54,225 nucleotides of DNA from Akkermansia sp. (GTDB lineage Bacteria; Verrucomicrobiota; Verrucomicrobiia; Verrucomicrobiales; Akkermansiaceae). The notes under the pieces were generated by a model. That model ran no database searches. It was not told where the DNA came from and saw nothing but the letters and a program-made list of their open reading frames with translations. Made by a program: the position numbers and the translations under genes. The DNA is taken from assembly GCA_017504805.1 (NCBI GenBank), contig JAFVQN010000122.1, forward strand, positions 1 to 54,225. The letters run 5' to 3'. This document shows positions 1 to 54,225 of this stretch, piece by piece. Numbering within the stretch: the stretch's first letter is position 1; every line of letters starts with the position of its first letter.

Positions 1-652
1 GAATCAGGGTATTGTCATTTACAATGCGCAGTTGCCCGCAGGGCCTGCCGCTACGCTGCACTGCACCCCGCAGGACTTTGCCCTGGTCTATGTGGATGAC
101 CAGTTTATCGGTACCATGGACCGCCGCTTGAACCAGCGCTGTATGGAATTGCCAGAACGCCAGAAGGATGCAGTGCTCAAGATTGTGGTGGATACCTTTG
201 GCCACGTCAATTTCTCCCGGTATATGGAGAAAGACCGCAAGGGCCTTATTGGCAAAGTGACGTTGGGAGACAAACCGCTGACGGGCTGGCGAGTAGCCAC
301 GATGAATCTGGAAAAACACAGCCCCAGCCTGGCTGCGCGTGCCCGGGGGGCAGAGAAAGGTGCCTACTACCGCGCCGAGGTGGAGCTGCAGAATCCCATC
401 GATACCTTCCTGGACATGAAGGACTGGCAGAAAGGCTACGTGTGGGTGAACGGGCAGCTGCTGGGACGCTACTGGAATATAGGTCCGCAGGAGCGACTTT
501 ACTGCCCCGGCGAGTTTCTGAAAAATGGCAGGAACATCATCGAGGTGCTGGACCTGTTCATGACCACGGAGACTCCCCCTGCCATCTCAGGCAAGACGGA
601 ACGTAACATGGAGGTACACAAGCAGACGAAGAGTCTCAACAACCAGTGGTGA
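1..652 (+). CDS. GH35 beta-galactosidase, C-terminal part (5' end cut by window)
   Basis: The reading frame is open from base 2 to the TGA at 650-652, so this is the 3' end of a gene that begins outside the window. The roughly 216 visible residues carry the C-terminal jelly-roll signature of family 35 beta-galactosidases. It includes the motif WQKGYVWVNGQLLGRYW at about residues 142-158 of the visible part, followed by an LYCPGEFLKNGRN segment. In this family these all-beta domains pack against the catalytic TIM barrel, which lies upstream and is not visible. GH35 enzymes remove terminal beta-galactose from glycans, and mucin O-glycans would fit an Akkermansia-like host. The family call is firm; the substrate is inferred. 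A strong hairpin at 683-709 follows the stop. Confidence 0.88.
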   Translation, partial: NQGIVIYNAQLPAGPAATLHCTPQDFALVYVDDQFIGTMDRRLNQRCMELPERQKDAVLKIVVDTFGHVNFSRYMEKDRKGLIGKVTLGDKPLTGWRVATMNLEKHSPSLAARARGAEKGAYYRAEVELQNPIDTFLDMKDWQKGYVWVNGQLLGRYWNIGPQERLYCPGEFLKNGRNIIEVLDLFMTTETPPAISGKTERNMEVHKQTKSLNNQW

Positions 653-682
653 TTCCTGCTGCTCTGCAAATCTCTATCTCCG

Positions 683-716
683 GGCCTGCCGTTTTCAGAG
701 CGGCAGGCCTTTCATT
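683..716. terminator. Intrinsic terminator between convergent genes
   Basis: A perfect 9-bp stem (683-691 with 701-709, GGCCTGCCG/CGGCAGGCC) and a 9-nt loop are followed on the + strand by TTTCATTCGTTT. It lies just past the beta-galactosidase stop and overlaps the last codons of the convergent PrsW-like gene, so it mainly serves the + strand gene. Confidence 0.75.
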
Positions 717-1942
717 CGTTTCTCCTCGCGGATTTGCTGCAAGCCGGCATGCACCAGTCGCAGGGCCACGGCCCAGGCGATAACGCCCAGAATCAGAAAC
801 CTCAGCAAGCCGAACTCGGCAAGCCAGGTTGTATTCCACACCAGGTGAAGCACCACGGGAATGCAGGCAATGCGCAGGAATCGGATATCAGCCAGGGCTC
901 TCCAGTCGATGCTTGTATTACTCAGGCTGCGCTGGCCCTCAGCAATTCTCTGCTTGAGAACCAGCCAGTAGGCACCTGCGGTTATGGCTGTCCAGACGAT
1001 ATGCCCGAAAGGCGTGATGAGAGCGCGCACCTGCATGACGGCATCAGGGTTGATGTGGCTGGCATTCTGCGCCAGGGCATAGCCCTGAACCGGGTTGATG
1101 GAGCTGATGACTTCCACTGCGGTGGAGCTGGTGATGAGCCTGGCAATTTCCGTGAAGGTGTACCCGGAGCTTTCAAATGCTGCAAAACCGGCTCCAACGC
1201 CTGCCCCCAGCAGCAGCCCGGTGAGGATACGCCCGTTGCGGCGGCTACCTGCAATGAAGATGGCTGCCAGCAATTTGGCCGGTTCTTCGATGGGTCCGGC
1301 AATCCAGGAAAGCAGATTCGGGCTTACCTCCATGAGCGCCAGCGCGATGATGAGCGATATCAACCCGCCGTAGAACATGGCCCTCATCACATCCAGGAAC
1401 GGAACCTCCCGCCGCACGTTCAGCTCGAAGAACAGGACCGCCACGCAGAAGGGAATAGCAAAGTTCCCCACAAACATGAGCCCGGGCACCAGATTCGGGT
1501 TATGAAACGTGTTGCTTGCCCAGTTGAACCCAAAATAAAGCAGGAGGCAGGCCAGCAGCATGCGGGCGAAAATCCAGGGGCTGGGCCAGGCGCTGCTCAC
1601 TGCGTGCAAGGGAGGGGTGGTGCCAGGGGTGCCGCAGCAGAAGATTTCCAGCGCTTCTTCCCGGCTGTGGCTGCGGAACACATCCGCAAAAAAATGCCAG
1701 ATGGAGAAGGCCCCCAGGCCTTTCAGCCCGGTGAAATCGTCCAGAGCACCTGTCTGCCCACGGTGCAGAAGCTCATCCAGATGAATAGTGGAGTCGGTGC
1801 TTTCAGCCCACACTTCTGCATCGGCTGCAATCAAATCACGTTGCAGCATTTCGCGAAGCTCTTTGATGCTGTAAGGCCCTTCCTGTTCCCCATCTGTGAG
1901 CAGCAGGTAGTATGCAGCCTGGTTTTCTGCGTGGTGCGGCAT
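695..1942 (-). CDS. PrsW-family intramembrane protease with N-terminal GYF_2 domain
   Basis: This is a predicted 415-residue membrane protein. Residues about 11-60 match the GYF_2/DUF4339 fold (YYLLLTDGEQEGPYSIKELREM region), a soluble peptide-binding type module. The rest contains several hydrophobic spans with PrsW hallmarks: EEPAK at 219-223, an FE pair at 256-257, and conserved histidines at 314 (FGHIVW) and 366 (HLVW). PrsW-like enzymes are putative metal-dependent intramembrane proteases; Bacillus PrsW cleaves an anti-sigma factor. I chose the ATG at 1942 because a TTGACA-17-TACCAT promoter ends 6 nt upstream of it. That rules out the longer in-frame extension, which would have to start upstream of the promoter. 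The substrate is unknown. Confidence 0.8.
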   Translation of the reverse strand: MPHHAENQAAYYLLLTDGEQEGPYSIKELREMLQRDLIAADAEVWAESTDSTIHLDELLHRGQTGALDDFTGLKGLGAFSIWHFFADVFRSHSREEALEIFCCGTPGTTPPLHAVSSAWPSPWIFARMLLACLLLYFGFNWASNTFHNPNLVPGLMFVGNFAIPFCVAVLFFELNVRREVPFLDVMRAMFYGGLISLIIALALMEVSPNLLSWIAGPIEEPAKLLAAIFIAGSRRNGRILTGLLLGAGVGAGFAAFESSGYTFTEIARLITSSTAVEVISSINPVQGYALAQNASHINPDAVMQVRALITPFGHIVWTAITAGAYWLVLKQRIAEGQRSLSNTSIDWRALADIRFLRIACIPVVLHLVWNTTWLAEFGLLRFLILGVIAWAVALRLVHAGLQQIREEKRMKGLPL

Positions 1943-1948
1943 GTGGGC

Positions 1949-1977
1949 ATGGTACTCCCCTGACCGCTGGGTGTCAA
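1949..1977 (-). promoter_or_regulatory. Promoter of the PrsW-like gene, leaderless type
   Basis: On the minus strand TTGACA (1977-1972), a 17-nt spacer and TACCAT (1954-1949) end 6 nt before the ATG at 1942. The expected start point falls on or next to the start codon. The GGGGAG that resembles a ribosome binding site lies inside the spacer, so it would not be transcribed. Confidence 0.65.
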
Positions 1978-2000
1978 GCTTGAATGTTGGTGATTCAGCC

Positions 2001-2036
2001 GGAAAAAACATCCCGGCAAACGGAGATTTGCCGGGA
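2001..2036 (-). terminator. Intrinsic terminator of the pheA-delta'-yicC-gmk operon
   Basis: A 10-bp stem (2011-2020 with 2027-2036, TCCCGGCAAA/TTTGCCGGGA) with a 6-nt loop is followed, reading on the minus strand, by TGTTTTTTCC. It lies 65 nt past the gmk stop and upstream of the next promoter on the same strand, so it separates two transcription units. Confidence 0.88.
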
Positions 2037-2101
2037 TTGCAATGGCGGCTTTTTGATGCATGATTCATTGCATCGAGCCCCGTATTTCTGCAAGTGCGCC
2101 C

Positions 2102-2683
2102 TCAACTCAGGCTGGTGCGCATGCCAAGTGTGCGCAGCAGGGCGGTGAAACGCGTGTAATCGCTCTCTCGGTCGGCGGAGACGAGTGCATACTGGTATTC
2201 CCCCTGGCGGGCGTCTTCCTCAGCAGCGTTGCGGAGTCGCAGCTGAATGACTTCCTCCGCATCGGTCTGGCGCCCGCGGAGACGGGCTTCCAGTTCGGCA
2301 GAGGGAACATGGATGTACACGTCGGCGTATGCGCGGCGGATGATGGCATCCTCGCAACGGCGGATGCTGGCCGCGCCCTGCACATCGATATCCATGACTA
2401 CATTTCTGCCAGCCTGCAGGAGGTCGATGATATCGCTTTTCAAGGTGCCGTAGCTGTTGCCGTGAACGGTGGCGTGCTCGAGGAATTCACCGGCTGCAAC
2501 TTTAGCGGCAAAATCCTCCTGAGTGAGAAAGTGGTAGTCCACGCCGTCCTGCTCGCCGGGGCGGGGCTGGCGGGTGGTGCAGGAGATGGAGTAGCAGGTG
2601 AGACCATCCTTTTCGGCGCGGCGGCAGAGGGTTGTCTTGCCGCTGCCTGAAGGACCGGATACGATGAGAAGTGTGCCAAGCAT
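2102..2683 (-). CDS. gmk: Guanylate kinase
   Basis: This 193-residue protein catalyses GMP + ATP to GDP + ADP in the cytoplasm, an essential step of guanine nucleotide synthesis and salvage. The P-loop GPSGSGKT is at residues 10-17. It is followed by the GMP-binding segment with TTRQPRPGEQDGVDYHF, and then by the VVMDIDVQGA strand typical of the family. The length is normal for bacterial Gmk. It is the last gene of a four-gene minus-strand operon, 18 nt after yicC, and is followed by a clear terminator. The yicC-gmk pairing is common in bacteria, which supports both calls. Confidence 0.95.
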   Translation of the reverse strand: MLGTLLIVSGPSGSGKTTLCRRAEKDGLTCYSISCTTRQPRPGEQDGVDYHFLTQEDFAAKVAAGEFLEHATVHGNSYGTLKSDIIDLLQAGRNVVMDIDVQGAASIRRCEDAIIRRAYADVYIHVPSAELEARLRGRQTDAEEVIQLRLRNAAEEDARQGEYQYALVSADRESDYTRFTALLRTLGMRTSLS

Positions 2684-2701
2684 GGGGAGGAGGAAGAGGG
2701 G

Positions 2702-3577
2702 TTATTCGATGTTCTGGACTTGTTCGCGGATTTTTTCGAGTTCCGTTTTGGCATTGACGACCAGCTGTGCCAGCTCCGCGTCATTGGCCTTGGAACCGGT
2801 GGTGTTCAGCTCACGGAAAATTTCCTGGCAGAGGAAATCCAGTGTGCGTCCGACGGGCTCTGCCTTGTCGCAGATGGCTTCAAACTGATTGAGGTGGGAT
2901 TCGAGCCGGGTCATTTCCTCGGAAACGTCGCAGCGGTCGGCAAAGAGGGCAATTTCCTTGATGATGCGTTCATCATCCGCAGGAAGCGGCAGCCCGGCTT
3001 CTGCCAGCCGCTTCAGCAGCACGTCCTTGTGGCGGGCGGCCACCCCGGCTGCCCGCTCCATGAGCTGGCAGCGGAACTGGCGCAGGGTGCCGATGCGACC
3101 CAGCAGGTCGCGCTTCATATTGGCGCCTTCCTGCGCGCGCAGGGCGATGAAGGCCTGCAGCGCCTCGCGTACGGCGGGATCTGCTGCGGTCTGCACCTCC
3201 TCCAGCGGTATGTCTGTTTCGGTTTCTTCGGTAATGATACCGAGGCGCAGCAGTGCATCGAGCGAGGTTTCAATGCTGCGCCCCAGTGAGGATTCGGCTT
3301 CGGCAAGGGTGTTGGTGAGAGCGGTCAGCTTGTCTCGGTTAAGGGTGAGTGAGCCGCTGCCGCCAGGCGCCTGCTGCAGGGAGAGGGAGACATTAACTCT
3401 GCCGCGGGAAACGGCTGCGGTCACCGTGTCTCGGATGCTGGTTTCCAGCGCAGCCCAGGCGCGGGGCAGGGCAACTGCGATTTCTGCCTGTTTGCGGTTG
3501 ACTCCGCTGATTTCGACCCGGATGGAGGACCCACCCAGGGGGGCAGTGGCTGCCCCGAATCCGGTCATGCTGTTCAT
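2702..3577 (-). CDS. yicC: YicC family endoribonuclease-like protein
   Basis: This 291-residue protein begins with the family signature MNSMTGFGAAT and ends with the conserved C-terminal block around REELNTTGSKANDAE-like residues and VNAKTELEKIREQVQNIE. E. coli YicC has been described as an endoribonuclease affecting small-RNA turnover; the role here is inferred from family membership. Its start overlaps the end of the delta' gene by 4 nt (ATGA), indicating translational coupling, and gmk follows 18 nt later. Residues 1-155 match the YicC N-terminal domain and the remainder matches DUF1732. Confidence 0.92.
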   Translation of the reverse strand: MNSMTGFGAATAPLGGSSIRVEISGVNRKQAEIAVALPRAWAALETSIRDTVTAAVSRGRVNVSLSLQQAPGGSGSLTLNRDKLTALTNTLAEAESSLGRSIETSLDALLRLGIITEETETDIPLEEVQTAADPAVREALQAFIALRAQEGANMKRDLLGRIGTLRQFRCQLMERAAGVAARHKDVLLKRLAEAGLPLPADDERIIKEIALFADRCDVSEEMTRLESHLNQFEAICDKAEPVGRTLDFLCQEIFRELNTTGSKANDAELAQLVVNAKTELEKIREQVQNIE

Positions 3578-4551
3578 AACGTGATATTGCCGATGATGTT
3601 GAGGAGGTGAGAATCGAGGGTCAGAGCCTCGTTGACGTTGAAGTTGAGGTCTGTGCGCAGAGCCTCCAGCGCCCGCATGCGCCTCAGCAGTTCTGCTACC
3701 GGGTGTTTCGCCGCCACTGCGCTGATTTCGGGAGTGAGCGGCCGCACATCCGGCGCGTGTGATGCCAGCAGCACCGCCTGTCCCAGACAGAGTGAGAGCA
3801 GCTCCAGCATCTGTTCGCGTTCGGCCAGGTACTCAGTTTCAATCAATGCGGTGGTGGCATCCTTCTGCCGGGCCTCCCAGTCGCGGATGTCGGTGCCTTC
3901 TGCTATAGCTTTGGCCTCAGCCTTGATGGCGGCGGTGAGTCGTTTGGTAATCTGTTCCTTGCGTTCTGCGAGCAGCGCCTGGAAATCCGCACGCAGCGCG
4001 AGCGCGGCTACATCTGAGCCGATGAGGGGAAGCGCCGCTGCTACTGCCGGTAGAAAGGCCTGCTGGGCTTCGGAAAGATGGAGGGTGTTGCTCGTCTCGC
4101 GCAGGGGTACGCGCACGCAGCGTGAGAGAATGGTAGTGAGCAACCGGCTGGGTTGCTCCGTTATCAGGATGATGACGGTCTGCGGCGGGGGCTCCTCCAG
4201 TGTCTTGAGAAAGGCATTGGCCGCTTCTTCCATCATGCGGTCTGCCTCGACGATGATGACCAGCTTGGTCTCGCCTTCATCTGCGCGCAGCGCCAGGAAT
4301 GGCTCCACCCCGCGGATGTCCTCGATGAGAATCTTGCGGCTTTTCGAGCCGGGACGCAAGACGCGACACATGGGGTGACGCAGGGAATCAAGCGCGGTTG
4401 CTCGTGCTCCATTGAGCTCAGCAGCCAGCGCCAGTGCCAGCTGATGCGTGCCGGCTGACGGGGTGCCGGTGAGCAGCAGGGCGTGCGGCAGGCGCCCGCT
4501 GCGGCGGGCGTGCAGAAGAAGTTGCTGTGCCTGGGGCTGGGTGAATGACAT
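3574..4551 (-). CDS. holB: DNA polymerase III delta' subunit (clamp-loader, HolB-like)
   Basis: This 325-residue AAA+-like clamp-loader subunit would act with tau/gamma and delta to load the sliding clamp at the replication fork. The N-terminus (FTQPQAQQLLLHARRSGRLPHALLLTG) is the usual delta'/gamma opening. The P-loop position (GTPSAGTHQ, residues 29-37) lacks the GKT lysine, as is typical of delta', so it should not hydrolyse ATP. EADRMMEEAANAFLKTLEEPP (about 102-122) is the characteristic Walker-B/sensor region. The SRC motif at about 147 supplies the delta' arginine-finger region. No zinc-binding cysteine cluster is visible, unlike E. coli delta'. It lies 12 nt after pheA and overlaps yicC by 4 nt. 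Confidence 0.85.
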   Translation of the reverse strand: MSFTQPQAQQLLLHARRSGRLPHALLLTGTPSAGTHQLALALAAELNGARATALDSLRHPMCRVLRPGSKSRKILIEDIRGVEPFLALRADEGETKLVIIVEADRMMEEAANAFLKTLEEPPPQTVIILITEQPSRLLTTILSRCVRVPLRETSNTLHLSEAQQAFLPAVAAALPLIGSDVAALALRADFQALLAERKEQITKRLTAAIKAEAKAIAEGTDIRDWEARQKDATTALIETEYLAEREQMLELLSLCLGQAVLLASHAPDVRPLTPEISAVAAKHPVAELLRRMRALEALRTDLNFNVNEALTLDSHLLNIIGNITL

Positions 4552-4563
4552 GTTGCTGCGGGA

Positions 4564-5628
4564 TTATTTTTCCGGGTACGAACCCAGCACTTTGAAAACG
4601 GGGCATTCGGCTTTCAGTTCGGCGAGGCAGCTGCGGAGCGGTTCCTGCTCCTCATGCCCGTCAACATCGAGGTAGAAGAGATACTCCCAGGCCGTGTCGC
4701 GAGTCGGACGTGAATCGAGGCAGAAAATGTTGATGCCGTGGGCACGGAAGTGCTCCAGCACATCGACCAGTCCGCCAGCCTTGTGCGGCACGGTGAAGCA
4801 GATAGTGGTGCGGTCCTGGCCGCTGGGCCGTGTGCTCTGCGTGCCGATGACTACGAAACGCGTGGTATTGGTGGCGATATCCTGGACCTGTTCTGCCAGG
4901 ATGTTTAGGCCGTGCAGTCGGGCTGCCAGCGGGCTTCCCAGTGCGGCAGCCCCCTCACCAGCTTTTTCAACGGCCATACGGGCTGCTGCGGTGCTGCTGG
5001 CTGTGGGAATCTGGTCGGCATGCGGGTAGTTCTGCTGCAGCCAGATGCCGCATTGCCCAAGCACCTGGGGGTGGGAGTAGATAGTGCGGATGTCCTTGGC
5101 TGGTATATTGGCCATGAGGCAGTTCTGCACGCTCTGGTGTACCTGGGCACAGATGCGCAGGTGTGTGTGGGCAAAGAAATCCATGGCTTGCACCACGTTG
5201 CCGTGCGTGCTGTTTTCCAGCGGTATCACGCCGTAGTTGACTTCATTGCGCTCCACCGCCGCAAAGATATGGGCAAAGGAAGAGTAGGGAACCAGTTCCA
5301 CGCTGTCGCCAAATCGGCTGAGGGCCGCCTGGTGGCTCCAGGTGCCTTCCGGTCCCAGATAGCCGATGCGCATGTTCCCTTCCAGCATGAACGAACAGCT
5401 GACAATCTGCCGCCAGATGCTCAGCAGGCTTTTCTCCGGCAGAATCCCGTCGTTGAGTTTGAGTAGCTTGGCAATCAAGGCGCTTTCCCGCTCGGGTACA
5501 AAGACGGGGGCATTGTTCGCTCGCTTGGTTTCGCCCACCTGGTGGACGCAGGCTGCGCGCTGCTTGAGCAGTTCTACCAGTTGCGCATCGATGCGGTCGA
5601 TTTCGTCTCTCAGCTCTTCTAAAGTCAT
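4564..5628 (-). CDS. pheA: Bifunctional chorismate mutase / prephenate dehydratase
   Basis: This 354-residue enzyme converts chorismate through prephenate to phenylpyruvate for phenylalanine synthesis. Residues 1-85 are an AroQ-type chorismate mutase helix bundle (LRDEIDRIDAQLVELL at the start). Residues about 86-265 are prephenate dehydratase, with YLGPEGTWSHQAA at 90-102, PLENS at 136-140 and the catalytic NTTRF at 254-258. Residues about 275-354 are an ACT domain with LDSRP at 304-308 in place of the usual ESRP, which normally binds phenylalanine for feedback inhibition. It is the first gene of the operon. The predicted mRNA leader is only about 5 nt, so attenuation by a leader peptide looks impossible. 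Confidence 0.95.
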   Translation of the reverse strand: MTLEELRDEIDRIDAQLVELLKQRAACVHQVGETKRANNAPVFVPERESALIAKLLKLNDGILPEKSLLSIWRQIVSCSFMLEGNMRIGYLGPEGTWSHQAALSRFGDSVELVPYSSFAHIFAAVERNEVNYGVIPLENSTHGNVVQAMDFFAHTHLRICAQVHQSVQNCLMANIPAKDIRTIYSHPQVLGQCGIWLQQNYPHADQIPTASSTAAARMAVEKAGEGAAALGSPLAARLHGLNILAEQVQDIATNTTRFVVIGTQSTRPSGQDRTTICFTVPHKAGGLVDVLEHFRAHGINIFCLDSRPTRDTAWEYLFYLDVDGHEEQEPLRSCLAELKAECPVFKVLGSYPEK

Positions 5629-5640
5629 ACCCGTGCGGCT

Positions 5641-5669
5641 ATTCTATCACAGAGTGTGAGGGCATTCAA
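5641..5669 (-). promoter_or_regulatory. Promoter of the pheA operon, very short leader
   Basis: On the minus strand TTGAAT (5669-5664), a 17-nt spacer and TAGAAT (5646-5641) end 12 nt before the pheA ATG at 5628. No Shine-Dalgarno sequence lies between them (AGCCGCACGGGT). Confidence 0.65.
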
Positions 5670-5730
5670 TCCTGTTTTTGGGCATGCTGCGTCAAAGCTT
5701 GTTTTGCTGGCTGAATTCAGCCGTTTTTGC

Positions 5731-5758
5731 TTGACGCACGGCGCCTGTCGTGTATAGT
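5731..5758 (+). promoter_or_regulatory. Promoter of the large PilX-like gene
   Basis: TTGACG (5731-5736), a 16-nt spacer and TATAGT (5753-5758) precede the ATG at 5782 by 23 nt. The predicted leader is about 16 nt and holds no purine-rich ribosome binding site. Confidence 0.7.
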
Positions 5759-5781
5759 AACAGAGTACTCGCATTCGTGTT

Positions 5782-8700
5782 ATGAAATTCAGACACACTC
5801 GTTCCTCCCTCTCCTCTCCCCGCAAATCTCCGAAAAAAGGATTTGCGCTTATTGCAACTCTTACACTTATGATGTTGCTCGCCATGCTGGCAGTGGCTGT
5901 GATGGCCACAGCAGCTTCGCAGAACCGCATCGCGCTGCAGACCATGTTGCAGGCAGAGGCTCGCCAGCAGGCGCTGGTCGGTCTTGATGCCGCCATTGGA
6001 GAGTTGCAGGTGGAGCTTGGACCGGATCGCCGCGTTACGGCTTCATCCGGCATTCTTGATGAGAACGGTGGCAGCGTAGCGCAGCACTTGCTGGGTGTCT
6101 GGAACAGCTGGGATGGCCCCATTTACGGCAGGAGTGTCTCCGGGCAGGGGAGCAAGATTACCAGTACATACTCCAAGGGCCGCTCGCAGATGTTCCGCCG
6201 ATGGCTGATTTCCAGCCGTGACCGTAACAGAACGCGCACCATGAATGCTGCCAGCCAGCTTTGCTCCCGCGAGCCTGGTCGTCGCATTTGCATGGTCGGC
6301 GAAGGTACTCTGGGAAAATCCCTTTCGCCTCAGCACTATGTGTATGCCGACCTGCTGAGTATGCCCGCCACAGGTAAGAATGAGGCATGCTTTGCCTGGT
6401 GGGTCGGCGGAGAAAACCAGAAAGCCAAGGTTTCTGTGCAGATGCCCAAGGAAACGACAGATGCCTATGAAGCGCTGCACCGCACCTGGGATACCCCGGC
6501 TCCCCGTTTTGTTGATAACCGCGACCTTGACTTCCTGCCGGGTGAGATTGAGGAACCCGCCCGTCTGGTGACGCTCGGCTCGTTGCCGCTTCTTGGCTCT
6601 TCGTCTCAGTCTGCCGGAGCTCCTTATTTCTATGATGTCACCACGACGTCCTACACGCTTCCGATTAACGTGAGCATGGGTGGCTTCAAGCAGGACCTCT
6701 GCCTGCTGCTCAATAAGGAGAGTCTTAAGGATACAGAGTTTGCCGCACGCAGCAATCAGGATTGCCCCCTGGTGGAAAATCAGGATGTCCCCAAGGGAAC
6801 TGAGCAGGACATGCCCATCGGTTCCTGGCAGAATCTGCACGCCTATTACAATTGCTGGCCTGATGGCACGGCTAACGCTTCTGAGAATTTCTCTTCACGT
6901 CTCATCGGTCAGCTTGACAATTTCTACACCCGCATGAGCGGTTCTACCTTCGATGATAATTTGTCCTATAGCGGAGACCCTGACAATGCAAGAGGTTCCG
7001 AGAAGGGAAGAACGTATTTCGATACAAGGGCAATGCTGGAAAGTGGCAGCAAGTCGTCTGGCTATGCCCGCACCCCGATCATGCTGGCGTACCTCGCAAA
7101 CTTTGGTCTCACCGTCGAGCAGTCCACGGCTACAGCCCCCGTTACCTCACCGTCGACCCAGGGTGGCCCCACGAGAGATCCTTTGTACAATCTGAGTATC
7201 TCGTTTGCTCCGATGTTCCTTTGGTGGAACCCGTACAATGTACCGATGCGCATCCGGGGCCGTCAGCTGTGGGCTCGCGCTCTGCCGTCCAAAACTGCCT
7301 GGATTCAGACCAGAACATTCTCTCAGAAAAAGAGGGTGATGAACTGGGACGACCGCATCTGGTGGTACCGTGGTATCTATCGCTCCAATAAGAACGATAC
7401 CAAGACCAGGGAAACGCTGGGTAAGGATTATGGCGAATACTTCCAGAATACGCAGGGGGACACCACGGGTGATATCGTGTTCCAGCCTGGTGAAATTCTG
7501 TTCTTCTCACCGGCAAATCCCCGCGATAAGTCTGTAGACAAGATTCACGAGAATCCCTGGGTGCTGGGCTATAATGCAAGCGCAGTTTCCGGTTACAAGG
7601 CTACTGTGTATTATCACGATTCAAATGCCAGCAGCAACGATTACGGTATAGCATCCAGGACGAATATCGAGGACGGCCATTTTTATGTGGATATGCGACT
7701 GGGATTGAAGAATACTCCCATTCCTCCCGGTTATGAAGGTGCCGACGTCGATAACCCGGAAAGAGATGCCGTGGTTGATCAGAGCGGTAACTCCGGGTAT
7801 ATCGGTCCCGATGGTTACCGATACGGACCCAAGCGACTTGACGCCATAACGGTACTCAATGGTTTCAACGGTATGGAGCGGGTCTCGCCAGTGCCTGATT
7901 CCATCAATGATGATGATATTGCCGAGGGGAAGCGCGCCCAGAGTCCGCATCGCGGGTTGCTTGGCTGGTATAATCCTGATGACAGCAGCGTCAATACCGT
8001 ATTCTGTGATCATCAGAAGGACGACGCCTACTGGAAAGTCGATGGCAGTCAGAGCGATGACACCGTGCCGTATTTCGTAGCCTCTCTGGGCATTGTTCCC
8101 AAGTCTGCCAATAACGCGCTTGACTCTCGACTCTTTGCCGGGCGTGATTACCGCACAAAGGTTTGGCAACATTCCAGCCCTGCGTTCTGGGGCAGCATGC
8201 TTACAGACCCTGACGATCAGCTTCGCCAGTACCACCCGTACCAGCTGGCCGCACTGGATGTAGGCACCGGTATGAACTCCTGCCCTATGGACAGCATAGG
8301 CCGAAACGGTGTACTGGGGATTACAAGCGATGGTGAGCAGGTATCCTTTGCATCTGTGCTCGAGCTTCCGGTGCATCCTCCGTTCTCTCTTGCCGGTTTT
8401 GCCGGTATGCGATTGCAACCCGGTTGGTACCAGTCTGGCAAGTCTGGTGAGTTTTCAGCAGTAAGTGCTGCTCGCCGTATGCAGTATCAGGCCGGTGTTC
8501 CCGGCGTTGGCATTGGCAATGCTTTCGCCGACCCCTGCCTTCCGGCAGATGATGTGTATGTATACTACCAGAATAAGTCTGAGTTTTCCAATCTTTCGTC
8601 TAACTCCAGATTGTTTGGTGACTTCTTTGACCACGGCCTGCTGATTAACGATGCGTTGTGGGACCGCTGGTTCTGCTCTTCGATTTCGGATATGCCGGAT

Positions 8701-9702
8701 AAGAAGGGTAAGATTTCTGCAGAAGAGGTGCTTACCAAGTTCCTCAAAGGCGAGGAGGAGCTCCCCGTCTCGCGCTACAAGCGTGTCAATACGCCTTACA
8801 ACGATGAGCAGCTTATCAAGCGCATCATGGGAGGAAACGGCTGGAAATATATTGCCCAGTATCTCATGATTGACGGTGGCTTCAATGTGAACTCCACATC
8901 TGTTGAGGCATGGGCCGCTGTGTTGCAGGGTCTGGCCAAGCGTAAGCTTGTTACAAGCAAAAACAATCGTCTGGAGTTCGTGGAAGATGGCAAGACTGAC
9001 CGGCAGGTGTTGTTCTCCCGATTCATGCTTTCCACTACGGATAAGAGTGTGGATGGTCTGGGCGGTTACAGCATGATGCAGGGCTCTTCCGCGTTCCGCG
9101 ACGGCGGTATGGCTTCCGCATGGGGTGAAGTCCGCATGCTTGAAGCTGAGTCCATTCGCAAGCTGGCAGAGGAAATGGTTAAGCAGGTCCGCAAGCGTGG
9201 CCCCTTCCTGAGTATGTCTGATTTTGTCAATCGTCGTCTGGAGCAGGGAGAAAACGGCCTTAAAGGCGCCCTTCAGGCCGCCATTGATGCTACTGATATC
9301 AACCGTGATTTCTGCGAAGTGAAGGTAACGCCTCAGCAGGATGGTTCTCTGTATCAGAATCGTGATGCTGCAGAAGGATATGTGCACACAGCAGCCCCCG
9401 GTTACCTCATTCAGAGTGACGTGCTTGCCTCGCTGGGCAATATCCTGACAGTGCGTGATGATACGTTCACGGTGCGTTCCTATGGTTGCGTGCGTAACCC
9501 GAACAAGGCGATTCTGGCACAGGCCTGGTGCGAGGCTGTGGTGCAGCGAACCATGAACTACGTAGACCCGACCGATAACCCGCAGGACGTGGAGTACAAC
9601 CCGGACGGCACTCGGGGCAAGGGCCTGAGCAAGACGAATCAGGTGATGGGACGCCAGTTCCGCATTGTCTCCTTCAAGTGGCTGGATAACTGGGATATTT
9701 AA
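5782..9702 (+). CDS. Giant PilX-like / Verru_Chthon cassette protein A-like secreted protein
   Basis: A 1306-residue protein with a type IV pilin-like N-terminus: a basic leader with KKG ending at Gly20, then Phe21 and a long hydrophobic helix (21-45) with small and aliphatic residues. The position-5 glutamate of major pilins is missing, as in PilX/GspK-type minor components. The body is soluble, rich in Asn, Asp, Tyr and Trp, and has no catalytic motif I recognise. The C-terminal part (about 1230-1280: VRSYG, then AQAWCEAVVQR) resembles the ending I associate with the Verru_Chthon cassette protein A family of Verrucomicrobia. The other cassette members (B, C, D) are not adjacent. It probably anchors in the inner membrane and projects outward. 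The function is unknown, and the family name is a resemblance rather than a proven match. Confidence 0.7.
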   Translation: MKFRHTRSSLSSPRKSPKKGFALIATLTLMMLLAMLAVAVMATAASQNRIALQTMLQAEARQQALVGLDAAIGELQVELGPDRRVTASSGILDENGGSVAQHLLGVWNSWDGPIYGRSVSGQGSKITSTYSKGRSQMFRRWLISSRDRNRTRTMNAASQLCSREPGRRICMVGEGTLGKSLSPQHYVYADLLSMPATGKNEACFAWWVGGENQKAKVSVQMPKETTDAYEALHRTWDTPAPRFVDNRDLDFLPGEIEEPARLVTLGSLPLLGSSSQSAGAPYFYDVTTTSYTLPINVSMGGFKQDLCLLLNKESLKDTEFAARSNQDCPLVENQDVPKGTEQDMPIGSWQNLHAYYNCWPDGTANASENFSSRLIGQLDNFYTRMSGSTFDDNLSYSGDPDNARGSEKGRTYFDTRAMLESGSKSSGYARTPIMLAYLANFGLTVEQSTATAPVTSPSTQGGPTRDPLYNLSISFAPMFLWWNPYNVPMRIRGRQLWARALPSKTAWIQTRTFSQKKRVMNWDDRIWWYRGIYRSNKNDTKTRETLGKDYGEYFQNTQGDTTGDIVFQPGEILFFSPANPRDKSVDKIHENPWVLGYNASAVSGYKATVYYHDSNASSNDYGIASRTNIEDGHFYVDMRLGLKNTPIPPGYEGADVDNPERDAVVDQSGNSGYIGPDGYRYGPKRLDAITVLNGFNGMERVSPVPDSINDDDIAEGKRAQSPHRGLLGWYNPDDSSVNTVFCDHQKDDAYWKVDGSQSDDTVPYFVASLGIVPKSANNALDSRLFAGRDYRTKVWQHSSPAFWGSMLTDPDDQLRQYHPYQLAALDVGTGMNSCPMDSIGRNGVLGITSDGEQVSFASVLELPVHPPFSLAGFAGMRLQPGWYQSGKSGEFSAVSAARRMQYQAGVPGVGIGNAFADPCLPADDVYVYYQNKSEFSNLSSNSRLFGDFFDHGLLINDALWDRWFCSSISDMPDKKGKISAEEVLTKFLKGEEELPVSRYKRVNTPYNDEQLIKRIMGGNGWKYIAQYLMIDGGFNVNSTSVEAWAAVLQGLAKRKLVTSKNNRLEFVEDGKTDRQVLFSRFMLSTTDKSVDGLGGYSMMQGSSAFRDGGMASAWGEVRMLEAESIRKLAEEMVKQVRKRGPFLSMSDFVNRRLEQGENGLKGALQAAIDATDINRDFCEVKVTPQQDGSLYQNRDAAEGYVHTAAPGYLIQSDVLASLGNILTVRDDTFTVRSYGCVRNPNKAILAQAWCEAVVQRTMNYVDPTDNPQDVEYNPDGTRGKGLSKTNQVMGRQFRIVSFKWLDNWDI

Positions 9703-9730
9703 ACGCAGTTATTTACCGGTGTTTTTTCAG

Positions 9731-9760
9731 CGCGCATCCCCCAACAGGATGCGCGTTTTG
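9731..9760 (+). terminator. Intrinsic terminator after the PilX-like gene
   Basis: A 9-bp stem (9731-9739 with 9747-9755, CGCGCATCC/GGATGCGCG) and a 7-nt loop are followed by TTTTG, 29 nt past the stop. It isolates this gene from the autotransporter gene downstream. Confidence 0.8.
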
Positions 9761-9790
9761 CATGGTTTCCTAATAGCTAGTTCAAACATC

Positions 9791-9818
9791 TTGAAGAAGG
9801 GTGTTTCTATGCTAAAGT
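9791..9818 (+). promoter_or_regulatory. Candidate promoter of the autotransporter gene
   Basis: TTGAAG (9791-9796), a 16-nt spacer and TAAAGT (9813-9818) end 7 nt before the ATG at 9826, which predicts a leaderless transcript. An alternative -10, TATGCT (9808-9813), has no good -35 at normal spacing. Confidence 0.45.
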
Positions 9819-9825
9819 GCGGAGT

Positions 9826-12800
9826 ATGAAATTGCGTCTGCCCATCGTTTTGCGTCTATGTCTTCTGTTTTCACAAGCTTTTCCAGCCACCGCCGCGTTG
9901 ACATGGAGTGGGGGCGACTGGAATTACACGGAAAGCTCATGGCTGGATTCCGGCGAATCGATGGTGTTCAGCCGGGGTGACTCGGTCGAGTTTACCGCGA
10001 CTGCAACCGAAAAGATGGTAACGATAACTGAAGCGGTGGAACCAGGAAGCATTCTGGTCAGCGCCCCCGGGTATCAATTTACTGGTTCAGGAACAATCAC
10101 CGGCAGTGGGGCGTTGAGTATACAGCAGGGAGGGAGTCTTCTGATATCTATTTCCAATTCCTTCACCGGTGGGACGCAGGTTGAGGAAGGGGCTTCACTG
10201 CGTCTGGCGCTTTATGACAGCGTGGGTACGGCGTCGACTTCAGAACGTGCCCTGGGCAGCATATCCGGAGCGGGGACTGTGGAGGTTTCGTTCCTGAACG
10301 AGGGTACTCAGGCATCTGTTCAGGGGAATAGCTGGTCAGGCTTTACCGGCGTTTTATATGTTGAACAAGGGAGTATCGGATTGGGCCGACTTCCGAACCA
10401 TAGCGGTGCAGGACGCACTGTGCAAATTAACGCAGAGTGTATAGAGGTAGGCTCGGATGGGCGATTGGTGACCTCCTATTCCGGAGGTACAGCGGCGCTG
10501 AGCACTGGTAATGCTCTGATTTCCGATATCCGTACGGAGAATGGCAGCGTGATAGGAAATCGCGATGGCCACATCAACTGGACTGGAGACGTGTATCTGA
10601 ATATGGCTGACGTGACGGCTCAGACCCCGGTGTATCAGTCGGCGGCTGAGACAGAAATGTCACTGTATTATGGTAAGTACGTCGTATGGGACGGCGTTGT
10701 ACGGGGGGAAGGCACCTTGCGGCTGACCGCGGGGGTGCCTGATTCATCCACAGACCACCGGCTGGTCCTGACCAACTCAGCCAACACTTTCAGCGGAACC
10801 TATCAGGTCGCCGGTAACCATCTGTCGACCCTGGCACTCGCATCAGCCGATGCGGCCAGCGCCTCCAGTGTGGAATTGCAGAGTGCGAATGCCCGCCTCG
10901 TGTTGATGGCATCGGATGCCGCCATACAGGCGCTGAATGGGACGCAGGGTGTGGTGCAGGCAGAAGGCACCGGCGCCTGGACGCTGTCGGTAGCCTCTGG
11001 CGATTACTCCGGAATCATCCGCGATGCTGGCACCCCGACTGCAGGGTTGAGTCTTGGTATATTGAAAGAGGGGAACGGGGAGTTATTGTTGTCCGGCCCT
11101 TCATGTTCATATACCGGTACCACCACAGTGAACGGAGGCAGCTTACGGTACAGTGGCGATGCTGCGCTTGCTTCCATAGACATGGCAGGTAATGGTGGGT
11201 TATTGCAGACTGCCGGTAATCTCTCGTTGCAATCCGGAGCCGGATTATCGTTCAATCTGGAGAATACGACCGGAGCCAGTGTGGAAATCGGCGGTGATTT
11301 CCAGTTAGCGGCAGCAGCATGTCCGGTGCAGTTGCGAGGGTATGAAAACCTGGGCGTGGGAAGCTATCCGTTGATGCATTGGAGCGGTAGCTCCAGCGCC
11401 GGGGGTGCGGCATTTTCTCTGTCCGGAGTGAGTGCCTCCGATTCTCTGGTCTACAGTCTTACTGTGCAGGAGAACGCCTTGCAGCTTCAGGTGAAGAGCC
11501 TGAATGACGTGCCATGGTTGTGGAGTGGAGGTTCTGCGACCTGGAGTGATGATTCATCTGCCGGGTGGAGTAATGCATCAGCCAGCGGACCTGCAGGTCA
11601 GAGCGTGACGTTCAGCCTCCGCGATGCCGGCACTGTGTCGATTAACCGCGTTACGCCGACGGCCGTGGAGGTGATAGGAGGTGTGTATACATTTGTCAGC
11701 ACCGGTCAGGACGCTGTCGGTGTGGTAAGTTCAGGAAATCTGACCATCAGCGGTCAGGATACTGTGCTGAATCTGAATCTCGCAAATCCACAATTGACGG
11801 GGGCGACCTATCTGCAGGGAGGAACACTGGTGCTGGGGGATGCCGCAGCGCTGGGGGAATCTGCGTTGCATTTCAATGGTGGGTTGTTGCGTTACGCCCC
11901 GGGGGTGACTCAGGACATGAGCACAGCGGTGAGCCCGGCATCAACTTCTACCGTGCGTGTCGATACGAACGGTAACAATGTCAGCTGGAGTTCAACCGCC
12001 GGAGTGATGCAGGCTCTGCGTTCGGGGGTTGAAAAGCAGGGTGCCGGTGAGCTTGCTTTATCCTGGGTCGCAGCTGGTGAGACGATTACATCAGACCTGA
12101 ATATCAAGGAAGGAACTTTGAGCCTCAGCAAGACAAGTGGTCAGGGAATACTGATCGGGAGTTTCTCCGGCACGGGAACACTCTCGCTGAACAGCCCCTC
12201 AGGCCAATTAACGGTGCGTGGCGATAATACCGGCTTTGGCGGTACCATCGAACTCACGGGCGACGGCAGTTCCACGGGCGGCAGTGTATCTTTTGCAACG
12301 GGTGATGCCCTTGGCGGTAGCAGCACTCTGGTTCGTGTCATGGGGCAGCGTTTCTGGTTCGGTTCCAATACTAGCACGCTGGCCAATCTGGAGATTGTCA
12401 GAGGATATTCAACCATTCTGGATGGCAGCACCGGGGGCCGCTACGTCTTTGCCGGAAGCGTGAGTGGCGGCGGTGAATTGTCGCTCAATCCGTCGAGTCA
12501 CATCGAAATGCCGGGAAATCTCAGTGATTTCACCGGGACGTTCCGGCATCCCGGCAGCACGACTGTGGGGTGGCTGCTGGGCGGTGCGAATGTGGCCGGC
12601 AACGGAATCCTGCAATGTGAACTCAATGGTGCAGGCAGCGGCATCACGTATGCCATCTGGTACAGCGGGGAAACCATCTTCAGCGGAGCGGTAACCGGGC
12701 AGGCCGGACTGCGCCAGCGAGGAAGCGGGACTCTCATCCTGACGGGCGAGAATACTACCACCGGCGCTCTTCAGATAGACGAATCATGCGCGGTGCAACT

Positions 12801-15678
12801 GGGGTCAGCCACTCAGGCGGGGCTCTGGTCTGGCAATACTCTGAGCGGGAATGGTACCTTTACGCTGGTCAACGGAGCTCTGGCAACGCCGCTCACCTCG
12901 ATATCCGGCACCTTACTTGCTGAGGTCGCGGCGGGTGCGCAGGTAGACATGGGCGGGATGAGTGGAGATGCGCTTCAACGTATTACCATCGGCGCCGGTG
13001 GGCAGCTTTCCGGACTGGCGGGGGATTTGAACATAGGCTCCGGTGCTGGAGTAGCCAGCCTCGAGCTGACGCCCGGCTCTGCCAATGTGGGGGCAACCCC
13101 CATACCGGCGGACGGTGCTCAGTATATGATTGAACAGGGTGCCGGCCAGTTGCAGATTCATGATAGTGCCACGGTGACACTGGATATGGAGACGATAAAA
13201 TCCCTCATCCAGGGAAAACGGCAGGCTGTATACATCCATATCACCAGCGGCAGTATTTCTCTGTTGAATGGTATAACGGCAGATGATTTGTTTAGCAATA
13301 GCGCCACTACCCCCGCGGCACTCGGTCTGGTGGTGCTGGGCGTGGAAGGTGGCAACATCGTTCTGGAGGGCGCCGTGCGGGATGTTTACATGGTTACGGA
13401 GAATGGCGACTATCCCACGGTTACCACATACGACCGCCTGCAACCGTATCTGGCGACTTTTGTGGATGCCGGGTACGAGCTTTCGCTGCAACTCCCGGGA
13501 AATAATGCACAGCAGGCCTGGGTCAATAATCTGCTGGGTGCCGGTGATTTTTCGGTGGTGAATTCAGAGCCGGCTTCCGGAGTCGTGCGTGTATTGCTCA
13601 ACAACGCGGTGCTGGGCGCTGTGGATGGTGACCTTACACCCGGGGATGAGATGCAGATTAACACGGCCAACACGGAATTGCAAGGCAACATCACTGCCGG
13701 GCCGGGAGTGCAGCTGGTCAAGACCGGTAGCGGAACATTCTCTCTCGGCGGTCAGTTGGCAGCAGACTGGTTTGAAATAGATGAAGGCACAGTCCGCCTT
13801 CTGGGCTCCGGGAGTCGCGTTAATACCTTGCACGGCATGGGTGCTTTGCAGCTGGAAGCCGGCAGCAGCCTTGAAATCAATGCCGATTCACTCGGGTACA
13901 CCGGTGAACTGAGCGGCTCCGGCACTTTGGTGCTGAATGGTGAGCTCCGCGGTGCTGGCATCGTGGGCTCCCTGAACGGAAGTGGCGGCCTGCTTGCGGA
14001 TGGTGCAACATTTGAGGTCCTGAATGTCCGGAACGGCACCTTTTCCGGGAGTCTGCTCCCGGGGCGGGCTCCCGGATTGCTGCAAGTTGATGCCGGCGCC
14101 GGTTCCTTTACCATGCGGCATGTTCAAGCCAGTAGTGCCTGGTCACTGCAGAATCAGGGTGCGCTGGTGCTGGACCAGAGCGGTGAAAGTGCCAACTCTG
14201 CGCTGACTCTGGGCTCTCTCCGCCTGCTGGATGGTTCCATCACGACCATCGTGCTGAATACTGACGCTGATATGCAGGTGTTTCATTTTGCGTCGCTGCA
14301 GGTGGAAGATGGCGCGGCGGTCACGCTGCAATCCACCGGGGACCAGAGGCTGGAGGTGGCCGGTGATGGTACAGTGGTGCTGGGCAGAGTGGCAGATGCT
14401 CAGCTGGGAGCGGATGCGCTTGTCCCGCTGAATCTGGCTGGTGCGACTCCCTTCAGCGGCATTGAGTCCGCCTGGCTCACCGTGGAGCAGGGACGGCTCG
14501 TGCTGCATCTGCTTCGCTCGGAAGTTAATGGCTACAGCAGCCTGGCCCATTCTCATAATGCACAGGCCGGGGCGCGAATGCTCTGGCATCTGCCGAATCA
14601 GGTGCTGAATGCCGCGCCTGATTTGCGGGAGGTTACGGCAGCGCTCAATGCCATGCTCGATTCTGGCAGAACGACTGGAGCAGACCGTCTTCTGGCTGCC
14701 GTGGCGGGGGCTGGCACTGCTGTGCTGGGTGCTGCCGTGGTGGGGGATATTGAGCGCCAGCTCAAGGCTATCCGCAACAGAACTACCAGCATGGGGGTGG
14801 ATAGCGGCACTGTGCCTGATGAAATGCCGCTGCTCAATGCCTGGATTCACGCCGAAGGTGACCGCAGCGAGCTTGACGCAGATGGAAGCTCCGCAGGCTA
14901 TACCCTCAGCAGCTGGGGTGGTACGGTCGGGTGCGATGCGGATGTGTCCTCCTGCTGGACCGTGGGGCTTGCCCTGACCGCCATGTACGGTGATTTGCAG
15001 GGCGAGAGCCCTGATCACGCCGAGGGGGATGCAAACACCTTCTACCTGAGCTTGTTTGCCCGCTATGCCGCCCGGCGTTGGACTCATACCCTGGTGGCGG
15101 CTGCCGGCCTCGCTGATATTTCACTGAATCGGCATCTGTACTATCCCGGCGGTTCATACCGCACGCGTGGTGAAACGGATGGTGTCATGGCCGGGCTCCT
15201 TTATGAAGTTGGTTATGTGATTCCGCTGGATGAGGATAACCAGGCCTGCATTCAGCCCATTGCGAATCTGAGCTATCGCCATGCCACTGTTGATTCCTAC
15301 CGCGAGCACGGCAGTGATGCTGCCCTGCGTGTCGGGAGTCAGCGTATGAATGTGCTCACCATCGGTCTGGGTGCGCGAGCCCAGACTTATGCTCTGGAGA
15401 GCACTTACAACCGCTCCTGCCTTCTGGAGGCACGGGCATTATTGAAGCTGGATGCCGGAGACCGTCGCAGCTCGGATTCAGTGGAGCTGCTGGCAGCTCC
15501 GACACGCCGCGGTCACCTGCGCTCTGCTGATACCGGCCGCGTTGGCATGGAACTCGGAGCTGGTATCACGGTTCCCATCGGGGTAGATGCCGGCAGCTTG
15601 TTTCTTGATGCCGGATTCGAACTCCGCTCAGAGCAGACCGAGCTGAACGCCGTGCTTGGCTACCGGGTGAATTTCTGA
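9826..15678 (+). CDS. Very large autotransporter with PATR-type passenger
   Basis: This is a 1950-residue type V secreted protein. A signal peptide ends near residue 24 (FPATAA, then LTWSGG). The passenger is a long Gly/Ser/Thr/Asn-rich beta-helix-like stretch with repeated autotransporter strand motifs such as ITGSGALSIQQGGSLLIS and KEGNGELLLSGPS followed by YTGTTTVNGGSL. A WSGGDW/WSGGSATW module recurs at about residues 27 and 565, so the passenger appears to hold two related halves. The last 285 residues or so (from about 1664) form the outer-membrane beta-barrel, ending in the classic terminal aromatic (GYRVNF). I chose ATG 9826 over the GTG three codons upstream because that GTG falls within the predicted -10. 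Adhesion or self-association is the usual role of such proteins; the ligand is unknown. Confidence 0.88.
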   Translation: MKLRLPIVLRLCLLFSQAFPATAALTWSGGDWNYTESSWLDSGESMVFSRGDSVEFTATATEKMVTITEAVEPGSILVSAPGYQFTGSGTITGSGALSIQQGGSLLISISNSFTGGTQVEEGASLRLALYDSVGTASTSERALGSISGAGTVEVSFLNEGTQASVQGNSWSGFTGVLYVEQGSIGLGRLPNHSGAGRTVQINAECIEVGSDGRLVTSYSGGTAALSTGNALISDIRTENGSVIGNRDGHINWTGDVYLNMADVTAQTPVYQSAAETEMSLYYGKYVVWDGVVRGEGTLRLTAGVPDSSTDHRLVLTNSANTFSGTYQVAGNHLSTLALASADAASASSVELQSANARLVLMASDAAIQALNGTQGVVQAEGTGAWTLSVASGDYSGIIRDAGTPTAGLSLGILKEGNGELLLSGPSCSYTGTTTVNGGSLRYSGDAALASIDMAGNGGLLQTAGNLSLQSGAGLSFNLENTTGASVEIGGDFQLAAAACPVQLRGYENLGVGSYPLMHWSGSSSAGGAAFSLSGVSASDSLVYSLTVQENALQLQVKSLNDVPWLWSGGSATWSDDSSAGWSNASASGPAGQSVTFSLRDAGTVSINRVTPTAVEVIGGVYTFVSTGQDAVGVVSSGNLTISGQDTVLNLNLANPQLTGATYLQGGTLVLGDAAALGESALHFNGGLLRYAPGVTQDMSTAVSPASTSTVRVDTNGNNVSWSSTAGVMQALRSGVEKQGAGELALSWVAAGETITSDLNIKEGTLSLSKTSGQGILIGSFSGTGTLSLNSPSGQLTVRGDNTGFGGTIELTGDGSSTGGSVSFATGDALGGSSTLVRVMGQRFWFGSNTSTLANLEIVRGYSTILDGSTGGRYVFAGSVSGGGELSLNPSSHIEMPGNLSDFTGTFRHPGSTTVGWLLGGANVAGNGILQCELNGAGSGITYAIWYSGETIFSGAVTGQAGLRQRGSGTLILTGENTTTGALQIDESCAVQLGSATQAGLWSGNTLSGNGTFTLVNGALATPLTSISGTLLAEVAAGAQVDMGGMSGDALQRITIGAGGQLSGLAGDLNIGSGAGVASLELTPGSANVGATPIPADGAQYMIEQGAGQLQIHDSATVTLDMETIKSLIQGKRQAVYIHITSGSISLLNGITADDLFSNSATTPAALGLVVLGVEGGNIVLEGAVRDVYMVTENGDYPTVTTYDRLQPYLATFVDAGYELSLQLPGNNAQQAWVNNLLGAGDFSVVNSEPASGVVRVLLNNAVLGAVDGDLTPGDEMQINTANTELQGNITAGPGVQLVKTGSGTFSLGGQLAADWFEIDEGTVRLLGSGSRVNTLHGMGALQLEAGSSLEINADSLGYTGELSGSGTLVLNGELRGAGIVGSLNGSGGLLADGATFEVLNVRNGTFSGSLLPGRAPGLLQVDAGAGSFTMRHVQASSAWSLQNQGALVLDQSGESANSALTLGSLRLLDGSITTIVLNTDADMQVFHFASLQVEDGAAVTLQSTGDQRLEVAGDGTVVLGRVADAQLGADALVPLNLAGATPFSGIESAWLTVEQGRLVLHLLRSEVNGYSSLAHSHNAQAGARMLWHLPNQVLNAAPDLREVTAALNAMLDSGRTTGADRLLAAVAGAGTAVLGAAVVGDIERQLKAIRNRTTSMGVDSGTVPDEMPLLNAWIHAEGDRSELDADGSSAGYTLSSWGGTVGCDADVSSCWTVGLALTAMYGDLQGESPDHAEGDANTFYLSLFARYAARRWTHTLVAAAGLADISLNRHLYYPGGSYRTRGETDGVMAGLLYEVGYVIPLDEDNQACIQPIANLSYRHATVDSYREHGSDAALRVGSQRMNVLTIGLGARAQTYALESTYNRSCLLEARALLKLDAGDRRSSDSVELLAAPTRRGHLRSADTGRVGMELGAGITVPIGVDAGSLFLDAGFELRSEQTELNAVLGYRVNF

Positions 15679-15687
15679 TGCCATAGT

Positions 15688-15723
15688 AATAAAGAAGCCT
15701 GGGGTTACCCAGGCTTCTTTATT
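15688..15723. terminator. Bidirectional intrinsic terminator
   Basis: A perfect 16-bp inverted repeat (15688-15703 with 15708-15723) around a GTTA loop has an A-rich 5' arm and a T-rich 3' arm. It can therefore end transcription of the autotransporter (+) and of the convergent carboxynorspermidine synthase-like gene (-). Confidence 0.92.
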
Positions 15724-15742
15724 GAAAGAGATGGTTTTGCGA

Positions 15743-16969
15743 TTACTTCACCACTGTGAGGCTTTCGGCCTGTTCGCGGGTCAGTTCGATGCAGTTCCAT
15801 GGAAGCCCGTACTGATTCAGGGCATCCATGAAGGGATCCGGATCATTCTGCTCCATGTTGAACACGCCGGCGCCGCTCCAGGTACCGGTGAGAATCATGC
15901 GGCCACCGATGGCGGCAGGGACGCCCGTGGTGTAGGAAATAGCCTGGGAGCCGACCTCCTTGAAGCATTCCTCATGGTCGCAGATGTTGTAGATGTACAC
16001 AGCCTTGTACTGGCCATCCTTCTTGCCCTGAATCACGCAGCCGATGCAGGTGCGGCCGTGTGTGGTCTTGCCCAGGTCGCCGGGGTCGGGCAGCACGGCC
16101 TTCAGGAACTGCAGCGGTACAATCTCCACGCCGTTGTACATGACCGGGTCGATACGGGTCATGCCAACATTCTTGAGCACGGTCAGGTGATTGATGTAGT
16201 TCGGGGAGAAACTCATCCAGAACTGGGCGCGCTTGATGGTGGGGATATGCTTGACCAGTGATTCCATTTCCTCGTGATACATGCGGTAGATTTCGTAAGT
16301 ACCCACTCCCTCCGGGCAGGCGAAAGGCTGGTGCATGCTCATGGCGCCGGTCTCCTGGAAATCACCGTTTTCCCAGTGGCGGCAGGGGGCGCTCACCTCG
16401 CGTATGTTGATTTCCGGGTTGAAATTCGTGGCAAAGGCCTGGCCGTGGTCACCGCCATTCACGTCAATGATGTCGAGATACTCGATTTCATCAAAATGGT
16501 GCTTGAGAGCCCAGGCTGTGTAGACATTGGTCACACCCGGGTCAAAGCCGGACCCCAGCAGCGCATACAGACCGGCCTGCTTGAAGCGGTCCTGATAGGC
16601 CCACTGCCAGCTGTACTCGAACTTGGCCACATCGCGGGGCTCGTAATTGGCGGTATCCATGTAGTTCACGCCGGCCTCGAGGCAGGCATCCATGAGAGGC
16701 AGGTCCTGGTAGGGAAGCGCAACATTCAGCACCAGGTCAGCCTTTACCTCCTTGATAAGTGCCACCGTGGCAGCCACATCATCGGCGTCCACCGCGTGGG
16801 TCGTTATCGTCACACCCTCGCGGGCCAGCACGTCTGCCGCAATGGCATCGCACTTGCTCTTGGTACGCGAGGCCAGATGGATGCTCTCATACACATCCGA
16901 CATCTGGGCGCACTTGTGGGCCACTACATGCCCCACACCACCGGCTCCGATAATGAGTACAGTTTTCAT
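15743..16969 (-). CDS. Carboxynorspermidine synthase-like / saccharopine dehydrogenase family
   Basis: This is a 408-residue cytoplasmic oxidoreductase. GAGGVG at 8-13 is the NAD(P)-binding Rossmann motif. NYMDTANYEP and GSGFDPGVTNVYTA are characteristic of the LYS1-like carboxy(nor)spermidine dehydrogenase branch. These enzymes reductively condense aspartate semialdehyde with putrescine or diaminopropane to give carboxy-polyamines, which a decarboxylase (CANSDC) converts to spermidine or norspermidine. No CANSDC is present in the window. The closest alternative is a true lysine-pathway saccharopine dehydrogenase, which I consider less likely. ATG 16969 is preferred over the ATG at 16987, which overlaps the predicted -10 region. 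Confidence 0.85.
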   Translation of the reverse strand: MKTVLIIGAGGVGHVVAHKCAQMSDVYESIHLASRTKSKCDAIAADVLAREGVTITTHAVDADDVAATVALIKEVKADLVLNVALPYQDLPLMDACLEAGVNYMDTANYEPRDVAKFEYSWQWAYQDRFKQAGLYALLGSGFDPGVTNVYTAWALKHHFDEIEYLDIIDVNGGDHGQAFATNFNPEINIREVSAPCRHWENGDFQETGAMSMHQPFACPEGVGTYEIYRMYHEEMESLVKHIPTIKRAQFWMSFSPNYINHLTVLKNVGMTRIDPVMYNGVEIVPLQFLKAVLPDPGDLGKTTHGRTCIGCVIQGKKDGQYKAVYIYNICDHEECFKEVGSQAISYTTGVPAAIGGRMILTGTWSGAGVFNMEQNDPDPFMDALNQYGLPWNCIELTREQAESLTVVK

Positions 16970-16978
16970 TGCAGGCGC

Positions 16979-17007
16979 AGAATGCACTATAACCGTGCAT
17001 AAGTCAA
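16979..17007 (-). promoter_or_regulatory. Promoter region with inverted repeat upstream of the carboxynorspermidine synthase-like gene
   Basis: On the minus strand TTGACT (17007-17002) is followed after 17 nt by a weak -10, CATTCT (16984-16979), 9 nt before the ATG. A better -10, TATAGT (16991-16986), exists but has a poor -35 at normal spacing. A perfect inverted repeat (16982-16987 with 16995-17000, ATGCAC/GTGCAT, 7-nt centre) covers the -10 region and could be an operator. Confidence 0.45.
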
Positions 17008-17080
17008 GGTTTTTCTTCAGTATGCCGGTGAGATGACATGACCGGCGATGATGCAGGATTCGGGCGCTGCACAGACGGCC

Positions 17081-18481
17081 TCAGAGAGCAGGGGAAAGCA
17101 GGCGGCAGCAGTTGGCCAGCAGCCGGGTCAGCGGGGAAGCCTTGTACCAGTGGGCGGGGGTGAGGCTGCTTGTCTGCTGCATGTCGTTCTCCAGCATACG
17201 GCTCACCTGGGCGCAGGCATCAGGACTGTCGGTGAGCAGGGTGAGTTCGTAGTTGAGCCGGAGGGAGCGCTCGTCCAGGTTCGCGGTGCCTATGCTGCAC
17301 GTGCAGTCATCCGCAACGCAGACTTTTTCATGTAGGAAACCCGGTTCGTAGGCGAGCATCTTCACCCCGCTGGCCAGCATGCCGGGAATGAAGGTGAGCA
17401 TGGCCAGCCGGGCTGCGAGGTTGTCTCCGCGGCGCGGGATGATGATGCGGACATCAACTCCACGCAGCGCGGCTGCCTGGAGGGCGCTGCTTACACTTTC
17501 CGTTGGTACAAAATACGGACTGGCCAGCCAGAGCCGCTCGTTGGCCTGAGCCGCCAGTTCGAGGAGACAGAGCTGCCAGGCATTCATGGGGGCGTCATCC
17601 GGCCCGCTGGGTATGAGTTGGCTGTGGTGAGGCCCGGTATGTGCGCATGTCTTGCTGAGATGGGCCAGATTCCCTCCGGTTGCTCTCCGCCAGTCATCGA
17701 TGAAGCTCAGAAAACACTGGGTGACAACTGGTCCGCTCAGGGCAACAAAGGTATCTCGCCACCCCGGGGTACCGGGGCGCTGCGTGTATTCGAGCCCTAT
17801 GTTGAGACTCCCCAGGAATGCCAGTCTTGAATCAATGACTACGAGCTTTCTGTGATTCCGGAGGTTGATGCGAAGAATGGAACTGAGCCAGAAACGTTTG
17901 CCGTTGAATGACGCGACCTTGACCCCGGCGTTGCGCAGGCTGCGCAGATAGCCGGCGGGTAGCTTGTGGCACCCTACTTCGTCGTAAATGACGTAGACCG
18001 CGATGCCTGCCTTGGCGCGCTCCTCGAGGGCCTGCCTCAGGGAGGTCCCCACCAGATCGTTCCGTATGATGAAGAATTCCAGCAGAATGGATTCCCGGGC
18101 GGCGTCGATTGCCTGTTTGAGCTCGCGGTATGTATCGTTTCCATTGCAGAGCAGGCGCACGTTGTTGCCCTCTGTGGGCGCATACCCGGTGGCTCGGGTC
18201 AGCAGTTGACTCAGTCGGGTCCGTGGGGGGGCCCAGGCGTTGTGCTGCCTGAGAAATTTCTGGAGTTGCTCGCGGCTGTGGCGGCTTGAGGTGTGGCGGT
18301 GAATGCGCCCCGCTCCCAGCACGATATAGAGAGGAATGGTCAGGACTGGCAACAGAGTGAGTCCCAGTATCCAGGCGATGGCACCCTGTGGGGAATGGGG
18401 CCTCCCCAGAGCGTGCAGAGCCATGGCGCAGCCCGTCAGGTGAATCAGAAAAAGAGAGGCGGCAGCTATTTGTTCTATCAT
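17081..18481 (-). CDS. cls: Cardiolipin synthase (phospholipase D superfamily)
   Basis: This is a 466-residue inner-membrane enzyme that makes cardiolipin from phosphatidylglycerol. Two N-terminal membrane segments (about 1-22 and 34-57) match the Cls architecture. Both HxKxxxxD catalytic motifs are intact: H210/K212/D217 (followed by FLGSLN) and H384/K386/D391 (followed by IGTANLDERS). I chose ATG 18481 because it overlaps the stop of the upstream AsmA-like gene in a TGATG junction. The longer in-frame extension would run 87 nt into that gene. The coupling suggests that cardiolipin supply and the AsmA-like protein are made together. Confidence 0.92.
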   Translation of the reverse strand: MIEQIAAASLFLIHLTGCAMALHALGRPHSPQGAIAWILGLTLLPVLTIPLYIVLGAGRIHRHTSSRHSREQLQKFLRQHNAWAPPRTRLSQLLTRATGYAPTEGNNVRLLCNGNDTYRELKQAIDAARESILLEFFIIRNDLVGTSLRQALEERAKAGIAVYVIYDEVGCHKLPAGYLRSLRNAGVKVASFNGKRFWLSSILRINLRNHRKLVVIDSRLAFLGSLNIGLEYTQRPGTPGWRDTFVALSGPVVTQCFLSFIDDWRRATGGNLAHLSKTCAHTGPHHSQLIPSGPDDAPMNAWQLCLLELAAQANERLWLASPYFVPTESVSSALQAAALRGVDVRIIIPRRGDNLAARLAMLTFIPGMLASGVKMLAYEPGFLHEKVCVADDCTCSIGTANLDERSLRLNYELTLLTDSPDACAQVSRMLENDMQQTSSLTPAHWYKASPLTRLLANCCRLLSPAL

Positions 18482-21400
18482 CACTTGGCTGTCTTTTCTT
18501 TGCCCGTCTGAAGCGGGTTCAGACTCTGCACATCTTCGATGAGTTTTTTGCTGAGCCCGAATTCCCACTGCGGATTCAACACATCCCCATAGAGGTTGAT
18601 ATCGATGAGGAAGTCTGAAAGGAAGGTGAGCGGGGCAATGATGGTGGTGGGTACGCTGGAAATCTGCGGCCAGAGGTTGCCTTTCAGTGTGAGGTCATTC
18701 AGGTCCAAATCGAGTTTCAGCGCAATGTCAAGGTTGTATCCCGTGGCACGCATATTGCGCGTAATCAGGTGACTGCGCCTGATATCGAAGTCTGAGCTGG
18801 CTGCGTCGATGCCGTAACGCACGAAATGGTTGGCAAAGGGAACTTTATAGGCTGAGTCCTGCATTACATCAATCGCATCGCTGCCGGTGTCGAAAATCAT
18901 CTTGATGAGCTTGTCTACGAAAGATGGCGGTGCATCCTCCTCTTTCAGTGAAACGCTTTTCTGCAGGGTGCTGAGATTGCCGGGCATGTCGGAAAGCAGC
19001 GCCTTGATCGGGCGGAACAGGCTCATCTGCATCAGGTCGCCGTCCTTGAGCCTTACGTGCCCGTATGCCTGCACGGCATCGAGCTCCGGCTTGCTGGCCT
19101 GGAAGCGGATGAATCCGTTGCAGTTGGCAGAGGTGAATTCCGCCCCGTATGCCGCGGCAATGGCTTTCAGGTCCATGTTTTTCGCATCAAAATAGCCATC
19201 CAGCGTGGTGTGTTCGCCGGAGAAATCGATGCGCAGTGCTCCGTTGAGCACACCACCCCAGCTTTCGGCATTCATGCGGTCGAGGTAGACATCTGAATCG
19301 CTGATGTTGATGAACCCGCTGAAATTCTTTAACGGAATGGTGGTACCCAGGAAGCGGAATCCGGCACCTGTGGCAGATTCTGCGTGAATGAGCCCCTGCA
19401 TGGGGACTTCGCAGCGCCGGGACAGCGGAAATACGCAGTATTTGGTCTCGATGCGGGCCGGATTCCGGAGAATGATGTCGCTCATCCAGTCCTGAATGGG
19501 CGAGTAGTACATGCCGATGGAATAGGCCGGATAGGCTACACCCCGGAGATTGTGCAGGCTGATGGTGTAGTTGTCCAGATTGAAGACGATGGCATCACCC
19601 TGAATGCGGCTGGTGAGCGCGCCGGTCTTGAATCCCTGGCGTTTGAGCCACGGCTTGTTATCGTAGAGCAGGTCCGGGTTGCGGAGCACAATACGCAGGG
19701 TGTCTTCCATCGGGGCTCCATCGGTATTGAGGTAATCGTATCGTACCAGCACATCGACCCCGCACTTTCCTTCCTTGATGAGAGTGTACGGATTCGGCCC
19801 CAGGTCAGTGCGCTGATATTCTTCGCCCGTGGGGTTGCCTTTCGCATCAAGTTTATCGCAAATGGCACCCAGGATGTATTCTATATTGTAGAGCTCGGCA
19901 TCGCAGTGGGCATCTACGAGTATGCCGTGTTCATAGCGCACCGTGGCCTTGATATTGTTCATGATGTTGCGTGTGCGGCCGGGAGTGCAGCGGAAATCAC
20001 GCATAATCCAGTGGGCATCCGCGTTGTCAATCAGGGCATTGATGACATCGACGGGAATTGAGTTGGTGCCGGTGATAGCACAGTATTTCAGCGGGTCGCC
20101 GCTGATGTGGAGATTGGCTTCGCCTCGCTTGTGCCGGATGCTGACGTCGGCATCGTAGCGCATGGAGTCATCGTTCAGTGTGCGCAGGTCGCCTTTCACA
20201 TCAAGGTCCAGAGGAATTTCCATTCCCTTGTGTACGTGTACGTTTTCGCAGACGCGGATGAAATCCTTAATGCTTAAATTGTAATGACTCTTTTCGAGTT
20301 GCCCGGTGTTGGTGTTGATGGAAGCAGAGAGCTGCACGTCGACCATTTCCGGAATTCTGATGGCCGATATGGGCTCGCTTCCCAGAAGCGGCACAAAGGC
20401 GGCCAGCGGGAGCTTGATATCCCGGGCATCGACCTGCAGCATGCCGTCATTGGTCAGTTCTGCGGTGCTGCTCAGCGAAAAGACCTGACCGGCCACCATG
20501 CTGCGGAAGTCAAGACTGGCGCAGCCATGCCCGGTGCAGGTAAGCTTCAGTTCTGAAGGTGAGGCGCAGAAGCCACCGCGGCTGGTGATGTCTGCAATAC
20601 GAGCTTCCAGCCGGGCATCATTTTGCATGTTTTTCCATCCCTCGGCGGCGTTGAATCCCTGAGGGATGGCCAAATCTGCGTGGAGCTCAGCCATGCAGGT
20701 GTCTGCATGGGAAAACTCAGCCAGGGAGATGGTGGAGGCAATCGCACTCGTGCGCAGAGAGTGTGCAAGATTATCCAGCGAGGCAGAGAAATCTGAAATT
20801 CCTGCGGTTGCGTGCAGCGAGGCCACGTGGGTGTCCTTTATCTGAGCTTCTGTGGCGCTGAGTTGGAAATCTGCCTTTCCGGTGGAAAGGTTTTTCCAGT
20901 TATTGTTAATGCTGACATTACAGAAATCGGCGTTCAGAATCAGGTCTGCCGCCTTGACTGTGTATTTCTCAGAATCAGCTGCGCCCAGAAGAATGCCGAG
21001 GTTGAACTCGGAGATGATGAGTTCTTCTCTGCTCAGGTTGATGCCGTTTGCCTTGATTGTGAGGGCCGGGGAAACGATAGCAGCCCCTCCGATACTGGCA
21101 TTCGGCGTGTTGAATTGAATGGTGAAACTTTGCAGCGAGGGCAGCAAATCCTCAAACCGGGTCTGACCCGCCTCAAAGATTGCCGTGGTGATGCTGGCCT
21201 GTAGATGCAGCTCCAGATTTGCATCAAACGCCACGTCTTCTCCGAGCTTGATTCCTGTATCGCCGCTCAAATCCCGGGTCAGTGCCAGCAGGGTTTCATC
21301 CGGCAGGGAAATATCCAGCCTGGCAGAGCCTTCACCATGGGCAGCGCTGGCTGAGGCTTTGATGCAGCCTTCGGCAGTGGTGAGTTCGAGTCTGTCGATG

Positions 21401-22545
21401 TTGAAGTTGCCGTCATTGACGTAGAACGACAAATGGGCATCATTTATCAGGGTGGAGCCGAGCCAGACCCCGTGGTGGTCGATGATGCCACGGAGAGTAA
21501 GCTTGTTGAGGGCATAATTTTCCGCAAAGTTTGCATGCCCTGATAAGTCGATGGACGGGGTGCTGCCGTCCTCCGGCTGAATTTTGTTCAGAAGTTCCGG
21601 GGCGTCATCCTTCAGATAATCCTGCAGGATGCGCACGAGTGGGGCAGAGCTGCGAGCTTCAAAGGAAAGAGCCCTTTCATCGAGATTATACCCGGCTTTC
21701 AAAGTGACCCTGGTGTCCGGATTGACTGTTTTGAAGCTGAGATGGTGCAGGATGAGTTCGTTGTTCTTGAAATCAGCGCGCAGGGTGGCATCGCGGAACT
21801 GGAAACGCCCGAAATCGAAGCGGGGCAGGGACCCTTCCGTCTCGACACTCCACTGCTCCCTGTGTTGAATGGTGAAATTCAAATAGGGAGGGGCAATATC
21901 CTCCCACTGTTGTCTGGCAATCTGCTGCTGGAGCTGCAGCAGATATGGCCGCGCCTGAACCAGAATTTCCCCGAGGCCGACGCCGGATTCTCCCTCAGGT
22001 GCAGGTTGGGCTGAATTCAACGCCGACGGGTCGGCTATGAACAGCTTGCTTTTGATGTCAATCCCCTGAATGTTCGCTGTGACAGTGCCGTGAATCCCTC
22101 TGCCTGTACCCGGGAAGGTGATGTAGGTTTCGATGTCTTCCAGCCTGATGTTGTGGTTGGCATCCAGGTCAATCGGCAGTATCAGCATGCCGTCGTTGAT
22201 GCGCAGATTCAGAGGAATGGTGCTGCCACTCAGCAGGCGGGTGAGGCTGAACTCAACCTGGGCCTTGCGTATGCGTAAATCCGCAGCTGGCGCATCCGGT
22301 TGCTCATATTGCAGCGTGATTCCTTGCGCTTTGATGGCAAATCCTGAACTTGGCGCAAGTTTGATGCGACTGACCTGGAGCTGGAACCCGTGGCTGGCTG
22401 CCTGGGTTTCCAGATAGCGTAAGGCACAGCCGGGTAGCCCGGCTGTGCTCAGCCATACGAAAATCACTATGACCAGAAGCACCCCCACCAGACATATTGT
22501 TGGAAGTAGATTGCCTACTCGTCTGATGGTGAGTTTGCCTGCCAT
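18481..22545 (-). CDS. AsmA-like giant envelope protein (TamB/YhdP/YdbH-type candidate lipid bridge)
   Basis: A roughly 1354-residue protein with one N-terminal membrane helix (about 12-35) and a long periplasmic body of repeating short beta-strands. The region just after the helix (GFQLQVSRIKLAPSSGFAIK) resembles the start of AsmA domains, and the C-terminal part (DLTLKGNLWPQI, then INLYGDVLNPQWEFGL) resembles the AsmA_2/DUF3971 ending. Known relatives form grooved beta-sheet bridges that carry phospholipids between inner and outer membranes. ATG 22545 is used here; a GTG at 22593 would add 16 residues and overlap rbfA by 23 nt. It is followed by cardiolipin synthase with a 1-nt overlap. Fold class is moderately sure; the lipid-transport role is inference. 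Confidence 0.7.
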   Translation of the reverse strand: MAGKLTIRRVGNLLPTICLVGVLLVIVIFVWLSTAGLPGCALRYLETQAASHGFQLQVSRIKLAPSSGFAIKAQGITLQYEQPDAPAADLRIRKAQVEFSLTRLLSGSTIPLNLRINDGMLILPIDLDANHNIRLEDIETYITFPGTGRGIHGTVTANIQGIDIKSKLFIADPSALNSAQPAPEGESGVGLGEILVQARPYLLQLQQQIARQQWEDIAPPYLNFTIQHREQWSVETEGSLPRFDFGRFQFRDATLRADFKNNELILHHLSFKTVNPDTRVTLKAGYNLDERALSFEARSSAPLVRILQDYLKDDAPELLNKIQPEDGSTPSIDLSGHANFAENYALNKLTLRGIIDHHGVWLGSTLINDAHLSFYVNDGNFNIDRLELTTAEGCIKASASAAHGEGSARLDISLPDETLLALTRDLSGDTGIKLGEDVAFDANLELHLQASITTAIFEAGQTRFEDLLPSLQSFTIQFNTPNASIGGAAIVSPALTIKANGINLSREELIISEFNLGILLGAADSEKYTVKAADLILNADFCNVSINNNWKNLSTGKADFQLSATEAQIKDTHVASLHATAGISDFSASLDNLAHSLRTSAIASTISLAEFSHADTCMAELHADLAIPQGFNAAEGWKNMQNDARLEARIADITSRGGFCASPSELKLTCTGHGCASLDFRSMVAGQVFSLSSTAELTNDGMLQVDARDIKLPLAAFVPLLGSEPISAIRIPEMVDVQLSASINTNTGQLEKSHYNLSIKDFIRVCENVHVHKGMEIPLDLDVKGDLRTLNDDSMRYDADVSIRHKRGEANLHISGDPLKYCAITGTNSIPVDVINALIDNADAHWIMRDFRCTPGRTRNIMNNIKATVRYEHGILVDAHCDAELYNIEYILGAICDKLDAKGNPTGEEYQRTDLGPNPYTLIKEGKCGVDVLVRYDYLNTDGAPMEDTLRIVLRNPDLLYDNKPWLKRQGFKTGALTSRIQGDAIVFNLDNYTISLHNLRGVAYPAYSIGMYYSPIQDWMSDIILRNPARIETKYCVFPLSRRCEVPMQGLIHAESATGAGFRFLGTTIPLKNFSGFINISDSDVYLDRMNAESWGGVLNGALRIDFSGEHTTLDGYFDAKNMDLKAIAAAYGAEFTSANCNGFIRFQASKPELDAVQAYGHVRLKDGDLMQMSLFRPIKALLSDMPGNLSTLQKSVSLKEEDAPPSFVDKLIKMIFDTGSDAIDVMQDSAYKVPFANHFVRYGIDAASSDFDIRRSHLITRNMRATGYNLDIALKLDLDLNDLTLKGNLWPQISSVPTTIIAPLTFLSDFLIDINLYGDVLNPQWEFGLSKKLIEDVQSLNPLQTGKEKTAK

Positions 22546-22570
22546 AGGGGTAGCGGGTCTGGTTTGTGTT

Positions 22571-22957
22571 TCAGATTTCCGGGTCGTACTCACCCTCGGG
22601 CAGAGGCGGGGCTTTCGGAAGATTCATTTCGATATCATCCAGAAGATTGACCAGGTCGACTCCGCGCTGGGCTGAGTTATCGTGCTTGAAGGTGAGTCGC
22701 GGCGTGTTGCGCAGCACTACCCGCTTGCTGACGGCTTTCTGAATCTCGCCGCGCTTGCGGTTAAGCTTGTCGATGACCTGGGCGGGGGCCATGCGGCCAA
22801 CCACGCCCACCCACACACGACCTTCCTTGAGGTCTTCTGTAATTTCGACATCCAGAATGGAAACGATGGTTCCGGACCATTCATACTCCTTCTGGATGAA
22901 GGAGCCGATTTCCCGTTTCATCAGTTCATTCACTTTGTCTAGACGCCGTGTAGCCAT
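22571..22957 (-). CDS. rbfA: Ribosome-binding factor A
   Basis: This is a 128-residue KH-type protein that binds the 30S subunit during late 16S rRNA maturation. It starts with RRLDKVNELMKREIGSFI and contains the conserved VSILDVEITEDLKEGRVWV strand pair and the NRKRGEIQKAVSKRVVLRNTP helix-loop ending in PRLTF. The length is normal for the family. It follows infB after 6 nt, the usual nusA-infB-rbfA order. Its acidic tail (LPEGEYDPEI) runs close to, or overlaps, the start of the AsmA-like gene. Confidence 0.95.
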   Translation of the reverse strand: MATRRLDKVNELMKREIGSFIQKEYEWSGTIVSILDVEITEDLKEGRVWVGVVGRMAPAQVIDKLNRKRGEIQKAVSKRVVLRNTPRLTFKHDNSAQRGVDLVNLLDDIEMNLPKAPPLPEGEYDPEI

Positions 22958-22963
22958 GCTTGT

Positions 22964-25042
22964 TTACAATGTCTGTTTGATTTTCTCCAGGGAGTAGCAT
23001 TCGATGATATCTCCCTCTTCGTAGTCGTTATAGTCGGCAAGTCGGATACCGCATTCCAGACCAGCCTTGACTTCCTCGACTTCGTCCTGGAAGCGGCGCA
23101 GCGTGGACATCTTGCCGTCGAATACCACCTGACCGTCGCGCAGGACGCGGGCTTCTGCGGTGCGGAGCATCTTGCCATCGGATACGTAGGAACCGGCGGC
23201 TTTGCCTTTGTTGAGCTTGAAGACCTGCTTGATTTCGGCGTGACCCAGCACTGTTTCGCGGGTTTCGGGCTCCAGCAGACCCAGCATGGCGTCTTTCACC
23301 TGGTCAATCAGCTCGTACACGATGGAGAAAATCTTCACCTGCACGCCTTCGCGCTTCACTGCCTTCACCGCGTTGCTCTCCACCTTCACATTGAAGCCGA
23401 GGATAACGGCATCCGACGAGGAGGCGAGCAGTACGTCGCTTTCTGAAATGGGGCCTGCTGCGGCACCGATGAACTGGCACTCCACCTTCTCGCTCTCGAT
23501 ATCCAGGATGGCCTTCTTGATGGCCTCTACTGAGCCCTGCACGTCGCCCTTGAGGTAGAGCTTCAGCACGGCTTTTTGAGAACCGTCGCCCATCATGGCC
23601 AGAATATCCTCCATGCGGGAGCGTCGGGGGGCAGTGAGTCGCTGCTGGCGCAGCTCTTCCAGACGCTCGTCGGAAAGCTTGCGGGCGGCGCGTTCGTTTT
23701 CCATTTCCACGAGTTCATCACCCACGTTCGGGGTTTCGAGGAAGCCGGAGACTTCGGCGGGCATACCGGGGGTGGCCTTCTTGATGCGCTGCCCCTTGTC
23801 ATCGAGCATGGTTTTCACTTTGCCGGAGTATGGACCGCAGATGAAGGACATGCCTACCTTGAGTGTGCCGCTCTGGACGATGACGGTTGCGGAGCTGCCC
23901 TTGCCTTGTTCCATACGGGCTTCGATGATGGAGGCGCGGCAGTTTGCCTTGGGGTTGGCCTTGAGTTCCAGCACTTCGGCCTGCAGGCAGAGCAGGTCGA
24001 GCAGGTCATCTATGCCGGAACCGGTGTGGGCCGATACGTCCACACACTCAATCTCACCGCCGAAGTCGGTGGGCATGAGGTCATTCTCCATGAGCTGGGT
24101 GCGCACGCGGATGGGATCTGCTGCAGGCAGGTCGCACTTGTTCACCGCCACGATGATGGTTTTGCCGGCGGCCTTGGCGTGCATGATGGCTTCCTTCGTC
24201 TGGGGCATGATGCCGTCGTTTGCTGCCACCACCAGCACGACGATGTCGGTCACGTCCGCACCGCGGGCTCGCATTTCGGTGAAAATGGCATGACCGGGGG
24301 TGTCGATGAAGGTGAGGGTGTTGCCTGCGTGGTTCACTGTGTAGGCGCCGATGTGCTGGGTGATGCCGCCGGCTTCGCCTGCGGTCACCTTGGTGCGGCG
24401 GATATAGTCGAGCAGGGAGGTCTTACCGTGGTCCACGTGACCCATCACGGTGATAATCGGGGTGCGCACCTTGAGCGCATCCTCCGGTTCTTCCTCGACT
24501 GCCACGGCTTCGGGTTCCTTGATTTCCTCCACCGGTGCCTTGACCCCGGCTCCCTTTTCGCGGCGTACGCGTTCGTAGGTGAACCCGTGCTTTTCGCAGA
24601 GAGCTGCCACCTGGTCGCTGTCCAGCGTGGTGCCGGGGTTGGCAAAGACGCCCATGGGCAGAAGTTCTGCGATGAGTTTGAAGGGTTTCATGCCCATGAG
24701 AGTGGCCAGGTCTGCCACGGATATGGGCGCTTTAATGTTCATGATTTTGCCACTATCGGCAGCGCTTTCCGGAGCCGGGGCAGGGGAAGCGGGGCTGGGT
24801 TCCGGAGCAGGTGCGGGTTTAGGTTCAGCTTTGGGCTCCGGGGCAGGGGCTGCCTGCTGCTTGCGGGCAGGTTTGCGTGGCGAAAGCAAGTCGAGAGCCT
24901 CTTTCCGGGCGGGAGCTTCTTTCCGGGCCTTCTCCTTGGGTTCTTTCGGGGTTGCGTTCTGCTGGGGGGCAGGCGCTTTCTTCTTCCTGGTACCCCCGAT
25001 CAGATCCAGCACGGGGGCTTTCTTGTCGTTCTCGTTAGCCAT
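22964..25042 (-). CDS. infB: Translation initiation factor IF-2
   Basis: This 692-residue GTPase brings initiator tRNA to the 30S subunit. Residues 1-100 are a low-complexity Lys/Ala/Pro-rich region. An IF2_N-like domain follows (about 105-160, [20 protein letters not shown]). The G domain has GHVDHGKT at 201-208, DTPGHAIF, and NKCD. The C-terminal beta-barrels and C2 domain end in [11 protein letters not shown]. The N-terminal region is short compared with E. coli IF-2 (890 aa), which is common outside the Gammaproteobacteria. It starts 38 nt after nusA. Confidence 0.96.
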
Positions 25043-25080
25043 GTAGTGTGAAAATTGGGTTCTCTGTTATGGTGCTCGGT

Positions 25081-26373
25081 TCAGCAGCAGGAGGCCTTGG
25101 CCTTGTTCATGATGTCGCGGGCGTCTTCCTCTGTGATGGAAAGGGCTTCCATCAGGCTTTCCTCGTCAGCGTAGTTGGCGATGCCTTCCACGGTCGTGAA
25201 GCCTGCTGCCACCATGGCTGCGGCCATGGAGTTGGAAACGCCCAGTGTGGAGGCCAGTTCGCTGGCACCCTCACTGGCCAGATTCTCGGCCTGGGCCTTC
25301 TCATCGTAGGCTTCCACGCGGACATCCCAGCGTTCCTCCGGCGTGGAGATGAGACGGGCCGTGAGGCGCACGTTCTGACCCTTGCGGCCCTTGGCCTTGG
25401 CTGCCGCCTTGTCATCTTCCACCACCACGGTCACCACGCGGGCCTTCTTGTCCACATTCACCCTGATGGGTTCAATCGGAGCCAGTGATTCGGTCACCAT
25501 GGCTGCTTTGTCATCCGTGTATTCCAGGATATCCACCTTTTCGTGGTTGAGTTCGTTTACCACGTTCTTGACGCGGGCGCCACGCATACCGACGCAGGCG
25601 CCGATGGGGTCGACATTCGGGTCATTGCTGCGCACCACCATCTTGGTGCGGTAGCCGGCTTCGCGCACAATGCTCTGAATCTCCACCGTGCGCTCAGCAA
25701 TTTCCATGACTTCGTTCTCAAAGAGACGACGCACCAGGTTGGGATGGCTACGGGAAAGGATGAGTTCATAGCCGCGCACGCCATCACGCACTTCCACCAC
25801 GTAGAAGCGCATTTTGTCACCGCTGTTGTACTCTTCACCGGGAATGCGCTGTCGCAGGGGCACGATGCCTTCGAACTTCTCGACCTCGACGATGACATCA
25901 CCCTTGTCGTAGCGCTTTACTGTACCAGTTACCACCTCGCCGCTGCGTTCGCGGAATGCTTCAGCCAGCATCTCCTGCTCAGCCTTGCGGATGCGCTGCT
26001 GCATGGTCTGGCGGGCAGTCTGCACAGCAATGCGGCCGAAGTCCTTGGGGGTGATGTTGACGCTGATGGTATCGCCGGGCTGGTATTCCTTGCCCTTCCT
26101 GGCACCTGCTGCCTGAGCGACGGAAAGCTTCACTTCATTGAAAGCATCGGTCAGCAGTTCGTCCTCCACAACGACCATCTCGGCCTTAATCTTGACTGTG
26201 CCCTTCTGGGGGTTCACAACGGCGCGGATGTTGTTGATGCGGTCTGCGCCGGGGACCATCTTGGAATACGCGGTGATGAACGAGGCTTCGAGTGCCTGAA
26301 TCACGCGTTCGCGGGTCAGGTCCTTTTCGCGGACGTAAAAATCAATCAGGGCGGAGATGTCTGTAGTGGCCAT
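25081..26373 (-). CDS. nusA: Transcription termination/antitermination factor NusA
   Basis: This is a 430-residue RNA polymerase-associated factor controlling pausing, termination and antitermination. The order is an N-terminal domain (about 1-125), S1 (GEVVTGTVKRYDKGDVIVEV), two KH domains (including DPIGACVGMRGARVKNVVNEL), and a C-terminal helix-hairpin-helix repeat of the acidic AR type (MEALSITEEDARDIM). It ends in two cysteines (KASCC), which is unusual. I chose ATG 26373 (MATTDISALI) because the 15-residue in-frame extension upstream runs back into the leader next to the hairpin. It is the first gene of the operon, with a leader of about 100 nt that holds a terminator-like hairpin. Confidence 0.93.
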   Translation of the reverse strand: MATTDISALIDFYVREKDLTRERVIQALEASFITAYSKMVPGADRINNIRAVVNPQKGTVKIKAEMVVVEDELLTDAFNEVKLSVAQAAGARKGKEYQPGDTISVNITPKDFGRIAVQTARQTMQQRIRKAEQEMLAEAFRERSGEVVTGTVKRYDKGDVIVEVEKFEGIVPLRQRIPGEEYNSGDKMRFYVVEVRDGVRGYELILSRSHPNLVRRLFENEVMEIAERTVEIQSIVREAGYRTKMVVRSNDPNVDPIGACVGMRGARVKNVVNELNHEKVDILEYTDDKAAMVTESLAPIEPIRVNVDKKARVVTVVVEDDKAAAKAKGRKGQNVRLTARLISTPEERWDVRVEAYDEKAQAENLASEGASELASTLGVSNSMAAAMVAAGFTTVEGIANYADEESLMEALSITEEDARDIMNKAKASCC

Positions 26374-26416
26374 TGTATGTGGTTTCGATTCTGTTTGTTG
26401 ATGCTGAACCGTGTAC

Positions 26417-26442
26417 AAAAAAAGAGCGGGTCCCAGACCCGC
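26417..26442 (-). terminator. Terminator-like hairpin inside the nusA leader (candidate attenuator)
   Basis: On the minus strand GCGGGTC-TGG-GACCCGC (26442-26426) is followed by TC and seven T (26423-26417). It lies about 30 nt downstream of the predicted nusA start point and 43 nt before the nusA ATG, with no gene between. A GGTCC at 26461-26457 could pair with GGACC in the 3' arm (26433-26429) as an alternative fold. See findings. Confidence 0.8.
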
Positions 26443-26478
26443 CCCAATCTCGTAACGGACCGGAACTTGTACGCGCGT

Positions 26479-26507
26479 ATTGTACGTGACTAATGCAGGA
26501 ATGTCAA
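26479..26507 (-). promoter_or_regulatory. Strong promoter of the nusA-infB-rbfA operon
   Basis: On the minus strand TTGACA (26507-26502), a 17-nt spacer and TACAAT (26484-26479) form a near-consensus sigma-70-type promoter. A 10-bp palindrome (TACGCGCGTA, 26470-26479) overlaps the start-point region. Confidence 0.85.
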
Positions 26508-26543
26508 GTAAATAATGAAGCTGAGAAAATTCCTGCTCTTGCG

Positions 26544-26591
26544 TTGACTTTTAGTGAAAATCTTGACATGATGAGTCAATTACGCTATGGT
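26544..26591 (+). promoter_or_regulatory. Promoter(s) of the rlmI-like gene, leaderless type
   Basis: TTGACA (26563-26568), a 17-nt spacer and TATGGT (26586-26591) end 10 nt before the ATG at 26602. An upstream pair, TTGACT (26544-26549) with CATGAT (26567-26572) at 17 nt, may be a second promoter. The ATG at 26587 lies within the -10 and cannot be the start for the main promoter. Confidence 0.7.
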
Positions 26592-26601
26592 AGCACGCGT
26601 T

Positions 26602-27786
26602 ATGGCAGGTATCATCGTAGCGCCCAAGGCGCGTATTTTTCATGGTCACGACTGGGTATACGGCACTGAAGTACGCACGGTGTTCGGGAATCCCCAGCCG
26701 GGGGATGTGGTGTTGTTGAAAGACCAGCGGGATCATTACCTGGGGTCTGCAATGTACAACCCTCATTCCCAGATTGTTGCCCGCCGCTTCTCCCGCCGGA
26801 AACAGGACCTTGACCGCGATTTCTTTGCCCGCCGTATTTCACAGGCGGCCATGCTGCGTGAGCGCTGGCTGCCGGGGGAGGAGATGATGCGCCTTGTATG
26901 GAGCGAGAGTGATGGTTTGCCAGGGTTGATTATTGACCGTTATCAGGATGTGCTTGTGGTGCAGACGCTCACCATGGCCATGTACCAGCGTCTGGGGCTC
27001 ATCAAGGATATCCTGGGGGATTTGTTTTCGCCCCGCGCCATCATTGTGCGCAATGATTCTCCCATGCTGGTGGCAGAAGGAATCGAACAGGAAACCTATG
27101 TGGCTGCTGGTGAGCAGCCTGAGCCCTTCGTGGCCACCGGGCGCGGCATCAAGTTCCTGGTAGACCTTGCCACCGGGCAGAAAACCGGGCTCTACCTTGA
27201 CCAGCTTCAGAATTATCAGGAAGTGGCGCGTCTGGCTCGTGGCCGCCGCGTGCTGGATTGCTTCTGCAACCAGGGCGGATTTGCTCTGGCCTGTGCCAAG
27301 GCGGGTGCCGCCAGCGTGACGGCTGTTGATATCTCGGAAGATGCCATTGCGTCTGTGCGCCGGAACGCTGAGCTGAACGGGCTTGAAGTAGAGGCGATTG
27401 CTGAGAATGCCTTTGATTTTCTCAAGCGCGAGAGTGATAAGGTCCGCAATGGGGCCGACCCGAAGTGGGATCTGATCATTCTGGATCCTCCCAGCTTCAC
27501 CCGCAACAAGAAGAGTCTGAACGGCGCGCTTCGTGGATACAAGGAGATTCATCTGCGCGCCATGCAGATGCTGCCTGTCGGCGGTGTGCTTTCCACCTTC
27601 AGCTGCTCGCATCACATCAGCGCCAACCTGTTCAAGCAGACAATCTGTGATGCTGCTGTGGATGGCCACTGCACGCTGCGCCAGACGCATGTACACGGCC
27701 AGAGCCCGGACCACCCGATTCTGCTGAATATCCCTGAGACAGAGTACCTCAAGGGCTTCAGTTTTGAAATGGTGCCCGGACGCTGA
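26602..27786 (+). CDS. rlmI: Class I SAM-dependent rRNA (cytosine-5) methyltransferase, RlmI-like
   Basis: This is a 394-residue enzyme. The N-terminal PUA domain (KARIFHGHDWVYGTEV, then GDVVLLKDQRDHYLGSAMYNP) is followed by an EEHEY-type linker domain. The C-terminal Rossmann methyltransferase has VLDCFCNQGGFALACAKAGA as SAM motif I, and DLIILDPPSFTRNKKS and STFSCSHH as the catalytic DPPSF and SCS segments. E. coli RlmI makes m5C1962 of 23S rRNA; the exact target here is inferred. ATG 26602 is chosen from the promoter position. The neighbouring divergent nusA promoter lies about 80 nt away. Confidence 0.88.
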   Translation: MAGIIVAPKARIFHGHDWVYGTEVRTVFGNPQPGDVVLLKDQRDHYLGSAMYNPHSQIVARRFSRRKQDLDRDFFARRISQAAMLRERWLPGEEMMRLVWSESDGLPGLIIDRYQDVLVVQTLTMAMYQRLGLIKDILGDLFSPRAIIVRNDSPMLVAEGIEQETYVAAGEQPEPFVATGRGIKFLVDLATGQKTGLYLDQLQNYQEVARLARGRRVLDCFCNQGGFALACAKAGAASVTAVDISEDAIASVRRNAELNGLEVEAIAENAFDFLKRESDKVRNGADPKWDLIILDPPSFTRNKKSLNGALRGYKEIHLRAMQMLPVGGVLSTFSCSHHISANLFKQTICDAAVDGHCTLRQTHVHGQSPDHPILLNIPETEYLKGFSFEMVPGR

Positions 27787-27795
27787 GGAAAAGCC

Positions 27796-27823
27796 TTGCA
27801 AAACGCGCCATTTGTGGTAGGCT
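27796..27823 (+). promoter_or_regulatory. Candidate promoter of the double-NodB gene, leaderless type
   Basis: TTGCAA (27796-27801), a 16-nt spacer and TAGGCT (27818-27823) end 9 nt before the ATG at 27833. Confidence 0.5.
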
Positions 27824-27832
27824 GGAGTCGGC

Positions 27833-29923
27833 ATGGTACACTTTAGATTCTGGCTTTCAGTATTAGCCCTGACGGCTGCTCCCATGGCTGCGCTGGCAGA
27901 GATGCCGGCTGCGGCGGCAGTGACACAGCCGGCTGGTGCACCGCAAGAGATTCACCCCATGCAGGTAGCAGTGCTGGGGTATGGTGCCTTTGCTGATACT
28001 GAGGGTAAGCCCGGTATCACGTCCACGACCTTCCTTTCTCAGATGACATATCTGAAAGAGCAGGGAATTACACCCGTCTCCCTGCAACAATTTGTTGACT
28101 GGAAAGCAGGGAAGGCGTCTTTGCCGGAGCGTAGTGTCCTGATTACGCTTGATGAAGCAGATGCAGCGGCTTACGCGGTTGCGTATCCTGTTCTCAGGCA
28201 GTTTGGTTTTCCCTGCGTCGTTTTTGTTGATGGCCGGAATTTCCGGGGCGAGGCATCCAGTCTGGGCCTTCCCCAGCTTTATGAGATGCAGCAGCACGGG
28301 GCTGCAATCGGGAGCCGGAGCCTGAACCGCCTTCTCCCCTGCGACTGGCAGTATGCAGAGCTTGCCGGGCCGGATGCCGCTCAGAAAACCGCCGAGCGGG
28401 AATTGGGCGTTTCTGCCCAGCGCATTGTATCGAATTTCGGCGTATGTCAGGCATTTGCCTATCCCCGGGGATATGCTGATGCAAATATGGTGGAATACCT
28501 GGCGATTTATGGCTACAAGGTTGCATTCGGAATGCGTGAGGGCAAGGTGCAGCAGGATGCTGCAGATTTCACGCTGAACCGTTATATGGTGACCGACATG
28601 CAGGCATTTGCCCGGGCTGTGAATTTTGGTGCTGCCAGTGATGATGAACTGGTGCTTCAGCGGGTGCGCTCCGTGGCTGCCGGAAATAATCCCGCACCTG
28701 AACCTGCGGCGGTGAAACCGGCAGATGGAACCCCGGGCGTTTTTCCGACCTTGGTAGGCAATGCTGCAGCAGAGGCTGCAATTCAGCCCCCGCTTCCGCC
28801 GGTTGTAGACCCCGTTATGGGAATGGCGGCAGACGCAGCAGAGTCTTCGTCTGCTCCCATCCCGCTGCCGGAGGTGGGGGAAATCAAGGATCCCGTGCTG
28901 CTGCCTCGGCCTGTCAGCAGCGTGCCGGCTGTGGGCCCGCTGGTGCGTCGCTCGGTCGGGGGAGACTGGGTAACAAGAGAGTTTCCTCGCCCTGTGGTGC
29001 CTCGCGAACAGACTCGCATAGCCGTGCTCGGCTACCATGATTTCAGCAATACCCGGAAAGTGACGGATATGTGCATGCGCACGGCGGAATTCTGCCAGCA
29101 GATGCAGTACATCAAGGATTCGGGGCTGACTGTCATCACCATGCAGGATTTCCTGGAATGGCTGCTTGGTAACAGGTGCCTGCCGGAGCGCTGCGTGCTC
29201 ATCACTATAGATGATGGCTGGAAGAGCGTGTATACGGATGCTTTCCCGGTGCTCAAGGAATACGGATTTCCCTTTACGCTGTACCTTTATACCGGATTCC
29301 TGGGCGGTCATGGCCGCTCAATGACTCCTGAAATGATTCGCGAAATGCAGGAATGTGGTGCAAGTGTAGGGAGCCATTCGGCCTCGCATTTATACCCCAG
29401 CCAGTGGAAGCGCTATGCCGCTGATTCTCCGGAATATGCTGCCCAGTTGCAGCGGGAAATCCCCGATTCCGTGGCAAAGTTGAAAGAGAAATTCACCAAT
29501 TGCTCAACCTACTGTTATCCTGGCGGGTATCATACGGAGCAAATGGTGGAATGTCTGCGAGCCAATGGTATCGGTGCCGCATTTACCGTGATTGAGAAAA
29601 AGGTGACGAGCCTTGCAGACCCGCTGCTGGTGCATCGGTACATGGTGATGGGGAATGACCCGCGCGTCTTCCGCCGCGCCGTGAATTTCGATGACGTGCC
29701 CGGTGTGAAACCGACAGCACAGGGTATCACCGAAGCCCGGGAGCGGGCCAAGGCGTTCTTCCCGAAAGCCTTTGAGGGCCTGGGCAGCGCACCGCCTCCC
29801 GCCACTCCGCGCGCAGCCGCGCCTGTTCCTCTTGCCCCGATGCCGTCACCGCCTCCTGCACCCGAAGTGAAATCAGCACTGGAGGATATACCTGAGCCGA
29901 GCTATACCTCACCGGAAAACTGA
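27833..29923 (+). CDS. Secreted protein with two NodB (polysaccharide deacetylase) domains, the first degenerate
   Basis: This 696-residue protein has a signal peptide (about 1-22, ending ALAE). Two homologous NodB domains span about 42-268 and 393-645, joined by a Pro/Ala-rich linker and followed by a Pro-rich tail. The second domain keeps the carbohydrate esterase 4 motifs: LGYHDF with H402, TIDDGW with D460/D461, and the metal site SHSASH with H515 and H519. In the first domain the same positions read LGYGAF (51), TLDEAD (105-110) and SRSLNR (161-166). The metal ligands are therefore gone and that domain should be inactive. The active half would deacetylate N-acetyl or O-acetyl groups on peptidoglycan or another glycan in the envelope; the substrate is unknown. 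Confidence 0.85.
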   Translation: MVHFRFWLSVLALTAAPMAALAEMPAAAAVTQPAGAPQEIHPMQVAVLGYGAFADTEGKPGITSTTFLSQMTYLKEQGITPVSLQQFVDWKAGKASLPERSVLITLDEADAAAYAVAYPVLRQFGFPCVVFVDGRNFRGEASSLGLPQLYEMQQHGAAIGSRSLNRLLPCDWQYAELAGPDAAQKTAERELGVSAQRIVSNFGVCQAFAYPRGYADANMVEYLAIYGYKVAFGMREGKVQQDAADFTLNRYMVTDMQAFARAVNFGAASDDELVLQRVRSVAAGNNPAPEPAAVKPADGTPGVFPTLVGNAAAEAAIQPPLPPVVDPVMGMAADAAESSSAPIPLPEVGEIKDPVLLPRPVSSVPAVGPLVRRSVGGDWVTREFPRPVVPREQTRIAVLGYHDFSNTRKVTDMCMRTAEFCQQMQYIKDSGLTVITMQDFLEWLLGNRCLPERCVLITIDDGWKSVYTDAFPVLKEYGFPFTLYLYTGFLGGHGRSMTPEMIREMQECGASVGSHSASHLYPSQWKRYAADSPEYAAQLQREIPDSVAKLKEKFTNCSTYCYPGGYHTEQMVECLRANGIGAAFTVIEKKVTSLADPLLVHRYMVMGNDPRVFRRAVNFDDVPGVKPTAQGITEARERAKAFFPKAFEGLGSAPPPATPRAAAPVPLAPMPSPPPAPEVKSALEDIPEPSYTSPEN

Positions 29924-29962
29924 GTTTTTGAGTCTGCACGGATTATGCGCGCATGTTTTGGG

Positions 29963-29991
29963 TGGACAAGATGCGCGGTGATGAGTATAAT
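29963..29991 (+). promoter_or_regulatory. Promoter of the dynamin-like GTPase gene, leaderless type
   Basis: TGGACA (29963-29968), a 17-nt spacer and a consensus TATAAT (29986-29991) end 11 nt before the ATG at 30003. A 7-bp inverted repeat (29948-29954 with 29971-29977) brackets the -35. Confidence 0.7.
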
Positions 29992-30002
29992 GCTGTGTCC
30001 TC

Positions 30003-31646
30003 ATGTTGAAGCGTTGTTACAGAGCTCAGGAAAGTCTGGTGCGCTATTGGGCGCAACAGGCGGTTGCGCTCTGTGATGATATTGATGATGAATCACTAAC
30101 AGGGCCGAAGGAGGCAGTTCTTCAGGCTGAGGAACAGATGGGGAAGGAGCGCCGGGTGGTGTTGATTGGTGCCTCCGGGAGTGGCAAGTCAACCTTGCTG
30201 GCAGGCATGATAGGGCGTCCGGTGATGGCCAGGGTGGCCATTCAGGCTCCATACCTGCGCTGGCGCTATATGGAATCCGGCTCGGATGTTGAAAACAGCC
30301 GCTTCCTGCCGGAGCCGAACCTTTACGGCCTGGAGGTGGTAGAGGCAGGAGATTGCGGGATTCCCGAGGTTGCCGGGCTTGTGGCTCCCCTGCTGGCAGA
30401 TGCGGATGCTGTGGTGGCCGTGGTGGATGCCCGGATGGTGGAAGACTCGCCGGTTTGGGCTCTCATGCAACCCCTGCCTGAAGAGGGCGGTGCGGCTTGT
30501 CTGATTGCGCTGACTCATGTGGATGCGCTGGATACACAGCACGCTGTCATGCTGGGTGACAGGGTCAGGGAGCTTTGCCGTGAACGATTGGGACGCATAC
30601 TCCCGCTGTATCAGATAAACCCGCAGAATGCGACTGTGGCTGCTGAGTTCGGCAGCAAGGTGGTAGAGGCTATGGAAAACTCCAGTGGTGGCTTGCGCGC
30701 GGCCATCCGCGAGGTGATGAAGCGCGGGTCTGATCTGCTGTACAAGCAGGGCAGTGTGCTGAAGGCTCGAGATGCCGTGGCTCGCACGGATAGTGGTTTC
30801 CTGGCCGGTATTGAGCAGGAGATTGACAATTTCCTCGCAAGACAGATGCAGGGTGTCAGAAATTGCGTCCTCAATTATTCAGCAGCGGCCCAGCGCACCA
30901 TGCCCCGCCTTATCCGGCATCTGCGCCGCAGCATGGGATGGTTCCTCTCGCCCGTGGTATTCATCCGCCTGGAGGGCTACGGCCCGGCTACCGAGAACCT
31001 CTATTATCGCCTCGTGCTGGACGATATATCGATGCAGCAGGAGGAACTCGACAAGCAGTTCATCATCTCCTGCGGTGGTCACTGGCGCAGCGTGCGCCCC
31101 CGCATGAAGCAGTCACTGCAATGTGAAATCGGTGATTTCCCCTCGGCTGATTTGGAAAGCGAGCTCGCCCAGCTTCGGGAGCGCCTCCAGTCAACGCTGT
31201 ATGCCCCCTTCCGTTACCTGAAGCTGCGCAGTGCGTTCATGACGCTGTTCAAACGCCAGGTGGACTGGATGCGCTTCTTTGTGACCTGTTTCTGTCTACT
31301 GGTGATTCTCGCAGGGGTATTGGGCCTGATGGGGCTGGATACTATCGCCTTTATCGCGCTCTCCGTTGCGGCGTTCATCTGGCTGCTTGGCTCGCTCATT
31401 CACGTCCTGGTGGTGCGCAAGATATGCTCCTGGGTGCGTACAAGCGCGGAACCGCTCAGAGAAGGCCTGTATTCCCAGATGGGCGACCTGGTGCAGGATA
31501 TGATAGTTTCCCGAGTGGCTGCTTACCGGCGGCTGTATACCGGCCCGCGACAGCGCGTGGCAGATTATGAGGTGTCGCTGGCGCCCCTGCAGCAGCGCCA
31601 GAGTGAGATTTTCCGCCAGTTGCGCTCGGCCGCTCCACACGTCTGA
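30003..31646 (+). CDS. Dynamin-like membrane GTPase (putative)
   Basis: This is a 547-residue protein with a P-loop GASGSGKST at 56-64, a G4-like THVD at about 171-174 (in place of NKxD/TKxD), and a helical body. A hydrophobic hairpin at about 424-469 (two membrane spans around a GLDT turn) is followed by a helical tail. A GTPase head, long stalk-like helices and a membrane paddle near the C-terminus match bacterial dynamin-like or YfjP/EngA-associated membrane GTPases. These act in membrane remodelling or stress protection. A DxxG switch II motif is not obvious. I am sure of the NTPase fold and membrane hairpin; the dynamin assignment is inference. rarA follows after 21 nt. Confidence 0.6.
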   Translation: MLKRCYRAQESLVRYWAQQAVALCDDIDDESLTGPKEAVLQAEEQMGKERRVVLIGASGSGKSTLLAGMIGRPVMARVAIQAPYLRWRYMESGSDVENSRFLPEPNLYGLEVVEAGDCGIPEVAGLVAPLLADADAVVAVVDARMVEDSPVWALMQPLPEEGGAACLIALTHVDALDTQHAVMLGDRVRELCRERLGRILPLYQINPQNATVAAEFGSKVVEAMENSSGGLRAAIREVMKRGSDLLYKQGSVLKARDAVARTDSGFLAGIEQEIDNFLARQMQGVRNCVLNYSAAAQRTMPRLIRHLRRSMGWFLSPVVFIRLEGYGPATENLYYRLVLDDISMQQEELDKQFIISCGGHWRSVRPRMKQSLQCEIGDFPSADLESELAQLRERLQSTLYAPFRYLKLRSAFMTLFKRQVDWMRFFVTCFCLLVILAGVLGLMGLDTIAFIALSVAAFIWLLGSLIHVLVVRKICSWVRTSAEPLREGLYSQMGDLVQDMIVSRVAAYRRLYTGPRQRVADYEVSLAPLQQRQSEIFRQLRSAAPHV

Positions 31647-31667
31647 TTTTGCTCAGCTCTCCAAGTC

Positions 31668-33026
31668 ATGCAGTACGACCTTTTCACCCCGCACGGAGAG
31701 AACCCGGAGCCGCCCGAAGCGCCGCAGCACCAGATGCCGCTGGCCGCGCGCATGCGGCCTGAGTCGCTGGCTGAAGTGGCCGGGCAGAAACATCTGCTGG
31801 CCGAGGGCAAACTGCTGCGCCGTGCCATTGAGACTGACCGCTTTTCTTCTTTAATTTTCTACGGCCCGCCCGGCGTGGGCAAGACTACTCTGGCCTATGT
31901 CATTGCGCGCTCTACGAGCGCTTTCTTCGTGATGCTCAATGGAGTGGAATCGAACGTGAGTGAAATCCGAGCCCGGATTGAAGAAGCGCGTTCGCGTATG
32001 GCCATTCACGGTCAGAAAACGATTCTTTTTGTGGACGAGTTGCACCGTTTCAACAAGGCTCAGCAGGACGTGCTGCTTCCGCATCTGGAACGCGGAACGG
32101 TGCGTTTCATCGGCGCCACGACTGAAAATCCTTACTTTGCCATCAACTCAGCCATGCTAAGCCGCTCGCAGATTTTTCCGCTAGAGCCGGTGCCGGATGA
32201 TGAGATTGTGGCCTTGCTGCGCCGCGCGGCGCAGGATGCAGAACGCGGTTTGGGCAAACTCCCGCTGCAGCTCGATGAAGACGCGTTGCAGCACATTGCC
32301 TTGAAAGCAGATGGTGATGCCCGCAAGGCATTGACTGCATTGGAAGTTGCAGCGATGTCAACCGCTCCGGGGGAAGATGGCACCATACACCTGAACCTGG
32401 AGGTGGCGGAGGAATCCATCCAGAAAAAAGCAGTGAAATATGACCGCGCCGGGGATGGTCACTATGATACCATTTCTGCCTTCATCAAGTCGATGCGCGG
32501 CAGTGACCCGGACGCCGCCCTGTACTGGCTGGCGTTCATGTTGAATGCTGGCGAGGATATACGCTTCATCGCGCGGCGCCTGGTCATCTGCGCCAGTGAG
32601 GATGTGGGGCTGGCTGATTCCAATGCACTGCGCGTGGCGATGGATGCGGCACGCGCTGCCGAAATGCTTGGTATGCCGGAGGCCCGCATCCCCCTGGCTC
32701 ATGCCACTGTCTATATCGCCACTGCGCCTAAGAGCAACTCGGCCTACATGGGTATCAACGACGCGCTGAAGGATGTGAAGGAAGGTCGTACCCTGGCCGT
32801 GCCTGACCACCTGGCGACACCCACACGCAAAAAACTGGCGCGTCTGCGTGGTGTGACTGAGGAAGCCACTCAGTATAAGTACGCGCATGATTTTGACGAC
32901 CACTTTGTGCCGCAGGCATACCTGCCGGAGGGGCGTGTATATTATCACCCCACGACAAATGGCCTGGAGCTCCGCATTTCGGAGCGCATGGAGTACCTGC
33001 GCAAACGCCGCGAGGGACAACAATGA
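31668..33026 (+). CDS. rarA: Replication-associated recombination protein A (AAA+ ATPase, RarA/MgsA)
   Basis: This 452-residue AAA+ ATPase acts at stalled replication forks. It starts with a beta-clamp-binding-like region (QYDLF at 2-6), followed by MPLAARMRPESLAEVAGQKHLL. Walker A is FYGPPGVGKTT (64-74), and Walker B is ILFVDELHRFNKAQQD. The sensor region is FIGATTENPYFAIN. The C-terminal tetramerisation region includes YDTISAFIKSMRGSDPDAALYWL, a hallmark of RarA/WRNIP1. The full length is normal. It is probably co-transcribed with the GTPase gene and ends at a bidirectional terminator shared with serA. Confidence 0.95.
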   Translation: MQYDLFTPHGENPEPPEAPQHQMPLAARMRPESLAEVAGQKHLLAEGKLLRRAIETDRFSSLIFYGPPGVGKTTLAYVIARSTSAFFVMLNGVESNVSEIRARIEEARSRMAIHGQKTILFVDELHRFNKAQQDVLLPHLERGTVRFIGATTENPYFAINSAMLSRSQIFPLEPVPDDEIVALLRRAAQDAERGLGKLPLQLDEDALQHIALKADGDARKALTALEVAAMSTAPGEDGTIHLNLEVAEESIQKKAVKYDRAGDGHYDTISAFIKSMRGSDPDAALYWLAFMLNAGEDIRFIARRLVICASEDVGLADSNALRVAMDAARAAEMLGMPEARIPLAHATVYIATAPKSNSAYMGINDALKDVKEGRTLAVPDHLATPTRKKLARLRGVTEEATQYKYAHDFDDHFVPQAYLPEGRVYYHPTTNGLELRISERMEYLRKRREGQQ

Positions 33027-33040
33027 CCCTGATAAGAAAA

Positions 33041-33072
33041 AGCCGGCAGCGTTTCACAACTGCCGGCTTTCT
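33041..33072. terminator. Bidirectional intrinsic terminator between rarA and serA
   Basis: A 9-bp stem (33041-33049 with 33060-33068, AGCCGGCAG/CTGCCGGCT) and a 10-nt loop have AAAAA before and TTTCTGCTTG after. It can act on both converging transcripts. Confidence 0.85.
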
Positions 33073-33090
33073 GCTTGCTGTAAGCTTGCG

Positions 33091-34659
33091 TTACATGGAA
33101 AGAGCAAAGGCAAGTTTGGCCGAGATTTCCCGGGCGATGCTCTGCACCTGTTCATCAGACACCAGCATGTTAGTCTTGATGACGGCGAGGGAATCGCCGC
33201 TTTCAAGATGTCGGGGTGCAATGATGTTTTCGATGTTGATACCGGCCTGAGAAAGAGACTGGCCGATTGTGGCGATGACACCCGGTCGGTCCGCGTAGCG
33301 CAGCACCAGTGTGTTACCCGCGAGTGAGGCATACAGGTGGTCGAATTCGGCAATGCGGGAAACCACCGGGGTATTGTCCACCACTGTGCCGCGCACGCTG
33401 CTGCGAATCTGCTGGCCGTCCACCTCCATGTAGATGTCGATGGTCAGAGCATCATCATACTGTTTGTCATCCTTGGGCTCGCGTGCCTTGTACACGATGC
33501 CGTGCTCGCGGAACGAGGTTTCTGCAGCGGCTGGCATAAGACCGTGTTCCGCACCGGGCACAGTGCCTTGCAGAATCCAGGGGGTGAACCACTTGCGGAA
33601 TGCCCGCAGGTTGTTGTAGAAGGTGCATTCCACGCGGCGGATGGGCTTGCAGCCACCCGTCTGGTAGCAGAGTTTGCCGAGCATCGAGGCCAGCTGGAGA
33701 TGGGCCGGGTGCAGGTCAGCAGGACGCTCCGCATTGATGACGCATGAGGTGTCACCGGAGACAAAATAGTTAATCATCTGCTTTGCTGCCTGCATGGCTG
33801 CATTTTTGTTGGCCTCCTTCGTGTTGGCTCCGAGATGCGGCAGCAGAAGGTCAGCTACATCGGCACTGGGTTGCATGGCGGCGGCATCCTTGGGATGCAC
33901 GTCGGTGCAGTACAGAATCTTCTTGCCTGCGGCCTTGGCGGCCCGAATGGCATCTTCATCCACCACGCCGTAACGGGAGCAGTTGATGAGCATGGCGCCA
34001 TCCTTCATCTTGTTAATCAGTTCCGCATTGACGAGGTTGCGAGTGGCGGGGCCGCCCGGGACATGCAGCGAGATGATGTCTGCGGTGGAGAAAATCTCAT
34101 CAATCTCAGTGGGGGTGGCGCCGATGTTGAGGGCGCGCTGTTTGGAAAGGAAATGGTCATAACCCAGCACCTTGCATTCGAAGCCCTGAAGCCGCTTGAC
34201 CAGAAGGCGGCCGATGTTGCCCAGACCCAGAATGCCCACGGTCTTGTGGGTGAGTTCCTGGCCCATGTACTTCTTCTTGTTCCATTCGCCGGCGCGCGTG
34301 GTCTTGTCGGCATCGACCACGTAGCGGTAGGTTGCGAGAATCATGGCAATCACCTCTTCGGCCACGGCGTTGGAGTTGGCGCCCGGGGTGTTCATCACGT
34401 CGATTTCCTTCGTGCGGGCATAGACATAGTCGATATTGTCGTAGCCCGCGCCGGCGCGGATGACGCACTTCAGGCCGGGCAGGGCGTCGATGATGTCCTG
34501 TGTTACCTTTTCGGAACGTACGATGACGCCGGCGGCATCCGGGTGGGCTGCCACCAGTTCATCAATCGGGCAGGCGTCGTCCTGCACCACATCGTAACCA
34601 GCAGCAGTCAGTGTCGCGGCGGCTGCCTTGTCGAGTTTTGTAGGAATGAGGATTTTCAT
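33091..34659 (-). CDS. serA: D-3-phosphoglycerate dehydrogenase
   Basis: This 522-residue enzyme oxidises 3-phosphoglycerate to 3-phosphohydroxypyruvate, the first step of serine synthesis. The substrate-domain signature VIRAGAGYDNID is at about 67-77, and the NAD-binding GLGNIG is at 145-150. The later catalytic region includes INCSRYGVVDEDAI, where the usual arginine of the family's NxARG loop is represented by SR. A serine-binding intervening domain (about 310-430) and a C-terminal ACT domain (about 445-522) make it the long, three-domain type. It follows the DUF1015 gene after 21 nt. Confidence 0.92.
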   Translation of the reverse strand: MKILIPTKLDKAAAATLTAAGYDVVQDDACPIDELVAAHPDAAGVIVRSEKVTQDIIDALPGLKCVIRAGAGYDNIDYVYARTKEIDVMNTPGANSNAVAEEVIAMILATYRYVVDADKTTRAGEWNKKKYMGQELTHKTVGILGLGNIGRLLVKRLQGFECKVLGYDHFLSKQRALNIGATPTEIDEIFSTADIISLHVPGGPATRNLVNAELINKMKDGAMLINCSRYGVVDEDAIRAAKAAGKKILYCTDVHPKDAAAMQPSADVADLLLPHLGANTKEANKNAAMQAAKQMINYFVSGDTSCVINAERPADLHPAHLQLASMLGKLCYQTGGCKPIRRVECTFYNNLRAFRKWFTPWILQGTVPGAEHGLMPAAAETSFREHGIVYKAREPKDDKQYDDALTIDIYMEVDGQQIRSSVRGTVVDNTPVVSRIAEFDHLYASLAGNTLVLRYADRPGVIATIGQSLSQAGINIENIIAPRHLESGDSLAVIKTNMLVSDEQVQSIAREISAKLAFALSM

Positions 34660-34680
34660 GTCAGAATAGAGAAGGGGGGA

Positions 34681-35925
34681 TTAGCGTTCGATTTCGTGAG
34701 CAAAGAGACCGCTGCGCAGTTTGGGCTCGAACCAGGTGGATTTCGGCGGCATGATTTCACCGCTGTCGGCTACATTGAACAGGTCTGCCATCGTCACCGG
34801 GTAAAGAGAGAATGCTACACCGGCTGAGCCGGCGCGCGTTTCCAGCTCCTTCAGTCCACGGATGCCGCCAACGAAGTCGATGCGTTCGCTGGTGCGAGGG
34901 TCAGTGATGCCCAGCACCGGGGCCAGCAGGTTGCTCTGCAGGATGGCGCAGTCAAGGCTCTCGATGGGGTGCGTTGCGTTGAAGGTGCCTTCCTTTGCTT
35001 TGATGCTGTACCACTTACCGCCGAGGAACATGCCGAACTCGTGCTTGCCGCGGGGGGCATAGGGGGCCGCGGTGCCGCCGGGGGTGATGGTGAACTTGTC
35101 TGCGATGGCGGTGAGGTATTCCGCCTCTGTCATGCCGTTCAGGTCGAGAACAACGCGGTTATAGTCCATGATGAAGAGGTCTTCATCGCAGAAGGTGACG
35201 GCCATCAGATAATTGAACTCTTCCTCGCCGGTGTAGTCCGGGTGCTCTGCCCGGCGCTTGGCTGATACAGCAGCACTGGAGGCTGTGCGGTGGTGCCCGT
35301 CGGCAATATAGAGTACCGGAACTTCTGCAAATCCCTGACGTATGGCGTCAATCGCCTCGTCATCGCTCACTGGCCAGAGCAGGTGGGTCACGCCGTCATC
35401 ACTGGTGAACTCATATTCCGGCTTGTGGAACTTGATCCACTCGCGGATGGTTGTAGAAATGCCTTCGTGCTTGCGGTAGGCCAGAAAGACCGGCTCCGTT
35501 TGCGTGGAACAGGTGTCGAAGTGGTTGATACGGTCGAGTTCCTTTTCCTTGCGGGTAAGTTCGTGCTTCTTGATGGTGCCGTCCAGGTATTCATCAACGC
35601 TGGCACATCCGACAATACCAGTCTGCACGCGTCCCCACATCATCTGGCGGTAGATGTAGTAGCAGGGCTTTTCTTCCTTGAACAGAATGCCCTTGCGCAG
35701 GAACTCCTGCAGGTTCCGGGAACTCATTTCATAGGTGACCGTGTCATGGATGGCTTCCTCGCTGGTGTCGATGTCAGCGCGGCAGATATGCAGGTACGAT
35801 GATGCGTTGCCTGCGGCCATGGCGCAGGCTTCCGTGTGGTTCATGACATCGTACGGCAGGCAGGAGACTTGCTCTGCATACTGCCGGGGAGGGCGTATAG
35901 CGGCGAAGGGGCGTATGGTGGCCAT
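34681..35925 (-). CDS. DUF1015 family protein, possibly serine-linked
   Basis: This 414-residue cytoplasmic protein opens with IRPFAAIRPP and has PYDVM at 24-28, the usual N-terminal DUF1015 blocks. KKHELTRKEKELDR (119-132) and YIADGHHRTASS (206-217) are the strongest motifs. The DGHHR core resembles the active-site loop of ParB/sulfiredoxin-fold proteins such as the free-serine kinases SerK/SbnI. It sits directly upstream of serA on the same strand, which makes a role in serine or phosphoserine metabolism plausible. The biochemical function of this protein cannot be read from the sequence; the family assignment is firm. Confidence 0.88.
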   Translation of the reverse strand: MATIRPFAAIRPPRQYAEQVSCLPYDVMNHTEACAMAAGNASSYLHICRADIDTSEEAIHDTVTYEMSSRNLQEFLRKGILFKEEKPCYYIYRQMMWGRVQTGIVGCASVDEYLDGTIKKHELTRKEKELDRINHFDTCSTQTEPVFLAYRKHEGISTTIREWIKFHKPEYEFTSDDGVTHLLWPVSDDEAIDAIRQGFAEVPVLYIADGHHRTASSAAVSAKRRAEHPDYTGEEEFNYLMAVTFCDEDLFIMDYNRVVLDLNGMTEAEYLTAIADKFTITPGGTAAPYAPRGKHEFGMFLGGKWYSIKAKEGTFNATHPIESLDCAILQSNLLAPVLGITDPRTSERIDFVGGIRGLKELETRAGSAGVAFSLYPVTMADLFNVADSGEIMPPKSTWFEPKLRSGLFAHEIER

Positions 35926-35963
35926 AATGTGTATTGGTAGGTATGTAAGTGTTTGTGTGTGAA

Positions 35964-36419
35964 TCAGGGCTGGCTGGTCTGGGCAAGGCGGACCAGGGCT
36001 GCTGCCAGATTGCGCGAGCCGTAATACTCAGCGGCGGCCAGGCGGCCTGCCTGTGCTTCGATGATGTGATTGATTTTGCGGATGGTCGGCATGTAGCGCT
36101 CCTCGTAGGTGAGCGCTTCCAGTCCACTTACCGGTGGAAGCTTGGTGAAGCCCTGGGGCCATTGGCGGAAGGCCTCGCTCAGACGCATGATTTCTGGTAC
36201 GGCGGCTTCTGCGGTGTCGTTGTCTTTTACGGCAGCCATACACTGGCAGAGTTTGCCCAGCAGTACGATGCCGTGGCGAATTTGCTTTTCGGTATCGGAG
36301 AGTCCGGCGTCAGAATCCTGCTCAGTGCTGCCGGCTGAACCAGCTACCACGGTACTGGCTGCGCAGTGGTAGAGCAGATGCGGCAGAACGAGGAAAATGG
36401 TCAGAAGGGCTGCTTTCAT
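35964..36419 (-). CDS. Small secreted helical protein, paralogue of its upstream neighbour
   Basis: This 151-residue protein has a signal peptide (about 1-21). The mature part is predicted mostly helical, with no enzymatic motif. It aligns loosely with the 137-residue product just upstream. Shared features are an Ala-rich pattern (DNDTAEAAVPEIMRL against AKTAAPALKQVL), a KLPP/KMPR turn, then a Tyr/Glu-rich helix and an Ala-rich final helix. Its start overlaps the upstream stop by 4 nt (ATGA). The function is unknown. Confidence 0.75.
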   Translation of the reverse strand: MKAALLTIFLVLPHLLYHCAASTVVAGSAGSTEQDSDAGLSDTEKQIRHGIVLLGKLCQCMAAVKDNDTAEAAVPEIMRLSEAFRQWPQGFTKLPPVSGLEALTYEERYMPTIRKINHIIEAQAGRLAAAEYYGSRNLAAALVRLAQTSQP

Positions 36420-36829
36420 TTCTCAATCATCATGCACATAAGCCTGAACGCCTGTGCAAACTCCACAGACTGGAAACACCGGGCATCCCGGATGCGTACG
36501 ATTTCTGCATAGAGCCGGCCCCATTCCTCGCGCATCTGCTGTGCGTAGCGCAGCCTGACTTCCTGGTTCTGCCCCGGTGTCAGGCGAGGCATCTTGTGCA
36601 GCTTTTCTCTGGTTTCGTAGATGTGGGTGAGAACCTGCTTCAGTGCAGGGGCTGCGGTCTTCGCGCTGGACTGGTCCCTCGCTTGCTGAAGAACGGGAAC
36701 CAGTGTATCGGGAAGGGCCGTGTAGCTCTCAAAGGCTTCGACCACAGCAGGCGGCAGCTCCACCGCCCGCTCTGCGGCGTACACCGTAGAAACGGCTGCG
36801 CAGATGACTGCCAGACACAGTGCTTTCAT
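36416..36829 (-). CDS. Small secreted helical protein
   Basis: This 137-residue protein has a clear signal peptide (MKALCLAVICAAVSTVYA, cut before AERAVE). The mature 119 residues are predicted helical and charged, with an MPRLTPGQNQEVRLRYAQQM segment and no metal-binding or catalytic pattern. It lies 8 nt after the large secreted coiled-coil gene and overlaps the next gene by 4 nt, so the three are made as a set. It is similar in plan to the downstream gene. I do not recognise a named family. Confidence 0.78.
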   Translation of the reverse strand: MKALCLAVICAAVSTVYAAERAVELPPAVVEAFESYTALPDTLVPVLQQARDQSSAKTAAPALKQVLTHIYETREKLHKMPRLTPGQNQEVRLRYAQQMREEWGRLYAEIVRIRDARCFQSVEFAQAFRLMCMMIEK

Positions 36830-36837
36830 GGCCAGGA

Positions 36838-38364
36838 TTACTTCTTTCCCTGAGTTTCAGATTTGGTGGCTGGTGCCTCGGCAGGCTTCTTTTCCTTGGG
36901 TTGCTCCACCTCCATGGTGTTTTCCCCTGCGTCTGTATCGATTTCGGCCTGTACTGCGTTCAGTACATTGTCAATCTGGGCGTTTGCCTGCGAAATCGAA
37001 CGGTCCAGTGCCATTGTCTCGCGTTCCAGTGCTCCTTTCAGACGGCGGTGTTCACGCAGGCGCTTCTGGATTTCCTGCTGCATTTCCTTGTACTGGTCCA
37101 CAATGGGTTGGCGATAATCGTTGGGCAGAAGGTAGGTCTTCAGCCGAAGGAGTACAGAATAGGCGTGATTTTCCTTCAGTCGCTCTTCGGCGCCTTCAAG
37201 GTTGCCGTTAATCATATCCATGCGGACCTGATCCATGTTTTCCCAGTACTGATTAATGAGGGAGGGAACAGTGCCGACTTCTTTGTCCAGTTCGCGCCCC
37301 TCGTTGCGGCGGATGGCGTCCTTGACCTTGTTGACGGCGATGGAAAGCATCTTGCGGTTGCGGCTCTGCGGAACGAACCAGACGGTGTTAATGTCATCCC
37401 CGTCTTCCTTGAGCTGAGCCGCAAGTTCCTGATACTGGCGTTCATCCAGTTTGTCTGCGGCTTTCTTGCGGTCGGGAATAAGGCGCTTGCGCTTGGCGTC
37501 TTCCTTGGCAAGCATATTCGTCCACTTCTTTTCCAGTGCATGCAGGGTCTTGATGTACCACTCGTAGGATTCCTTGTACTCAGGAATGCCCTGGTAACGC
37601 TCACGCATGATTTCAAACTTGTCCAGACCTCCGACTTTGCGGCGGCCTTTGCGTTCCTTCATGTCATTTTTCATGGCAGCGTGCGCAGCGGCGCCGTCGC
37701 GCATGTACTGGTCGCGCTGGTCGGCTGTTACCTTGGTGAATACAAAGTCGGCGGCTCCTGCCTTGTTGAACTCATCCTGGAGCTTCGCAACGGTCAGCGC
37801 GCGCTTGTCCAGGTTTTCCAGCTGGCGGTTGATATTGCGTTTCAACGCACTTGCCTGGCTGGTCAGTGACCGGCTGGGTTTGGTGATCTTAGCCATCTTG
37901 GTTTCCACAAGTGCGAGCTTTTCACGCAGGCGGAGCGTGGCGTCCTTGGCTTTGTCTTCGCCTTCGCGCTGGGCGATGTTGCCGTCCGCAATAGGATCCG
38001 GCTCTGCCTTTTGCTTGGCCTGAGGCTCTGCCTCGGGCTTTTGAGCATCTGCTTTTGCGGCATCGGCGTCAGCAGGCTGTGCAGGTGTGGCTGTTTCCGG
38101 CTGCTGGGGGGTGGTTTCAGGCTTTTCTTCCGGGGTGTCATCAATCACCTCGCGCATCATGATGATGTTTCGCGTGGGGACTTCCTTGGTGACTTGTTTT
38201 CCGGACTTGTCCTTGCCTCTGAATTTGGTGGAGCTGCTGCTCGTGTAGATAACGGTGCAATCAGTGAATCTCTCTGCGGAGGTGAGGGTGATGTTATACT
38301 GAGCCGCCATCAGCGGGGGCAGGGAGAGAGCCAGCAGGGAAAGGAAAAGGGATGATTTCTTCAT
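36838..38364 (-). CDS. Secreted coiled-coil protein of unknown function
   Basis: This 508-residue protein has a signal peptide (cleavage near residue 20, PLMA then AQYN). A short beta-rich segment follows (about 21-70, YNITLTSAERFTDCTVIYTS), resembling the SH3-like modules seen in other Verrucomicrobia envelope proteins. Next come a Pro/Glu/Lys/Ala-rich linker (about 75-140) and a long, highly charged helical body with heptad-like stretches (about 140-485). The C-terminus is Lys/Glu-rich. No enzymatic motif is seen. It heads an apparent five-gene unit with two small secreted proteins, DUF1015 and serA, although serA may also be transcribed separately. Confidence 0.78.
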   Translation of the reverse strand: MKKSSLFLSLLALSLPPLMAAQYNITLTSAERFTDCTVIYTSSSSTKFRGKDKSGKQVTKEVPTRNIIMMREVIDDTPEEKPETTPQQPETATPAQPADADAAKADAQKPEAEPQAKQKAEPDPIADGNIAQREGEDKAKDATLRLREKLALVETKMAKITKPSRSLTSQASALKRNINRQLENLDKRALTVAKLQDEFNKAGAADFVFTKVTADQRDQYMRDGAAAHAAMKNDMKERKGRRKVGGLDKFEIMRERYQGIPEYKESYEWYIKTLHALEKKWTNMLAKEDAKRKRLIPDRKKAADKLDERQYQELAAQLKEDGDDINTVWFVPQSRNRKMLSIAVNKVKDAIRRNEGRELDKEVGTVPSLINQYWENMDQVRMDMINGNLEGAEERLKENHAYSVLLRLKTYLLPNDYRQPIVDQYKEMQQEIQKRLREHRRLKGALERETMALDRSISQANAQIDNVLNAVQAEIDTDAGENTMEVEQPKEKKPAEAPATKSETQGKK

Positions 38365-38391
38365 ATTGAGCAGGGGAATCCTATAACGACA

Positions 38392-38397
38392 ATTATA
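38392..38397 (-). promoter_or_regulatory. -10 element upstream of the secreted coiled-coil gene
   Basis: A consensus TATAAT lies on the minus strand at 38397-38392, 27 nt before the ATG. The best -35 (TTGCCA) sits at a poor 20-nt spacing, so only the -10 is confident. Confidence 0.45.
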
Positions 38398-38466
38398 CTA
38401 GCACAATCAGGCGCTGCTGGCAAACAACAAATGCTTAATCTCTCACAAAATTTCCCTTTATTACGC

Positions 38467-38500
38467 AAAAATCCCCCTCCGGACGTCTGCTGGAGGGGGA
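38467..38500 (-). terminator. Intrinsic terminator after pyrD
   Basis: A 9-bp stem (38472-38480 with 38492-38500, TCCCCCTCC/GGAGGGGGA) with an 11-nt loop is followed on the minus strand by TTTTTGC. It lies 21 nt past the pyrD stop. Confidence 0.9.
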
Positions 38501-38521
38501 AGGAAAGCCGGATGGCCGGGA

Positions 38522-39562
38522 TTATCTGTTGCAATAATCCCGGATGGCACTGGCTGCTGCACGTACCAGCGGAGGCCCGTTGTAGACGAATCCGCTGTAA
38601 AGCTGAACGAGGGAAGCTCCTGCCTTAATCTTGTTCACCGCATCCTCTGCGGTGGTGATGCCGCCTACACCAATGATGGGGATGCTGCCGTTGAGCTCCT
38701 GCGCAAATGCTGCCAGGGTTTCGTTGGCTCGGTTGTAGAGCGGTTTGCCGGACATGCCGCCGCTTTGCGAGGCGTGCGGAGAGTTCTCGACTCCTTCGCG
38801 GGTGGTTGTGGTATTGGTGCAGATGAGTCCGTCAAGCTGGCAATCCATGAATACATGAGCGAGGTCGCGGATCTGTGCTTCGCTCATATCCGGGGATACC
38901 TTCATGACAAGCGGTACGTAGCGGCCTGTTTCGCTGGCGAGATTAGCCTGTTCGCTCTTCATGAGCGAGAGCAGGTCTGCGGCGCTGTCGGCCTTGGCAA
39001 GGTCCTGGAGATTGGGGACATTCGGGCAGGAGAAATTGATGGCAACGTAATCCGCCACATCCCAGACTGCGCGGAGGCAGGCCAGGTAGTCCTGGTGTGC
39101 TTCGTCGTTCGGCGTTACCTTATTCTTGCTGATGTTGACCCCCAGGATGCCGTTGAACCGGCGGGTTCTGCGGATGTTTTCCACCCCTTCATCCACGCCG
39201 GGGTTATTGATGCCCATGTGGTTGATGATAGCCTGCTGGGGAATGCAGCGGAAAAGCCTGGGTTTGGGGTTGCCCGGCTGGGGTCTGGGGGTGAGTGTGC
39301 CTACCTCCACGAAACCGAACCCGAGCTGGCCGAAGGCTGCAGCTGTGTTGGCCTCTTTATCCATGCCGGCAGCAAGCCCCACTCTGTTCGGGAAGCTAAG
39401 GCCCATGACCGTGACCGGGTCATCAACTGGTTTGCCCATCAGACCGGGCAGCAGGCGCAGGTGCTCAGCTGTGCGCAGGCTGGCCAGCGTGAGCTTGTGT
39501 GCTGTTTCCGGATCCAGGCAGAACAGCATTTTCTTGGCAAGATTATAAAGATGGGGGGACAC
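38522..39562 (-). CDS. pyrD: Dihydroorotate dehydrogenase (quinone), class 2
   Basis: This is a 346-residue, FMN-dependent, membrane-associated enzyme that oxidises dihydroorotate to orotate in pyrimidine synthesis, passing electrons to quinone. The N-terminal helix (YNLAKKMLFCLDPETAHKLTL) is the quinone-tunnel element of class 2 enzymes. NRVGLAAGMDKEA binds FMN, and NFSCPNVPNLQDL holds the catalytic serine region. IGVGGITTAEDAVNKIKAGASLVQLYSGFVYNGP closes the phosphate site. GTG 39562 is chosen because upstream in-frame codons fall on or before the predicted start point. No good ribosome binding site is visible, so the start is uncertain by a few codons. Confidence 0.92.
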   Translation of the reverse strand: MSPHLYNLAKKMLFCLDPETAHKLTLASLRTAEHLRLLPGLMGKPVDDPVTVMGLSFPNRVGLAAGMDKEANTAAAFGQLGFGFVEVGTLTPRPQPGNPKPRLFRCIPQQAIINHMGINNPGVDEGVENIRRTRRFNGILGVNISKNKVTPNDEAHQDYLACLRAVWDVADYVAINFSCPNVPNLQDLAKADSAADLLSLMKSEQANLASETGRYVPLVMKVSPDMSEAQIRDLAHVFMDCQLDGLICTNTTTTREGVENSPHASQSGGMSGKPLYNRANETLAAFAQELNGSIPIIGVGGITTAEDAVNKIKAGASLVQLYSGFVYNGPPLVRAAASAIRDYCNR

Positions 39563-39618
39563 GTAGATGCTTGGTTGGTTCAGTGCGGAGCGCCGCTTGC
39601 GGGCTGCTCTCCGCACTC

Positions 39619-39646
39619 ATTGTATGCTAAATGTCAGAAAAAGCAA
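39619..39646 (-). promoter_or_regulatory. Promoter of pyrD
   Basis: On the minus strand TTGCTT (39646-39641), a 16-nt spacer and TACAAT (39624-39619) lie just after the stop of the upstream FAH-family gene. A 9-bp inverted repeat (39582-39590 with 39609-39617) begins at the expected start point. Confidence 0.6.
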
Positions 39647-39652
39647 TTCTTT

Positions 39653-40522
39653 TTACTCTTCTTCCACTACTTGGGTGACAGTACCTATGGCAGGACAGCT
39701 GAATTCCACCACGTCTCCCGGCTTGAGATAGCGGGGCGGATTCATCCCCAGCGCCACTCCGCCGGGGGTGCCGGTGGAAACCACGTCGCCCGGGTTGAGG
39801 GTCATGAATTGCGAGACATAAGCCACCAGCTGCGCCACCGGCATGATGAGCTGCGATGTGCTGGCCTTCTGGCGGATTTCTCCGTTCACTTTCAATTCGA
39901 GTTCCAGATTGTCCGGATCGGGAATTTCATCTCTGGTCACGAAAACCGGGCCGAATGGCGCAAAGGTGTCGTAACTCTTTCCTTTGGTCCACTGTCCGCC
40001 GTGTTCAAGCTGGTAGGAGCGTTCGGAATAGTCGCACATGAGCGTGTAGCCGACTATAGCCTTGCGGGCCTCAGCTTCCGAGGCGCGGTGCAGGGTATCG
40101 CCGATGACAACTGCCAGTTCGACCTCGTAATCGAGTTTTGTGGCGCCCTCGGGGTTCAGCACATAGGAAAGGTCGGAGGAAATGGCAGAGGTCGCTTTCA
40201 GGAACAGGGAAGGTTCTGTGGGCGTGTCACCGCTGAATTCCCTGGCGTGATCTGCGTAGCACTTGCCCAGACAGGCCAGGGTGCAGGGCTGAACATGCAG
40301 GGCGCTGGAAACCACCAGCCCTTTCATATCCACCGGCACTCCGTCCTCTGCACCTTTGGAAATCCAGGTTTCTATTTCCTTGCGAAGCTTTTTGCCGCCG
40401 GGCAGCATGGCAGCCCACAGTTGTTCATCCTGGGCGGTTACATCGATGAAGCATCCGCGCTTGGGCACCCACAGTCCTATGGTGCTTTCGCCTTCTTCGT
40501 CCACGTAGTATTGAAGTTTCAT
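39653..40522 (-). CDS. Fumarylacetoacetate hydrolase family protein
   Basis: This is a 289-residue cytoplasmic enzyme of the FAH superfamily, which uses a divalent metal to hydrolyse or decarboxylate acylpyruvate-type substrates. The core runs from LACLGKCYADHAREF through the metal-binding DYEVELAVVIGD (Glu/Glu pair) to KGKSYDTFAPFGP, and ends with the family motif GDVVSTGTPGGVALGM. It lies 21 nt after the lipoprotein gene. The true substrate cannot be deduced; acylpyruvase or oxaloacetate decarboxylase activity would be typical for such stand-alone members. Confidence 0.88.
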   Translation of the reverse strand: MKLQYYVDEEGESTIGLWVPKRGCFIDVTAQDEQLWAAMLPGGKKLRKEIETWISKGAEDGVPVDMKGLVVSSALHVQPCTLACLGKCYADHAREFSGDTPTEPSLFLKATSAISSDLSYVLNPEGATKLDYEVELAVVIGDTLHRASEAEARKAIVGYTLMCDYSERSYQLEHGGQWTKGKSYDTFAPFGPVFVTRDEIPDPDNLELELKVNGEIRQKASTSQLIMPVAQLVAYVSQFMTLNPGDVVSTGTPGGVALGMNPPRYLKPGDVVEFSCPAIGTVTQVVEEE

Positions 40523-40543
40523 GTCGGTGTGTTGAAAAAAATG

Positions 40544-41191
40544 TTACATGGAATCCCAGTCATTGATATTATCCGGAATATCATCGAACTTGGGCAGGCC
40601 TTGCGTGCTGGGAACACCCGGGGGCTCTGGGGTGTATTCCTCCTCAGGCAGGTCAACAGGCTGGGGTGTTAGTTCCACGGGAGTTACTGGTTCTGTGGCG
40701 TTTTCCTGTACTGTGGGGGGGACCGTCAGTTTTTCTTCGATGTCCGGCGGGGTGTATCCCAGGTCCAGTTCTTCGCCTGTCAGTGTGGTGGCTTCGCGTT
40801 CCTCTTCTTCCTCCACGGGTGCAGCCGCGATGTTGCGATACTGGAAGACCCGGTCACCCTTCATGACGACGCCGGCGCGGATATCCGCCGCGATGATGTT
40901 GTTGCGGGCATGCTGGGCTGAGGAGACTATGAGGTTGCCCACGCGGTCGGCTGTACCATCTGCCGGGTGGGTGATGAGCACGGTGCCTTCCGCTGGCATG
41001 GGGCCGATGATGCGGAGCAGAGCGAATTTATCTGCCGGAAAGACCTGGTGAACCGCCCCGAGGTGCAGGGGAGGCAGAAACTCTATGGCCTGGCTTTCTT
41101 CTTCTGGTTTCTGTTGCTGAAACTGACTGCAGGAACTCAGAAGCACCGCCGCAGCAGCGAAAATAAGCAAGAGGGGCAGAACTGGCTTCAT
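40544..41191 (-). CDS. Acidic, proline-rich lipoprotein of unknown function
   Basis: This 215-residue protein has an N-terminal lipoprotein signal with the lipobox LLSSC and Cys21 as the acyl-anchor. Residues about 40-125 form a small beta-rich domain (KFALLRIIGPMPAEGTVLITHPADG, then GVVMKGDRVFQYRN). The C-terminal 80 residues are Glu/Pro/Thr-rich and probably disordered. A leaderless promoter lies directly upstream, and the FAH-family gene follows. I do not recognise a named family. Confidence 0.78.
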   Translation of the reverse strand: MKPVLPLLLIFAAAAVLLSSCSQFQQQKPEEESQAIEFLPPLHLGAVHQVFPADKFALLRIIGPMPAEGTVLITHPADGTADRVGNLIVSSAQHARNNIIAADIRAGVVMKGDRVFQYRNIAAAPVEEEEEREATTLTGEELDLGYTPPDIEEKLTVPPTVQENATEPVTPVELTPQPVDLPEEEYTPEPPGVPSTQGLPKFDDIPDNINDWDSM

Positions 41192-41198
41192 GCGCGTT

Positions 41199-41228
41199 AG
41201 ATTAGCACAATGAGTGACCCTGAGTCAA
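41199..41228 (-). promoter_or_regulatory. Promoter of the acidic lipoprotein gene, leaderless type
   Basis: On the minus strand TTGACT (41228-41223), an 18-nt spacer and TAATCT (41204-41199) end 7 nt before the ATG at 41191. Confidence 0.6.
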
Positions 41229-41242
41229 GATGCAAGATATTC

Positions 41243-41271
41243 TTGCATTGCAATCTGAAGAATGCTAGAAT
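41243..41271 (+). promoter_or_regulatory. Promoter of the rppH-trmO-hydrolase operon
   Basis: TTGCAT (41243-41248), a 17-nt spacer and TAGAAT (41266-41271) lie 28 nt before the ATG at 41300. The ATG at 41270 falls in the -10 element and the one at 41210 lies upstream of the promoter. Confidence 0.6.
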
Positions 41272-41299
41272 GCGCACACACACCAGAATCTCTCTTTAT

Positions 41300-41770
41300 A
41301 TGCCTGGTTCTTCTGAACTCTACCGACCGAATGCGGCCATCATCTACCAGCGAGCAGATGGCCGGGTGTTGCTCTGCGAGCGTGTCAAACCTGCTGGAGC
41401 GTGGCAGTTTCCGCAGGGCGGTATCAAGAAGGGGGAGTCCGCCATGGATGCTGCCTGCCGCGAGGGTATGGAGGAGACTGGCTTCCGCCCGAATGAATAC
41501 GAAGTAATAGAAGCTCGCGGACCGTACCGCTACAATTACCCGCCCAAGGAGCGTGAGCGTGTGCTCCGCAAGCGCGGCATCCCTTATGCAGGGCAGGAGC
41601 AGCACTACTTCCTCTGTCTCATGCACAGCGACCAGGCTGAACCCTGGCTGGATAATAAAGAATTCCGTGATTACAAGTGGGTGATGCCCGCTGAGGTGGA
41701 CCTGGGGTCGCTGCCCGATTTCAAGCGCCCTGTGTACGAGCAGGTGCTGCGCGATTTCTTCAACGTCTGA
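41300..41770 (+). CDS. rppH: RNA pyrophosphohydrolase / Nudix hydrolase, RppH-like
   Basis: This 156-residue Nudix enzyme begins SSELYRPNAAIIYQ, the RppH opening (YRPNVG in E. coli). The Nudix box GGIKKGESAMDAACREGMEETGF has the expected G-x5-E and EExG glutamates. A glycine replaces the usual bulky residue after RE. RppH removes pyrophosphate from the 5' end of mRNAs to start decay; Ap4A hydrolase is the nearest alternative. ATG 41300 is chosen from the promoter position and matches the normal family length. Its stop overlaps the trmO start in TGATG. Confidence 0.85.
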   Translation: MPGSSELYRPNAAIIYQRADGRVLLCERVKPAGAWQFPQGGIKKGESAMDAACREGMEETGFRPNEYEVIEARGPYRYNYPPKERERVLRKRGIPYAGQEQHYFLCLMHSDQAEPWLDNKEFRDYKWVMPAEVDLGSLPDFKRPVYEQVLRDFFNV

Positions 41771-42429
41771 TGCAGCCGATTGCGTACATCCGCAGCCCGT
41801 TTGCTGAAAAATTCGGTGTGCCACGGCAGGGCAACCTCGCTCCGCATGTCATCAGCGAGATTGTGTTCGAACCGGATTTTCGTAACGATGACTGCGTGCG
41901 CGGTCTGGAGCAATTCTCACACATCTGGCTTATCTGGCAGTTCCACTGCAACGGCAGCGAGTGGCACCCCACCGTGCGTCCTCCACGTCTGGGCGGCAAT
42001 ACCCGCCTGGGTGTGTTTGCCACGCGCTCGCCCTTCCGCCCGAATGGACTGGGGCTTTCGGTGGTCCGCCTTGTCTCGATTGAACCAGGCCCGGTGATTC
42101 GTGTTTCCGGAGCGGATATGGTGGATGGTACTCCCATCTATGATATCAAGCCTTACGTGCCGTATTCGGATGCCATTCCTCAGGCTGCTGCCGGTTTCAC
42201 CGGGATGCCGTGGGAACCGCTCCGCGTGCAGCTGCCGGAGAAATTGCCACAGGGGGCCACGCCTGAGTGGTGCGCTGCCCTGGTGGAAACTCTGGCGCAG
42301 GACCCGCGCCCTGCATACCAGCAGGATGCTCAGCGGGTATATCATCTCATCCTGAAGCCTTTTGAGGTGCATTTCCGGGTAGAGGCCGGTTGTGCCATAG
42401 TAACCGCTGTTACCTTGTATGCAAATTGA
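41770..42429 (+). CDS. trmO: tRNA (N6-threonylcarbamoyladenosine37-N6)-methyltransferase TrmO / TsaA-like
   Basis: This is a 219-residue SAM-dependent enzyme that methylates t6A37 in threonine tRNAs. The N-terminal beta-barrel carries the TsaA signature: PIAYIRSPFAEKFGVPRQ, then LEQFSHIWLIWQFH, and the highly conserved GVFATRSPFRPNGLGLSVVRL. DMVDGTPIYDIKPYVPYSD follows. The C-terminal 70 residues form the smaller extra domain. Overlaps with rppH (1 nt) and with the hydrolase gene (11 nt) show an operon. Confidence 0.92.
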   Translation: MQPIAYIRSPFAEKFGVPRQGNLAPHVISEIVFEPDFRNDDCVRGLEQFSHIWLIWQFHCNGSEWHPTVRPPRLGGNTRLGVFATRSPFRPNGLGLSVVRLVSIEPGPVIRVSGADMVDGTPIYDIKPYVPYSDAIPQAAAGFTGMPWEPLRVQLPEKLPQGATPEWCAALVETLAQDPRPAYQQDAQRVYHLILKPFEVHFRVEAGCAIVTAVTLYAN

Positions 42430-43492
42430 CTGGGCAGGGGAGTTTGAGCATCGCTTCCGCAAGCATCTCGTGGGCGGCGCTTCTGTTTCCGTCTGGCAGC
42501 AGGGGCAGGAGCTGGTCTCCCTCTCCGCGGGGACGGGCTGGTCAGCCGACACGCTGGTACCGGTCTTTTCTGCCACCAAGCCTGCCTCTGCCCTGTGCCT
42601 GCTGCTGGCGCTGCACGATTGCTGTCGTGGCCCGGAGCTGGAGGTGGGTGATATATGGCCTGCCTTCCCGGCTCCTCATTGCACGGTGGCTCAGTTGCTG
42701 TCTCACCAGTGCGGACTGGCGGCTCTGGATTATCCCGCCCGACTGGATGACCTGGAGGCGTGCCGGACTTCCATCGAACGCACCCGGCCTGCCTGGCTGC
42801 CACCGCAGCATGGCTATCACCCGCAGACCTTCGGCCCCATGCTGGATATCCTCATGATGGAGCTCACCGGCATGCGTATCTGCGATTTCTGGGAAAAACG
42901 CGTTCGCCACCCGCTGGACCTGGATTTCTACCTCGGGCTCCCAGAATCCGAGTTCCATCGCGTAGCGCCGCTTCAGGCGCCACGACTTGTTTCCGGACGC
43001 ATGCCCCGCGAGGGATTCTATGCACAGTACTTTGATGCAGAATCAGCGGTGTACCGGGCTTTTCACAGCATAATCGGCTTTGATACACCGCGTGAAATGA
43101 ATACTCCCGCCGCCTGGCAATGCGGCAGTCCGGCCAAGGGTGGGGTGGCAAGCGCTCGCGGATTGGCTCGGTTTTACCAGTCCCTGCTTGGCGATTTCTT
43201 TCCGGCTGAGGTTCTTGAGTGGCTGTCTGCTCCGCAGTGCAGCGGTCCGGACCTGACGCTGCAGCGCCACACATCATTTACCTGCGGTGCCATGTGTGAG
43301 CCGCGGTGCCTGTTCCCCTGCGGCGGATTCGGACACGCCGGAGCCGGCGGCAGTCATGCCTTCTGCTCACCGGAGCTCAGGCTCTCCTTTGCCTACGTGA
43401 TGGACCGCATGGAGCTGGGGATTCTTCCTGGTCCCCGCGTGCTCACATTACTCGATTTGCTGGGGCCGGATGTATCTTTTTCCTTGCATTGA
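42419..43492 (+). CDS. Serine hydrolase, beta-lactamase family (EstB-like)
   Basis: This 357-residue protein has the serine beta-lactamase/transpeptidase fold of the class C/EstB group. SATK (nucleophile and lysine) is at about 51-54, the tyrosine motif is GYHPQTFG, and the third motif appears as FGHAGAGGS (HAG in place of KTG). No signal peptide is visible, so it is probably cytoplasmic and more likely an esterase than a beta-lactamase. It overlaps trmO by 11 nt. The 3' end also contains the candidate promoter of the tRNA-Leu gene. Confidence 0.82.
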   Translation: MQIDWAGEFEHRFRKHLVGGASVSVWQQGQELVSLSAGTGWSADTLVPVFSATKPASALCLLLALHDCCRGPELEVGDIWPAFPAPHCTVAQLLSHQCGLAALDYPARLDDLEACRTSIERTRPAWLPPQHGYHPQTFGPMLDILMMELTGMRICDFWEKRVRHPLDLDFYLGLPESEFHRVAPLQAPRLVSGRMPREGFYAQYFDAESAVYRAFHSIIGFDTPREMNTPAAWQCGSPAKGGVASARGLARFYQSLLGDFFPAEVLEWLSAPQCSGPDLTLQRHTSFTCGAMCEPRCLFPCGGFGHAGAGGSHAFCSPELRLSFAYVMDRMELGILPGPRVLTLLDLLGPDVSFSLH

Positions 43493-43512
43493 GGCCCGGA
43501 ATGTGCTTCAAT
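43484..43512 (+). promoter_or_regulatory. Candidate promoter of tRNA-Leu
   Basis: TTGCAT (43484-43489), a 17-nt spacer and TTCAAT (43507-43512) lie 15 nt before the tRNA and overlap the last codons of the hydrolase gene. Confidence 0.5.
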
Positions 43513-43527
43513 TGCCACCGCAACTGT

Positions 43528-43612
43528 GCCACAGTGGCGGAATGGTAGACGCAGGAGACTTAAAATCTCCCGAATGTTAAAGTTCGTACGGGTTCGAGTC
43601 CCGTCTGTGGTA
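43528..43612 (+). tRNA. tRNA-Leu (anticodon UAA)
   Basis: The sequence folds as a class II tRNA. The acceptor stem is 43528-43534 with 43605-43611 (one G-U end pair), and the discriminator A is at 43612. The anticodon stem is GGAGA/TCTCC (43554-43558 with 43566-43570), with loop CTTAAAA giving anticodon TAA at 43561-43563. A long variable arm follows, then a T arm with GGTTCGAGTCC. CCA is not encoded. It reads UUA codons. Confidence 0.95.
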
Positions 43613-43681
43613 GCTGAATCGTGCCTGTGATGCGATAAATGGCCGCTGGTTAAGCCTGGATAAACTGGTGCAGACCCGAGC

Positions 43682-44143
43682 ATGCAACACTTCCTGAGAT
43701 CAAATAAGGAGATGGAATCTTTAGATGAGGAACTGGCCCGGGAGCATTTTTCTGGAAAAACGAGAGAAGAGGCAAAGAATCTTATAAAGAGCAACTTCAA
43801 TTATTATGTTGAGGATTTGGCTTGGATGAGCAGTGCTCTTTTCGATCAATATGTACTTTCTGTCACAGATCTTGCAAAAGAAGAATTGCAGGATTTTGAT
43901 GAGGAAAGCAGCGATTGTCTGGAGAATATCGTGAATATGCTGGAAGGCCGATACATACTCAATGGCAACTCAAGAGAAGAGCCTTTGAAAAAGATAGCTG
44001 AATTGCTGTTCCTGTGCAGGGAATTCTGTGAGCGCACCATGCAAACTCCGACCTTTTCTCTTTTGCACAGGCAAGAACAACGCATAATCTTATCTGCTCT
44101 GAAAAAAATTAACTCCTTGGCAAAGTCATATAGTATACAGTAG
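43682..44143 (+). CDS. AT-rich orphan protein downstream of tRNA-Leu
   Basis: This 153-residue, charged, mostly helical protein has no signal peptide, membrane span or catalytic motif that I can identify. Its base composition differs sharply from its surroundings: 22 of 60 bases are G or C in 43741-43800, against 42 of 60 in 43321-43380. It sits 69 nt after a tRNA gene, a common insertion point. The gene downstream is convergent, so it stands alone. An immunity-type or other accessory protein would fit the size and charge, but there is no direct support for this. The start at 43682 is the first ATG; another at residue 11 is possible. Confidence 0.7.
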   Translation: MQHFLRSNKEMESLDEELAREHFSGKTREEAKNLIKSNFNYYVEDLAWMSSALFDQYVLSVTDLAKEELQDFDEESSDCLENIVNMLEGRYILNGNSREEPLKKIAELLFLCREFCERTMQTPTFSLLHRQEQRIILSALKKINSLAKSYSIQ

Positions 44144-44171
44144 CTCTTTTTTGTCTGAAAAGTAGGCGGCT

Positions 44172-44876
44172 TCATTGTATCTGGAATGTGATGGTGGTTT
44201 CAACCCGGGCCGGTACGGCCTGGTCGTTCCGGCGGGCGGGAGTGAAGGTCCAGTTCCTGAGTATCCACTGCTGAACATGAGTGTCCAGAGCCGCAATTCC
44301 GCTGCTGCTGGAAATGAGAACATCGGTGACGCCGCCATCAGCCCCCACTCCGATGTTGACGGTTACGCAACCGCCGAGCCGCCGCTGTCGCATTCGTGCA
44401 GGATAGGGAGGCTGAGCGCAATCCCGATAGGTCGGCGGGGTGAAGGTGCTTTCTGTACGAGGTGCTCTGCCTGGAGTTTGAGGGGGGGCTGTTTCTTCGA
44501 CGAACGCCAGCTCTGCAAGCTTTTCCGCGTATTCCTCATCTGCGTATTCCTCATCCGGCAGTTCCGGAGGGGAGAATTCTGGCAAATGGTATTCCACAAT
44601 CGGCTGCGGGAGAGGCGCTATATCAACACTCAGTGATTCCACCTGGGGCACAGGCAGTTGCTTTTGCTGAGCCTGCGTATTGGTGAATTCATCCTTTGCA
44701 TAATAGGTGATTCCCGTGAAATCGCAGCCGCAGGTGGCCGGAGTGAGTATGAGGCAGCTGTGCGCCCAGAAGCCGCAGCTGAGCGCCAGAGGAAGCAGTG
44801 CCCACAGGCAGAGCCACGCCCGCTGCATGCGTTGCCGGGCCAGTGTTGCCGCTGGTGTGTGGAGTATGTGAATCAT
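44172..44876 (-). CDS. tonB: TonB energy transducer
   Basis: This 234-residue inner-membrane protein couples the proton-motive force to outer-membrane receptors. It has one N-terminal membrane helix (about 18-42), a Pro/Glu-rich periplasmic spacer with the repeat EEYADEEYAEKL, and a C-terminal TonB domain (about 155-234). That domain runs from PPYPARMRQRRLGGCVTVN through VLISSSSGIAALDTHVQQW to NWTFTPARRNDQAV and ITFQIQ. ExbB and ExbD are not in the window. It overlaps the binding-protein gene by 4 nt (ATGA), so it looks dedicated to the receptor encoded in the same operon. Confidence 0.9.
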   Translation of the reverse strand: MIHILHTPAATLARQRMQRAWLCLWALLPLALSCGFWAHSCLILTPATCGCDFTGITYYAKDEFTNTQAQQKQLPVPQVESLSVDIAPLPQPIVEYHLPEFSPPELPDEEYADEEYAEKLAELAFVEETAPPQTPGRAPRTESTFTPPTYRDCAQPPYPARMRQRRLGGCVTVNIGVGADGGVTDVLISSSSGIAALDTHVQQWILRNWTFTPARRNDQAVPARVETTITFQIQ

Positions 44877-46627
44877 TTTTCTGACTCAATCCAGAACAGG
44901 TGGGCATCCAGCGCATCGAAGCACCATGGGCTGGGCGGAATGCGCAGCTGCGGCCAATGCGCGATGCAGACCCGGTTTTCTTTCCAGCCGGGAAGCCAGA
45001 TGGCGTGTTCATAAACCAGCTGGTCAATGCGGGCCAGGGCGGATTCGGGAGATGTTGCGCTCTGGAATGAGCGCAGGGCTTCTGCCATATCATCTGCGTG
45101 AAGACAGAAGGGGGATTCGGCGGATTCGGGTGAGAGCAGCCGGGCTGGAGCAGGGTATTCCGGTACCGGAACAGCCCAGAAGACCAATTGGTGCCTGTTT
45201 TCCTGCATCTGCCGTTGGCATACCTGCCAGGGGACTGGTTCGGGCTGGATCTCTGCGCCGCATGCTGCTGCGCTTTGAACGAGAGCCTGTACCATGGCGT
45301 TGATTTTGTCTCCGGGTGAGTAGAGTAGTCGTACACTCAGTCGTGCGCCCGTTTTTTCATGCTTCAGAATGCCATCTGTGCCGGCGTCGGTATAGCCGGC
45401 TGCTGCGAAATGCGCGCGGGCCTGCTGCGGAGCATAGTGGTATTCGGGAGTATGGACCGGGCTCAGTGTCCCGTATCCGGAGTGAAAGGTGCGGAGCCTG
45501 CGGCCTTCACCCCTGAACATGTGCTGCACAGCAGTGTCCATGTCCATGGCATTCAGCAGCCCCCGGCGCAGTTCTAAATCTGGAAGAGTGCTCGCATTCA
45601 GCGCTATGCCGTACGGCGGCAGCGGGTATTCGGCATCGTACTCCAGGTGCTGCAGCGACGGGTTGGAGTCGTAGTACTGCTGCCAGGCTGCCATGTTTCG
45701 TGTCTGCACCGCATCCAGCCGGCCTCGCATCAGAAACTCCCAGACCTGAGCCTCAGAGTTGAGAAAGTGGTACTCAATAGTGTCGGCATTGAAGCGTCCC
45801 CGGCAGACCGGCAGGGGCTCGCCCCACCAGTTGCGGATGCGTTGCAGCACGACAAGCCTGCCTTTTTCTAGTTTGCAGATGTGGTAGGCACCGGTTGTGG
45901 GAGGAATGCGCTGGGCGTATGTTTCACGGAAATCAGAGCCGAATCCGGAGTAGAATCCCGGCTCCGCGGGCTGCAGTAGTTGAGCTGCCCGAAGAATGGA
46001 GGACTCCTGCCGGAAGGTGAGGGAAAGCAGATGATCTCCGTGGACTTCCATTTTTTCTGCAGCGCTGGCAAGAGCTTCGTATTCCGGGCAGTGCTGCTCT
46101 GCCTGGAGCAGGGCGGCCAGCAGGTAATCAGCCGCGCGGACTGGTCTGCCGTTGGTGTATCGGGCTGCCGGGTTGAGACGGAACCAAACGGTCTTACCCG
46201 TGGTGGCCCAGGCTTCCGCTACGCCTGCGGTGACGTCTCCGGTGACAGGATGCCGCAGGACGAGTGGAAGCTCAGTTGCCGCCAGCAGATTCTGGTGGAA
46301 AAACTGGGGGGACCCTCCTCCAAAACGCAGGAAATGAGCCGGGTAGGGACCAGCGTTGCAGAATCGTGCGCACCCGCCTTTCCGCGCATCCGGGTGTCCC
46401 AGGGAGGGGTGCTTTTCCGCCGTCTGCCAGTGGAGCTTTACTGGCATCGGCGCTCGCCGGTTGAGCTGCATGCCGCCTACCCGAAGCAAACGTTCATCAA
46501 AGTCTGCGGGGTAGGCGGCTGGGGCATACTCTTCGGTCGTCTGCAGGCGGGGGGATTCGTGCCGGGAGACAGCCCACCAGGCAACCGCCGCTATGAGGAG
46601 CAGGAAACAGAGTAGCCCTTTTTTCAT
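44873..46627 (-). CDS. Family 5 extracellular solute-binding protein (peptide/nickel type)
   Basis: This 584-residue protein has an N-terminal hydrophobic segment (about 4-21) without a lipobox, so it is a signal peptide or membrane anchor. The body matches SBP_bac_5: VTAGVAEAWATTGKTVWFRLNPAARYTNGRPVRAADYLLA, later TTGAYHICKLEKGRLVVLQRIRNWWG, and GIALNASTLPDLELRRGLLNAMD. Relatives bind oligopeptides, nickel chelates or haem and usually work with a Dpp/Opp/Nik-type ABC permease, which is absent here. It starts 2 nt after the receptor stop and overlaps tonB by 4 nt, all under a B12 riboswitch. The ligand is unknown. Confidence 0.85.
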   Translation of the reverse strand: MKKGLLCFLLLIAAVAWWAVSRHESPRLQTTEEYAPAAYPADFDERLLRVGGMQLNRRAPMPVKLHWQTAEKHPSLGHPDARKGGCARFCNAGPYPAHFLRFGGGSPQFFHQNLLAATELPLVLRHPVTGDVTAGVAEAWATTGKTVWFRLNPAARYTNGRPVRAADYLLAALLQAEQHCPEYEALASAAEKMEVHGDHLLSLTFRQESSILRAAQLLQPAEPGFYSGFGSDFRETYAQRIPPTTGAYHICKLEKGRLVVLQRIRNWWGEPLPVCRGRFNADTIEYHFLNSEAQVWEFLMRGRLDAVQTRNMAAWQQYYDSNPSLQHLEYDAEYPLPPYGIALNASTLPDLELRRGLLNAMDMDTAVQHMFRGEGRRLRTFHSGYGTLSPVHTPEYHYAPQQARAHFAAAGYTDAGTDGILKHEKTGARLSVRLLYSPGDKINAMVQALVQSAAACGAEIQPEPVPWQVCQRQMQENRHQLVFWAVPVPEYPAPARLLSPESAESPFCLHADDMAEALRSFQSATSPESALARIDQLVYEHAIWLPGWKENRVCIAHWPQLRIPPSPWCFDALDAHLFWIESEK

Positions 46628-46629
46628 GT

Positions 46630-48564
46630 TCAGAAGTCGATGGTGCAGCCGCCGTAGACCGCAGCGCCCGGGGCCAGGATGTTGCCGCTGCTGCGGTCTG
46701 CCACGTAGTCCTGGTCAGTCAGGTTCTCCACTCGCAGGTGCAGCGTGAGCGTGTCGTTCACCTCATACCTTGCAAAGAAGCGCAGCGTGCAGTATGAATC
46801 CAGCCGGGTGCTGTCCCAGTCCCTTCTGCCTGCTGCTGCTGCAAGTCCCACGCCAGTGGTCAGGCCGCTGAGCGGGCTGGTGTGGATTTCTGCACTCCAC
46901 ACCTGGCGGACAGAGTTGGGAATGGCGCCGCCGTCCTGCTGGTGCGGCTGGGTGTATGTCCAGGCGAGTTTGTACCCGCTGTCCCAGGCGTCGCCGAGGC
47001 TGCCACTGAGCGCCAGCTCCACCCCCTGGCTGGTCCATCGCTGGCTGGTGTTTTCATAGCGGTATGTATTGGGGGCATCGCTGTATGGAAGCGCTTTGAT
47101 ACCATCCGCCACCTGCTGCCAGAAGTAGGTGAGGCTGATAGTGTGGGTGTCGGAGAGGTCATGCTCGATTCCGATATCGGCGCTCCAGCTGGTTTCGCAA
47201 TCCAGCCCGGGATTACCGTAGTAGGTGCCCCATCCGCTGTCGTAAGCACTCGTGCTGCGCTGGAAGGAACTGGGTCCCCGGTACCCGCGGCCTGCAGAAC
47301 CAAAGATGCGCGAACTTCCGTGGTTGAAGGTGTAGCTGCTGGCCGCGCGGATAGTAGGGAGAGTCTGGTAGATGCTGCTGTAATCAAGCCTCATGGATAC
47401 GGTGTTCGTCCACTCCGGGATGGGCGAATACAGGTGCTCCACCGCCAGTGCGTATACGTTTTCCAGATTCCGGTCGTTGTTGCGGTGGCCGGTGTCATAC
47501 TGGCTGCGGGTCCAGCGCAGAGCTGCTGAGGTGGTGTGTCGGGGATTCCACCGCAGGGCATGGCGCCATTCCAGCTGTACATTGCGCAGATCCTGGTTGT
47601 AACCATGGCCCAGCATGTTGTCTGCACCGTAGTAGCCAGCCATCAGGCTGGTGGTGTAGTTTGTCGCAAGCTTGTTGGTTACTTTTGCTGTTACCAGATT
47701 CGTGCGGAAACGGAAGGGTGTGGTGCTCCACATGCCGTCGAACAGGTAGGCTGAGTCGTACCAGGCGTCTTCGCGGCGGTAGGTGGTGCTCAGGGTGGTG
47801 CTTTCGTTCAGATCGTAATCGAGGCGGATGGCCTGAGCGTAGCACTCGTAACGACCGGCTTTGGAATCGTGCGGACGTGAGCCGCTTGCGCTGCGGATGT
47901 CGTTATCCGTGTGTTCGTAGGTGCTGGAAACAAAGAAATGCAGTTGATTTTGTTCACCCTGTGCTTGGATATTGGCTGAATAGGTGTCGAAACTGCCCGC
48001 CTCTTGAAAAATGCTCAGTGTGGGGGCTCCTTCGCCCCGGGGTGTTTCCATGTAGAGGATGCCGCTGATGGCGCCGCCACCGTAGCCGGCGCCCTGGCAG
48101 CCACGCAGTATTTCCACTGACCCCAGGTCAAAGAGATTGGCCCGTGCCGCGAGATTGGGTGTGACATTGCCATTGCCGCTGCTGCCACTAACCAGCATGC
48201 CGTCTATCATGGGCAGCAGGTAGCTCTGGCTGCCCATGCCGCGGATGACGAGATTGGAGACGTTGCCCCGGCCACCGAGCCCCCCGCCGGGAAGTGCGTG
48301 TACCCCGGGTGTGGAGGCGGCGGCATCGCTCAGGGTATGAATGCCCTGCTGGCGCAATGCTGCAACATCCAGTACACTGACGGAAACGCCGCTCTGGTCG
48401 TACGGCAGGCTGATTCCTTCGTGAGCCGAAACGGTGATAGGTGCCAGCGTGGTGGTGGGGACTGTATCTGCCGCTGTCGGGGCGGCTGTGCTCAAACCTG
48501 CCAGCAGAAGGGCAGGCACGACGCGCGTGGTGCTCCCGGTGGGAGCCTTCATTTGTATTCTCAT
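46630..48564 (-). CDS. TonB-dependent outer-membrane receptor, BtuB-like, riboswitch-controlled
   Basis: This is a 644-residue receptor. A signal peptide (ending near TAAPTAAD) is followed by a TonB-box-like segment (TLAPITVSA). The plug domain contains QQGIHTLSDAAASTPGV, NLVIRGMG, and SVEILRGCQGAGYGGGAISGILYMETP. The beta-barrel ends in the terminal aromatic of outer-membrane proteins (GGCTIDF). Because translation must start after the riboswitch, the 23 upstream in-frame codons that cross the B12 box are excluded. ATG 48564 or 48552 are the candidates. The compact size and B12 control point to corrinoid uptake; the ligand is inferred. Confidence 0.9.
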   Translation of the reverse strand: MRIQMKAPTGSTTRVVPALLLAGLSTAAPTAADTVPTTTLAPITVSAHEGISLPYDQSGVSVSVLDVAALRQQGIHTLSDAAASTPGVHALPGGGLGGRGNVSNLVIRGMGSQSYLLPMIDGMLVSGSSGNGNVTPNLAARANLFDLGSVEILRGCQGAGYGGGAISGILYMETPRGEGAPTLSIFQEAGSFDTYSANIQAQGEQNQLHFFVSSTYEHTDNDIRSASGSRPHDSKAGRYECYAQAIRLDYDLNESTTLSTTYRREDAWYDSAYLFDGMWSTTPFRFRTNLVTAKVTNKLATNYTTSLMAGYYGADNMLGHGYNQDLRNVQLEWRHALRWNPRHTTSAALRWTRSQYDTGHRNNDRNLENVYALAVEHLYSPIPEWTNTVSMRLDYSSIYQTLPTIRAASSYTFNHGSSRIFGSAGRGYRGPSSFQRSTSAYDSGWGTYYGNPGLDCETSWSADIGIEHDLSDTHTISLTYFWQQVADGIKALPYSDAPNTYRYENTSQRWTSQGVELALSGSLGDAWDSGYKLAWTYTQPHQQDGGAIPNSVRQVWSAEIHTSPLSGLTTGVGLAAAAGRRDWDSTRLDSYCTLRFFARYEVNDTLTLHLRVENLTDQDYVADRSSGNILAPGAAVYGGCTIDF

Positions 48565-48615
48565 GTCTGGGATTGCCGTTGATTCAGCGGTGCATCGCCG
48601 CTGTGAGTCGTTGGC

Positions 48616-48749
48616 GATCTCCCTGGCTGGCATTCCGGCTCAGCGCCCCGGTTATGTTTCCGAAGCTCAATACGGTTGCGGCACAGTGACGGATTCTCAC
48701 CGTCTTTCCCATCTATTTCCTGCGGCTTCCAGCCGCCTCCGGGGAGACC
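48616..48749 (-). promoter_or_regulatory. Cobalamin (AdoCbl-class) riboswitch
   Basis: On the minus strand an 8-bp P1 helix (GGTCTCCC at 48749-48742 with GGGAGATC at 48623-48616) closes the aptamer. Inside it are GGGAA, GGTGAGAATCC (48701-48691), CACTGTGCCGCAACCG, and the B12 box GAGCCGGAATGCCAGCC (48641-48625), all canonical for this class. A further hairpin (GCACAG/CTGTGC, 48774-48753) precedes P1. Between aptamer and start codon there is a 6-bp hairpin (48603-48585) without a T-run, so control is probably translational. Confidence 0.95.
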
Positions 48750-48784
48750 TGCGCACAGTTGCTTCCACCTGTGCGGTACGCGGG

Positions 48785-48814
48785 TATCTAAGCATATATT
48801 GTTATGCCGGACAA
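48785..48814 (-). promoter_or_regulatory. Candidate promoter for the riboswitch operon
   Basis: On the minus strand TTGTCC (48814-48809), an 18-nt spacer and TAGATA (48790-48785) place the start point at about 48778, just before the first leader hairpin. Confidence 0.5.
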
Positions 48815-48865
48815 GCTCTTTTTTTGATTTGTCTGTTCTAACGGACTCAGTTCTCGATAAATGGC

Positions 48866-48894
48866 TTGACTTTTCGTCTCTTTTCTCCTATAGA
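48866..48894 (+). promoter_or_regulatory. Promoter of ugd-glf
   Basis: TTGACT (48866-48871), a 17-nt spacer and TATAGA (48889-48894) precede the ugd ATG by 61 nt. The gap 48565-48955 is otherwise filled by the riboswitch leader on the opposite strand. Confidence 0.7.
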
Positions 48895-48955
48895 TTAGTG
48901 CATCAGGCGGGGCGCACGGCTCCTTTTCTCTCCGCAGTTGAACGTTTCCTGAGTT

Positions 48956-50266
48956 ATGAATATCGCAATGGTAGGTACAGGCTATGTAGGCCTGGTCAGC
49001 GGCACTTGTTTTGCAGAAATGGGTAACACGGTTACCTGTGTGGATGTCAATGAACAGAAGATTGAGGACCTGAAGAACGGCATCATGCCCATCTATGAGC
49101 CGGGACTCAAGGAAATGGTGCTCCAGAATGCACAAGCCGGGCGCCTGCTTTTTACGACCAGCCTGGCTTCCTGTATTGATGATGTGGATGTCGTGTTTTC
49201 GGCTGTAGGAACCCCTCCGGATGAGGATGGTTCTGCTGACCTCCGCTATGTTCTTGAAGTTGCTCGCGAGTTTGGCAGAACTATCAAGAAATACACACTG
49301 CTTATCACGAAGAGTACTGTGCCGGTAGGCACCTGGGCCAAGGTGAAGGCTGCTGTGCAGGAGGAACTTGATAAGCGAGGAGTGAGCGTGCCCTTCGGAG
49401 TGGCCAGCAACCCTGAGTTCCTGAAGGAAGGTACCGCCATCGAGGACTTTACCCGTCCGGACCGCGTGGTGGTGGGCGTGGAAGACGAACAGGCTGCCAA
49501 GCTGATGAGGCATTTGTACCGCCCCTTTATGCTCACGGGAGACCGTGTGCAGCTCTGCGATATCCCTAGTGCAGAGATGATTAAATATGCCGCCAACAGC
49601 ATGCTGGCTACGCGCATCTCGTTCATGAATGACGTGGCGAATCTCTGCGAGCTGGTAGGTGCAAACGTCGATGCCGTCCGACGCGGTATTGGATCCGATG
49701 AGCGCATCGGTAAGAAATTCCTGTATCCCGGATGCGGATATGGTGGTTCCTGTTTCCCGAAAGATGTGAAAGCTCTCATCCGCAGTGGCGCGGAACTGGG
49801 GTACCGGATGCGCATTCTCGAAGCCGTGGAAGAGGTGAATGAGCGCCAGAAGACGATTCCGTTTGCCAAGCTGGAAGCCACACTCCCCGAACTCAAGGGA
49901 AAGAATATCGCTGTGTGGGGCCTCGCTTTCAAGCCCGGCACGGATGATATGCGTGAAGCTCCTTCTCTGGTTCTTATCCAGTCTTTGCTCGAGCACGGGT
50001 GCGTGGTCAGGGCTTATGACCCCGTTGCGGTGAATGAGGCAAAGCGCCGTCTCGGAGATGCCGCCGTTACTTTCTGTGAGGATATGTACGAGGCTTGCAT
50101 AGATGCTGATGCCCTCGTCATTGTGACCGACTGGAAGCAGTTCCGTGTGCCCAGCTGGGCAGTACTTCGCAAGACGATGCGCGGTCGCATCATCATTGAT
50201 GGTCGTAATCTCTATGACCCGGATGAGGCAGCAAGCGAAGGTTTTACCTATAAGCGGATAGGCTGA
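48956..50266 (+). CDS. ugd: UDP-glucose 6-dehydrogenase
   Basis: This 436-residue enzyme oxidises UDP-glucose to UDP-glucuronate with NAD+, supplying uronic acids for surface polysaccharides. The NAD-binding GTGYVG is at 7-12, and TKSTVPVGT marks the family. EFLKEGTAIEDFTRPDRVVVG is the substrate-binding stretch. GYGGSCFPKDVKAL contains the catalytic Cys266. The UDP-binding C-terminal domain follows. The length is normal. The UDP-galactopyranose mutase gene begins 2 nt after its stop. Confidence 0.95.
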   Translation: MNIAMVGTGYVGLVSGTCFAEMGNTVTCVDVNEQKIEDLKNGIMPIYEPGLKEMVLQNAQAGRLLFTTSLASCIDDVDVVFSAVGTPPDEDGSADLRYVLEVAREFGRTIKKYTLLITKSTVPVGTWAKVKAAVQEELDKRGVSVPFGVASNPEFLKEGTAIEDFTRPDRVVVGVEDEQAAKLMRHLYRPFMLTGDRVQLCDIPSAEMIKYAANSMLATRISFMNDVANLCELVGANVDAVRRGIGSDERIGKKFLYPGCGYGGSCFPKDVKALIRSGAELGYRMRILEAVEEVNERQKTIPFAKLEATLPELKGKNIAVWGLAFKPGTDDMREAPSLVLIQSLLEHGCVVRAYDPVAVNEAKRRLGDAAVTFCEDMYEACIDADALVIVTDWKQFRVPSWAVLRKTMRGRIIIDGRNLYDPDEAASEGFTYKRIG

Positions 50267-50268
50267 GC

Positions 50269-51396
50269 ATGAAACCATACGATTACCTGATTGTCGGGGC
50301 GGGCCTGTTTGGTGCGACCTGGGCACATATCGCATTCAGGCGCGGGAAGCGTTGTCTGGTAATCGATAAAAGGCCGCAGCTGGGTGGTAATATATACTGT
50401 GAGCTTCAGCATGGCATCAATATTCACAAATACGGAGTTCATGTTTTTCACACTTCAAATAAACAGGTGTGGGATTTTGTGAATTCATTGGTGCCGTTCA
50501 ATCGGTATACGCATTCTCCTTTGGCCCGGTATGAAGACAGATGCTTCAGCCTGCCCTTCAACATGAATACCTTTTATCAGATGTGGGGGGTGGTTACTCC
50601 AGCCGAGGCGAAGGCAAAGATTGATACTCAGAGACAGAGCGTTGCAGAGATATTGTCGGCACAGGGGGTGTCTGCTCCCCGGAATCTCGAGGAACAGGCG
50701 CTTCTGCTGGTGGGGCGTGACATTTACGAGATGCTGATTAAGGGATACACCGAGAAACAGTGGGGGCGCCCATGTTCGGAGCTTCCTGCTTTCATCATAC
50801 GTCGTCTCCCTGTGCGCTTTTCGTATGATAATAATTATTTTAACGATGCGTATCAAGGTGTGCCTATCGGTGGCTATAATAAGTTGACAGAGGCTTTGCT
50901 GGATGGTATAGAATGCCGGACGTCAGAGGATTTCTTTACGCGTCGCGAGTACTGGGAATCTTTGGCTGATAAGATTGTGTTCACCGGAAAAATCGATGAA
51001 TTCTACAACTATTGCTATGGCAAGTTGGAGTACCGCACGGTGAGTTTTGAGGAGGAGATTCTGGATATGCCCAATTACCAGGGATGTACGCAGGTTAATT
51101 ATACCGAGGCTCATGTGCCTTACACCCGGATCATCGAGCACAAGCATTTTGAATCATTTGGTGATGAGGTATATGCTAATCCTGTCACGGTCATATCCCG
51201 GGAGTACTCTACTGAGTGGAAGGAAGGCAGCGAGCCCTTTTATCCTGTGAATGATGCTCGCAACAATGCGCTTTATCTGCAATATAAGGAGCTGGCAGAT
51301 AAGGAAAAGAATGTTATTTTCGGCGGGCGCCTGGCTGAGTATAAGTACTATGATATGGCTCCCGTCATTGAGCGCGTACTGGGGCTTTTTGCCTGA
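50269..51396 (+). CDS. glf: UDP-galactopyranose mutase
   Basis: This 375-residue FAD enzyme interconverts UDP-galactopyranose and UDP-galactofuranose, the donor for galactofuranose in surface glycans. The FAD-binding GAGLFGA is at 10-16. GGNIYCELQHGINIHKYGVHVFHTSNK is the characteristic UGM stretch. RYTHSPLARYEDRCFSLPFNMNTFYQMWG and a late FGGRLAEYKYYDM segment complete the fold. It is coupled to ugd (2-nt gap). No glycosyltransferase or polysaccharide export gene follows, so its users are elsewhere. Confidence 0.95.
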   Translation: MKPYDYLIVGAGLFGATWAHIAFRRGKRCLVIDKRPQLGGNIYCELQHGINIHKYGVHVFHTSNKQVWDFVNSLVPFNRYTHSPLARYEDRCFSLPFNMNTFYQMWGVVTPAEAKAKIDTQRQSVAEILSAQGVSAPRNLEEQALLLVGRDIYEMLIKGYTEKQWGRPCSELPAFIIRRLPVRFSYDNNYFNDAYQGVPIGGYNKLTEALLDGIECRTSEDFFTRREYWESLADKIVFTGKIDEFYNYCYGKLEYRTVSFEEEILDMPNYQGCTQVNYTEAHVPYTRIIEHKHFESFGDEVYANPVTVISREYSTEWKEGSEPFYPVNDARNNALYLQYKELADKEKNVIFGGRLAEYKYYDMAPVIERVLGLFA

Positions 51397-51407
51397 CCTC
51401 GGTGTTG

Positions 51408-52097
51408 TCACAGATACCACCCGCATTCCTCCAGGGTATTCTTGAGAACGAAGGTGCTGCCGGAGGCATCATTGGGCGGCAAAGGGTAGTCTGCCAGGTT
51501 CAGGACGGCGTCGTACAATGCTGTGCTGTTGCTGAAATGTGCATCAAAACGCTCCGCGAAGGAGGTTGGTTCTGCAGCTTTAATACTCAGGAATATGCGC
51601 AGAAGAATGAATTGCTGTGCGGTGCCGCCGGTACCCAGGGTGTTGAGTATGTCTTCCGTTTCTGCTTCTCCCCAGGGGCTGGTCATCCAGCATATCAGCA
51701 TGGCGGCGCGGGATTCGATGGAACCTGCGCCTGACTCTGCCTGCCAGGGTGCGGGGATGAGGGTGTCATACACAATGCGGCGCAGTTCGTCGATGATGCG
51801 CCGGTACTGGTTCAGGGCTTCCAGTGCAGTGCGTTCCTGCACCAGCCAGATGCGGATGATATCCTCCCAGAGCTGGCTGGCAGAGTCATCCTCAGGGGTG
51901 CGGAAGAGCTGGAAAAGCGGGCGCAGGTAGGCGCAGCATTCGGCTGCTGTGCCTGCGGGGAGATGCCTGTTGAAGACGCAGAGCAGGTCGTGACCGGTCA
52001 GTCCGGCTCCCTGCTTGTTGATGATGCTTTGCAGAAGCTCCCTGCTGGCTGGGTGGGTGAAGTCCTTGTACGGGTCGCTGAGCTGAAAACTGCGCAT
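51408..52097 (-). CDS. Unknown protein coupled to rseP
   Basis: This 229-residue soluble, mostly helical protein has no signal peptide, membrane span or recognised motif. Its ATG directly follows the rseP stop (TAAATG), so the two are translated together. It ends 11 nt from the convergent glf stop. Composition is acidic, with many Trp and Leu (WEDIIRIWLVQERTALEAL). A helical-repeat scaffold is possible, but there is no clear evidence for one. I do not recognise the family. Confidence 0.75.
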   Translation of the reverse strand: MRSFQLSDPYKDFTHPASRELLQSIINKQGAGLTGHDLLCVFNRHLPAGTAAECCAYLRPLFQLFRTPEDDSASQLWEDIIRIWLVQERTALEALNQYRRIIDELRRIVYDTLIPAPWQAESGAGSIESRAAMLICWMTSPWGEAETEDILNTLGTGGTAQQFILLRIFLSIKAAEPTSFAERFDAHFSNSTALYDAVLNLADYPLPPNDASGSTFVLKNTLEECGWYL

Positions 52098-53531
52098 TTA
52101 CCTGGAAAATATCGGAGAGGGGAGCTCGGGCATCTGCTCGTCAGAGCCGCCTACCATGTCACCTACGTCTTTGAAGGTGACAAAAAGGAAGAAGAAGAGC
52201 AGCAGGAAGAAGAAGCCATTCTGGATCCACTCCAGCAGCTTGCCATCCACCGGGCGGCGGAAGATGATTTCCAGCGTACCCAGCACCACGTGACCGCCGT
52301 CCACGATAGGCAGGGGAAGAATGTTCAGCACGGCGAGGTTTACATTCAGCACCACGGCAAACCAGAGAATCAGTTTCCAGCCGTTCTCAGACTCCAGCAT
52401 CTGGAAGAGGTAGTTGCCGATGCCGACGGGTCCGGAGAGATGCTCCATACCTACACTGCTACCGGGGGCTGCCACTTTGGCCAGTGTTTCACCCATCCAT
52501 CGGAAACTCTGGTTAATCTGCTCCTGCACGCCGGGATGCTCGGTGCGCAGCTCGCCCTCCATGCCACCCCAGGTGAAGCCCATGATGGGACGAGCCCCAT
52601 CGAGCCCCTGCCAGTTGGCGGGCAGGGCGGGAGTGATAGTGGCGGTAACTTCACTGCCGTCAGCGTTTTGAAGGGTAAGCTCCAGAGAGCCCTTTTCAGC
52701 GGCTTCCAGTACTGGCACTGGGGAAAACACCGGGGTGCCGTTCAGCTTCACGATGCGCTGGCCTTTCACCAGTCCTGCCTCTGCTGCCGGGGATCCGGGG
52801 ATGATATCGCCGATGATGGCCGGGGCTGCTGGCATGATGCCTACCTGGCGCATCGCGGTGCGCTGCCACCATTTGGTCTCGGGCAGCCTGTAACCGCTTT
52901 CGATGGTGAGCTGCTGAGTGCTGCCATCTGCCATCGGGCGGTCGATGGTGAAGGTAATCTTTTCATGTTCGCTCATGGCCACGAGCTCGCGCACGCCCTC
53001 CATGTTGCCCATCCATTTCTCCACGGCCTGGCCATCAATGGCGCGGATGCGGTCACCGGGCAGCAGCCCGGCCTGGGCTGCGGGGGAATCGGCGGGGATG
53101 TAGCCAATCGTGGTGGTCGGCAGTTCGCCCACCGGCTTGCCCACTATCCACACGATGACGGCAAAGAAATATGCCAGCAGCAGCGAGGCCAGCGGACCTG
53201 CCGCGGCGATGATGACTTTATCCAGCGGCTTGAGCGGCTTCAGATCCTTGGGAATATCGGCTTCGCCCTCGATGCTCTGCATATCGGCCAGCTGGGGCAG
53301 GGAGACGAAACCGCCCGCAGGAATCCAGCCGATGCCCCACTGCACGCCGTTGATTTTTTTCTGCCAGATGGGCTTGCCGAACCAGATCTGAAAGCGGTCA
53401 ATATACGCCCCACGCCACTTGCCCGCCAGGAAATGCCCCAGTTCGTGCACAAAAATCATCACGTTGAAGAACATGACGACGAGGAAAATAAGCCAGGCGG
53501 TCTCGAGGGTGGAAAGGATAGAGCTAATCAT
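52098..53531 (-). CDS. rseP: Site-2 intramembrane metalloprotease RseP
   Basis: This 477-residue inner-membrane zinc protease cuts transmembrane anti-sigma factors or signal-peptide remnants. HELGH at 29-33 is the zinc site. The second motif near the C-terminus is NLAVLNILPLPIVDGGHV, which supplies the third ligand region. Two PDZ domains lie between (about 145-235 and 245-335, each with an AAxAGLxxGxRI-type core). Four membrane helices are expected. The promoter lies close upstream, and the unknown gene downstream is fused to it translationally. Confidence 0.93.
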   Translation of the reverse strand: MISSILSTLETAWLIFLVVMFFNVMIFVHELGHFLAGKWRGAYIDRFQIWFGKPIWQKKINGVQWGIGWIPAGGFVSLPQLADMQSIEGEADIPKDLKPLKPLDKVIIAAAGPLASLLLAYFFAVIVWIVGKPVGELPTTTIGYIPADSPAAQAGLLPGDRIRAIDGQAVEKWMGNMEGVRELVAMSEHEKITFTIDRPMADGSTQQLTIESGYRLPETKWWQRTAMRQVGIMPAAPAIIGDIIPGSPAAEAGLVKGQRIVKLNGTPVFSPVPVLEAAEKGSLELTLQNADGSEVTATITPALPANWQGLDGARPIMGFTWGGMEGELRTEHPGVQEQINQSFRWMGETLAKVAAPGSSVGMEHLSGPVGIGNYLFQMLESENGWKLILWFAVVLNVNLAVLNILPLPIVDGGHVVLGTLEIIFRRPVDGKLLEWIQNGFFFLLLFFFLFVTFKDVGDMVGGSDEQMPELPSPIFSR

Positions 53532-53546
53532 ACGAATCTTGGCGCC

Positions 53547-53575
53547 ATGCTATCAGAATGCCGGTTGGCACGCAA
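53547..53575 (-). promoter_or_regulatory. Promoter of rseP
   Basis: On the minus strand TTGCGT (53575-53570), a 17-nt spacer and TAGCAT (53552-53547) end 15 nt before the ATG at 53531. The predicted leader is about 8 nt. Confidence 0.5.
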
Positions 53576-53628
53576 GCTCGCGATTTGACATAAAGAAATG
53601 AGGCCGGTTATGATGTCCCGTATGGTTT

Positions 53629-54225
53629 TCAGTTGCGTGGGATATAGGATTCGTGAGTGGCCTGAATGACTTTCTGTGCTTCGAATATCCAGCTGTGGTA
53701 GGGTGGTGTGTTGAATTGTTTGGCTGGAAGCAAGGGATTATTCCAGCTGGCGCGTGGGGAGCTGGTGCCGAAAACTGCGCGTCGGGTGAATAACTCTCCG
53801 TCTGCCAGACCGTGCAGGAACCAGAAAGCATTGATGGCTACCAGCCCGCCGTAAATGGCATGCAGGGCGGTGCCGTTGCCGATGACGGTTCGTCCTGCAT
53901 GAGTCAGCCACAGGGTGAAGGCGAACAGGGAGCTCCCGAACAGCGCCAATGTGGTGTAGGGGCAGCTCGTAACCCAGAGCCCGGTTATGCTCCACAAAAG
54001 CTCGCAACCGGCCAGTGTGCACAGCAGAACAACCAGCGGCCAGATGATGCACCCTCTGATTCCCCGCTTTTCAAGTTTATCTCCCAGCCGGCATAAAAGC
54101 CAATAGCATGCCAGTGCCGGCACCGTGGTGAAGACCATGACGGAGAGGACAAGAAGCAAATGCGGAACTGACCACACGAGGTAGTCATGCCAGGTGGGCT
54201 CGTGCCTCGGTACCAGCGCTGCTGC
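53629..54225 (-). CDS. Multi-span membrane protein, 5' end cut by window
   Basis: The frame is open to the right edge. The visible residues begin AAALVPRHEPTWHDYLVW and continue without a stop, so the true start lies outside the window. The 198 visible residues contain about four hydrophobic segments, including VWSVPHLLLVLSVMVFTTVPALACYWLL and GCIIWPLVVLLCTLAGCELLW. A polar C-terminal tail of about 55 residues follows (LFTRRAVFGTSSPRASWNN). No family is recognised. No intrinsic terminator is visible between it and rseP. Confidence 0.65.
   Translation of the reverse strand, partial: AAALVPRHEPTWHDYLVWSVPHLLLVLSVMVFTTVPALACYWLLCRLGDKLEKRGIRGCIIWPLVVLLCTLAGCELLWSITGLWVTSCPYTTLALFGSSLFAFTLWLTHAGRTVIGNGTALHAIYGGLVAINAFWFLHGLADGELFTRRAVFGTSSPRASWNNPLLPAKQFNTPPYHSWIFEAQKVIQATHESYIPRN

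Follow-up and report, generated by a model that had tools for sequence, protein, structure and literature searches.

A cobalamin-riboswitch operon with a YejA-type binding protein as a candidate corrinoid importer of Akkermansia

In cobalamin uptake of the E. coli type (BtuB-BtuFCD), cobalamin riboswitch control, a BtuB-type receptor and a periplasmic binding-protein step occur in a corrinoid context, and all of these recur in the Akkermansia operon described here. The operon differs in that a family-5 protein of the YejA type stands instead of BtuF, BtuC and BtuD are missing, and a tonB gene is included; its permease is probably shared and encoded elsewhere. Gut cobalamin receptors are also known from the BtuB-BtuG systems of Bacteroides, whose structures are among the best matches of our receptor model. 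However, the Bacteroides BtuB proteins are paired with surface lipoproteins, and none was seen beside the Akkermansia operon.

The TonB-dependent receptor MbnT supplies the periplasmic, YejA-type protein MbnE with copper-methanobactin (PMC7558416; PDB 5icq). In the Akkermansia operon, too, a TonB-dependent receptor would hand a metal chelate of around 1 kDa to a YejA-like protein of the periplasm, although the cargo of MbnT-MbnE is copper-methanobactin and its regulation is a different one. Cobalamin, with about 1.36 kDa, is similar in size to methanobactin and microcin C, both of which are bound by the YejA subfamily. In Agrobacterium tumefaciens, YejBEF also works with YepA, an additional binding protein encoded separately from it, in place of a dedicated transporter that is missing (PMC9790009). 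The likeness lies in an extra, separately encoded binding protein that serves a YejBEF core with a special cargo. The cargo of YepA, in contrast, is muropeptides, no TonB receptor or riboswitch is described for it in PMC9790009, and in Akkermansia the pairing with YejBEF is a predicted one.

Operon layout and riboswitch

The window, i.e. the whole stretch of 54,225 nucleotides that was analysed, belongs to a member of the genus Akkermansia, with a genome of 2.04 Mb in 162 contigs that is 80% complete. On the minus strand, positions 44172-48749 hold, in this order, a cobalamin riboswitch and the genes for a TonB-dependent receptor, a family-5 solute-binding protein (SBP-II) and TonB (Table 1). 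The junctions are tight, with +2 nt between receptor and SBP-II and -4 nt between SBP-II and tonB, as reported by the first-pass annotation of this DNA. Its statement that no permease or ATPase lies nearby also holds, because no ABC permease or ATPase gene was seen when the open reading frames of the 54-kb window were read (the Pfam scan covered operon-near genes). Beyond the 3' end of tonB, after a tRNA-Leu, the opposite strand carries an ORF of 153 aa without a Pfam family (43682-44143, +). An autotransporter of 1953 aa with PATR repeats is encoded at 9817-15678 (+).

Table 1. Features of the operon, in window coordinates
Feature	Position	Strand	Basis
Cobalamin (AdoCbl-II-like) riboswitch aptamer: P1, core, B12 box	48616..48749	-	RF01689 35.4 bits, RF00174 26.6 bits; 20/31 pairs covary; orthologs over threshold
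Hairpin CAGCGG-CGATGCA-CCGCTG, between aptamer and receptor start	48585..48603	-	Direct reading of the sequence
BtuB-type (by model) TonB-dependent receptor, TonB box near APITVSAHEG	46630..48564 (start alternatively 48552)	-	Pfam plug and barrel; AF2 model
SBP-II, family-5 solute-binding protein, YejA paralog, N-terminal hydrophobic helix 2-21	44873..46627	-	SBP_bac_5 115 bits; fold; tree
tonB, TonB protein with C-terminal domain 155-232	44172..44876	-	TonB_C PF03544 59.5 bits

The P1 helix of the aptamer is formed by GGTCTCCC-C-GG (48749-48739) and CC-A-GGGAGATC (48626-48616), i.e. by eight pairs, one mismatch and two further pairs. The window copy falls just under the Rfam gathering thresholds, with 35.4 vs 36.5 bits for AdoCbl-II (RF01689) and 26.6 vs 31.5 bits for Cobalamin (RF00174), and an Rfam scan at its own threshold returned a tRNA as the only match, narrowly missing the riboswitch. 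Orthologous leaders pass both thresholds (best 52.3 bits for RF01689 and 48.6 bits for RF00174). In an alignment of nine orthologous leaders, 20 of the 31 predicted pairs show compensatory changes, a count reached by none of 500 shuffles. Pairing is possible in 93.4% of the alignment cells, compared with 70.2% in shuffles, and drops to 43% when one strand is shifted by a single base. Because the relatives exceed the thresholds and the helices covary strongly, the window element is a real cobalamin riboswitch with conserved core, B12 box and covarying structure, despite its own sub-threshold score. The covariation and the ortholog scores thus bear out the earlier reading of the aptamer as well supported, with its 8-bp P1, core and B12 box. 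The hairpin downstream may be the stem of an expression platform; its GCAC could form pairs with GTGC in the core loop.

Receptor, binding protein and TonB

The longest receptor ORF opens at 48633, within the aptamer, and ends at 46630; the true start is most likely one of the two given in Table 1. Both Pfam domains expected of the type, plug (PF07715, 59 bits) and barrel (PF00593, 93 bits), were found. When the AF2 model (pLDDT 81.1) was compared with the PDB, the first 14 rows were all B12 receptors (Z 40.4-36.3), and siderophore and haem receptors followed at 36.2 or lower (FecA 36.2); rows less than one Z unit apart count as tied, which leaves the Bacteroides receptors and FecA unranked relative to each other, whereas E. 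coli BtuB stands clear. The best match was BtuB, with Z 40.4 and an rmsd of 2.1 over 534 residues. TonB-B12 was the best-scoring NCBIfam model, yet its equivalog cut-off was missed, with 105.8 vs 599.7 bits. A BtuB of a sister genus, taken from an unambiguous btu operon, also stays under this cut-off (175.6 bits). Sequence models do not settle the family of the receptor. Judged by its model, the receptor is BtuB-type.

SBP-II carries an SBP_bac_5 domain (Pfam, 115.1 bits). Its best phmmer matches among PDB sequences were 4ony, YejA and the methanobactin protein MbnE, and the same three made up the top seven Foldseek matches of its AF2 model (pLDDT 91.9). With a second structural aligner several family-5 proteins were tied, and NikA structures were close fold matches. 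In the tree, all SBP-II proteins fall on one side of a branch with 99/98 support, apart from the canonical YejA of the genus and the family. This topology indicates that SBP-II is a monophyletic, duplicated paralog of YejA. A comparison of the two groups found no column (0) with residues that discriminate SBP-II from YejA, and no corrinoid pocket signature.

The canonical YejA is present in 58 of the 59 genus genomes. Where examined, it is encoded in a separate yej operon, apart from SBP-II. In the window genome, this operon lies on another contig (C101) and reads yejB-yejE-yejA-ATPase before it is interrupted by the contig end; a complete relative has two ATPase-like stretches after yejA. Outside Akkermansia, members of the family are mostly single-copy, and of the canonical type where they were placed on the tree. 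SBP-II therefore appears to be confined to Akkermansia within the searched genomes, and its named relatives are Akkermansia proteins, including those of A. muciniphila and A. glycaniphila.

The third gene encodes a TonB protein, as its TonB_C domain (PF03544) exceeds the cut-off with 59.5 vs 24.6 bits. A tonB was found downstream of SBP-II in at least 36 related loci, a lower bound given that TonB varies fast, and was not detected in the A. muciniphila-type versions of the operon. The first-pass description of a self-contained uptake module is too strong for an operon that encodes no permease or ATPase and whose A. muciniphila-type versions have no detected tonB.

The operon in the genus and its relatives

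Comparison of the gene neighbourhood in related genomes, a check proposed together with the first reading, revealed an operon conserved across the genus. SBP-II is carried by 57 of the 59 sampled genomes, and 44 of those 57 have a same-strand cobalamin riboswitch 2.0-2.6 kb ahead of it, a distance equal to the length of one receptor gene. In the two sampled genomes without SBP-II, no cobalamin riboswitch was detected either. A separate retrieval gave 54 SBP-II loci, from species partly overlapping the 59-genome sample; these were obtained with an alignment as query, while a single-protein query returned none. Of the 52 loci with a scorable binding-protein ORF, 47 have the receptor gene immediately before it. 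Since this order recurs across the genus, it is not due to chance.

The genomic surroundings vary. In genomes of the A. muciniphila type, the operon and cobDQ-cbiB are transcribed away from each other, and a CbiR-like gene and cobU belong to this locus too. It is the one that PMC7733943 describes as a remodelling locus, and the paper mentions putative transport genes next to cbiR of strain MucT. In genome G138, SBP-II (L085) and the receptor (L077) are encoded at separate places, and the riboswitch-led receptor is near a methylmalonyl-CoA mutase gene.

Several neighbouring genes are worth recording in their own right. In several rabbit-gut Akkermansia MAGs (L041, L042, L092, L103, L110, L111, L139) metE, the gene of the B12-independent methionine synthase, lies just upstream of the riboswitch-receptor operon on the same strand. 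A. muciniphila-type genomes hold another cobalamin riboswitch about 35 nt upstream of a conserved autotransporter of about 1320 aa (PF03797; L073:4459-8601, minus strand, and L163-L169). This gene is situated within the region of the uptake operon, near cobU, and a diverged copy (37%) follows a riboswitch match in G129. The gene product could be a surface protein under B12 control, possibly one that captures cobamides. Genome G113 (L074, L075) has further cobalamin riboswitches before nrdD, the gene of the anaerobic ribonucleotide reductase, and before a pair of cbiK and a corrin methyltransferase gene.

Two sister genera (L141-L143) encode riboswitch-btuB-btuF-btuF-btuD-btuC. Gene order thus indicates that SBP-II occupies the position that BtuFDC holds in these genera. 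Near the btu operon of one of them (L141, G012) lie two ORFs, a large Cas9-like one (1188 aa) and a Cas1-like one, with repeat-rich flanks, apparently a CRISPR locus.

Known importers were searched for in the genus. Of the 59 genus genomes, 58 gave no strong match to a FecCD/BtuC-type permease, among them complete or near-complete and single-contig ones. A weak FecCD match in the window genome was rejected as BtuC, as it scores far better as an ABC-3 permease (148.8 vs 27.9 bits). The FecCD pair of G138 (L076), the sole strong one in the 59, has a FkbO/Hyg5 chorismatase-like neighbour and is thus probably of the siderophore type. No match to ABC_membrane_2 (BacA/SbmA type) exceeded the cut-off in the 59 genomes. 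An ECF cobalamin transporter was dismissed as the general route, since CbiQ is encoded in just 12 of the 59 genomes and not in that of the window. The absence of BtuC alone is not diagnostic, because most genomes of the sister family also have no strong FecCD match. In the window genome, the riboswitch before the receptor is the sole cobalamin riboswitch detected, and there is no BtuC; the finding that, according to the first-pass annotation, would speak against corrinoid uptake, a btuFCD set under its own riboswitch in the same strain, was not made there.

G100, a genus member with a 99% complete genome, is without SBP-II and YejA. Its riboswitches precede an nrdD-like gene and an operon for corrin synthesis (L140, L157-L159), and by its gene content it looks like a B12 producer. 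Its strong FecCD match was not accepted as a BtuC that replaces SBP-II, as no riboswitch at this locus exceeds the threshold and an FmdE-like gene is present there. In the same genome, a CbiA/GATase protein carries a fused CPT (chloramphenicol phosphotransferase-like) domain.

Proposed route of corrinoid import

The window genome encodes MetH, the B12-dependent methionine synthase. Without methionine, A. muciniphila grows only if cobinamide or a cobamide is supplied, and it remodels the added forms (PMC7733943). As it uses these compounds and yet the importers searched for are largely absent from the genus, some corrinoid importer must exist. We propose that the operon would be expressed when the riboswitch senses scarce B12. 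BtuB, driven by TonB, would then bring corrinoids into the periplasm, with the tonB of the operon serving its own receptor. There, SBP-II would bind the corrinoids and dock on YejBEF. This peptide permease, whose genes lie with that of canonical YejA on a different contig, would carry the corrinoids into the cytoplasm for MetH. SBP-II and the shared YejBEF would together replace BtuF-BtuC-BtuD.

Not all parts of this route are equally firm. That the operon serves corrinoid uptake in Akkermansia is very likely. The proposal, made at first reading, that a family-5 protein was recruited for corrinoids has gained from the genus-wide operon, the BtuB-like receptor, the cobamide neighbours, the absence of BtuC and the btuFDC genes of the sister genera, while corrinoids as the cargo itself are what we infer from these. 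The next step, in which SBP-II takes corrinoids from BtuB and docks on a shared YejBEF, is probable from the comparison of genes and families. YejBEF is the simplest partner because SBP-II has no permease of its own and its closest paralog is encoded in a permease operon that is otherwise complete. A remote permease of the Dpp/Nik type had been anticipated; the candidate to which this points is a Yej-type system on another contig. For the genus as a whole, we lean towards a duplicated YejA-type protein that loads corrinoids onto YejBEF and so replaces BtuF-BtuC-BtuD.

Another permease could be the partner of a corrinoid-binding SBP-II. The window genome encodes an OppA-like protein and OppB/C-type permeases (contigs C106/C89), so that a partner of the Opp type is at hand. 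We nevertheless regard an Opp-type or other permease as unlikely, as the closest paralog of SBP-II is YejA, the Opp system comes with a binding protein of its own, and there is precedent for YejBEF working with an additional binding protein encoded remotely (PMC9790009). A different doubt concerns the cargo. If SBP-II bound a cobalt or nickel chelate or peptides, the corrinoids imported by BtuB would use a separate inner-membrane carrier. Peptides, nickel and metal chelates are all ligands of family-5 proteins, NikA is close in fold, and no pocket signature sets SBP-II apart from YejA. On the other hand, SBP-II is preceded by a BtuB-like receptor in an operon without its own permease, and in sister genera its place is taken by btuF-btuD-btuC. 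Furthermore, the A. muciniphila operon adjoins cobamide salvage genes, and the CbiQ-type transporter, the usual route for cobalt, is encoded elsewhere. Another cargo is therefore rather improbable, even more so than another permease.

The 80% completeness and the 162 contigs of the window genome would also allow for a conventional BtuB operon that adjoins an unrelated gene, with BtuFCD lost from the incomplete assembly. This explanation has been largely refuted and has very little probability left, since complete and near-complete genomes of the genus, single-contig ones among them, are also without BtuC-type FecCD, and the gene order is conserved. For the same reason, incomplete assembly was rejected as the cause of the missing btuC.

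We return to import through SBP-II and YejBEF. None of the papers found in our literature search connects YejA or a peptide ABC transporter with such cobalamin uptake, and none explains how cobamides are carried across the inner membrane in A. muciniphila. Akkermansia, known as a cobamide-importing genus, thus probably takes in B12 by a previously undescribed route. According to a survey of gut genomes, identifying the transporters for B12 and its precursors is an open problem in numerous genomes (PMC6593275). A. muciniphila, much studied as a gut bacterium, relies on external cobamides or precursors, which it remodels, and the operon offers a concrete, directly testable importer candidate in a culturable species. 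Annotation pipelines that seek only BtuFCD or CbrT would miss B12 import in such organisms. If the proposed route is true, one peptide permease can serve a vitamin through an added binding protein, and corrinoids would be imported via the oligopeptide class of ABC transporters.
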